Source: Spinacia oleracea (Eukaryota; Streptophyta; Magnoliopsida; Caryophyllales; Amaranthaceae). Taken from it: a DNA stretch of 64,000 nucleotides. This document shows, piece after piece, positions 1-64,000 of the stretch (positions within the stretch are counted from its first letter, which is position 1; the number at the start of each line of letters is the position of its first letter). A model generated the notes under the pieces. That model did not search any database, was not told the origin of the DNA, and saw only the letters and a program-made list of their open reading frames with translations. Made by a program: the position numbers and the translations under genes. The DNA lies in the NCBI RefSeq assembly GCF_020520425.1, contig NC_079492.1, positions 139,008,361 through 139,072,360 of the forward strand. The letters run 5' to 3'.

Positions 1-803
1 AATTTAATCGGAAGCGTATCGTACGAATAAGCATCGGACGAGGCCTGCCGGACGAGGCCCAGCACGAAGCCAGGCCATCGCCCAGCAAGCCAAGCGCGCC
101 GCACAAACAGCCTCGCCAGGCCCAGCGCAAGGCCAGGCCCAGCAGGCCGTGGCAGCGCGCACAGCGCGCGCAGCGCGCGCGGGAGCTGCGTGGGCTTGCA
201 GCTCGCAGGCCTCGCTGCGTGGGCTGCTGCTCGTGCGCACGCATGGGCGGCCCATCGTGGCTGCCGTGTGTGCGTGTGTAAGTGTTTGTGTTCGTGCACG
301 TTTCCTAAAACGTGCAGAGTTCGGTTAATGATTAAATTCCTAATTCTATTTGATAAATTAATTAAATTAGAGTTCTTGTAGGATTCTAGGTTTAATCAAT
401 TTGTATCTGAATAGAATTCCAATTCCCTTTCCATACCCCTATAAATATGTGGCCTGGGGTCACAATTTATAACGAGTTTTAAAAGTATTCAAAGTGAGTT
501 TTTGAGAGAAAAATTCAGCCACACATCTTGCTCAAAAGTGCCGAAAATTCTAGTACCTTAAGGGCGATTCTAGTTGGTCAATCTTAAGGCGGATCCGGAC
601 GTGCTGTGGACTATCTACGGAGGGACGACACTTGGAGTCCTAAAGACTTGTTCTTGCTCGGTTCGGGCGCAGCTAGGGAGGGCACGCAACAAAGAGTATG
701 CATCTAAATTATGCTATATGATTATGTGTAAATAATATGTAATCCTGGGTTAATGGTTGTTTCCGCATGATTTATGTAATATCATATGTATCATAACCTA
801 ACA
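1..803 (+). mobile_element. LTR of a Ty1-copia-like element, truncated by the window edge
   Basis: The segment looks like an LTR read left to right. A very GC-rich block with CG-alternating runs fills about 30-260. A TATA motif (CTATAAATA) lies at about 440, followed by a transcribed-leader-like stretch and a terminus ending CTAACA near 803. Its start is off the window, so LTR length, target duplication and solo versus full-element status cannot be decided. The bases just after 803 read as decayed copia integrase/RT coding DNA rather than a primer-binding site, so this is either a 3' LTR or a solo LTR inserted into an older copia copy. No internal gene is supported. Confidence 0.5.
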
Positions 804-2525
804 CCCTTGCACGTTGATGGATCAGCTATCACTCAGCCCATTCCTCACATGGATGAAGCCCACCCTCTCCTCTTCTTTCTCACCCGCAGCAGCAGGTCAC
901 TCATGCGCCTTCCCACCAGGCCAGTTCCCCAACTGGCGGGGCCCAATATCCTTCATCTCACTCTCCTACCCTAGCGAACCAGAATGTGACCCAGGGACTT
1001 ACCACCCGCCCCAAATTCGGCTTAGCCTACCTCCATCTAGCCTAGTTTTGCAATCCACGCCTACAATTAGACACATGACCACCAGAAGTCGACGTGGAAT
1101 TTACAAACCGAACATCAAATATGCCAATCATGCCCTCAAGGCCACAATGCCCTCCGTCTCTCCAATTCCTTGTAATACGGTTGGTTCTCTTAATGACCCG
1201 AATTGGAAACATGCTATGCAAGATGAATATAATGCTCTTTGATTTGGGAATTGGTCCCACCTCCTTCCAATGATTATTCGGTCATTGTGGATGTTTAGGC
1301 ATAAAAAGATATCTGATGGTTCTTTTGAGAGGCATAAAGCTCGTCTTGTAGGTGATGGCAAGTCCCAACGAGAAGGTATTGACTGCGATGAGACTTTTAG
1401 TTCGGTTGTCAACCCAGCTTCTATCCGGGTGGTTCCCAATATTGCTTTGGTAAAGTTATGACCCATTCACCAACTTGATGTCAAGAATGCATTCTTACAT
1501 GGCAATTTGATCGAGACTGTCTATATGCATCAACCTCTTAGGTTTCGAGATCTGGCTCGTCCTGATTATGTTTGTCTTCTTCATAAGTCTCTTTACGGTC
1601 TGAAACAGGCACCCCGAGCTTGGTATCAGCGATTTGCTGAATATGTTGCATCTATTGGTTTTTCTCACAGTACATCTGACAATTCTCTATTCATTTATGG
1701 CCATGGTCGTGACATTTCTTAATTTTATTATATGTGGATGATATTATTCTCACTGCTTCCTCGGATGCTCTTCGGCTCCATTATGTCCAAACTAGGAGTT
1801 TGCAATGAAAGATTTGGGCCCGTCAAGCTATTTCTTGGGTATTGGAGTCACCTGGGACAATAATGGTATTTTCATGGTGTCAGAAATCTTATGCAGAGGA
1901 AATTTTTCATTGGGAAGGAATGTCGAATTGTAAGCCTTTCCCAACTCCAGTTGACACCAAAGGTAAACTAAGCACTAATTTTGGCTCTCCGTATGACGAT
2001 TCCACGACCAAGTATCGTCGTCTTGATGATGCTTTGCAGTACTCGACCTTTACCAGACCAGATATATCTTATGCAGTTCAACAAATTTGCTTGTTCATGC
2101 ATGATCTTAAGGTCGAGAACATGACTGCGTTGAAACGCATACTTCACTACATTCAAGGTACGATTGATATATTATGGTACGCATTTGCATAAATGTTCTC
2201 TTCAATCAATCTTATCTTATACAGATGCCGATTGGGGTGGATGCCCGAATACTAGACGATCCACTTATGGATATTGTGTATTTTTTGGTGATAATTTGAT
2301 TTCTTGGTCATCCAAACTCCAACCCACATTGTCTAAATCTAGTGTCGAAGCAGAATACCGTGGGGTTGCAAATGTGGTATCTGAATCTTGCTGGATTCGG
2401 AATTTTTTGCTCGAGCTGAGATGTACTATTACTAAAGCAACATTCGTTTATTGGGACAATGTGAGTTCCATTTATGTTGAAAGTTCTAGTGAGATCGAAA
2501 AGCAAGAAAAAGAGTGGAAAATTTG
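804..2525 (+). pseudogene. Decayed Ty1-copia pol (integrase tail, reverse transcriptase, RNase H)
   Basis: Conceptual translation in several frames gives copia pol landmarks in the right order. These are a pre-RT segment with NDPNWKHAMQDEY at about 1190-1240, KARLVGDGKSQREGIDCDETF at 1335-1395, LDVKNAFLHGNL at 1475-1510, SLYGLKQAPRAWY at 1590-1625, a YMWMI remnant of the YVDD site near 1730, TRPDISYAVQQ at 2055-2090, and RNase H with YTDADWGGCPNTRRSTYGY at 2219-2275 and SSVEAEYRGVA near 2340. Several stops and frameshifts separate these blocks. Gag and protease are not seen. It is an old, immobile remnant; the family assignment is secure but the lineage is not. Confidence 0.85.
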
Positions 2526-3430
2526 TGTTTTGATATTTGTCCCACATCGGTAAAAAATCTCCTTTTGGCTTTGTATATAAAGTAGGAGGTTTGTTATACT
2601 CTTGTATATGAAAGTTGAGAGATGGTATGGACGGACACATAACACACACGAGTGCGTGCATCGGCCGGTCGGTTCGTACTCGAGCCACGAGCCGTGGGCC
2701 GTGGGCAATGGGATCTTGGGAATGTGATGCATGGGCTTGGGGTGGGTTTTGTTGGACTTACCTATTCTTCTTGGTACCGGGTTGTTTTGGTTAAGTCCTT
2801 GTTAAGGGAATCTTTATTGATTACGTAACCGTTGGATTAATTAGCCGTAATGACATCCGTTACAGTCGTTTCTACCCGTTTTGGACTTTTACTCTCCTTA
2901 ATTCTCATCACTTAATCAGAATTTCCGTTCATTCCAAAACACACAATTCACAATTTCCGGATCCGAAACACAAAAACACTTTCTTTACTCTGACACGAAA
3001 TTTCTCTCGATTTTGGGCATATGTTCCTGCTCCATTCGGGTTTGTGAGTGCACACAATTTTGAAGTTGCGCTAATCTTGGAGGGAGACGATATTCTGTTC
3101 TACTGCACCGGAAAGGTAGCGCGAAATCGTCTTTTAGGACAGTGGGTGTCCACTACGCAACAATTGTTCATTAATCCGTTCATTACTCAGATAATTAAGT
3201 TTGTTTTAATTTTTGGTATTGTCGCAACAATTTATTTATCTGGAAATCCGTTTCAACATCACATACCAAACACATTGAAATGGATATTCACTTTGTTAGC
3301 AAAAAGGTGAAATGAGGTGAAGTTTGTATCCTACATATTCTGTCCCGTTATCAGACATCTTCACCAAATGACTTCCGCGCGTACTTTTTAATGATTTTCG
3401 AGACTTCTGCGCGTACATTTTAACCCTTCG
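2526..3430 (+). repeat. Probable 3' LTR of the decayed copia element
   Basis: Directly after the RNase H remnant the sequence changes to non-coding DNA with a TGTCCCACATCGG motif at 2539, a motif common in plant copia LTRs. A TATATAAAG at about 2574 and leader-like sequence follow. An 88-codon frame at 3044-3310 has no recognisable domain and is probably fortuitous. No second LTR copy is present in the window, so the ends are guesses from context. Confidence 0.35.
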
Positions 3431-4105
3431 TAAACCTATCGCTTCGACTATGGGGGTGTGATAGATTATGTAATTAATGTAAATTAATTAGTTGTAATTA
3501 TTATGTAATTACCGTGTTAACCTTAGCCCCTGTAATACTCGATCTTGTATATATTCTAGTATTATGGAATGAGAAAGACACGTCAAATATTCCCACAGTA
3601 AGTTCCACTTGTTAAAAATTTTAAACTTATTGCTACGTATCAAAAACCTTTGTAATAGGTATAAATTGAACTCGATCGAATAACTCATATTTATCCGCAA
3701 CTTTTATATGAACATATATATGAAAACCACTTCTTGTAATTTAATTAATCATACAACACATTTTTATTAAAAAAAAAAAAGCAAAGGAGGTGTCATCACT
3801 TAGCACCCATTATTACAAAGCCAAAAAAAGAGAGAAAAGATAGATATTGAAAACGAAGTAGAATATCTGCGCCTTCATCTCCACCACAACGATACAGTTA
3901 TTTATATGATAAATGGCATTAATATCATGAACATGCCTGAAATTGATTTGCTTGAGATATTTTGGGCAGAAGTACCTGCAAAACAATATTTGTAATGTTT
4001 AACTTAAGAAAATAAGAAGCTATATACCGCACATAGTTAAGAAACTGGTCGGCATAAGTCGAACTCAAAATTTATAGTATGAATAATCAAAGAAAAGAAT
4101 AATTA
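3431..4105. other. Intergenic, AT-rich, nothing recognised
   Basis: AT-rich DNA downstream of the LTP-like gene, which is transcribed toward it. A 12-A run sits at 3769-3780. I see no supported coding region here; the part next to 4105 should hold the 3' UTR of the minus-strand gene. Confidence 0.5.
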
Positions 4106-4898
4106 CTAGTTGCCCATTTCTGCATCTGGGATTGATGGGCTTGGGCTCGGGCTTGGTGAAGGAGTATCTGCATCATCATCTGGGGTCAGTGTCATTAATT
4201 ATAACTACTACTCGTATGAAAATGATAAAGGTCGCAACATGCGACTTTTAAACCTTGTCACCATGATGACATGTCATGCTTATGTGTCATGATTTAAATT
4301 TAAATTGAAAACTAAAATATTTAACTTGTATAACATATTATATATGTTTCAAAAAAAAGGTAAGAAAATCTTAATATTTTAATTTATTTTCTTTTTTATA
4401 TCGACTACCTTATTTACATATTTTCATAGTAAATATTTTGATGACGCATAGTCTACGTGGCGCTTATATGTACCAATTAAACTCCGACACGTAAGATTAC
4501 GGCAACTAAATATTGTCGTAACTTGCGAACTTTATCATCGCCCATACTCGTATAAGACTATAAGTATAAATTCAATATAAGTACATACCAGGGCATATTG
4601 CTTCAATAGTAGCCGTAATTTCGCATGTTGACAAAATATTATTAAAAATATCTTCAGCATGCTGTGAAAGTATATCAGCCTTGCCAAGACAGAAGCACGC
4701 CGTCTCGTCGATCACAGCGCTTGATATAGCTGGACAACACGGCTGTAGCGCAGCCGATGTATAATTTTGAGCTTTAGCAGTTTCCAAACATGGTCCAATG
4801 TTTTCCCAACAAGGAGCAGCTTCTTGTGCTAATGAGGGCATAGTTGTCAATGACAATAATACTAGGATTCCCACCACTATCAAAGTTATTGAACCCAT
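4106..4898 (-). CDS. Secreted 8-cysteine non-specific lipid-transfer-like protein, two exons
   Basis: Exon 1 is 4898-4589 and exon 2 is 4179-4106 on the minus strand, joined across a 409-bp GT-AG intron (donor GTATGT, acceptor CCCCAG). The phase-1 join keeps the frame and gives 127 residues. The start is the ATG at 4898, followed by a hydrophobic signal peptide ending near SLAQ. The mature part carries the plant LTP/2S-albumin pattern of eight cysteines (C, C, CC, CxC, C, C). Exon 2 adds an acidic DDDAD stretch, four Ser-Pro repeats and an acidic end with no hydrophobic GPI-type tail. A TATAAAAA lies at 5012-5019, about 115 bp upstream of the ATG. The family binds lipids in a hydrophobic cavity and is extracellular. 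First-Cys spacing (6 residues) is shorter than in classical type 1 or 2 nsLTPs, so the subgroup is unclear. The exon 2 call is inferred from splice sites and frame only. Confidence 0.8.
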
Positions 4899-5011
4899 TT
4901 TACTCAACTTAATTGAATGAGATTAATTAAGAAATATGAGGCAAAGATTAGATTATGAATACTAATTAAGATATAATGATTATGAATGACACTGGAAAGA
5001 TTAAGGGTGGG

Positions 5012-5019
5012 TTTTTATA
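5012..5019 (-). promoter_or_regulatory. TATA box of the LTP-like gene
   Basis: TATAAAAA read on the minus strand, about 115 bp upstream of the ATG at 4898. This spacing fits a plant core promoter with a 5' UTR of roughly 80 bp. Confidence 0.5.
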
Positions 5020-5439
5020 GGCCGGGTTATGCAATAATAAAATTAAATATAGATCGAGTACGTATACATCAAGTTGCTGATTAAGTATACTTAATTTTGA
5101 TTTGATCACGATTTCCTCCAATTCAAGTATTTGTTTAACATATACGTATAGTCATAATTTTATGTTATAAGTTAACTATGAATGATTCAACTTAATTCAT
5201 GATGCATCGAATTGAAGATTATGTTCTTGAAAAACATATTTAACAGTTTAACACCAATAATGGCTAGCTTTTCAAGGTACAGAAAATAAACAATTTACTA
5301 CAGAAATATTATCTTAATTCTCTTTCATTAAATCTTCAAGCTGTACGTTATAATTTGCAAGAAATTAATCTAACTTACTCATATTATAAGAATATTTTAT
5401 ATTTTCAGCTCCATTCTATACTAATAATGATAAGAAGGA

Positions 5440-5940
5440 ACTTATAAAGAGGGTGGAGTGGGGATGGGAGTTATAATAAGGGACAATGAAGGCAACATAG
5501 TTCGTGCGGTTTGCCAACAGGTGAGACAAAGTTGGGATGTAAATGTTGCAGAGGCAAAGTCAATCATTCTTGGGTTGAAAATGGCGCTCCAATGCAATGC
5601 TAGTAAAGTAGTAGTTGAATGTGATTGTTTACAAGTAGTTGAGTTAATTAATAGTAGGAAGTTTGATGGCTCTTATCTTGGCATGCTTAGCCGAGAAATT
5701 AACGCTATCTCTAGTTCATTTGATGTTATTTCATATTGTCATGTTTATAGGGAGGCTAATTTAGCGGCTCATGCTATGGCTCACCTTAGCCCACCTGAGT
5801 ATTCTACGAGAGTGTAGGTAGGGAGTTGTCCAAGCGTAGTTGAAGATGTAACAGCTCCATATATTTGCTTAAACGATAATGAAAGTTAGTGGCTGAGGCA
5901 GTTTCCCTCAAAAACAAAAAAAAAAAAAAAAAGAGAAAAA
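5440..5940 (+). mobile_element. 3' fragment of a LINE: RNase H domain plus poly-A
   Basis: An open frame at 5464-5817 encodes about 117 residues of an RVT_3-type RNase H domain: GMGVIIRDNEGN at the start, AEAKSIILGLKMAL with the conserved acidic residue, VVECDCLQVV, and YREANLAAHAMAHL near the end. This is the C-terminal domain of plant L1-type LINE ORF2 and of RNase H-like orphan genes. A purine-rich poly-A tract at 5910-5946 follows within about 100 bp. That argues for a 5'-truncated LINE insertion rather than a host gene. No reverse transcriptase precedes it. I found no convincing target-site duplication. Confidence 0.75.
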
Positions 5941-6188
5941 GAAAAAGTGAAGTTCATTCAGTGGATCCTTACTAACAGTTTTAATTTCGAAACTCGGTAC
6001 CCGGCCCAATTAATTACTCCTATTCATCCTAGCTAAATCATGCATGCTCCTTTATTTTTCTTTCTTTTACCCCTCTAATCACGAGTTCATAATAGATGAA
6101 CTTTCAAAAAAAAAAAGTTTCATAATAAATGAGAAATCGTCGTATTAATTACTTCTGTTCATACTAGTATGAGGTTTAGATTATGATG

Positions 6189-7199
6189 GAGTTAAGTTAA
6201 TGTTTGGGGTCTCACCTTTTATTTTTTCACCCTTTAGGACCTACACCTTTTTTTTTCACCCTTTAGGACCTCAATTCTATTTTCCGGTAAGTTAACTCAC
6301 CGTTAACTACAACATGAATATTTTTTTGAAAAAAATTACAATTTAAAGTATTAAATGATTTCTGAAATTTTGATAAACGTAAGATATCCCTTTCTGTTTA
6401 AAAAATAAATTCGTGAGAGGCTGCTGCTATTAAACTCTGTTAGTGCTCTAGTTTTCAATTTTTCATCAATCACCAACACTAAAATTCACCATAGTTATAA
6501 TAACCAAACACCAAAAAAAAAAAAAAAAAAAAAACATCTGATCATCAATCAATTAAATGTCAAATTAATAACCTAAAATAAACTAAATAATCAAAAAACA
6601 AAAGATTTACAAATATAGAAGATCAAAACTTCGCAATTTCCAGCAAATCATAATTCGACAAATTGAGTTTGAATTTCTTAACTATGGAGAAAAGTAACTA
6701 CAATTGAAGTTGTGACCCAGGAAATTAAAGCCGACATTACTACTTCTCCTCAACCCTAAGCTTGACGAAGCTAAAATCTCAAGTTCTCAACCCTAGCCTT
6801 CTCATTATACTCGCCATCATCGAAATTAACTACCATTGTAATCCTCCGAATTCCAGCTGGAGTGTTGGTGCCTTTGTTAATGGACGATGGAGAGAGACTG
6901 AACAAAGGAACGAGAATAAAGAAGTTTGATCCTCTAAATGAAACGACGACGTTTGTGATGTTTTCTTCTCAATTCCCATTGGTTGAACCATGTGTATGAT
7001 TTAACGCCAACAAATAATAACGTGCCACGTGTAATTTAACTAAGGGTCTAACCTTTTAACTAAGGGGACTAACCTTTTATATTCTTGGGTTAATTTTGGC
7101 CGGAAATTGCTTTATAGGTCCTAAAAGGTGAAAATAAAAGGTTCAGGTCCCAAACGGTGAAAAAGGGAAAAGGTGAGACCCCAAAGTTATGCTTAACTC
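6189..7199. mobile_element. Non-autonomous Mutator-type element with long TIRs (1,011 bp)
   Basis: Both ends start GAGTTAAG and continue into a long imperfect inverted repeat (TTTGGGGTCTCACCTTTT, then CACCGTTT/CACCCTTT and GGACCT blocks). The flanks carry a perfect 10-bp duplication, GATTATGATG, at 6179-6188 and 7200-7209. A 9-10 bp target duplication with long TIRs is the signature of Mutator-like elements. No transposase frame exists inside. The interior includes a 23-A run (6511-6533) and a stretch at about 6720-6960 with gene-like base composition that could be captured sequence; I could not identify it. Confidence 0.88.
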
Positions 7200-7625
7200 G
7201 ATTATGATGTATCACTTTCGTATAAATATAAAGAAAGACACTATAGGAAGTCAATATACTAAATGGATTCAAATTGTCAATATAATTAATTAAAAAAAAA
7301 AAAAAAAATCTGGTAAATGAGAGGGACATAGCCCCAAAGAAATAGTCAATATAAATGATAATCTTCTAGGAAATAGTACTCCGTAATATTTTTTCGAAAT
7401 GTTACGTGGTGATCTTGTGTCTTACATAGGTGCATGATAAATAAATTACTATGTATATTTTAGATTAGACATACGCGCCTGGAAAAGTTGAATTATTCGG
7501 CCGGTGATCAAATTTTAGTAAATACGCCATACGTGATGTTGTTATACGTATATTACTATCATAAATCATTGACCAATTTAATTAACTTCCTTAGAGAAAA
7601 AATATGTTAAGGGTAGTATATTATA

Positions 7626-7897
7626 CTACCTTTTTATTTTAAAAATAGATACACTTTAACCGGTATATAGTTTTATAAGAGTCAGATAAATTTATTAAAA
7701 TTAGATGAAAAAAATGGGGTAGTGGGTAAATTAATTTATTACAGTAAAAAGATTACATGAGAAAGTGTGGGGACCATAAAAAAGAGAAAAATATTAACAT
7801 AATTGGAAGTGCCTAAACATGTCAAAAAAGGAAAGTATATTTCTTTTTAACACGGCCGTTTAAGAAACGTGTATCTCTTTTTAAAAAATGGAGGAAG
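7626..7897. mobile_element. Stowaway-like MITE
   Basis: TA dinucleotides at 7624-7625 and 7898-7899 flank imperfect inverted ends. The left end reads CTACC...AAAATAGATACACTTT and the reverse complement of the right end reads CTTCCTCC...AAAGAGATACACG. The same terminal motif (AGATACACTT next to CTCC) occurs in the MITE at 25670-25993, so they are probably one Tc1/mariner-derived family. Confidence 0.65.
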
Positions 7898-8263
7898 TAC
7901 CTACTTCATCTTCAACTTGATGATTAGTTTAAACTCACCAAATCTTTAGTCGCATTCATAAGTTATCACCTACTAGTTTGTGTTTTGTAAAATTCTATAT
8001 GGTGGAACAAAATAGTTTAATAATCTAAAATGGTTCTTTGTTACTAACTTCGTTTCAAAATTATCTTTACATTTTCCATTTTAATCCATTTTATAATGCT
8101 CTTTACACTTTCCTTTATTCCATTTTTAGACATGAAAATTTATTACATCACCCTTCTACCCCATAATATTTGCAATTTTTCACTCACTTTTTCTTACTTT
8201 AACCTTTTTTTCTTACACTCACGGCTCACCCACTTTTTTCTACATTTCTCTTACTTTACCATA

Positions 8264-9554
8264 CTAGTTGTTGGATCATGCGCTAGCGCGGACGATCCCC
8301 CAAGGAATCAAAATATTATTTTATAAAAAAATATTACGTAAAAGACGAGCATTTATAAATTTATGGTTAATGATAGAAAAACAATGCTAAAGTTTTATTT
8401 GCACGTGTTTGATAATACGAAATTGATTACATGCGAAGTCTTGCTATATAATGGATACTTTTCTACACAACTATTATGTCTTGTACTATTTACATTACAT
8501 TGTTTATAACCACATAGCATTGATATCCAATTAAATCTTACTTTAATTCTTAAACAAAAAAATCCTAACTATAAATACATATGTTGCCGTATTGGTAGGA
8601 CTAGGATATTGAAGCAATGAGAAAAGACTCAAAATGAAAAGGCGAGAAAAGGGTGTGGCAACAGATGGAAATGAACGTGGCACATCAGATTGTGATGAAA
8701 TGGGAGGGGTAAAACCATAATATCACTATTACCAAGGAAAAGACAAAAAAACAAAAAAACAATGAAGGAAATGTGGGGTATATTCGTAAATCCATTGTTA
8801 CATGAATAGTAAGCAATGTTCAAGCCTTTATATGTGTTAGGATATTATTATATTCAACCAATTTTTTACTTTTGTTTTAATATTTGTGCAAATAGTAACT
8901 ACAAAGATCTTTATGAAACAGATGTAGTATTACATACTAGGTACTAATTACCAAGTACGATTATGGGAGCGACTTCAAGAAGAACGGTAAATGGGTTTTT
9001 GGAGATTCTTTTTTTTCTTCTGCGAATGGCTTTCTTCTGAGAATTAGTATGATAGTAGATTATTTTCTTGTGAGAATGTTTTTCTTCTCATAATCAGTAC
9101 GGGAGAAGATTTTACTTTTCTTCTAGTTTCTGGAGATTTTTTAGACTGTGTTTTTGGTTTACTATGTCAACTTGGTTTAATTTTGCAAAGAATAATTTGT
9201 AATATTATTCGTTTTTTTTTTTGTATTAATTGGCTTTTATTGTAATAATTAGTAATATTATCTTTCCCTAATTTTCATTTCCTTTCCTGATTTAATCACT
9301 CTCAATCAATATAAAGTTTATTCTTTCCCTAATTTTGGTAATTGTAATAAATAAGATTTTAGGTTGTTACTGTAGTCAATTGTACATCTAATGGGCCCAT
9401 ACAGAAGATTTTGGGTGTTATGTTTTTGCAGTGATCAAATCAGGTTTGTAGGTGGATTAAATTGTAAAACTATGAAGGGTATTTTAGCCTTTTACGTGGG
9501 GACACCAAATGGATTACTAATATGCCCATCTCCTCTTTACTTATATAATAGAGA
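8264..9554 (-). mobile_element. Non-autonomous Helitron
   Basis: Read on the minus strand the element starts TCTCTATTATATAAG at 9554 and ends CTAG at 8264. Five bases before that CTAG is a hairpin at 8273-8298 with arms GGATC...GCGC and GCGC...GATCC around a TA loop. Flanking bases are A before the 5' TC and T after the 3' CTAG, the expected A/T insertion site without target duplication. The 1,291-bp interior has no Rep/helicase frame. These structural marks match Helitron 5' and 3' rules; the assignment rests on ends alone. Confidence 0.68.
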
Positions 9555-9853
9555 TTAAGAGATTAATTACGAATTAATGAGTTAATTAGATGCTAAGTGG
9601 TTTATTATAGGGTCAATGACGTCATTAAAAGTATTTGATGTATTAATTATTGAAATAGTTGGAGTATTAAGTATTGAAATAGGGGTATTTTAAAAATTAT
9701 TGAAATTTGATGGGCGTTTGGTGAATTATGAGAAAACTCGGGGGCATTCATGAAATTTCAGTAATTTCAATCAATAGCAAAGTCTATAATATTAACACAT
9801 TAACACAAGGCCAAAAACTCGACACCAACAGCAAACAGAGCTCATTAATTTGG

Positions 9854-9990
9854 TGGGCTGGGCTGGGCTGGGATATGCTAGTAAATTAATGGATTGAGAA
9901 ACCCAAAGCCCAATGCAGCCGAAAACCCTACTACCCCCTCATTTCTTAAACCACCCCCACATAAATACCTCAACAAAACGGAAACCCTAA
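9854..9990 (+). promoter_or_regulatory. Promoter motifs of the S27a gene: three TGGGCT site II boxes and a telo-box
   Basis: Three overlapping TGGGCT motifs start at 9854, 9859 and 9864. A perfect telo-box AAACCCTAA sits at 9982-9990, and ATAAATAC at 9961-9968 is a weak TATA candidate. The site II plus telo-box pair is well known in plant promoters of ribosomal-protein and other growth-linked genes, which fits the coding region that begins 72 bp downstream. Confidence 0.7.
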
Positions 9991-10533
<543 letters not shown>

Positions 10534-11301
10534 GTGTTAGTTTGTGTACTTGAGGGATTTTCTCTCTCTCCTCAAAATTTCGTTTTAATTTATGTTTGGT
10601 TAGTAGTTTTTGAAGAAACATATGAGACTGTTTCATCTTTAGTTTGATGATTATAATGTTTGTTGAGAATTGATTATATAATTGCTCTCTTGAGAATTTG
10701 GATCTACAATTTTGATTTTGTTACTCTAGTTGCTTGAATTTACAGATAATTTGTGTCATTGGGTAATTTTGCTGGTTTGTTTAGTATTTTTATAAGGATA
10801 TGTATAATAACATCCCTGGGTTTTGTTTATAGTATTTGTCACGACATAACTTTCTATCAAGGTTCCTTTTGTTAAAAAAAAAAAAACTTTCTATCAAGGT
10901 GAGTTTTATGGAGTCTGTTGTCATTTAATCATCGTGAAATTCCAGACATCAGAATGTACATATCCTTATTTTCACCAAGTTAAGTTACCAGAGTTTTCAT
11001 CAGAATTTACTCCTGGATACCCTGCTTATTCTTGGAGGAAACCATATTTTTAGATAAATTGACTCTGTTTGTCGAGAGTCAGCACCCAGTTCCTTTCACT
11101 CCAAAATGTCAGCCAAGTTTGGATTATGTATTTAGCTTTGGTTCCCTGTAAAAGAATTAATGAGATAGTAGGAAGAGTACCCTATAGCTAGAAATTAGAT
11201 TATGGACAATTATATGACCTAAGTACCTTTAATCGAGTTATTTTAGTTTTTTTTTTTTGCATAACTTGTTCAGAACTTCTTGACTTTGTATATTTACTGA
11301 C

Positions 11302-11451
11302 CGGTACACCATCCAGATCCGTAATTAGGGAGAACTCTTTTCCATGGAAATCTTGGCGAAATTCCTTTACTTTCATGGTATAATAGTTCCATAAGTTGGG
11401 TAAGACATCCTGGAGGAAAGCAATAAACTCGCTTGCATGCTCAATAGATTT
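11302..11451 (-). pseudogene. Possible isolated exon or gene fragment, unrecognised
   Basis: Exactly 50 open codons on the minus strand, bounded by an AG (CTATAG) and a plausible donor GTCAGT. The translation has balanced protein-like composition, for example HASEFIAFLQDVLPNLWNYY followed by a basic segment. A second minus-strand stretch near 11990-12175 reads LAAKPMKNQWACTDVSG and then meets a stop. Together they suggest remnants of one decayed minus-strand gene, but I recognise no family and the polypyrimidine tract is poor. It could be chance. Confidence 0.25.
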
Positions 11452-11513
11452 CTATAGCTTGCACCATTCATTCTAAAGTGAATTGTTTTGATCTAATAGT
11501 GTCCGCTTTAGTT

Positions 11514-11609
11514 GTCTTTACATAATCTGATCATCATTTATCTCAGTGGTTTGTCTTTACATAATCTGATCATCATTTATCTCAGTGGTTAGTCTTTACA
11601 TAATCTGAT
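11514..11609 (+). repeat. 39-bp tandem repeat, about 2.5 copies
   Basis: GTCTTTACATAATCTGAT recurs at 11514, 11553 and 11592 with near-identical spacers. Confidence 0.85.
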
Positions 11610-12308
11610 GTGTCAGCAACTGATGTACTGATGCAGTGAGTGAGTATTGGAGTAATATTGTTCTTTCTTATGCCCTTTTCTTGACACATTCGTATTTCGT
11701 AGTAGTTTTGGGAGCTTTTCACTCAACTTTTGAATGTCATTTCCATAAATACACTGATATGCTTCTCTTAAGCTAGCTCCCTTTCTTTGGGAGGGGAATT
11801 AGAAATACATTCTATGGAACTACTCCAAACTTTATACGATTCCCACAATCTTGTACAATCCTTCATTCTGTATGGTGGTAAACAACAACCAATTCACTTC
11901 CAGGGAGATGAATATGTTAAAACATAAACATTCATTCATATCTTCTTTGCTTCTAGACTGACATCGATCTTATCCATCAAACATACTTTCTCTTGTAAGA
12001 ACACTTTTGTAGTCCGACATCATCGATTGGCAAGGGTTCTTCAGGAAACTGACATTCTGTCATATGATCTGCTCCTTGATTGGCCAAGCATCACAAGGAT
12101 TAGGCGATACACCACTCGAAACCCCAGAAACATCAGTACAAGCCCACTGATTTTTCATTGGTTTAGCAGCCAAAGATCACATTTGATATATAGATTTCAG
12201 TGAAATGATCGCCTGAAATCCCTTCTAATCTAGCTGAGTAGCTGCCATTTGCACACCATCAGCTATCATATCTCTGTAGTTTATGCTTTATATGGTGGGA
12301 AGAGCCTT

Positions 12309-12762
12309 AGAGCATGAGCAATGGTGAGGTTGTTCACAATTCTTTGTAGTTTATGCTTTGTATGGTAGGAAGAGCCTTTGAGCATGAACAATGATGAGGT
12401 TGTTCACAACCATGCATAAGGTTATCTCTCTATCATATCATTTTCCACATCACGTTCTATTATCTTGAATCATTATTATGAGTCACCTCTTTTATTGTTC
12501 TACAATAGTGAGGTTACTTGCTACTCTTAATGTGCAAAAAAGCCAAAATTATGTGACAAGTGTCACTTTTTGCTTGGATCATAAAAAATTCTGCTTGTTT
12601 TTCCATCATAGCAAGGCTTGTGGGCCAAGGTTGTCAGTGACTCGGCAGTCACTATAGCCCCATCCCATTGGCAAGCTAAGAGTCACCATCTATTCATCTA
12701 CAATGAATAGATGAGAGAGAGTGTTGTGAGTAACCACAAAATTACCAATGCTCATGCTCGTA
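12309..12762. mobile_element. Possible hAT-like MITE with an internal ~70-bp duplication
   Basis: The left end AGAGCATGAGCAATGGTGAG faces a right end whose reverse complement is ACGAGCATGAGCATTGGTAA. Just inside the left end the motif TTTGTAGTTTATGCTTT...AGAGCCT is duplicated (12285-12425). No clear target duplication was found, so boundaries are approximate. Confidence 0.35.
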
Positions 12763-13460
12763 GGATCATACTTGTCATCAGGGTGTGACTCGTAATTTCC
12801 TGACATCCAAAACGCCCATTTCATTGTATGCATTGTAAACCTTTTACATATATACCCATCCAAAGCGCCCATTTCTTTTTTTTCTTTTTTTTTTTTTTTT
12901 GACAGCTAAACAATCACAAACTATAACCCAAGACCTTTTCTCTCTTGCTGGGCAAGATTATGGGCCTAAAGCGCCCATTTCATTGTATGCATTGTAAACC
13001 TTTTACATATATACCCCTTTTGTTTCGAAGTAATGGCGAACTTTGACTTTTGACACTATTATAAATTTCAATTTGACTATCATTTGTGATTTATGCGTAA
13101 TAGAAAAATATAATCGCTTGTGGCTTTATTTGATTCGTCTCGATATATGTACTTTAGTTTTTATAATTTTTACGAATACAAAAATTACTGATGTTAATGT
13201 CCAAATATTTTGCAAGCGTGAAAAGGTAATAGTCTCCATTCTGGATTATCCTCTTCCTTCTCCATTCTGATTCTCACCCTTGATTCTGAGTTTATTATAG
13301 CCAATCTCTGCCTTGACATTTTGTATTTCACCCAAACACCTCGCGAGCTAGAGCTATCACAACACTGGATGGAGAGATGTGTGTCAAATGACGGATCATA
13401 AGTTGCTTCGTGGGGAAGGAGATCTCGTCCTTGTTCCACCCACTCTTGACAGACTGACAG

Positions 13461-14122
13461 TAGAGATGGCCAATGTGGCGGTTAGGGAATTGGGTGGGCA
13501 CGGGTAGGGAATAGTTGTCACACGACCCATCACAATTAATTTAGCGTGGGTTGAGCCGTTTATTGTGTCGGAAAAATGGACATAGTATATGATGGACGAT
13601 GGGTCATGGACTCGTGGTGGGTCGAGTGTGTTTGGTGGGTTCGACAGGTTTAGGTGCTTGGGGTGACTTTGATGGGTCAAGTGGATCTGGACGATTTCTT
13701 AAGCGTTAAAATTTATAAATTTTATATGACTTTAAATAGTAATTATTTTTTGTTTGTTGACATACTCGTATAAATGTGGTTAATGTTATTTAACCATAAA
13801 ATTAAAATTTATTAGCATTTAAGCATATAAAATAATTTAAATTAGGATGACGGTTATGTGGGTTGAGTTCGTGTGTTGGATGGATTGAGTTCTGTGTGTG
13901 TGTCTTGGGTGGGTCGGGTGTGCCCTAGTAGGTGGGTTGAGCCAATGGGGTGGGTCTAAAAGGGTTGTATTGAAAAAACTCATCCCACGATACATTCAAG
14001 AAAAATATCTGGATTGAGCGGGTTATGTCATGGGTCATAACTAGGTCCGACCCATGTGACCCATTATGGACTGTGTTAGGATGTACTTTGTCATACTATA
14101 CCCGACCCACTAACCATCTCTA
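13461..14122. mobile_element. hAT-like MITE
   Basis: The ends TAGAGATGGCCAATG and (reverse-complemented right) TAGAGATGGTTAGTG are inverted copies. The 8-bp flanks ACTGACAG and TTTGACAG match at six positions, as expected for an old hAT duplication. The interior is full of GGGT/ACCC motifs (GACCCAT, GGGTCGGGT) that make it strongly self-complementary. No transposase is present. Confidence 0.55.
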
Positions 14123-14243
14123 TTTGACAGCAACACAATCATTCTCAAAACAATGTATCAATTTTCAATTCTTGTGTTTGTGCAGGAGTCTGCATAAGAC
14201 AAAAACATGTAATTAGCTAAATAGAAAAAATATTATAGATAAG

Positions 14244-14737
14244 TAAGGGATGGGCATGGGTTCAGAACCCGGTCCAGACCTGGTTGGACCCAGCCCATAT
14301 TTAAGTGTCTGGGTATAATTATTTGAGACCCAATTGATCTGGGGCGGATCTGGATCCATGTGTTTAAAAATGGGTGTGGATCTGGGTCCAATATTCTCAG
14401 ACCCAGACCCGGCCCAGATCCGTCCCATGGACCCGGTAAATTATTAGAAATAGTCTATTAGATACATGCATGCATTAGTATTTTGACACTAATTTGCGAA
14501 TTGTGATATTTTATGTATCGAATGTGGATATGTGATGGTAAATCGGTTAAATTAATGGCGCGGAGAATTTTCTAAGAAAAAAATGTTTAAAATAAACAAA
14601 TAACACTACACCCATTTTTAACCCGAGATCCATTGGATCTGGGTATGGGCCTGAAGTTTTCAAACCAATGGATCTGGGGAGGGTCTGGATCTAAATCTCA
14701 CCAGACCCAGTCCAGATCCGGCGCATGCTCATCCCTA
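14244..14737. mobile_element. hAT-like MITE
   Basis: The left end (T)AAGGGATGGGCATGG and the reverse complement of the right end TTAGGGATGAGCATGCG are inverted copies. A 7-bp direct repeat AGATAAG flanks it (14237-14243 and 14738-14744). The interior is rich in alternating GGATCTGG/CCAGATCC blocks. No coding capacity is visible. Confidence 0.65.
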
Positions 14738-15094
14738 AGATAAGCCCTTGGCAGATACCAAAACTTGTACCATTCAACCATCATTTAGGTTTTGTTTGTT
14801 TCATCAAAAAACAGTTTCAAAGTAAATGAATTTTCATGAAAAATAATTTTTCTGGGAAAACGTTATTGGAAAATACGGAGTAGTTTTCTTTGTTGGTTTT
14901 TTTACAAGCAAAATTATAAAGAAAAAGAACATAATAGTGGAAATGAAAAGAGAGAAAAATAGATTTAAGGATCATAGTGGAAAATGTGGCATTTCTTCTT
15001 TTCAAAATAAAGTTGGTTTTCCCCTAAATAAAATTGTTTTCACATTTGGGAGAAATGTTTTCCTCCCTTGGTAGTGTTCTTTTCACCTGAATTT

Positions 15095-15780
15095 CACTTA
15101 TCTTATATTATGTTATCTTATTTGCCCTGAACTTATCTTATTTTAGATTCTTATCGTATCTTATTTTATCTTATCTGAACTTATCTTATTTTAGACTCTT
15201 ATCTTATCTTATTTTATTTTATCTGAACTTATTGACACATATCTTATCTTATCTTATCTTATCTTATTTTATTGAAACTTAGAGCAAGATTAGCGTTAGT
15301 ATAAGCTAAGATTTTCACGTCATCTTTTTATTAATTCTTAATTAATCAAATTTTTTTTAAGACCCTTTCAGACTTACTTAATTTTTCCACTTCACCCCCT
15401 CGTACTCATTCAAGACTTCTCAAACTTATGAAAATAATAAAATAAAAAAGAATAAATAATAATAATTAAGATTAAATGTACTGTTTAAACGTCTTAAGAA
15501 GAGTCTTGGAATTTCAAGACTCTTGCTCAGATTTTTGTCATACTCTTCCACTTAAATGGTGGGAGGTCTTAAGTTAATACTCAATAAGACTATTGCTCAG
15601 ACTATTGTTCAGACTACCGCTAATCTTGCTCTTATAGAATGACCTTATGTAATATTTATCTTATCTTATTTTATATTATTTATCTTATCTTATTTTATCT
15701 TATTGACCCTGAATCTATTTTATCTTATCTTATCTTATCTGAACTTATTGACACTTATTTTATCTTATCTTATTAGACTT
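15095..15780 (+). repeat. Degenerate TTATC pentanucleotide array, interrupted by a MITE
   Basis: Runs of CTTATCTTAT-type repeats fill about 15095-15280 and 15655-15780 on both sides of the MITE at 15282-15631. The array was evidently one block before insertion. DNA on both sides (about 14790-15070 and 15790-15880) has facing GTTTGTTT/AAACAAAC ends and may be part of a larger decayed inverted-repeat element. Confidence 0.75.
15282..15631. mobile_element. Tourist-like (PIF/Harbinger) MITE
   Basis: The ends GAGCAAGATTAGCG and its reverse complement CGCTAATCTTGCTC are perfect 14-bp inverted repeats. They are flanked by TTA at 15279-15281 and 15632-15634, the typical Harbinger target duplication. 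Length is 350 bp with no coding region. Confidence 0.8.
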
Positions 15781-16512
15781 AAAATAAGTGAGAATAAGGT
15801 GAAGAAAACAGAGCTTTAGCCAAGCAAAGAAAATATTTTTCCAAAAGGTGCTATCCGCCAAAACAAACGAAGTATTAAGGTACGGAGTATTACGGTAACT
15901 ATCTGGAATACCACCATAACCGTATGACATACCACCACCACTTTATTCTCTATTCGATAATAGGACATTAATATACTGGAGAATTATCTATACTATTAGT
16001 CTATTACTAGTAACGTTACATTTTCTAATCGGATGGATTTGTGTTGGTAAATTCGGATCGTTTAAGCCCATTTTTCTGAAGAAGACTTGGGTTTGAAAAA
16101 CTTGAGGTGATACTTCATATTTGGATCATGAACAAATAAACTATGGGCCCTTTGAGACGCTGTTGCTGTTGGCGTGTTGCCTTGCTTTTAGACAAAACAT
16201 GAGACTACATACATGACTAATTGTTTCGATGCCTAGTTTGTTTGACCGATCTCTCTTCATTGGTAGTCTGCCATGAAGATTAGATCTTTATCTCAGTCGG
16301 TGGTTCATATCCACCGCTGTTGCCCCGTGTCAAACGTTTGTTAAGAAGCCTTAGTTTAGTTATTTTACTTTCTTTTTTAGTTTAGTTTGTTTTAGTTTCT
16401 TTTTATTTTTATGTATTTTGTTCTTATCTATTAGCTTTTCCCTGAGATAGGGAGTGGCTTTTAGATCATTTGGTCTTTCCCTGTGATAGGGAGACCTTAG
16501 AAAACGTGTACC

Positions 16513-16515
<3 letters not shown>

Positions 16516-16598
<83 letters not shown>
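16516..16598 (+). repeat. (TA)n microsatellite, 83 bp
   Basis: An uninterrupted alternating TA tract. It sits next to a GGTTAGGATCCGGTGAGAAG sequence that resembles the start of other plant transposon ends, but no partner end was located. Confidence 0.95.
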
Positions 16599-16600
<2 letters not shown>

Positions 16601-18543
16601 TTAGGATCCGGTGAGAAGTGCCTTTATAGAGAGAAACGTGAGAAGTAATTATATCCCTTAGATTAAATAATTCACGGTCAAGATCCTGTTTGAGTTTCCT
16701 TTTTAGTTTTCGCGTCATCCTCTTCTTTCTCCCAACTTTCAGTGAGTTCAACTGCTTGATTCCAATGGCGACGAGGATAGAAGTCCCACAGTTAATCGAA
16801 TTAATTAACTTCCCTCTCTCTCCTCCCACACTATTTCTCATTTACTCGTTTCTCCGCTCCATTTATCTCTCCTCATGAACCAGTCATCCATGTCTGCGAT
16901 TTATCACACTGTAACCGTCAACATTCCCACGAAACTCGATCAGTTCAATCTCTTAATTAACACAGCTCAAAATCAGTAGAGATAGAAATACCACGTATTA
17001 GGATTAATTTGGTGGATCGAGTTTTTAAATTAGATTAAATTAATTGAGGAAATATGATGTACATTAAGCGTGTATTGAGATACATCAGTAATATACTAGA
17101 GGTACATTAATGGTGTATTTGAGATACATCAGTAATATACTAGAGGTACATTAATAGTGTATTTGAGATACATCAATCAAAAAACATCAACAATGTGAAA
17201 GACATACATCGGTAATATACTAGAGGTACATCAATGATTATTAATAGTTTTTTCCTCAAAATTAACCATAACTGCATTTTAAGAACTAATTTTACTTCAC
17301 CTTTGTTCACCAAACTTTCTAATTTTTACTGAAGTTTACTATGTAATTCAATAAAAACCAGTAACTTCAAAAGCAAAAACACGAGAACTCGGTAAAAAAA
17401 GGTTTATCACTAAATATAAATGTAGTTCATCAAAAATCAAGTGAATGGAGCAAGGTCTTGGCCCACACTAGTTTAGTTCGATAGAATGCATGTCTGTAAA
17501 ACCCAATTGTGGCCCTTGTGTAATTTTCTTTAAAATATTGTCGAGGGGTTTGGTTGACATAAAAAAAATGACAAGAAATATAAAAATCTTAAAAAGCGAG
17601 ATAATATTGATTAGCTTGATTGGTAAAACAGGAACAATCACAATCTTTAAGAATAGAGAGATATGGTTGCCCCTCTTGAAATATCTAGATCCTCAATTTC
17701 TTATACACGGTAAAATTTCTTATTGGAAGTTCCATCTCCTAAATTCAACCTAAAATCATAAGAGAGAGATGGGGTCTTTTTTTTTACTAATGGAAAAAAT
17801 GAAAAATGATGAGTGAGAAAGTGGGTAGAGAGAGGGGAATGGTGATTTTTTTTACACAAGGTTAACGATAGTCTAAGGGAAAAATAGGAAATTGTCTCTA
17901 TGGTACCATGAAATATGGATAAATTGTAAGAAAATGACCTTAAATTTTAATAATATCTACGAGATACCCTAAGGGGAAAAAAAACCTAATTTCCCAATAC
18001 ATTTTACAGTTTTTACTTTGTACACTTATTTTGTTTTCATTAAATTTATGACCCCATTTTTTGGATTATCTTCTAAGTTGAATGGATCCTTGATCGGAAA
18101 GGGAAAAGTCGATTGGGCCCCAGTAATAGTATTTCAATTACTAATAGGGAATCTTGAACTTTAAATGCATGGGCCAGGGTGGTGAATAAAAACGAAGTAG
18201 TACTAATCAGATTATATAATTACAAAGGCTTTACTTGGGCCGGCGATGGGGCCGCAATCAACGTCAAAAGCCAAGGCGTTTACTCGTTTACTATCGTGCT
18301 CCTGCGCTCTAGACAATCAAAATCTTTCACGACACGGTCAAATTTAAAAGGAAGCTTAAAATCGAGCTACATGTTTTTTGCTTTAAATATTCTTTTTTAT
18401 TTCCAAAATATAAATCTTACAAAAGATAACGCGCTAGTGTCGCGAAATTGTAGGGCGTCACTTGTTGATTCAATTTTTGTGCAATTGTCAAAACTGCCCT
18501 CTATAATATCCGAAGTGTTAGAATACAACCTTTCTTTATTTAA
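16599..18543. other. Intergenic, AT-rich, with one tandem repeat
   Basis: No convincing gene. Reading frames at 17490-17753 and 18179-18592 have no recognisable domain. A tandem repeat occupies about 17055-17236. The end of the region carries the target duplication of the Mutator-type element that starts at 18544. Confidence 0.45.
17055..17236 (+). repeat. Tandem repeat with ~50-70 bp unit
   Basis: The motif GATACATCAGTAATATACTA followed by GAGGTACATTAATG-type sequence occurs three times, with a partial fourth copy at the left. The copies differ by small substitutions and spacing changes. Confidence 0.8.
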
Positions 18544-18656
18544 GGATTTTTTGTCATTTAATACCTTAAAAAAACTAGTTTTTGTAATTTAACACCTTAC
18601 TTATTTTTTATTGTTTTTAAACACCTTAAAAAACAAAAAAAATATAGAAATCAACA

Positions 18657-19963
18657 TGTTGACCCTAAAGTTTTGATGATGACAAAGCAAACTCCTGACA
18701 ATTGGTTAAGTTATGTTGCATAATAGGTTCCGAGATCCTTAGAGGGATAATGCTAAGTTAAGGAGATCCTGAGTTGGATAAACTAAGCAACGTGGAATAT
18801 AAGCAAGTAATTGATCCATGTCAGACACTACATTGAAGAAATAATCATTAAGCAAGGCGAGATCCTTAGGCGAGTTCCTAAGGCGAGATCCTCATATATT
18901 ATGTGGATCCTCGATGTTCCAGAGAAGGAACAAATTGGGAAGTCTTCGAGTGAAGCTTCTAAAGGTGCAACATGAAGACTACAACATATGAGTTTATGTT
19001 TAGGATTTATGTAAGTATTTAATATTGTTTATGCGTAATTTGGAACGAAAGGAACCTAAGTATTTTGGTACGTTTTAAATGAAATATGTTAACTGTAATT
19101 ATAAAAGAGTTTTAACTTGGAAAATCTTTTTAATAAATAAAATGAATTTAATTAATAAATGAAACATAGGATTCTGATTTATTATCCTTGTTTCTCAAGT
19201 AAAAGATTTTCCATGTTCCTTGAAACTCTCCCCACGTATTTCTGTTTAACGTACATTTAGTGTTTTGATTTGGTCTCCCTTGTTTCTCTCCAACTATGCC
19301 CATGTTACTGAGCAGTAACTGTTAGTGGGTAGTTGAGGAGAACATGGGTACCCAACCCTAAGTAAAACTCTCCTATAAAAGGAGAAGAGTTTTGGCTTTT
19401 CAAAACACAACTGATTTCTACAAAATCTATCTTAAAGAGCTTAAACGTTTTAAAAGAATCAGTTGGCAAAATAGAGTGTTCCTTGAGTTCCTTATTACTA
19501 TAAGCTTTATTACGTAATAGAATCTATCTATCATATTGTATTTTGGGTTTAAGGATTGAGTGATCCTTGAGTGACTTAGAGTTAAGTCAAAGAGAGAAAG
19601 AGCGACTAAGAGTTTAGTCAAAGAGAGAAACAGTGACTTAGAGTTAAGTCAAAGAGAAAAGGAGCGACTTAGAGTTAAGTCAGAGAGAGAAAGAGTAGCA
19701 CAGTAATCGAAGGGGATTGCTGTGGGGAACTCGTGTTCGAGAGGAACTCGAGTTAAAGAGTGTATTTGTAATAGAGTTATTGCATTAATACAAAAGAGTA
19801 GTGAGGTTCTTCTTGATTAGGGTCAAGAAGGTTCCTCCGTTTTATATCTTTCTTCGCTCATTGTTCTCAGTCTCTTTATTGTTTAAATTCCGCAAGAAAC
19901 TTACTCAAGTTCCCAAGAAACAATTCACCCCCCCTCTTGTCAAGTGTTCCTACTGAACTATCA
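18657..19963 (+). repeat. 5' LTR of the Sirevirus-like element
   Basis: 1,307 bp, TGTTGACCC...ACTATCA, with TATAAAA at 19374-19380 inside a CTCCTATAAAAGGAG palindrome as the likely promoter. A run of repeats based on GACTTAGAGTTAAGTCAAAG lies at about 19570-19690. The short minus-strand frame at 19427-19621 is present identically in the other LTR and is not a gene. Confidence 0.95.
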
Positions 19964-19964
19964 G

Positions 19965-19977
19965 TTGGTATCAGAGC
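19965..19977 (+). other. Primer-binding site (initiator tRNA-Met type) of the Sirevirus-like element
   Basis: TTGGTATCAGAGC begins two bases after the 5' LTR end, the standard copia primer-binding site complementary to the 3' end of initiator tRNA-Met. Confidence 0.85.
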
Positions 19978-20029
19978 AGGATCTCACAAAAATACAGGAA
20001 ACCCTGTTGAGAAAAAGTTCCTGGAAAGT

Positions 20030-21150
20030 ATGAACGCTTACGAGAAACTCGAGGAAGGTTATTCCACTCAAAGACCTCCAATGTTCAACGGGAAATTCTA
20101 CACCTACTGGAAGAACAGGATGGAGATCTATATCAAGGCAGAGAACTATCAAGTCTGGCGAGTCATAGAAGTCGGTGATTTCAAGGTAACAATGACCAAT
20201 GCTCAAAATGAGGTAGTTCCTAAACCCATGTCTGAATTTACTAAGGAAGATTTTGAGAAATTAGAAATCAATGCAATGGCTGTGAAAATCTTGCATTGCG
20301 GCCTTGGACCTCACGAACATAACAGAGTTATGGGGTGCAAGAGCGCAAAGCAAATCTGGGATCTCCTTCAAATAACTCATGAGGGAACTAATGAGGTCAA
20401 ACGTTCTAAAATTGATTTATTAATGTCTAAGTATGAACGTTTTGAAATGCAACCAAGAGAAACAATCCAGGAAATGTTTACTCGTTTCACTAACATTACT
20501 AATGAGCTAGTTTCTCTTGGAAGAATTATTCCCTCTGATGAACAGGTTAGGAAGATCCTAAGGAGCATGCCACAGGATGATAGATGGAGAACCAAGGTCA
20601 CTGCATTGTTTGAAACAAAGGACTTCACCAAATTCAACATTGAACAATTGGCGGGATCCTTGATGACTCATGAATTACATCTAGGAGCAGCTGTTCCTGA
20701 GAACCGAGGCCTTGCTCTCAAGGCTGAGGAACAGGAGGACTCATAACCTGATGAAGATGAGGTTGCTACGTTGGTCAGAAGAATGAAAAGATTTTACAGG
20801 AACTCTAAACCTGGAAATCTAAGAGGAAGGAACTCAATGAGAAAACCAAGCGGTTCCAAGTCTGACCAAGGATGTTTCAAGTGCGGTGATTCTGACCATC
20901 AAATCAAATACTGCCCTCAGTGGGAAATGAAAAAGGGAAAGGCAAGGGAAAGGATCAATATAAGGAAAGATTCAACAAATCCACCTTTGCCAAGCCCAAC
21001 TTCAAGAAGGCAATGATCGAAGCTTGGGAAGAAGCCACTGACTCGGAAGAAGATGAGGATCAACCAGAAGAAACAGCAAACCTTTGTCTTATGGCAAAGA
21101 TCGATGAATCAACACAAGATCCATCAAGTGAAGTAAGTTCCTCAACTCTT
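20030..21150 (+). pseudogene. Sirevirus-like gag with one internal stop and one frameshift
   Basis: The start is the ATG at 20030 (MNAYEKLEEGYSTQRPPMF). The frame runs as a UBN2-type gag: YWKNRMEIYIKAENYQVW, then a long helical region, to a single TAA at 20744-20746. The same frame then continues to a zinc knuckle CFKCGDSDHQIKYC (C-x2-C-x4-H-x4-C) at about 20874-20915. Shortly after, between about 20920 and 20950, a frameshift moves the typical acidic C-terminus (FKKAMIEAWEEATDSEEDED, ANLCLMA) into another frame. Gag packages the RNA in the virus-like particle. One stop plus one indel in an otherwise clean frame is little decay, consistent with a young copy or with a defective lineage carried by helpers. 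Confidence 0.85.
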
Positions 21151-22359
21151 CAATCTCTGTCTGTAAATAAATTAGTGGAATTATTGATAGAAACTCTAGA
21201 CATTTTTAAAAAGCTTATCGTAATAAAGGCTCAAAGTGACAAGGCAATGGAACTTAGCAAAGAACACACAACCTGCCTCGATAATGTTAAATCTGATGTA
21301 CATGGTAGGTTCTTTCAGTTGCCTGACAGGAACACCTCTCTTAAAGACTCTTTTAAAAGTGTTGAAAATGTACATATTATGCTTGATGAAACTAATGAAG
21401 TTCAGGAACAGAAGGATTTCGAAAATGGTTTGATTCACTTCACAGATAACAATGAGGAAACTTCTCCAGCTAGACAACATAAAGAGACAGTTGAATCAGG
21501 AGTTCAAGAAATCAAAGTGAATCAGGGAGTTCCTACTCAAGAGGAACAAGATCTTAGAGTTCATGATCCAGAAGTTCCTGTTCCTGAGGATCACCCTATT
21601 ATTCAACAGGAACAAGGAACTCGAGGATCTCAAGGAACTCAAGAAACAGAAGTAACTGAGGAAAGTTTGAATATTCATGTGGCTCAATCTCAACCTAAGC
21701 CATGGAAACATCAGAGTTCCTCTCCAATGGATCTGATCGTCAGCGACATTGAAAGAGGAATTGTGACAAGATCTGAACTCAGGAACTTTTGTACTTTCCA
21801 TGCGTTCCTCTCCATAATCAAGCCAAATAACCAGAAGGGGATAGAACTCAAATGGATGTACAGGATCAAGCTTGATAAATGTGGAACAATGGTCAGGAAC
21901 AGAGCAAGGTTAGTTGTTAAAGGCTACAATCAACAGAAAGGTACTAATTTCGAAGAAACTTTTGTTCCTGTTGTTAGATTAGAAACTATAAAAACTTTAA
22001 TTGTTTTTGCAGCCTTTACAGAAATTAAGTTGTACCACATGGACGTCAAACGTGTCTCCATAAATGAATTTTTTAAAAAGGACGTCTGTGTGGAACAACC
22101 TCCCCATTATAAAAATCATGAATTTTCAAATCACATCTATAAGCCTGACAAAGCTCTCCATGGGTTAAAGCAAGTTACAAGATCGTGGTGCGAAATATTA
22201 TCTAAAATCCTTCTGAAAAATGATTTTAAACGAAGCAGATATGACAAAACTTTATTCTTAAAATCAAAAGGAACTGACTCACTAGTTGTACAATTTTACG
22301 TTGATAATATACTGTTTGGTACAACTAATGAAAATTTGTGCAAGGAACATGCAAAGTAA
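21150..22359 (+). pseudogene. Gag tail fused to a truncated copia reverse transcriptase
   Basis: The frame that carries the gag C-terminus stays open through a Glu/Gln/Thr-rich segment (about 21480-21700). It enters the N-terminal half of reverse transcriptase without any protease or integrase: WMYRIKLDKCGTMVRNRARL at 21853, GTNFEETFVPVVRLETIKT, HMDVKRV with the first catalytic Asp, LHGLKQVTRSWCEIL, and FYVDNILFG at about 22297. The catalytic YVDD is YVDN here, so one metal-binding Asp is lost. The frame stops at 22357-22359 before the thumb and RNase H. A deletion from the end of gag into pol explains the fusion. Confidence 0.88.
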
Positions 22360-24325
22360 ACAAGCAGAAAGAAGCACGGGAAAATGAGATTGGACCTCGG
22401 GATGATCAAGCTGAGATAAGTAAGCAGGAAAGTTCCTCACAAGGTATTACTTTTATAGATTTATGCATAACTACTATATACCATTATAAATACATGTGCG
22501 TGAAGCATAACTGAAGTTTACCATTGTTAAGGAACAACTAAAAGTTTAAAATTAAAATATGTATTTAATTAGTCAAGCAATATGAGATACGTAATTAAAA
22601 CAGTTCCACTAAAATAGGAGGATCATGGATATATTCTTTTTGTTACAATTTTCTTCCATCTTTTATTTTTTCCACAAATTATTTTTATTATTTTTATTTC
22701 TTTTTATATATCCATATTTTTATTTATTTTTTTTCATTGAATTTTATTTTTTTCAAAATTAAAAGCTAATGGATCACACCTATGGATCTCTCATACCCAA
22801 TTCCACCACCAAATTCAAATTTCACCAATTCAAACAAAAGAAACCCTAAAAATTAAAAATCCCCAAATTCAAACCCTAGCCATGAAAAAATTCCCAAATT
22901 GAAAACCACCACCACCATCACCGGCGGCCGGACCCAACAGGCCACGACCACCGGCGACCTCGGCTCGGCGACCGGACTCAACCCGGCCAACCGACCGAGC
23001 CCAGCCACTAGCCTCGAGCCCAGCCGCGAACCACCTCTCTTTCGCCCTTACTCCCAGCCACGACCCACCACCTCTTACCTCCACAAGAAACAGCGGCGGT
23101 GGCTCCTAATCACCGCCCTCCCAGCCGTCCGACACCGCCGTCATCGCCGAACCTCACACCCCCACTTTCGACACACAACCACCCAAAACCCTCCACCAAA
23201 ACCCGTCCACGACCACAACAACTTCTACCCTACCTACTGTTCTGGTCGCTGAGGATGAAAACGGGGCACACCACCGACCCGCGAAGAGAGCGGCGGTCGG
23301 GTGGTGAGATTATTGCAAAACCGAAAAAAAAAATAATAAAAAAAAAAAAAAAAAAAAAATACGGATTGTTCTAAGGGGGAAATTACCTCGGTCCGTGTTC
23401 CTTCGGTTGTTGATGCAAATATGGTGACGAGGTTTACAATTAATATTGAGGATTTATGGTTTATGTATTATTTTTAAAGGGATGCCGTTGTTATACCGGA
23501 AAAAAAAAAAAAAAAAAAAAAAAAAAATAGAAGAAGAAAAAAAAAAGAGTATGACAGGGTTCACAAAGTGGTTCCAAGGTGAAATATTCTCTGTTGTTTG
23601 TTGATATATCTTATGCTAATGAGAATAATGATGAAAAAGTGGGAGAATTAAAAGGCAGCAATAGAAATCGAGACAGGGTGTGGATCGATATGAAGTTGAG
23701 AAAGGACCAACCTAAACTTGCTACATACCCAAGCCATCTTTCCTGATCCTATCCATTTGTGTTACATTACGCTTTTGATTTTTTTTGGAACTTTTTATTT
23801 TATTTTTTTATTTTTTTTTGTATGTAACCATCTGTTGGGAAACATACAATTTCTCTTCCTTTATTTCTGTGGAACTCCTAAAAGATCGTATCTCTAAAAA
23901 CTTGGCTTGTTAATTATTATGTTTTATATTCGAATTTAGTACGTTGGAACTTAACTTTGAGGCTAACTTAGTTTGCCAACTGTTGATCGGAGGGCGCTAT
24001 AATCGGTATATATTAGTATTGTGTATTTCTACTTTTTGTTAATGCCAACAGGGGGAAATGAATGCAAACTTAACTTAAATTGATCACTTGAGTCCGTCTC
24101 ACTACTCTCTTCTCGATGTAAGTTTATAAAATTTTATTTCTCGTTCTTAATTTTATTTTCGTTTATTAAAATTAATTTCAATTTTCCTTAATTTCATTTA
24201 GGAAATTTAGATTAATTTTTATAAAAATACTTTATTTAATTTATTGCTTTATATTTATGCTAATTGATTATTATTGCATTTAGTGAAAGTTTGCTTATGT
24301 TGTCATCACCAAAAAGGGGGAATAT
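22360..24325 (+). other. Non-pol interior of the Sirevirus-like element with GC-rich and poly-A segments
   Basis: Between the RT remnant and the polypurine tract lie about 1.97 kb with no retroviral domain. A segment from about 22750 to 23360 has UTR-like CCCTAAAAATTAAAAATCCCC, then a GC-rich stretch full of ACC/CGG codons, then a run of A. A second poly-A lies at 23500-23527. The GC-rich part is open in two frames and on the other strand, a sign of composition rather than coding. It may be captured host or retro-inserted sequence. The final 270 bp carry the polypurine tracts. Confidence 0.5.
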
Positions 24326-25632
24326 TGTTGACCCTAAAGTTTTGATGATGACAAAGCAAACTCCTGACAATTGGTTAAGTTATGTTGCATAATAGGTTCC
24401 GAGATCCTTAGAGGGATAATGCTAAGTTAAGGAGATCCTGAGTTGGATAAACTAAGCAACGTGGAATATAAGCAAGTAATTGATCCATGTCAGACACTAC
24501 ATTGAAGAAATAATCATTAAGCAAGGCGAGATCCTTAGGCGAGTTCCTAAGGCGAGATCCTCATATATTATGTGGATCCTCGATGTTCCAGAGAAGGAAC
24601 AAATTGGGAAGTCTTCGAGTGAAGCTTCTAAAGGTGCAACATGAAGACTACAACATATGAGTTTATGTTTAGGATTTATGTAAGTATTTAATATTGTTTA
24701 TGCGTAATTTGGAACGAAAGGAACCTAAGTATTTTGGTACGTTTTAAATGAAATATGTTAACTGTAATTATAAAAGAGTTTTAACTTGGAAAATCTTTTT
24801 AATAAATAAAATGAATTTAATTAATAAATGAAACATAGGATTCTGATTTATTATCCTTGTTTCTCAAGTAAAAGATTTTCCATGTTCCTTGAAACTCTCC
24901 CCACGTATTTCTGTTTAACGTACATTTAGTGTTTTGATTTGGTCTCCCTTGTTTCTCTCCAACTATGCCCATGTTACTGAGCAGTAACTGTTAGTGGGTA
25001 GTTGAGGAGAACATGGGTACCCAACCCTAAGTAAAACTCTCCTATAAAAGGAGAAGAGTTTTGGCTTTTCAAAACACAACTGATTTCTACAAAATCTATC
25101 TTAAAGAGCTTAAACGTTTTAAAAGAATCAGTTGGCAAAATAGAGTGTTCCTTGAGTTCCTTATTACTATAAGCTTTATTACGTAATAGAATCTATCTAT
25201 CATATTGTATTTTGGGTTTAAGGATTGAGTGATCCTTGAGTGACTTAGAGTTAAGTCAAAGAGAGAAAGAGCGACTAAGAGTTTAGTCAAAGAGAGAAAC
25301 AGTGACTTAGAGTTAAGTCAAAGAGAAAATGAGCGACTTAGAGTTAAGTCAGAGAGAGAAAGAGTAGCACAGTAATCGAAGGGGATTGCTGTGGGGAACT
25401 CGTGTTCGAGAGGAACTCGAGTTAAAGAGTGTATTTGTAATAGAGTTATTGCATTAATACAAAAGAGTAGTGAGGTTCTTCTTGATTAGGGTCAAGAAGG
25501 TTCCTCCGTTTTATATCTTTCTTCGCTCATTGTTCTCAGTCTCTTTATTGTTTAAATTCCGCAAGAAACTTACTCAAGTTCCCAAGAAACAATTCACCCC
25601 CCCTCTTGTCAAGTGTTCCTACTGAACTATCA
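24326..25632 (+). repeat. 3' LTR of the Sirevirus-like element
   Basis: 1,307 bp, the same length as the 5' LTR, with one difference found by eye (T at 25330 versus G at 19661). It is followed by the CAACA target duplication. Confidence 0.95.
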
Positions 25633-25669
25633 CAACACCACTTGACAATTTTTGTTAGAAAAAACATTA

Positions 25670-25993
25670 CTCCCTCCGTATTTTTTTAAGAGATACACTT
25701 GGCCGGGCACGGGTATTAAGAAGAATAATTGAATGAAATAAAATAATGAAGCAAGTGGGGTTGGATAGATATTTTAATAATTAAACATGTGGGGACCATG
25801 TCATTTTGGTGGGTGGAAGGTGGGGTGGATTTATGAAATTATTTGTTTAATAGGATGGTGGGTGATAGGGTAAATTAGATGTATTATTTAATTAGATGGT
25901 GGGGTTGATAAGTTACTAAAAATGGCAAGTGTATCTCTTAAATAAATACGGCCGGAAAAGGCAAGTGTATCCCTTAAATAAATACGGAGGGAG
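25670..25993. mobile_element. Stowaway MITE with a duplicated right end
   Basis: Flanked by TA at 25668-25669 and 25994-25995. The left end is CTCCCTCCGTATTTTTTTAA and the right end is its near reverse complement. The subterminal motif AGTGTATCTCTTAAATAAAT next to ACGG occurs twice at the right (25926-25951 and 25966-25991), so the right end was tandemly duplicated and only the outer copy kept the full GAGGGAG terminus. Confidence 0.88.
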
Positions 25994-26797
25994 TAGTTTT
26001 TAACTATGCTAAAGTTCTCAAGCTATGATATGGTGGTAAACAACTCCTTCTACCATTAAATTATGCTAGCATGATTAAAAATCAACGTTTTTTTCTTATG
26101 GAAATCGTTAAGCGGTGTTGATTTATAAATTTTTAGATTTTTAAGGTGTTTAAATATAATAAAAAATAAGTAAGGTGTTTAATTACAAAAACTATTTTTT
26201 TTTAAGGTGTTAAATAACAAAAAATCCTTTATTTAATGAATGAATGAATTCCTTCTTCTCACCAATTGTTGTCATCGCTTTATTGCTCGTGTTTTGTTGT
26301 AACCTTTATAGATATTGTGTCATCACTTGCTCTAAAACATCCCAAATCCCACAAAGTCCCACAAACAGATAAATTATCGTCGTTGGTCCCGCTTGTGCCT
26401 GCTGTGCGCACACAAGAGCCCCGGTTGACCCTCGTCCCTTGCTCTTGTCGCCATTAGGCAAGAGAGCCCTATCAGATGCAGATGCTTACTCGTGCCCCTA
26501 CGAGTCACAAGACACTCATTCCGCACAAGGCTCGCATCCTTGCCGCCAATAGGCAAGAGTGCGCCACACGGTTTCGAAGTCAAAATATTCGGACTGTGAC
26601 ACGAAGGCTCCGCTCAATACTTCTAGTGTATACGGAGTACTGCAGTTGATAATCTTGATATTGCAGAGTATGGCCATGTCCTTCTAATATTAATTGGCTG
26701 AATTAAATTAAACTGAGCTGAACTGAACTGAATGGTGTTGAACTAAATTGAACTGAATTTAAATACAAAATGACAGGATCTTTTTGGAAAACTATTA

Positions 26798-27122
26798 CTC
26801 CATCCGTCTCTTTTTGTTTTTTACGTTTGGTATTTTGCACGCGTTTTAACGATTAATTAATGTACACTGAGATTCTTCTAAGTTTTTATGTAAATGAGAA
26901 AAAATACGTTTATTTATAATGTTTTCATTCTTATCAAAATTCTGATATTGGAAAAATGAGAAAAAAGTTAATGTCCCGATGGAAAAGTGTGAGAGATTAC
27001 ATGACCCAATGGATTTAATTGGTTAAAATAAAAATTGGACACAAATTTTGATGATAATTGTAAAGAACATTTTGGGACATCCAAAAAGGAAAACGTAAAG
27101 AACAAAAAAGAGACGGAGGGAG
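26798..27122. mobile_element. Stowaway MITE
   Basis: Flanked by TA at 26796-26797 and 27123-27124. Ends are CTCCATCCGTCTCTTTTTGT and, reverse-complemented at the right, CTCCCTCCGTCTCTTTTTTG, continuing into TTTACGTTT in both. Length is 325 bp with no coding region. Confidence 0.88.
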
Positions 27123-27214
27123 TATTTAAATACTTTACTTTTAGAAAATTCAAAAAATATTTTTCGTCAAAATAAACGGAGCTTAATGTATGCTTGATTA
27201 CTAATCTTTCAATA

Positions 27215-27740
27215 TTAAAGTATTGTATGTGAACATTTTTTAAAACTTTAAGAAATCTTCCCCTCTCTCTCTACCACTATCTCTCTGGTTATATGTGAAC
27301 TTTAAGAATATTAAAGTATTGTATGTGAACATTGGTTGGCTCTTTAAAATAGCTCTTGGAGGACTCTCCCCTCTCTCTCTACCACTATCTCTCTACAAGA
27401 CACACTCAAGAATTCATTCTTAAAAACACCCAACATTGGTTGGTTACTCAAATGAGCTCTCCATTATCATTTTTACCATTTGGTGGTCCACAATTAATTG
27501 TGTTTTTAACCAAAGTTACTATCCAATTTTAAAAGTTACTCCCCACTTTTCAACAACAATCAACTCTTGAAGGGCTCTTGGGCAAGAGATACCTTGAAGT
27601 AGCTCTCCATGAAGAGCTACTCAAGAGCCCCTCAAAAACCACTCAAGAGCCCCAATGTTGACCAAGAGATAGTTCTTGTTGGAGAGCTACTGGAGAGCTA
27701 CTTGGAGAGACACTCCAAAAGCCCCAATGTACATGCTCTT
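27215..27740. repeat. Duplicated CT-rich region, possible MITE
   Basis: ATTAAAGTATTGTATGTGAACATT occurs at about 27216 and 27308, each followed by CCCCTCTCTCTCTACCACTA. Further right, GAGCTACT/AGAGCCC motifs recur and a CCCCAATGTACATGCTCTTA end could pair with GAACATTGGTTGGCTCTT on the left. The boundaries are uncertain. Confidence 0.4.
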
Positions 27741-28281
27741 AGAGCTTATGTATAGGTGAGACTCCGACCTGAAAAGCTCCGCTCAACAGTCTTTATTTTT
27801 TGGTTGTTGTTGGCCTTAGCCTTTGACCCAAAGTGTAACCTGACATGACCTTCCTGCATTTTGTATGAGCCAAACCCTATAATATCAGGTGATCAACTCC
27901 AAGTTATCAGTTGTTGATATGAACTTGTAATTGTAATGGTATTGTTATATATGCAGTAGTTGTTATAGCTTAATTATATGCAGTAGTTCTGTAGTTGTTA
28001 TACAGTACTCCGTATTAAGTAATGTAATCCAACTACCATTTACAAATATACTTCCCAAAAATCAAGTTAATAAGATGATAAGAACGACTATAATGGTATC
28101 AAAAAAATTCGATCATCAAATTTATTCATAAGTAACTAAGTTATATATTGAATAATTTTGTTTGGATTTGGCATACTACGTGTAGTACGTCGTTGTAAAT
28201 AAAGTCAAAACAACAATCGAAAGTCCAACGGAGAAGAGCTTGTTACCACCATTTTGGTTTTTAAGTAGTTGGCTTTTAGTT

Positions 28282-28469
28282 TTTTGGTTCTACTACGAGG
28301 AGTTCCCACCGCTTTCGGCGAGTAGACATATCTCCTGTGGGAGTTTGCATGAGTACCTCGATGGGCAGCATCCCTCCCAGTTGAGGTTTTATCCATTCCC
28401 AAGGCTCGAACCTGAGACCTTGGCTAAGGAGCAAGAGACCCTTAACTACTCATGCCAACCTCAATTAGT
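28282..28469 (-). mobile_element. tRNA-derived SINE
   Basis: On the minus strand the 5' head carries an RNA polymerase III A box TGGCATGAGTAGTTAAGG (28440-28457) and a perfect B box GGTTCGAGCC (28403-28412). The 3' end (low coordinates) finishes in an A-rich CCAAAAAACTAAA-type tail. A 17-bp direct repeat (GTAGTTGGCTTTTAGTT at 28265-28281 and GTAGTTCGCTTTTAGTT at 28470-28486, one mismatch) is the target duplication. Body length is 188 bp. This arrangement is diagnostic for a SINE. Confidence 0.9.
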
Positions 28470-28486
28470 GTAGTTCGCTTTTAGTT

Positions 28487-29469
28487 GGTTATGTAAGTTG
28501 TGTAAGGTTCTTTAATGTTTCTAGTTTGAGTTGTAATTTTTAAACTTGTTTATTATGCAATATTAAGCCTATGTCAAAAGAAAAAAAGAAAAAAAAACTG
28601 AGTTATTGAATTATTTGTTGATTTAGCGTTTTTAAGTACGCATTCAGTTGTAATCATCGTGATTAATTAATAGTTTTCATTTCCGAAGTCTTGTTCATTA
28701 GGACAATTGTTATTCCCTATCTTGATTTTTTTAATTCTAAACCAGTATGTACTCCGTATTTTTTTAAAAACTTTCTATACCCGTATAGTAGAAGAGTAAG
28801 TATAAGAGTAAGATAACTAATCAAATACGGAGTAAATGAAATTAGCTAAACTGCTAGCATTGCAATCACAACTTCTATGAGTATGATTAAAAAAAAAATC
28901 TAAAAATGGCATAAATTATCCACTACTCTTCAAAATGCTTTCAATATAATTATCTAACGGTTACAAAACAACGAAACTTTTGCACAATTTACTCCCATCC
29001 AGTGCAAACATCCTCAACAAAAATCTCTTATTTTCCACCACGACAATTTGATGGATTATTTTATTTTATTTTTATCATAGAATTGTGTTCCATCGCTGAT
29101 TCGTTACACCGTATCCACGCACGAATATAGGGTGAAAGGGGTAGTTCAGGCAATCCCATGAACAACAAAACGAGCAAATACCAAGTCATCTTTGAAAGGG
29201 AAATATAGAATACAGATTACAGAGTAACAAATTTTAGACAAGAAAGAAACAGTCGTTGCCCTCAAAAAGCAACCTAGACCATCCACTCCCAAAAACAGTG
29301 GGTCCCCCCTCCAAATACCAACTCATTTAACTGTCAACCGCATTCTTTTATCTTACAACACTTTTCTTCCCTATTTTCCCTCTGTTTTCATTTTCTCTCT
29401 GCTTTTCTCTGTTAACCCCCTGTTCTTTTCTCTGTCTTTTGAAATTCTGATATCAAATAACAAAAAAAA
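28487..29469. other. Intergenic; upstream region of the ROH1-like gene
   Basis: AT-rich with small CTCCGTA/TACGGAG inverted motifs at about 28750 and 28827 that may be a decayed MITE. The last 150 bp are CT-rich (29345-29445), typical of a plant 5' leader. No coding region seen. Confidence 0.45.
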
Positions 29470-31217
29470 ATGTGGCCGGGAGGGGCAGATAATAAAAAAA
29501 TCTGGGCAGGAGGGGCAGATAATCAAGGCCACTTCCTCGGCCGGATTAGTATACGCCGTAATCAAGTCGCTTCCATGGAAGGAGAAGTTGAAGATTTGGA
29601 GCTTTTTCAAAGGAAAATTTCCGATCGTTTTTCCGATCTTTTACCTCCTAAAAAGGAATCCTACCATTCGTCTGGTATACCTTCATCGATTTCTATCTCC
29701 TCCGCCGCGAGTGATTCTCCTACGGCGGGGAGTATTGACGGCGATTCTAGCCCCTTTTCGGGATGTGAGACGTTCCTTTCAATTGCTTGGATAAGGAAAC
29801 TTCTTGATGCTTTTCTATCTTGTGAGACGGAATTCAAGGCCGTGCTTTTGATCGGGAGGGAACCGTCTCAGGTTGCGAAAGCGCCTCTTGATCGTTTGAT
29901 TCCTGATTTGCTGGATAGGGCGGTTAAGGGTTTGGATATTTGTAATGGGATTACTCATGGTATTGATGCTGTTAAGTTTATGAAAAATCAAGCTCAGATT
30001 GTTGTCTCTGCCTTGGAACAGAGGCCCTTCACCGATGGCCAGGTAAAAATATTAAAATTCTCAAAAAAAAATTCTTTTTTGGTTGATTATGAACATTTTG
30101 GATTATGATCATTTGGGCATGAAATGGGTATGATTGAATTATTACATTTTCAAGGTCAATTTGAGAATTTTGACGGATTGAATTCAAATGGGTATTGCAT
30201 GATATCATTAATTTTGGTCAAACAAGAAATTCATATAATTGTATATATAAAGAATTTCATCTTTGAATGAATAAATTGACCGGTTAAATCGAAAATGGTC
30301 GACCTAAATTCATCCAAAATATCCAATTTTTTTTTATATATTTTAAAATCAACCTTTAAATTGGTTAATCTATTGAATTTGTTATTTTAAAATGATGGAA
30401 TTCAATTAAAAGTAGAAGAAATCATGCATTTGATGGAATAATAAAATTAATAAATAATGGAATAATTGAACTTTGATGGTTTTGTTGACAGATTCGGAGG
30501 GCAAGAAGAGCACTTGCAGCACTACAAGGGTCAGTTGTGATGGATGAAAAGGAAAACACAGGCAAGTCGACGGAGCGATCATGGTCTTTTGGCAAGCGCA
30601 CAAGCGGCGCGTCATCAAAAGACCGCCACCACGGGCTGAGCTTCAAGTCTCTATCGTGGAGCGTGGCCAAGCATTGGTCAGCTGCCAAGCAAGTCCAATC
30701 AATCTCCTCCAATCTCAACGCGCCACGCAGCGGGGAACCAACAGGGCTGGCCCTTACGGTTTACATCATGAACGTGGTCCTGGTGTTTGTAATGTGGGCC
30801 CTTGTGGCTGCTATTCCTTGCCAGGACCGGGCCGGGCTCGGGACCCACATCCCGGTCCCTAAACAATCAAATTGGGCCCACGGCATATGTGGGGTCCAGG
30901 AAAAGATTGCTGAGGAATGGAAAAAGAAAGAAAAGAAAGGGTCAGCTGGACTAATGGAGGAGGTGATCAAGATAGATAAATTGGCTCATTCCTTAGTGGA
31001 GTTCGCCGACAATTTTCATTACCCAATGGAGGAGGAGAAGGAGGCTGAATTCGCCGCCCAAGTCGCCGAGCTAGCGGAGATATGCCGGAAAATGGATGAT
31101 GGGCTCGGGCCGCTACAGTCACAGATTAGGGAGTTGTTCCATAGACTTGTAAGGAGTCGTGCAATGATACTAGATGTCCTTGATCAAGCAGGCAAATCAT
31201 CTACCCCTCATGTATAG
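29470..31217 (+). CDS. BYPASS1/ROH1-like protein (DUF793 family), two exons
   Basis: Exon 1 is 29470-30042 and exon 2 is 30492-31217, phase 0, with donor CAG|GTAAAA and acceptor GACAG. The product is 432 residues. I chose the upstream ATG at 29470 because the residues it adds just before MEGEVEDLE (SIRRNQVASMEGE) match the conserved family start. Landmarks: ELFQRKISDRFSDLL near the N-terminus, the Cys-rich core ETEFKAVLLIG, GLDICNGITHGIDAV, and a hydrophobic segment LALTVYIMNVVLVFVMWALV in exon 2, then a Lys/Glu-rich region and a helical C-terminus. ROH1 proteins have been linked to exocyst Exo70 in seed mucilage secretion and BPS1 to a root-derived signal; function here is inferred from family. 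The first 19 residues include GGADNxxxWAGGADN, from a short DNA duplication, and have no family support. Confidence 0.9.
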
Positions 31218-31625
31218 GTTAGAAAGAAAATTTCTTATTTTTTATTTTTTGGGTTATTCTTTTCATTTCATGGAACCGTGTAAATTTTATGTTATCTGGG
31301 AATTTCTTGTTTCCTAAGGATGTGAAATGTTTCACACAAAAAAAATATATATAGAAAAAGAAAAAAAAGACCAACATTTAGGGTAGATTAGTGTTAAAGT
31401 AGAGGTTTTCTATTAGGGAGTTTCTGTGCTATTCATCCACAAATGCTTGATTGGGTGCTTAGTTTCTCTCATTTGAGCTTTAGATTAACTGATTTGGGAC
31501 ATTAACTTTCTATATATAGAATTATAGAAATATACTAAAACTAGTGGGATGTTTATTCTTTGGCGTTAATCTTTTGGAGTGAGTTTAAATTTTTAAGGAA
31601 TCCGTATATATTGTATGCGCACTTA

Positions 31626-32456
31626 GGATCTTTTACCAAACTGGCTACTTTTAAAATTTTATTTACCAAAATGGCTACTTTTAAATTCTATTTCCCAAAC
31701 TAGCTATTTCGTATTATTTATTTACCAAAATGACTATTTTGACTTTGAGACAAAAAAAAAACCATTAAACTGGTTTGGTTTTTATTTTTTAATATATATG
31801 TAAACCAGTTTTATATTTTTTTTATTTTAGACAAAAAAATAATTAATAAACACTAAAACCTTTAAACTTAAATTTAAAAACTTCGTAAACTTAAATATGA
31901 TAACTCCATAACTAACCATTGTCCCTAATATTCGTCCAAAGCAACATGTATTCCCAGTAGAACTCGATACTCAGGAAAAAAAAAATGACATAAATAGGGT
32001 AATGAACGAAAGAAGGTACAAATTCAAATATGCTCAAGTAGACAATTGAGGCTATTTAAAACCCAAATCAGTTTAATATTTTGTTTTTTAAATACTCAAA
32101 CCAAACTGGTTCACTATTTAAAAAAAATCAAACCGGTTCACTATTTTTTTTAAAAAATATCAAACCGGTTCACTATTAAAAAAAATATGTATCAAACCGG
32201 TTCACTATTAAAAAAAATATGTATCAAACCGGTTCACTATTAAAAAGAAAATCAAAGCGGTTCACTATTTTAAAAAAGCTCAAACCGGTTCAGTATAAAA
32301 ATAAAAACTTAGACCGATTCATTGCTTTTACTTTAAAGTCAAAATTAAAATATAGCTAGTTTAAAATCTAAATAATAGCTAGTTTGGGAAATAAAATTAA
32401 AAGATAGTCATTTTGGTAAATAAAATTTTAAAATTAGCCACTTTGGTAAAAGATCC
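31626..32456. mobile_element. Non-autonomous Mutator-type element with internal CCGGTT array (831 bp)
   Basis: Ends GGATCTTTTACCAAA and, reverse-complemented at the right, the same 15 bases. Inverted similarity continues over about 130 bp as repeated TTACCAAAATGGCTACTTTT-type modules. A perfect 9-bp duplication GCGCACTTA flanks it at 31617-31625 and 32457-32465. No transposase. Confidence 0.92.
32085..32310 (+). repeat. Tandem array of a CAAACCGGTTCACTATT unit
   Basis: Six to eight copies of (C)AAACCGGTTCACTATT separated by A-rich spacers of varying length, inside the Mutator-type element at 31626-32456. Two adjacent copies share the spacer AAAAAAATATGTAT. Confidence 0.88.
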
Positions 32457-32606
32457 GCGCACTTATCATTTTATTTTATTTTACAAAAAAAGAGAATAAA
32501 TATTTTACATAGATTTTCAAACGCGCTTTCTTCATCTTGTATGCATGTAAAATTAAATCGATTGACCTTGTATACATGCAAATTTCACATGTTTAAATTT
32601 TTAAAA

Positions 32607-33988
32607 CGGTTTTTTCATGAAATGCCCCTGAGGTTTCACAAAACGCACCAAATACACCCGCGCGTTTCAAAATACATAATATACCCCTATTTTTTAAAAA
32701 AATGCACCAAATGCCCTTAAATATCTTTAATGACTAACGGTCGTTAACTCCGTTAGTATTAACCTCTAATTGCCTCTACTTAACTCTAGCTAACAAATAT
32801 AATTGAATTTGAAGCCCAAAATTGAAGAACAATAAATCTGAAAATTGAAGAACAAAACTCATAAATTTGAAGAAGAGAATATGAAATTTTCAGAGTTTAA
32901 TTCCTAAAATCAAAAATCTAAACTACAAATTCGAATTGTAGTGGCTCTAATCTCTCTCTAATCTACCTATATTCTGTTGTTTTTCGTGGCTGTGGCTGCT
33001 GCTGTTGCTATTCTATGCTCACGAACTCAACTCCAAAATCTAAAATAGGAAAACAACAAAAATCAAAATCTGAAAAACATAAAACAAATCCTGCTGCGCT
33101 ATTCTCTTTCTCCTCTAATTGCAGTTGCTCCCTCAAACCAAAAATAAGAACATATCTGCTGAAGAACGATTCGAGAACGACGTTTTGATTTGAATTGGGC
33201 GAGTTAGAATAGCAGCAGTTGCGATTAGGATAGAAAATAGCGCAAGGTAGTTAGAATTAGATTAGATAATCAGAAACAATTTGTAGATTACAATGAATTT
33301 CGTTTTCATATTTTAATTTCCGATTTTGTTTTCTTATTTTTGTTCTTGGGGCTGAGTTCTTCTACGGGAAGAGATAGCAGCAGTAGCAGCAAATAGATGA
33401 GTAGAATAGCAGCGATTGGTATTAGAGTAGAGGGAGATTGAATCGAATTTGTAGTTGAAAATTTAGGATTCAAATTAAACTCTCAAATTTCAGATTATCT
33501 TTTCCAATTTTCCTGGTTTATTTTGTTCTTCATTTTCAGGTTCATTTTGTTCTTCATTTTCAGATTTTTCACGATTTCAATTCACTTGAAAATCTGGGTC
33601 CGAATATTTGGGGGTTTGAGTTAGGAATTGATGTGTGATGAAGATAGTTTGAAGAAGGAAAAATGTCGATGGGTTCACTTTGATGCCCAGAAAAAAGCAG
33701 ACGTGAGATTGAGAGGAGAGAGGAGATTGAGAGGAGAGAGGATATTTAGAGTTAATTAGGGTTCATTAGGTGTTAATTAGGATTAATTAGGCTAATCAGT
33801 AGTTAATTAGGGTTAAAGTAGGATTAGTTAGATTAATTAAGAGTTAATGTTAACGGAGTTAGACTTCCGTTAAGTCTAGGGGCATTTGGTGCAAATAAGT
33901 TTAAATAGGAATATATTATGTATTTTGAAACGCGCGGGGGTATTTGGTGCGTTTCGTGAAACCTCAGGGGTACTTCATGAAAAAACCG
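32607..33988. mobile_element. Non-autonomous Mutator-type element (1,382 bp)
   Basis: Inverted ends of about 130 bp start CGGTTTTTTCATGAA on both sides and continue CCCCTGAGGTTTCAC, GCACCAAATAC and CGCGCGTTTCAAAATACATA. A perfect 9-bp duplication TTTTTAAAA lies at 32598-32606 and 33989-33997. The interior has no transposase. It contains a second, shorter inverted motif (TAACGG...CCGTTA) and stretches of purine-rich and CTCTCT sequence that could derive from captured gene ends, unidentified. Confidence 0.92.
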
Positions 33989-33997
33989 TTTTTAAAA

Positions 33998-35467
33998 GTA
34001 TCCAAACTTTCAAGTCTCATAGAACCAAAGTATGGACTTATTCTAAGAAGAGTTGGAACCTTCTATAGTAAAAATGTAAAATCATTGTAAGCTTTTGACT
34101 ATGAGTTATGACTTTATCATAAGAGATTGACGATTTCCACTCTAACATGTTAAGTGCAAATCATGTAAGGGATTGACTATTTCCTATCTCATACTGTACG
34201 GAATGACTTGCAAGTGCAAGTTTGCACTACATATCTTTCACTAGGACTGTGATGGGAACTGGGAAGAAAGTTTTCTAAATACAAAAGGAAAGTGACCCTT
34301 TTGAAGGAAGTTGAGAGTGCTATTTGGTAGAAAAAAAAGTGGCCCATATTGAGCGAGAAAATAACTATGGGCTATATTTGGGCCAAACATCTTGTTCCCT
34401 GTTTGCGGTTAGAGTTGTTAAATCGGGTTGACACGTGGTTATATATCGGGTCTAATCGTTTCTAATCATATAAAATAACGTTTTATAAGGGAATTGTAGT
34501 CCGTACATAATAGATAGCATAAATAGTATTTTCCGTGTTGATTCAGTTTTTGTCGGATTATGATAGGTCCGCGTCAGTTTTTGACAATTCTATTTCCAGA
34601 CCCCATAAATCGGAACTGACCGAATCGGTCTGAGTAAATCTACCCAAACTTGGATTTCTTATGAACGAAAGCATGTTCATCAGCTTTACTGCTCTAGCAT
34701 TGCCTTACTAATTAGTATACCCAGTACACCTAATAAAAAATTGGTCCAAGTCGAGCCAAGCACAACGTGGTAAATATACAATTGTGTTCGAGTCAGGCCA
34801 AATTTTGTGAGTGTTGTGCCGTACCAAACGCGGTCCTGATCATGACCGATTTTTGTTTATCCATAATCCGAACATAAGCCGAAAAATATAACCGTGTTCG
34901 AATCGTGTGAGTGTGATCGTACCAAACACAACTATGACCATCACCGATTTTTGTTTTGTTCATCCAAGATCCGAACTCTAACCCAAAAAATACGATGACA
35001 TAGAAACCACGAAAATGTGTGTGTTCGATTGATTCGTCTAACATTACCAAAAACGATGCGACAAAAATAATTTAACTGGAGCTAATTTATCAAATGAAGC
35101 CCATAATCTCATGATTCATGCCCACTTGAAAAGAAAAAGTTAAGCCAATCGCTAAAATTAGGCTAAATCGTTGAAACAGTTGCAGGATATTTTTAGAAAG
35201 TACACACAGTCGACACAGACAGACAAATCTCTTCATTTTGTCCAATTCTCCATTTTTTTTCTCTCTCCTCAACAACGCGACTCTTGGCTCCCGGTTAGAG
35301 ACGACTTCAATAATTATACTTTTATCCAACAAACAAATACCAGTATAATACTGCACTTTCGATGTCAACAGGTTCATTCCTCAACTTCTCTCTCCCCTCC
35401 TTTTACCAGATTTCAATTTCTGCTTTTCTGATTCGATTTTGATTGCTGTTCTTCAGTTGGAAGATTC
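33998..35467. other. Intergenic; upstream region of MDAR
   Basis: About 34790-35000 holds two diverged copies of a ~110-bp unit (ACCGATTTTTGTTT, ATCCGAAC, CGTACCAAACGC/CACA). The last 200 bp contain CT-rich leader-like sequence (about 35255-35275 and 35380-35400). No separate gene seen. Confidence 0.45.
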
Positions 35468-47954
<12,487 letters not shown>

Positions 47955-50900
47955 GCTGGGGCGACAGTCTAGGTAGGGCGATTAGCTGATTGATTATATA
48001 CTCAGCTCAGCCATTTATGGCTTGTTATAAAATCTTTTGGACATGTAATAAATAATCGAAAATTTTCACTTGATAATGAGGTGAGGGAAAGGGAAAGATG
48101 AATAAGAGAAAATGTCGGTGGACAGGCCATAGCCCATACTCCATAGCTTGTATTCTACGGAGTATCGAGTACATCACAATCTAAATAAATAAAATAAACT
48201 AGTTTTAGACCCGTGCAAAGTGGGATGCTTTCTGCTCTTCTATGTAGTTTCACTAACATGAAGTTGATAGTACGAGTACATAATATTTTCTCTTAGATCT
48301 CAAGTATTCATTTATCACAAAGATATACAAAAGATATTGACGTTGATGGTAATCGAAAGGTAAGTCTAAGGTACAACATTTCACAACTTTACCAAATAAA
48401 CAGAAACTTTTCAAATTTTGTAGATATTTTTTTTTTCTTTGATGGAAAATCTGAGATCTTTTAAGAATACAAAAAGTCGGTAACTTTTATGTTCTGATCA
48501 TAAGAATAAAAGTAGGTTTGTTTCATCTAAGACTTCATAAAAAATCTTCATCAATATACTCATCTTGAGTTTTAAAATTCAGACCTTAAACCCATCATTA
48601 ACAAATTCAAATCTTAGCATCACAAAAGCACAAACTTTTCCAATAAGTTCGTTACAATATCATCATTAGTGAGCCTCTAATTGCAGCTTGAAAACCTTAC
48701 ATTAATATTTTACCCTTTTATCACCATCAAGTCATCAACAGTAAGTCCAAAACCAAGAAGAGTAAAAAAGATTGTAAGAATATGACTTAAATGAAGCATC
48801 TTGCTGGATGTCAAAGAAGAAGCAGCTAGAAGCACACATGATAGTGACTTTCCATCAGTATCTCCAAAATATGATCCATATTCGTATATTATAAAATTAA
48901 ATTACCTATGATTAACTTAAAATTAAATTAATGTGAATTGATTTTAGATGAATTTGGGCAACCTAATCATGCTCTAAAACCTGGTTATGAATAATATATG
49001 TAAGAAATTGATCAAACTCTTCAACTCTTATCTCAGCGTTGACTATCCTCCTGTCACTGGTGAGCTCATTTGATTCTAGAGCTGGTAGCCATGGCATGCC
49101 CACGTAGGAAGTCATTGATAATTTGATAACGATTTAAAAATACAAAGGGTTAATTTTATTTTTATCGCAATCTCTTTATATTGCACACTACTATAGCAGA
49201 TTAGCAGTATAGCCAACTATCCACACTTGGTAAGACACTAGTTTGACCGTAATTATACGCATTACATATTACTCCGTACTAAAAACTTACCAAAATTGAT
49301 ATTTGAAAAATATACATTAAAACTAAACCAACAATGTATTACACAATACCATTTGAATTTTTATATATTAGTAAGAAAAAATGGTCAAAGTTAATGGATG
49401 GATAGTGCAAAAGTCAAATCGATGCAAATTGTGTTCAAGAACAGAGGGAGTATTATATAAGTTGTCATATATGTTTCATAAAAGTATACCGACATTTTGA
49501 CTTTAACTACGGAGTACATTTTTTACCAAAATATTAAAAAGTTAAAAAATTTACGTACAATGAGGAACGGAAGAAGTATTTCACTATAATACTATACTCA
49601 TGGAAGAGACGAGTCCGGGCGAGACGATGACATGAAGTTTGTATTATGATGGATAGTTCGAGGAAGGAGTCATGGAAGATGACATCAATTAACTAGTTAC
49701 ATCAATTTGGTTACCTTAAGAAATGAAACTCCTAATGCAATTTGACCCAAAGTGGAGTGTAATTGGGGTCCTTGATTTGTGCCCCCCACACTAAAAAATT
49801 TAAGTGTGGATCAAACTCATCCAAATGAATCATTATAAATTTGGAATTGGCGAAGTGGACATATATAAATTATAAAAGATCCTAAGTTCCTAACTACATC
49901 CATGATACATTGATATTACATAATCGCATCATTTGTGGTCCAATCTAGATGATAGCATCTAAACATAATTTGGCAAATGCTTATATATGGAGTATTTTTA
50001 GTGTAAAAAAAGTCATATATATACACGGCCGCGACCAGTACAAGTTGGTGGAGTTGGTGGAAAAATGCGAACAACACAAGTCACAAAGTTGAGCCACATC
50101 AGCTGCGAAGTGCTTGTAAGTGGCTCAAGAGTAGACCTACAATGCTGGACTGACTAACTTGTAGTAGGCGTTGGCTTAATATGGTCTCTTGACTCTCTTC
50201 TTTGTAAACGATATTCAATTTCATTTTTGAGTAGTTGCGTGTAACTCCTATGTGTTATGTCCCACAAAAGATAACAAAACTAGATTTTGGACTCGTGTTC
50301 GAAAACCAACCAATAATAGCTATTACTTGTAGTTGACAGCTTACGACAATTCCGACAGACAAAACTATATATAGAAGCTATCAAAAAGTTAGAAAGCTAA
50401 CAAGTACGCTAGCTTTGCCGAAGGGATCGTCCTATTAATTTCCCACAAGTATGGGTTAGGGTTACGTTGCTCGCATAGCTAACAATTACCATAAATCCAA
50501 GTGAAAATACAGAGTGATATTTCAACTTCACTTAAAAGATTTGATGGAATCAATTTGGAAAGACACGAGCATTTGGCATGAAGGACACATGCATGCCATT
50601 ATTGGTTTAATCATGTCTTTTTTTAAAATTAGGGAGCATCTTCATCTAATCACCTTCCATCCCCCGGAACTGTTATCGTAAGGCAAACACATGTCATGTC
50701 ATAGTACTAATACAAAGTTATGGCCGGATATTGTTACGTAAGCGCACCTGATAATTCAGAGCCTACTAGTCTCCGACTAATTCAAATTTAATTTGGGTTA
50801 AGCCTTAATTTGAGTAATGTTCTTCCAACAAATGTAGTAACATTCCCAAATATCCGACCTAAAACCTTAAATAGCTAAAATAACTCGCTTATCTACTCGT

Positions 50901-51529
50901 TGGTTATGGATGTGTTAAACTTGAACTACTAATCCTTAGGATCATTTTTAGTCGTCAAGAACAGTACGAGGACTCTACTTTGAATACCCAACTAATGTCA
51001 TTTACATGTACGTTACTCAAATTAATGAATTGGTCGTTAGATGCAACAAATCATAGCCCACCTTATTAGTTATTATATACCACATATAATTGATGTATAA
51101 CTTTTGTTAATATGATTAGTCTCTTCATATCTATTTTATATTAATAAAATTATATGTTCCAAAGACTTTCTTTTTGTGCCAAATACTTCCAAATTGACAC
51201 CGTGTTCACGATTTGACTTCAAAATCAATACATTTATTGATAAAATAATCCATAAATGAAATAAAATAAAATAAAATAAAATAAAATTGAGTGGTGACCT
51301 TTTTGTATTAACTTGAAGTCCAAGGAAATTGTGTAGAATTTTCCCCTCTTTAGCCTAGCTTGGTTGAATAATTCAAGGTCGTATCACATTATAAGTTCTC
51401 TCACTTTCTCATCTCTCTCTCTCTTACAATTTGTGGTTAAACAATACAATTCTTTCCTTTCATAGTCGTGATATCACTCTTAATTTCTTTCAATTTCTTA
51501 GTCAAACACATCTTTGCAGAAGCAACCCC
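47955..51529. other. Intergenic between MDAR and the HIPP gene
   Basis: No gene found in 3.5 kb. An ACTAGTTTTAGACCCGTGC end at about 48199, read on the minus strand, resembles a Helitron 3' terminus (TCTAAAACTAGT), but no matching 5' end was located. Short CTCCGTA/GGAGTA motifs at about 49272, 49445 and 49512 suggest decayed Stowaway pieces. ATAAA repeats lie at 51245-51285 and a CT-rich leader at 51405-51425. Confidence 0.4.
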
Positions 51530-53515
51530 ATGGAAATTAAGGTAATTAATACTCTAATATGCATGCTTAATTTAAGTTTATTGGATCATATAGTTGTGAT
51601 TTCTTATTATGTTGTTGTTATCAATGAACTCATCGAGTATATCTAATCGAGTTTTTCGTATAAAATAATGATCTCTTCCTCTATATATATACGTATACAT
51701 TTTAATGTTTATTTTGGGCAGTATATGAAGCTCAACCGGTAAGCTACCTTAGGAGCTAGCTAGGGGTATGTCGTATACTTGTACCACCCCGGTCCTAAAT
51801 ATGATAATTAAAGTCTTAGTCTAGACCGGCTATATATATTAGATGGCAAATGGTTGTTTTTAGAAAGAATTTCAATTCTTTCACGGGAATCAGCTTTGAG
51901 AAATGATGATTTCCTTGAAAGAACTGAAATTTTTTCTTGGAATTCTTCCAAATTAGATAGGTGGATTAGACTCAAAATAAAAACAAAGCGATTCTTACAT
52001 GGTGGTCTTGTGTCCAAGAGAAAAGGATGTGATCATAAAAAGAAAGCTTTTGGCTTGATTTACTAATTTGTTTGGATGAGTTACATGAAGAAATTTATGA
52101 ATATGATAGAATAAAAAAGCTCATATTTTTGTGGTTGATTGTGTAGAAAGTGGTGGTGAAGTTGAACATCCATGATGACAAGGACAAGCAAAAGGCCATG
52201 AAAGCAGTCTCTTCCCTAACAGGTTAGTTGGTGGTTCTCCCCTGCCTCTCTAACCCCTACTTCCCCGTATTTTTCAAGAAATAGTCATTTCAAACAATAA
52301 ATATAGGCGGTTATCGGTTAGTAATTACTTGTTCCTATAGCATGTGGGTACTAGCTACGCACCGGGCGGAGCCACGATTCTTAAATCAGGATGTCGGCAT
52401 ATTAATAAAATAGTTATCTATCTGTATAAATTTCCTTTTTCTAATAAATACAAGGTATATATGTTTTTTTAAAAGAAAATTGAGTGGTCGGACCCTTATC
52501 TCATACTGGCGCCACCACTGTAACTACGTAACTTGTATGAAAAAGGATATCGGAAAATGAGTTAGTTGTGCACTGCCTTAGACTTCAAAAACTGAACAAC
52601 GATATGATCACCTAGGACTGAACAATGATGAATGATCATTAATTAAGTACTAGGTGATCCGTGTCTAGTTTTTGTGTAAAAACTACTTGATCAATGATTG
52701 TTGTTTAGTTTTGTGTAAAGCCACTTGATCCATGATCGTTGTTTAGTTTTTGTGTAGTTTCTGTGTAAAGCCACTTGATCAATGATCGTTGTTTAGTTTT
52801 TGTGTAGTTTCTGGGTAAAAAGGTCATTTTGTTTAAAAAAAAGTCAAGATGATTACTTGGTTATGATAAAATGGTGATCGTTACAAGCTATATCCCAACA
52901 CGAGGCATTTATTTAATTTTTTTGAATTAATAACGGTTTGAAGATTAATATATTATATAGTACGAGTACCAAATATGATTGGTAGGGATAGGAAGAGAAT
53001 ATTTGGTATTTGTGCTACTATGATTCCATGTCCTGATTTGATATAATAGTACAATCAATAAGTTGTTGATTTATTCAAATATACCTTTTTCCTAGTGACC
53101 AACAAAACAGAGGAAAACAGAGCAAAGCGATGCTAATTGAACAGAATTTTGGTGTTTAATGAATGCAGGGATTAATTTAGTGGAAGTGGACATGAAGGAA
53201 AGTAAAATGACAGTAATAGGAGAAGTAGATCCAGTTGACGTGGTCAGCAAGTTAAAGAAGCAATGGAATGCACAGATTGTTACAGTGGGGCCACCACCAA
53301 AGAAGGAAGAGAAAAAAGATGAAAAAAAAGAAGAAAAAAAGGATGAAAAAAAGGATGAAAAAAAAGATGAGAAAAAAGATGAGAAAAAAGAAAAGGAAGA
53401 ACAAGAGAAACAAATTGCTGAGCTTCATAGGCTATACAGGGCATATCATCCCCCAATGTACTATTCTTACCAAACCATAGATGAATCCCCTAATAATAAT
53501 TGTGTTATTTGTTAA
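51530..53515 (+). CDS. Heavy-metal-associated isoprenylated-type protein (HIPP/HMA domain), three exons
   Basis: Exons 51530-51541 (codes only MEIK), 52147-52222 and 53169-53515, all GT-AG. Total 435 nt, 144 residues. The tiny first exon and the intron after SLTG match the usual gene structure of plant HMA-domain proteins (MxxK, then [18 protein letters not shown]). One HMA fold spans residues 4-70 (betas [23 protein letters not shown]). The usual metal site CxxC is absent: the loop reads NIHDDKDKQ, as in the subgroup related to rice Pi21. Residues about 77-108 form a Lys/Glu/Asp-rich repeat (DEKK units). The protein ends CVIC, a CaaX-type box for isoprenylation and membrane attachment. Family roles include metal handling and being targets of pathogen effectors; the role here is inferred only from family. 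Confidence 0.88.
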
Positions 53516-54994
53516 TCAACAAGATTCGAACACGAAACCTCCATAAGTTGTATACGAGGAGGACACGAGAAGATTGATCAGATCGAATGTTGTTTTGGTT
53601 GTCACATGATGTATTTATGTACAATATTATAGATAAATTACTAGGTTGCCATTTAAGGTAGAGCGTACGTATAAGAGTAATAAACTCTTGACATTGAGTT
53701 GCTTCTCCTTTTGAAATGTAACCGCATTACATGAAGAAACATATTTTCTAAAACAACTTATTATGTTTGGAATTATGTCGAATATGTACATTTGAGTGAT
53801 TAATTAATCCTACGGTTCATTAGCAAAATGTTTGACCTGCGTTTTCCTTAGATGAACTAGTCTTATATGCACGTGGTCTTAATTCTCCTTTTAATTAACT
53901 ACGCAACTGCCAATTTGCCATTAGTCCAACGTAATTCTTACATTTCACCTACTTTTTTGTGAATTATAATTTGTTGTTTCCCGGGAAAAATGAGACGGAA
54001 AGACAATCTTATTTGTTGACTTATAAGATGTCATCTCGCCAAAAATTAAAAAATTTGGTCTTAATTAAATAGGAGAAAGTGTACGTATATGTCTAAAGAG
54101 AATGTGGGTGTTGGATTTAGCGACCCTGAAGTTCCTTTAATAATTCACTTTTTAAGAAGCAATGGTGGAGATTTGGTGTCTAATCCTAACTCCTTTCTAG
54201 TAACAATTTGAAAGGTAAATACTTTTTCCGATCGGCCTTCTACAAGCTAAAATCAACAAATGCGACCTGCACATGGATGTCGATCTTATCGACGAGGGAC
54301 ATGTTTGCTAAATGGTTGGATATATTTGGTGATGTGTAGTGGGATCACAATGAGATTCTTCAAAGGTAAATTGTTGTTACTAGTAATATTAGCAGTTGTT
54401 TGCCCTCTAACCCTCATTTCTTCCACTTAGGATTGTGTAGACCATACGGTTGCATAGTGAAGAACAAGCGGTCAAGTAACTTGGAGAGAAGCGGAATCGG
54501 CCAATGTGATAAAAAAAATGCCAAAATTGATGTCATTAGAAAGGTGAATACGACAGGGAGTACGTAATTAGCCTAATTTCCTTACTTTGGTGCCGTACCA
54601 ATAATGGTAAATTTGATGAAAAAGGAAAATGAGTAGAATTTAGGAAAACGGGGAGAGTACTAATTTCTCTCTAAATTTCACAAAGATATTACTCTTATTA
54701 GTGCGGATATAAAGTAATATAAAAATGAATCCATGGCAAATTCCGTGTAATACTCCAGTAATAATCACAATTTTTTATTTTATTGTATGTGTGAACATAC
54801 AATAATTATGGTAATAAATCATTATTTGAATTGTAAAATCAAACGTGTTTACACTTATCCTTGTAACTTGATAAAATGATCTGCATTATAAATTCACGTT
54901 GAAACTTATACTCAGTGTATATAATCCTTAAAATTTCTCTTCCAAAACACAGGTTTTCTCGTGCATTATAATTAAGAAGAAAAGGAATAAAAAA
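53516..54994. other. Intergenic, AT-rich, nothing recognised
   Basis: The start should include the HIPP 3' UTR. No supported gene or intact transposon. Confidence 0.45.
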
Positions 54995-55417
54995 ATGGCC
55001 AACAAAACCTCATATAGTTCTCTCAATTTTGCAGTAACCTCAGAAAGTCAAGACCAACAACATGGTCAACCAAATCCCTCTCAGGATGAAACCCTCATTT
55101 GGAATCGGCTTATTCCGCAACCGCATGTTGACTCTTCTTCGAAGTACCATTTTCTGACGATGAACCATCATTTGGAATCGGCTGATTTAACCAATAGGAG
55201 GGAGACAGGTGTAAGGTCGAACACATACGTTAATGGGTCCCTCAAAAGTTTTATGTCAATTACTATAGCTTGTGGGGGAATAATACGTACAGGGGTGGTG
55301 GTAGGTAAACTAAAGTCTGTTTCTAATGTGTTGATTACTGTGTCAAGTTTTGTGAATTATGAATTTCATAAACTTATCCGTCAAACTCCTGATCACCAAA
55401 AGACGACCATAAACTAG
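54995..55417 (+). CDS. Unrecognised 140-residue reading frame
   Basis: An ATG in good context (AAAAAATGGCC) opens 140 codons with no intron needed. The protein starts MANKTSYSSLNFAVTSES, has a Gln/Pro-rich polar first third, then a mildly hydrophobic stretch around SFMSITIACGGIIRTGVVVG, and ends basic. I recognise no family or motif. A TATATAA at about 54919 could be a TATA box. It may be a small host gene, a gene fragment or chance. Transcript evidence would settle it. Confidence 0.3.
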   Translation: MANKTSYSSLNFAVTSESQDQQHGQPNPSQDETLIWNRLIPQPHVDSSSKYHFLTMNHHLESADLTNRRETGVRSNTYVNGSLKSFMSITIACGGIIRTGVVVGKLKSVSNVLITVSSFVNYEFHKLIRQTPDHQKTTIN

Positions 55418-55499
55418 TGATGGTGTTCAAGTATTGGAGGTATCGGTTCTAGTCCAAACCCGTCATCTAAAGGAGAAGGATACATGGTAAAAAAAAAAA

Positions 55500-55767
55500 A
55501 ATTAGATCTAAATTTGAGAGGTCAAAATGAGAATTCATTTTTATGATTTCAAGGACAAAAGTGAAAGGATCTCATAGCGCGGATCTATGTTTCTTTTATA
55601 AAATAAAATATTAATGTACGTTTTATTATTAGCTTTGGTGCAAATAATAATAATAATAAATTATAATAATAATAAATGATGATAACAATAGCGCGTATCT
55701 GTGTTTCTTTTATAAAATAAAAATATTAATGTACCTTTTTATTATTAGCTTTGGTTACTAGCTTGCA

Positions 55768-55809
<42 letters not shown>

Positions 55810-55891
55810 GGATGATAACAATAGCGCTGATCTATATTTTCTTTTATAAAATAAAAATAATAATGTACTTTTTATTATTAGCTTTGTTACA

Positions 55892-55944
<53 letters not shown>
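55500..55944 (+). repeat. Compound repeat: three ~115-bp units each ending in an (AAT)n run
   Basis: Units start GCGCGGATCTATG (55577), GCGCGTATCTGTG (55691) and GCGCTGATCTAT (55824). Each contains TTTCTTTTATAAAATAAAA, TAATGTAC and TTTTATTATTAGCTTTG, then an AAT run that grows from left to right, to about 15 triplets in the last unit. Confidence 0.88.
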
Positions 55945-55945
<1 letters not shown>

Positions 55946-56477
55946 GGGATGAATTAGTTAGTACTAAGCTAGCCCCTTCTAGAAGTTTATATAGGTAACC
56001 GTAAGACTTTACTTTGTTGTTTGGCTATGTTTTCAATAGGTACCACAAGCTAGAAAATATGAGAAGTTACAACAATAAGTAAGTGGTCTTATATTCACGC
56101 GATACATGGGAACATATATAAGAAAGAAAAATAACATTATGTAGAAAAAATTATTAGCAAGGTTTATCTAAAGAAAAGTAGACATCAAAATAATTAGGGG
56201 ATGAGTTTTATTATGTTTATTTGATTGAATATTTTTTTTAAAAAAAATAATTTAAAATATGATTTTTTATTTTATTTATTTTTGGTAGAGAGACCTTGAA
56301 AAAAATTAAAATATGATTTATTTATGACAATATCAAAATGTGGCATAATAAAATACTCCACTTGTTTTATAAAAAAAAATACTCCACTTGTAAGGAAAAG
56401 GTAAATCACAACAAATAATTAATTTTTTTTCTTAAAAAATATTATTTAATAGGGAATTGTCCATTGATTCCACAATA

Positions 56478-59400
56478 ACTTGGTCCTTCCTATGGACTTT
56501 GTTGTGACTAATGCAGATTGCACGAAGTGGAGGCTCACTGGAGTATATGGTCACCCTGAGGAGGAGATGAAAGTGCACACTTGGAGCCTGATGGAACAAC
56601 TAAAAGGGGATTGCTTTCTCCCATGGTTGTGTTTTGGTGACTTCAATTGCATATTGGCTCATAATGAAAAACAAGGGGGCGGCCCAAAAAAACAGCATGA
56701 AATCAATGGCTTCCGAAGCGCCGTTGACCACTGCCATCTTCGTGACATAAGGTACGAAGGCTACCCCTTTACATGGAGCAACAATAGAGTGGGTGATGAC
56801 AATGTACAGGAGAGATTGGACCGTTTTATGGCCTCGGACGAGTGGTGCTCACTTTTCCCGTGCACAATGGTGGAACATCTCCCACGTAGAAGATCTGATC
56901 ATGTCCCTATCAAGGTTGTTATCCAGAAACAACTCCAAGTGGGTGATCGGGACAAGAAAAGAAGACGAGCCTTCCGTTTTGAGAAAGAGTGGTTAAGAGA
57001 TGAAGGCTGTGGAGAAACGGTGATGGAAGCATGGAATGAGTGGCCACAAGGAAATGTCAAACAAAAGTTGGAATGGTGTGCGAACAGGTTGAGAGGATGG
57101 AGCTCCAAGAGGGCTAATGATTTTACAAAGGAAATAAAAAAGAGGAGAGAACATGTCAGGTACCTTATGACTCTTCCCGCAACGGCAGAAACTATTGCGG
57201 AGATTCATTCGGTAGATGCAGAGGTGGATGAGTTGGAAAGAAGAGAGGAAATTTATTGGGCTCAAAGAAGCAGACAAGATTGGCTCAAGGAGGGGGACAA
57301 AAACACAGCTTTCTTTCATAGAAAAGCCGACCAACGTCGACAAAGGAACACAATCAAAGGTGTTTTTGATGATGGAGGGATTTGGAGGGAAGTTGAGGAG
57401 GAAGCGGAAGCAGTTTTTGTCTCTTACTTTCAATCACTTTTTTCTACCAATAACAGTACTGATGAGGAGATGGCACAGGTCTTTGATGTTGTACAAGCGC
57501 GTGTGACGGACGACATGAACACGATGCTCACAGCAGCCTACACGAGGGATGAGGTAACTAAGGCTCTCAAACAAATGCACCCCTTGAAGGCTCCCGGGCC
57601 TGATGGAATGCCGGCATTGTTCTATAAGAAGTTCTGGCATGTCATAGGTGAAGAGGTAATACAACACATCCTCAACATTCTCAATAATGATGCCCCTAAT
57701 CACACTAATATTGTGCTCATTCCGAAGAAAAATACTTGTGAGTCTACTAAAGATTATCGTCCCATTAGTTTATGTAACGTCCTTTACAAACTAGTGTCGA
57801 AGATAATCTCTAATAGACTAAAGAGTGTGTTACCATTGGTTATCAGTGAAGCCCAAAGTGCCTTCGTCCCTGGAAGGTTGATTACGGATAATGTTTTGGT
57901 TGCCTATGAACTATTTCACTATCTCCGTAAGAAAAAGAAGGGGGTCACGGGTCACGGGTCACATGGCCATGAAGCTTGATATGAGTAAGGCGTACGACCG
58001 GGTGGAGTGGAGGTTTGTGGAAGGTATGATGCTGAAATTGGGGTTTGCGAGGAGTATGATTGATCTTGTTATGAAATGCATTACGTCTGTATCTTATTCG
58101 ATTCTCTATAATGGCTTCCCATCAAAGAAATTTAAGCCAAGTAGGGGGCTCCGTCAAGGGGATCCCATCTCCCCTTTCCTGTTCCTTATCTGTGCCGAAG
58201 GTCTCTCATCACTCTTGAAGGCGGCAGAATTGAAGAAAGCCGTCCATGGGGTTCGAATCAGTAGAAATGTGGTCCCAATTTCTCACTTATTCTTCGCGGA
58301 TGACACGCTGCTGTTCACTCGTGCCAATGAAACAGAAGCAGAGGCGGTAATGGATATTCTAATGCTCTATGAGGTGGCATCTGGGCAAAAAATTAACTTG
58401 GAAAAATCGGAGGTCTCTTTCAGCCAAAATGTTAGTGCTAATATGCAGGAAATGCTTCTATCGAAGTTGAATTTTAAGGCCGTGCTAGAGCACGAAAAAT
58501 ACCTTGGTCTGCCTACATACGTAGGTAGGTCCAAAAAGGTTGTTTTCCAGGTTATTCTTGATCGGGTGTGGAAGAAAGTGAAGGGGTGGAAGGAGAGATA
58601 TCTATCAAGAGCGGGAAGAGAAGTGTTGCTTAAATCGGTAGCCCAAGCTATACCCACTTATGCTATGCAATGTTTCAAACTCCCGGAGGGGTTGTTAAAC
58701 AATTTGAACTCCATATGCCGTAACTTTTGGTGGGGGCAACGGGAAAGTGAACATAAGTTGGCACTCATTAGTTGGGAAAAAATGTGCAGGTCCAAAGATG
58801 CTGGAGGAATTGGTCTTAGGGACCTTAGTGCTTTCAACAATGCGTTACTAGCTAAACAATGTTGGAGACTAGTAACTAACCCTAATTCCTTTGCTTCGTC
58901 GGTTCTTAAGGGGAAGTATTTTCCTCGCACAACACTCTGGGATGCAAAAGTCCCGCCTAATGCAAGCTACACTTGGAGATCGATTCTCTCAGCGCGCGAT
59001 CTCTTATGGCATGGGTCGAAATGGGTGATAGGTGATGGGAGGTCTGTACGTTTCTGGAAGGATAAATGGCTCACAGGGATTCCTGGTGGAAGAATTTACT
59101 CCCAGCCTAGATGCAGTGAGCAAGGAGAGGGCATGGTACATGAGTGGAGAAAGATGGATGAGAGTGGATGGAAGGAAAGTGAACTTGAAGCAATCTTAAC
59201 TATGGAAGAACTTGATGCAGTGAAGCGGGTTTATGTTGCGAATGCAAACCAACCTGATTTCTTGGCCTGGGACTACACCAAAAACGGCGAGTTCACTGTG
59301 AGGAGCGCTTACCATTTAGAGATGCAGAGAAGACATGGCGAGATTGGATGCTCCAGACCAGATCCGAAGGCTAACCTGTGGAAGATGATCTGGAAAGCAA

Positions 59401-60384
59401 AGGTTCCACAAAGAGTGAAGAACCTAGTATGGAGGGCGGTTAACAATGGGCTGCCCACTATGAGCACACTGGCAAGGAGGGGGCTGAAGGTCGATCCGAG
59501 ATGCCCACAGTGTGGTGAGGCTATGGAAACAACGACCCACATGGCTACTCAATGTAGTGAGAGTAAGTTGCTTTGGCTCCTCTCCCCTGCACGAACGGTG
59601 ATGGTAGAACCCATGGGTTCCTTTGCTGAGTGGTGTTTTGAAATGATTAAGAAATGCAGGATCGCACGTATGTGGGAAATTGTGATGATGCTAATTTGGC
59701 AAGCCTGGAACGTGAGAAACATGTGGACTTTTGAGAAGAAAAAAATGAATCCCCTACGAGCCTGTAACAAAAGCATGTTGCTGTTAGGCGAGTTCGAAGC
59801 AGCCATGGAGCGTGATCATCCTCCTGCGGATACCCCTGCGGATGGAGTTGATAGATGGCAACCCCCAAGAAGCTCCCTATACAGGCTAAATACTGACGCT
59901 GCGGTGGGAGAGGAAAGAATAGGCCTAGGCATGGTGGTGCGAGATGGTGTAGGGGATGTCATGATGACTGCAGGAATGAGTATCAACATACAATGCAGTG
60001 CTCTGAGAGCCGAGGCAGAAGCGGTTCAGTTTGGCTTGATATACTCATTTGATGCAGGCCTGCGACAGTTGGAGGTTGAGTCTGATTGCTCCCCGTTAGT
60101 GCAGCTGCTCAATAGGGAAAGGAAGGAACGCTCTACTACTCAAGTACTAGTCGAAGATATCCTAGCTTTGGCGTGTAAATTTGATTTTTGTGCTTTCCAT
60201 TTTGCTAAAAGATCTTGTAATAAGGTGGCACATTCAATTGCCAAGTGCTCTCTCCCCTTAGATGAGACCTTGGTTTGGATGGAAGATCACCCAACTGAAG
60301 TTCTTCCCCTTGTTATAGCTGACAAGGGTATCCCCATTGAATGAATTTTGATATCTTTCCCGTCAAAAAAAAAAAAAAAAAAAA
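56478..60384 (+). mobile_element. 5'-truncated L1-type LINE with RNase H and poly-A tail
   Basis: The element encodes, in order, the second half of an APE-type endonuclease, reverse transcriptase, a zinc-binding RT domain and RNase H. It ends in a 20-A tail at 60365-60384. The first half of the endonuclease and all of ORF1 are missing, as expected after incomplete reverse transcription. The exact 5' junction (placed near the start of similarity) and the target duplication could not be fixed. The coding region is largely intact apart from one frameshift. Confidence 0.92.
56480..60344 (+). pseudogene. LINE ORF2: endonuclease part, reverse transcriptase, zf-RVT, RNase H, one frameshift
   Basis: The first frame (to 57979) has the endonuclease motifs GDFNCIL and RRSDHVPI, then RT block KAPGPDGMPALFYKKFW, DYRPISLCNVLYK and [13 protein letters not shown]. 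It breaks at about 57942-57962, where GGGTCAC is present three times in tandem. The second frame carries on: [26 protein letters not shown], the catalytic [11 protein letters not shown] at about 58285, then a zinc domain [19 protein letters not shown] at about 59500, and RNase H with [20 protein letters not shown] and NKVAHS, ending at 60344. ORF2 nicks DNA and primes reverse transcription from the nick. The copy lacks the endonuclease N-terminus, so it is inactive even without the shift. Confidence 0.92.
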
Positions 60385-61020
60385 TGTTCGATAGTATGTA
60401 TTTCTTTTTTAATCGTAAAACAGTTAATTTCTATATAAAATTTAACATTTATTTAACTTTACAAAATTTTGGCATGTAATAAAGAGTTCATATTTCCGCA
60501 TAGGTAATTACCTATTCAAAATCAATATGGTATGTCAATACCATATTGATTTAACTTTCATTTCTTTTTATTTTTGACTTTTTGCAGGTTGTGAATAAGT
60601 ATTTGATTGATATTCCTTTTATGCCATTTTATAACTAATATTAATATAGTTTGTAACTAGGGGCGTTTTAGACTATTGCACAGGGAAACACCAAAATGTC
60701 AATTACGATAATAAACGCTGGAGCTTTCTTATAGAATAAAGATTTTTGTCACCATTCTAAAGCGAAATATAAAATTCAAGTAATGTCTAAATATTTAATA
60801 TAAATAAAGTTTGGGCTTGGTTTGTCTAGTTTGGGCTTGGTTTATCTTATAGTTTGGGCTTTAACTTCTATTTAAAAAGTAAGTTTAAAACGTTTAGGAT
60901 TTGGGATTGTATATTATTTTATCGGGTTTCAATTTCAGGTTACAAGTACTCAATATTGAAACCGGGGTTGACAAGGTACTCGACAAACTCCTTTTTCCCA
61001 AATAAATTGTGAATCGAACT
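60385..61020. other. Short intergenic spacer between LINE and gypsy element
   Basis: AT-rich. GTTTGGGCTTGGTTT occurs twice with a partial third copy (60810-60860). A perfect 14-bp inverted repeat lies at 60520-60551. No gene. Confidence 0.5.
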
Positions 61021-61470
61021 TGTTGGCTTATTGTGATTTGTGACTGTTTGGGCTCCCAATTGATTCTCAATTGGGCCACTAAGTCCAAAGCCCAATGGCT
61101 CTAAACAAACAGCATCAAACCCACCAATGGCTAGTCAGCCATCCATCAAGGCCCAAGGCCCAAAAGCAATAAATGACCTATGGGCATTTATTATGCAAAC
61201 ACTATAAATAGGCCGCCAAGGCTCACACCTCAAGGTACGTCCAATTTATCGCCTTAAGACTACTCTTCTAGAGAACTTCTCTCTAGAATCCGAGCATCGT
61301 TCTTACTTAGGCATCGGAGGGGCTTTCCTCGGAAACACCCCCGAGGCTAGTGACTTTGCTCTTGTGCAGGTGAATTCGGACTCTACTCATTCAAACAAGC
61401 AAGATCTTCAACACATACAAAAGGGCCTTCATTCGAAGCCCATTGTTTCCATCTTTACAACACCGGAACA
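61021..61470 (+). repeat. 5' LTR of the gypsy element
   Basis: About 450 bp, TGTTGGCTTA...CCGGAACA, with a TATA box ACTATAAATAGG at 61200-61211 and several GGCCCAA motifs before it. The right LTR is beyond the window, so the ends are inferred from TG/CA and primer-site position. Confidence 0.75.
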
Positions 61471-61531
61471 ATTTGGCGCCGTCTGTGGGGAAGAACACTA
61501 CAATTTGGCGCCGTCTGTGGGGAAGAACACT
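61468..61531 (+). repeat. Primer-binding site region duplicated in tandem (2 x 32 bp)
   Basis: ACAATTTGGCGCCGTCTGTG and the next 12 bases occur at 61468-61499 and again at 61500-61531 without a gap. Each copy holds a full TGGCGCCGTCTGTGGGGA site. Only the first is at the standard distance from the LTR end. Confidence 0.92.
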
Positions 61532-61572
61532 TCAAAGCCTTTGAAAGACATCAATCACCTCTTTCCGCGAAA

Positions 61573-63510
61573 ATGGTGAATGATGTTGTTAACAACAATG
61601 ACGACGATATGATGGTGCGGTCAGATTCAGAATCTGACCAAGAGGAACACCCTCAATCGATGGCGAGGTCACAGCCAAGCAGAGCTACGACCGCCACAAA
61701 TGCAGGACCTCCGATTCCAACTAGGGAAGAGCTCACTGCGGCCATGACCATCATGCAAAACTTCCTCTTCAATGAGAAGCAGCAAGGACTGGCAAATGAC
61801 CGCAGAGAAGAGAGGAGGACCAGGCGAAGGCTGAACGAGCCACCCAGTGCGGAAGTGTCTAGACCCGAACGAGAGCTCCTTCCCTTGACAGGTACACACT
61901 TGACGTCGAGGTGGATGGAAAGCACGTGGGACACCCAAAAAAGGGCACAACAGCAACCAGATTGGTTTGCGAGACCATCGCCTACTCCAACAGCTCTCCA
62001 AAGCGAATCGACTACTCGTAACACTCGGGTCCGAAGCTCGGTGCTCAGCAGGTTGAGGCCCTCGGTCCACTCAAGGTTAAGACCCTCGATCCATACGAGA
62101 CTCAGGGTGGGCGAGCCAAGCAGATCTGGCGAACGACCCGAAGTCAGTAGCCGAGAGAGAAGAAGAGACAGGAGGCATGATCGAACCCCTAGCCCCCATC
62201 GTACGCCCGAACGTTCTAATCACAGAACCTCGGCAAACGAAGGCATCAGGGCTAGACTCGGGAAAAGAATCATGACTCCCACGTCATCCCCTTTCTCGGA
62301 CGAGCTGATCATGGAAGAAATACCGAAGGTAAGACTGCCAGCGCACCTGACCTACAGCGGAATCACAGATCCGAGGGATCATGTCATCTCCTACGAGCAG
62401 CAAATGTTCTTGAGTCCCTACTCCGAAGCATGTTGGTGTAAATATTTCCCAACCACGCTAACCGGAGTGGCGGGAGAGTGGTTTAGATCGCTGCCGAAGG
62501 GATCGATCAAGAGCTGGAAAAAGCTAAAAAAGAGATTCTGCACACAGTTCGTGAGCAACAATCGCCCCGAGCGAACCACAGCAGAACTGACCTCAATCCA
62601 ACAAGAAAGAGACGAAAGTCTGAGAGAATTCATGGCCAGATTCATGAAGGAATCAACAAACATACCGAACTTGCAGCCAGACGTGGCCATCTTCGCCTTG
62701 AAGCACGCGCTCCAGGAAGGGAAGTTCCGTGACGAACTCTCAATGAAGAACCCCTCCAGAATAGCTGACGTGCTCCAAATGGCTGATGCGTTCATCAGAA
62801 CCAAAGAGTTTAACAAGGCCGCCGCAAGATTGAAGGGATCGTCGGATCCGAGAGACACAAAGAATACCCAGAGCAAGCCCGAGGGCAGCTCAAGGAAGGG
62901 GAAAGAGAAAGTAGGAGCTAGAGAGATGAGCCCGAAGAAAGACGGGAGAAGGGGTGAACTTCAACCCAAGTACACCAACTACACTCCACTAGCTCTGCCC
63001 CGAAAAGAGATATTTAGCCTCAACAGAAATGACGAAAAGTGGAAACTACCTAGGAAGCTCAAGTCCAACCCAGCTCGGAGAAACAAGAACAAATGGTGCG
63101 AGTTTCATGATGACTTCGGTCACCACACCGAGGAATGCAACTCGCTGAAAGACAACATTGAGGACCTCGTTCGCCGAGGCTACCTGAAACAGTACTTGTT
63201 AGACCGAAGGGAGGAAAAAGAAAAGGCCGCAAGCGGCAAACAACACGAGCAACCCCAGAAAAGGGTCTACGAAGCAACAGGGCACAAGAAGAATGACATC
63301 CTAGTGGTGTTCGGGGGACAGAAGTCTGGCCAGGCCAGCAAAAAACACCTAAGAGCCCTCTCCCATCGGGTCAACTTCAGCGCGGTGGGAGACAACCAGC
63401 CACACCCCCCGAACATGACCTTCACTGCTGATGATTGCTTCGGAGTCCAGTACAAACATGACGATCCTCTGGTCATTTCCATGGACCTCAATAACCACAA
63501 CGTACATTGA
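61573..63510 (+). CDS. Gypsy gag polyprotein, ended by a stop in front of the protease
   Basis: 645 residues from the ATG at 61573. The N-terminus is acidic, followed by an Arg/Ser-rich segment with a repeated SRLRPSxHxRLR unit (about residues 155-180). A Retrotrans_gag core follows: LPAHLTYSGITDPRDHV, TGVAGEWFRSLPKGSIKSW, RFCTQFV, QERDESLREFMARFMKES. Then comes a His-containing knuckle CEFHDDFGHHTEEC at about residue 513 and a basic C-terminus. It ends at a TGA (63508-63510) directly before a protease-like stretch in the same frame. Gag forms the particle and packages RNA. In related elements gag and pol are usually one frame, so the stop is probably a mutation. Confidence 0.9.
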   Translation: MVNDVVNNNDDDMMVRSDSESDQEEHPQSMARSQPSRATTATNAGPPIPTREELTAAMTIMQNFLFNEKQQGLANDRREERRTRRRLNEPPSAEVSRPERELLPLTGTHLTSRWMESTWDTQKRAQQQPDWFARPSPTPTALQSESTTRNTRVRSSVLSRLRPSVHSRLRPSIHTRLRVGEPSRSGERPEVSSRERRRDRRHDRTPSPHRTPERSNHRTSANEGIRARLGKRIMTPTSSPFSDELIMEEIPKVRLPAHLTYSGITDPRDHVISYEQQMFLSPYSEACWCKYFPTTLTGVAGEWFRSLPKGSIKSWKKLKKRFCTQFVSNNRPERTTAELTSIQQERDESLREFMARFMKESTNIPNLQPDVAIFALKHALQEGKFRDELSMKNPSRIADVLQMADAFIRTKEFNKAAARLKGSSDPRDTKNTQSKPEGSSRKGKEKVGAREMSPKKDGRRGELQPKYTNYTPLALPRKEIFSLNRNDEKWKLPRKLKSNPARRNKNKWCEFHDDFGHHTEECNSLKDNIEDLVRRGYLKQYLLDRREEKEKAASGKQHEQPQKRVYEATGHKKNDILVVFGGQKSGQASKKHLRALSHRVNFSAVGDNQPHPPNMTFTADDCFGVQYKHDDPLVISMDLNNHNVH

Positions 63511-64000
63511 GTGTTAGTCGACGGAGGAAGTGCCGTCAATATCATCTTCAGAAACTGCTTCGAGCAGCTGATCCTCGAAGAACCAGAGGAAGCACTGACG
63601 AAAGTCAGTTATCCTCTGATCGGATTCAACGGATCCGCAGCTATCCCTCGAGGAAAGATCACCCTGCCAGTCACAGTGGGTGAAGGCCAAGCAGCAAAAA
63701 CCCTTCGGGACGAATTTTTGGTGATGGACTGCGACTCCGTATACAACGTAATCATGGGGAGAACCATGATTCACAAGATGCAAGCAGTCCCCTCCACATA
63801 CCACCAGCTGATGATATACGTCTCGGATGCAGGATTCGCCGAACGAATCAGAGGTGATCAAGAAGTGGCGAGAAGAACCTGCCACACTGCTGTCCGAAAG
63901 CCCAAACTAGGGGACGGCCCCGAGGAAGAAAAAGGAGCTACGGGAGAGGAAAGCGAGGCAAAAAGGAGAAGAGCAAGCACGAGCAGCTTGTCCCCCGCAG
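63511..64000 (+). pseudogene. Gypsy aspartic protease and start of pol, open to the window end
   Basis: The same frame as gag continues after the TGA with VLVDGGSAVNIIF, an aspartic-protease active site (D-G-G-S in place of the common D-T/S-G-S), then LIGFNGSAAIPRGKITLPV and the second conserved part NVIMGRTMIHKM. It stays open to the window edge. Protease cuts the polyprotein. The open frame after the stop shows the stop is recent, or is read through. Confidence 0.8.

Follow-up and report, generated by a model that had tools for sequence, protein, structure and literature searches.

Introduction

The systems closest to the element described here come from Arabidopsis, wheat and barley. TR-GAG elements, represented in Arabidopsis by AT5TE33540 of ATCOPIA63, have two LTRs, Gag as their main product and no complete pol, and they share a pol-bearing family relative and recent transposition with the spinach family (PMC8704663). 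RLG_Quinta of wheat centromeres, with its helper RLG_Cereba, kept gag while losing RT and INT, carries cis signals matching those of its autonomous partner and displays recombination mosaics (PMC11302176). The non-autonomous Athila elements of Arabidopsis form pol-less families with purifying selection on gag and recombination between lineages (PMC2410132), and the "semi-autonomous" RLG_Sabrina_SA of wheat encodes Gag without RT or INT (PMC9744471). As far as the excerpts of these publications drawn on here go, all these features recur in a spinach family belonging to the Sireviruses, a group described by the primer binding site (PBS) nonamer TATCAGAGC, a conserved CA/ATTGG junction and a C-run at an average of 21 bp from the LTR end (PMC2829016, in part). 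No earlier description of the family appeared in titles and abstract openings of the open-licence literature on spinach LTR retrotransposons, SIRE/Sirevirus and TR-GAG.

Results

The window, a stretch of 64 kb from Spinacia oleracea, contains a two-LTR copy (hereafter the window copy) with the following ends and cis signals:

18652..18656, unstranded, target site duplication CAACA, 5' copy
18657..25632, whole element
18657..19963, + strand, 5' LTR, 1307 bp, TG...CA
19964..20029, + strand, 66-nt leader, two differences (by eye) from one integrase-bearing relative
19969..19977, + strand, primer binding site TATCAGAGC (Sirevirus 9-mer)
24311..24325, + strand, terminal polypurine tract (PPT) AAAAAGGGGGAATAT
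24326..25632, + strand, 3' LTR, 1307 bp
25633..25637, unstranded, target site duplication CAACA, 3' copy

A preliminary description had claimed a 1,307-bp LTR pair with one mismatch and a perfect duplication, and LTR alignment confirmed this instead of revealing many differences: exactly one mismatch was found (19661 in the 5' LTR, 25330 in the 3' LTR), the repeat does not extend beyond 1,307 bp on either side, and CAACA lies directly outside both ends. At a rate of 1.3e-8 this single difference gives an age of about 29 ky, with a Poisson 95% range for one event of about 1-164 ky (hand calculation), so that the proposed tens of thousands of years held up as well. The 5' LTR carries the TATA-like sequence CTATAAAAGGAG at 19373.

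The sole match to CA/GTTGGTATCAGAGC on the + strand of the window lies at 19962, with an exact nonamer and a junction off by one base. Further copies of AGGGGGA at 23374 and 24050 precede the terminal PPT, and the number of three, corresponding to the multiple PPTs of Sireviruses, was also found in 11 of 13 relatives examined, the other two having two (L013) and five (L021). An inverted repeat around the terminal PPT, another Sirevirus character, is present by eye in its flanks, and a C7 run precedes the LTR end by about 29 bp. Judged by its sequence, the element is a Sirevirus (Ty1/copia, SIRE) derivative without enzymes, an assignment resting on cis motifs, with protein matches confined to RVT_2 and a copia-type gag.

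The internal region is made up as follows:

20030..20746, + strand, N-terminal part of gag (Retrotran_gag_2, Pfam), with an early in-frame stop
20747..21016, + strand, further part of gag, including one CCHC zinc knuckle (below the Pfam cut-off), and a frame change after it
20896..22359, + strand, open frame of 487 codons, gag tail joined to a truncated RT
21371..21396, + strand, deletion junction 1, gag end, protease and integrase gone, about 1.76 kb (aligned to L036 and L043/L042)
21817..22344, + strand, truncated RT, RVT_2 profile positions 8-182 of 244 (Pfam)
22297..22308, + strand, YVDN, which is YVDD in both integrase-bearing relatives read
22346..22362, + strand, deletion junction 2, RT end and RNase H gone, about 0.82 kb
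22913..23330, + strand, C-rich block, about 66% GC
within 22998..23758, + strand, deletion zone 3, env-like region, about 1.2 kb net

The three frames scanned of the window element, one ending at 20743 and the others lying at 20747-21013 and 20896-22356, revealed no Pfam match to protease, integrase or RNase H, and together with the alignment, which displayed YVDN in the RT, this bore out the absence of usable enzymes claimed before; the full set of protease, integrase, RT and RNase H of an autonomous LTR retrotransposon is not there. The gag tail is indeed joined to RT, but the idea that a single deletion brought this about has to be given up, as at least three large deletions were found, whose sizes were calculated by hand against one integrase-bearing copy. 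Besides these, 105 bp (35 codons) are missing in frame before RT, the final RNase H codons persist out of frame at junction 2, and zone 3 has lost the greater part of the env-like reading frame that the integrase-bearing relative has. A similar C-rich block occurs in 31/31 copies of the family, though it is hypervariable in sequence, and no whole-length match to that of the window was found among 40 copies scored or the 31 compared.

Our comparison comprised 31 two-LTR copies of the same 894-Mb genome, the window copy included, which as best hits to the window over-represent young and similar copies. The same RT end and DN instead of DD were present in 26 of them, all those readable to the RT end, namely the window copy and 25 of the 30 others, the remaining five being unreadable there. 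These derivatives are a large family of stripped copies, with hundreds of candidate copies. The single LTR difference alone cannot order events, and a complete autonomous copy might have inserted and been gutted later, its LTR identity being a coincidence of youth. As the RT end and DN recur in 25 other insertions, most of them with their own duplications and young LTRs, the deletions predate the insertion in the window, and we reject this scarcely conceivable course of events; the unshared deletions that would have contradicted the preliminary description were not what we saw.

Zero substitutions between LTRs were counted in seven of the 31 copies (two of the seven have a gap) and at most two in 21, while an exact 5-bp target duplication flanks 24 copies, six of the seven without substitutions among them. 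The seven pairs without substitutions indicate recent activity, in line with the suggestion that the family may still be active. An older insertion whose LTRs were homogenised by gene conversion or intra-element recombination is quite improbable: exchange giving rise to mosaics is frequent in this family, and in L009 and L027 a PBS-like sequence directly follows the second LTR, as in tandem or recombined arrays, but the seven pairs lie at different sites and many such events would be required. Two window-specific changes are found in both LTRs of the window element, as predicted by the copying of one RNA, though conversion could give them too.

For the window copy, recent mobilisation would call for enzymes from elsewhere. 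The genome holds integrase-bearing relatives, with 846 first-look candidates, of which 40 were scored, at 96-100%; L036 has the domains Pol_BBD, gag_pre-integrs, rve and RVT_2, and L037 and L039, nested or partial, were rejected as possible helpers. One integrase-bearing copy, read in pieces and examined on both sides, is nearly identical to the window copy in PBS, leader, PPT/attachment stretch and C-run, and its LTR is about 93% like that of the window copy. It is one relative of the kind for which a search had been suggested, sharing PBS, PPT and most of the LTR, and it lends support to a helper from the same family. Angela is the commonest Copia lineage in spinach and dominates its Copia elements, as stated in the parts of two reports used here (PMC6337768, PMC7840529), and a helper from another lineage such as Angela would be conceivable on that ground; given the Sirevirus PBS, multiple PPTs, inverted repeat and C-run shared with the one integrase-bearing member examined, we regard such a helper as very improbable.

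Mobilisation by enzymes of the same Sirevirus family is thus our preferred reading. The LTRs of the integrase-bearing C1 copy differ at 24 of 1,276 positions, L038 being the only one of the 31 derivatives that does not fall below this rate, and its frames are interrupted, as are those of L036. These two are the integrase-bearing copies that were read, only the C1 copy being dated. Trans-mobilisation of the window element is well supported, though neither of the two is a young, fully competent helper with open frames.

One open frame runs from Gag through the zinc knuckle and RT to a shared stop in 17 of the 31 copies, and subfamily-specific RT indels of 35, 24 and 1 codons are all in frame, conditional on reading open copies. 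Gag variants occurring in at least two of 23 copies were 21 synonymous and six non-synonymous (omega 0.07), a count that favours constraint by its choice of only those 23 of 31 copies with a frame open through the knuckle. For RT, omega was 1.00 within subfamily A/B (7/28, 14 copies) and 1.26 within subfamily C (1/5, 12 copies), and gag differs from A/B RT (Fisher, p = 7.7e-6). From these counts, gag appears to be under strong constraint and, within subfamilies, the dead RT appears to evolve neutrally. Taken alone, omega of 0.42 (27/46) for RT variants shared among the full set of 26 copies and a ratio of 0.29-0.32 between C and A/B would suggest constraint on RT as well. However, comparing nine derivatives with two integrase-bearing copies, we found the copies to be mosaics: the RT 3' piece sets derivatives apart from integrase-bearing copies with a support of 100, while the RT 5' piece of A/B is 97-98% like that of integrase-bearing copies and that of C about 78%. 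RT 5' parts from different lineages, which split before RT was lost, account for the low C versus A/B ratio. As that ratio mixes lineages and the ratio within subfamilies is about 1, purifying selection on the dead RT was set aside.

This bears on the thought that the fusion of Gag and dead RT has its own job, for instance entering helper particles or rivalling the Gag-Pol of the helper, and that selection maintains it. The open frames, the in-frame indels and the value over all copies speak for it, but the neutral ratio within subfamilies and the lineage origin of the C versus A/B value speak against it, and we consider it unlikely. Equally doubtful is the notion that the extension is kept open for a non-catalytic reason, such as particle incorporation, helper restraint or a shield against nonsense-mediated decay, while its amino acids drift; if true, a family of such satellites, with a long frame but dead enzymes, would exploit its helper in a way of its own.

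The constraint on gag may have operated in autonomous elements, recombination then handing it on, since in a 182-codon gag piece the derivatives show no less divergence among themselves (two pairs, dS 0.10) than from the C1 copy (0.06-0.15). In the knuckle-tail piece they are closer to each other (0.02-0.11 versus 0.19-0.25), as they are against L036 (0.05-0.11 versus 0.17-0.20).

In the window copy, gag itself is interrupted by an in-frame stop at 20744-20746, and its second lesion is a frame change somewhere from about 20896 to 21016, so that it has no continuous gag-RT frame. Both lesions are private to this copy: of the 30 others, 29 span the lesions and have neither, and L016 lacks the stretch. 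Its own gag being broken, the window copy probably depended on others for Gag too. We infer that the lesions predate its insertion, two lesions against one LTR difference being no proof. The initial reading of the sequence had overlooked the interruption of gag.

Discussion

Very probably, the window element belongs, as a young copy, to a Sirevirus family that is non-autonomous but encodes gag, and was mobilised by enzymes that integrase-bearing family members supplied. The family would have arisen by losing protease, integrase, RNase H, the gag end and the env-like region while retaining the cis signals, that is, LTR, PBS, leader, PPT and attachment ends. Its RNAs may be packaged in Gag particles, for which siblings whose Gag frame is open could supply Gag, and integrase-bearing family members would carry out reverse transcription and integration in trans. 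The exchange of parts between copies fits with co-packaging.

This makes it a clear, datable Sirevirus case: a family that kept gag but has no enzymes occurs in one genome together with integrase-bearing relatives, and insertions there are recent and the exchange of parts is visible. Since both family types are present there, dependence in trans is testable in a plant whose assembly is good and of which many accessions have been resequenced. Two features deserve specialist attention, the C-rich block with its hypervariable sequence and the long frame joining Gag to the dead RT.

Compared with the described systems, again within the excerpts used, the spinach family resembles TR-GAG in its way of working (PMC8704663). 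LTR pair, PBS, PPT and gag frame are found together in the family (17/31), though not in the window copy, but instead of a single Gag-only ORF there is a frame continuing into an RVT_2 remnant, which is why the family works like TR-GAG but is not classed as one. It also differs in being a Sirevirus with an in-frame fusion of Gag and dead RT remnant and hundreds of candidate copies, and its transposition is deduced from sequence and not directly observed. BARE2 of barley relies on Gag supplied in trans (PMC9744471), and the window copy probably did so too, but BARE2 keeps its other genes, whereas the spinach family has no enzymes and lost gag only in individual copies; the intact pol enzymes of the BARE2 type are missing from the window element. 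RLG_Quinta is a centromere-targeted Gypsy element with an extra domain of unknown function and no RT remnant (PMC11302176), RLG_Sabrina_SA, likewise Gypsy, encodes Gag-protease instead of Gag-dead RT (PMC9744471), and non-autonomous Athila carries gag or gag and env without pol sequences (PMC2410132).

The spinach family adds a Sirevirus case to the published Gypsy and Arabidopsis Copia examples, Athila being Gypsy.

Structure and surroundings of the window copy

Re-comparison of the LTRs of the window copy, a Sirevirus-like Ty1/copia element at 18657-25632, returned the values of the preliminary description, namely two repeats of 1,307 bp with one mismatch and CAACA on both sides of the pair, giving an age of about 29 ky (1 difference in 1,307, rate 1.3e-8). 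The primer binding site (PBS), polypurine tract (PPT) and LTR ends are all in place. Across three frames, Pfam matched gag (copia type), a zinc knuckle (weakly) and RVT_2 (truncated), but not protease, integrase or RNase H. The reverse transcriptase (RT) carries YVDN; this motif and the missing enzymes agree with the preliminary description. A single deletion had been held to fuse the gag tail to RT; the losses are real, but they comprise several separate deletions, and the earlier account of gag needs correcting, as a stop at 20744-20746 interrupts gag and a frame change further downstream does so again.

Features of the window
9991-10533, + strand: ubiquitin fused to ribosomal protein S27a, probable host gene
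18657-19963: 5' LTR of the window copy, 1,307 bp, from the LTR pair comparison
24326-25632: 3' LTR of the window copy, 1,307 bp, one mismatch to the 5' LTR
38256-43185, - strand: another Copia element, LTR-like ends of ~290 bp (95%), 482-aa RVT_2 frame
56468-60344, + strand: LINE-like frames with RVT_1, zf-RVT and RVT_3
61354-63510, + strand: 718-aa frame with a Retrotrans_gag domain match, probably a Gypsy element extending past the window end

Inverted arms of about 115 bp, 88.8% alike, enclose the window copy at 18542-18656 and 26116-26229, and the CAACA site lies at the left arm's inner edge; the arms resemble the long terminal inverted repeats of a MITE that the insertion apparently split. 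A second, nested inverted-repeat element at 25662-26001, with ends ACTCCCTCCGT / ACGGAGGGAGT and 40-nt arms, appears Stowaway-like from its motif.

Related copies and the shared deletion form

The assembly searched comprises 894,210,420 bases in 242 contigs, with the window on C6. The window LTR yielded 1,033 first-look candidates, the 40 scored being 99-100% identical, and the interior (22360-24310) yielded 559, of which 40 were likewise scored. Both searches together provided 33 fetched stretches; after exclusion of L036, L037 and L039, which have no LTR pair within the stretch, 30 remained and formed with the window copy a set of 31 two-LTR copies, biased as best hits toward close relatives of the window copy. 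Seven of the 31 LTR pairs show no substitution (L020 and L035 among them have a gap), 21 show at most two, and the maximum is 25 (L038). An exact 5-bp target duplication flanks 24 copies. Two of the other seven, L009 and L027, have a PBS-like sequence immediately after the second LTR, a layout that would fit either recombinants or LTR-internal-LTR-internal units arranged in tandem; next to L009, 5.6 kb further along, there is another internal copy.

RT is readable to its end in 26 of the 31 copies (L013, L028, L029, L032 and L038 being the others), and all 26 have the identical stop point and DN for DD; 13 of them were aligned with one another. One unbroken frame runs from the Gag start to the RT stop in 18 of the 31 copies, or 17 once L016, with its internal gag deletion, is removed. 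In-frame losses in or before RT differ among the three subfamilies of these enzyme-less derivatives (35, 24 and 1 codons). Internal length is 3.7-5.0 kb in all copies except L021, which reaches 7.3 kb because extra sequence adjoins its 5' LTR. L021 (C3:35353350-35363349) is a derivative with zero LTR differences, and its additional ~2.96 kb, between the 5' LTR and its PBS/gag, itself begins with a divergent PBS region.

Both gag lesions of the window copy are absent from 29 of the 30 other copies, L016 being without that stretch. Compared with 21 copies, the window copy has three private changes in 19964-21483, the stop included. Of its private LTR changes, one is confined to the 3' LTR and two are found in both LTRs, and these two therefore predate or accompany insertion. 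A rough hand reckoning on this small number of changes puts the odds that either gag lesion preceded the insertion at about four to one, which hints weakly that the window copy may have needed Gag in trans too.

Integrase-bearing relatives

In L036, one frame of 449 codons contains the domains Pol_BBD, gag_pre-integrs, rve and SH3; L036 also has the YVDD motif and, by eye, part of an RNase H-like sequence. With its integrase DNA as query, 846 first-look candidates were obtained, the 40 scored (L036 itself included) being 96-100% identical, so that suitable integrase-bearing relatives are numerous. Another such relative, the C1 copy, was read in three pieces (L043, L042 and L044); it is ~93% identical to the window copy in the LTR and ~92% in gag. 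Its gag has a second CCHC-like motif by eye (Pfam reports one knuckle), absent from the derivatives, and it further has YVDD in RT, an RNase H-like frame (by eye; no Pfam match) and an env-like frame with a Transposase_32 match below cut-off. In the leader, the PBS, the PPT with its attachment stretch, and the C-run close to the end of the LTR, the C1 copy is nearly identical to the window copy. Relative to this copy, and computed by hand from the coordinates of its pieces, the window copy is missing ~1.76 kb (gag end, protease, integrase), ~0.82 kb (RT end, RNase H) and ~1.2 kb net (env-like). The LTRs of the C1 copy differ at 24 of 1,276 positions, and this one copy carries both the cis-signal comparison and the helper age. 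Frames are interrupted in both L036 and the C1 copy, and among the copies read there was no young competent integrase-bearing helper.

Mosaic structure

Compared with A/B copies, the window copy is 93-99% identical in gag; identity falls to ~53-55% in the linker that follows, is 74-88% through RT and returns to 95-100% ahead of the 3' LTR. Among nine derivatives and two integrase-bearing copies, the last 120 bp of RT place the derivatives apart from the integrase-bearing copies with support 100, whereas in the sequence immediately preceding RT, identity to the integrase-bearing copies is 97-98% for A/B and ~78% for C. L031 is 99.8% identical to the window copy in RT but 96% in the LTRs. A hypervariable C-rich block (22913-23330 in the window; C 38-49% over 300 bp in an otherwise AT-rich element) recurs at the equivalent position in each of the 31 copies, yet its sequence is not the same even in the window copy and L009, whose other eight compared segments are 98.8-100% alike. 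By eye, a similar block seems to stand just before the env-like frame of the integrase-bearing relative. Frequent template switching between co-packaged RNAs would produce mosaic copies of this kind, as likewise proposed for Quinta (PMC11302176).

Selection on gag and RT

The variant counts cover codon columns in which just two states occur and these differ by a single base; columns with three or more states, or with states more than one base apart, were passed over (gag, all copies, 21; RT, A/B 4, C 2, all 41). Gag variants common to at least two of 23 copies are 21 synonymous and 6 non-synonymous (omega 0.07), and those in a single copy 18 and 25 (omega 0.34). The corresponding shared RT counts are 7 and 28 within A/B (omega 1.00), 1 and 5 within C (omega 1.26), and 27 to 46 across all 26 copies (omega 0.42). 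For the tail between gag and RT, omega is 0.36 over the whole set of 24 copies; within A/B it is 0.44 and within C 1.53. Given the low omega of gag and its difference from A/B RT in variant ratio (p = 7.7e-6), gag is, to judge from these counts, the part kept by the family, with the reservation that the counts for each piece are confined to copies whose frame is open there, a selection that favours constraint. Over 182 codons of gag, the derivatives are separated from the C1 copy by a dS of 0.06-0.15, no higher than the value among derivatives (0.10, two pairs), and gag may therefore have been exchanged with autonomous members through recombination. In the knuckle-tail piece the derivatives are closer to one another (0.02-0.11) than to the C1 copy (0.19-0.25).

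Comparison with known systems

The noncoding signals of the family fit the Sirevirus description in PMC2829016. In function, TR-GAGs, Quinta, Sabrina_SA and the non-autonomous Athila families are similar, although the family falls outside the strict TR-GAG definition because its frame includes an RT remnant. We rate it as a further example of an already known type of element.
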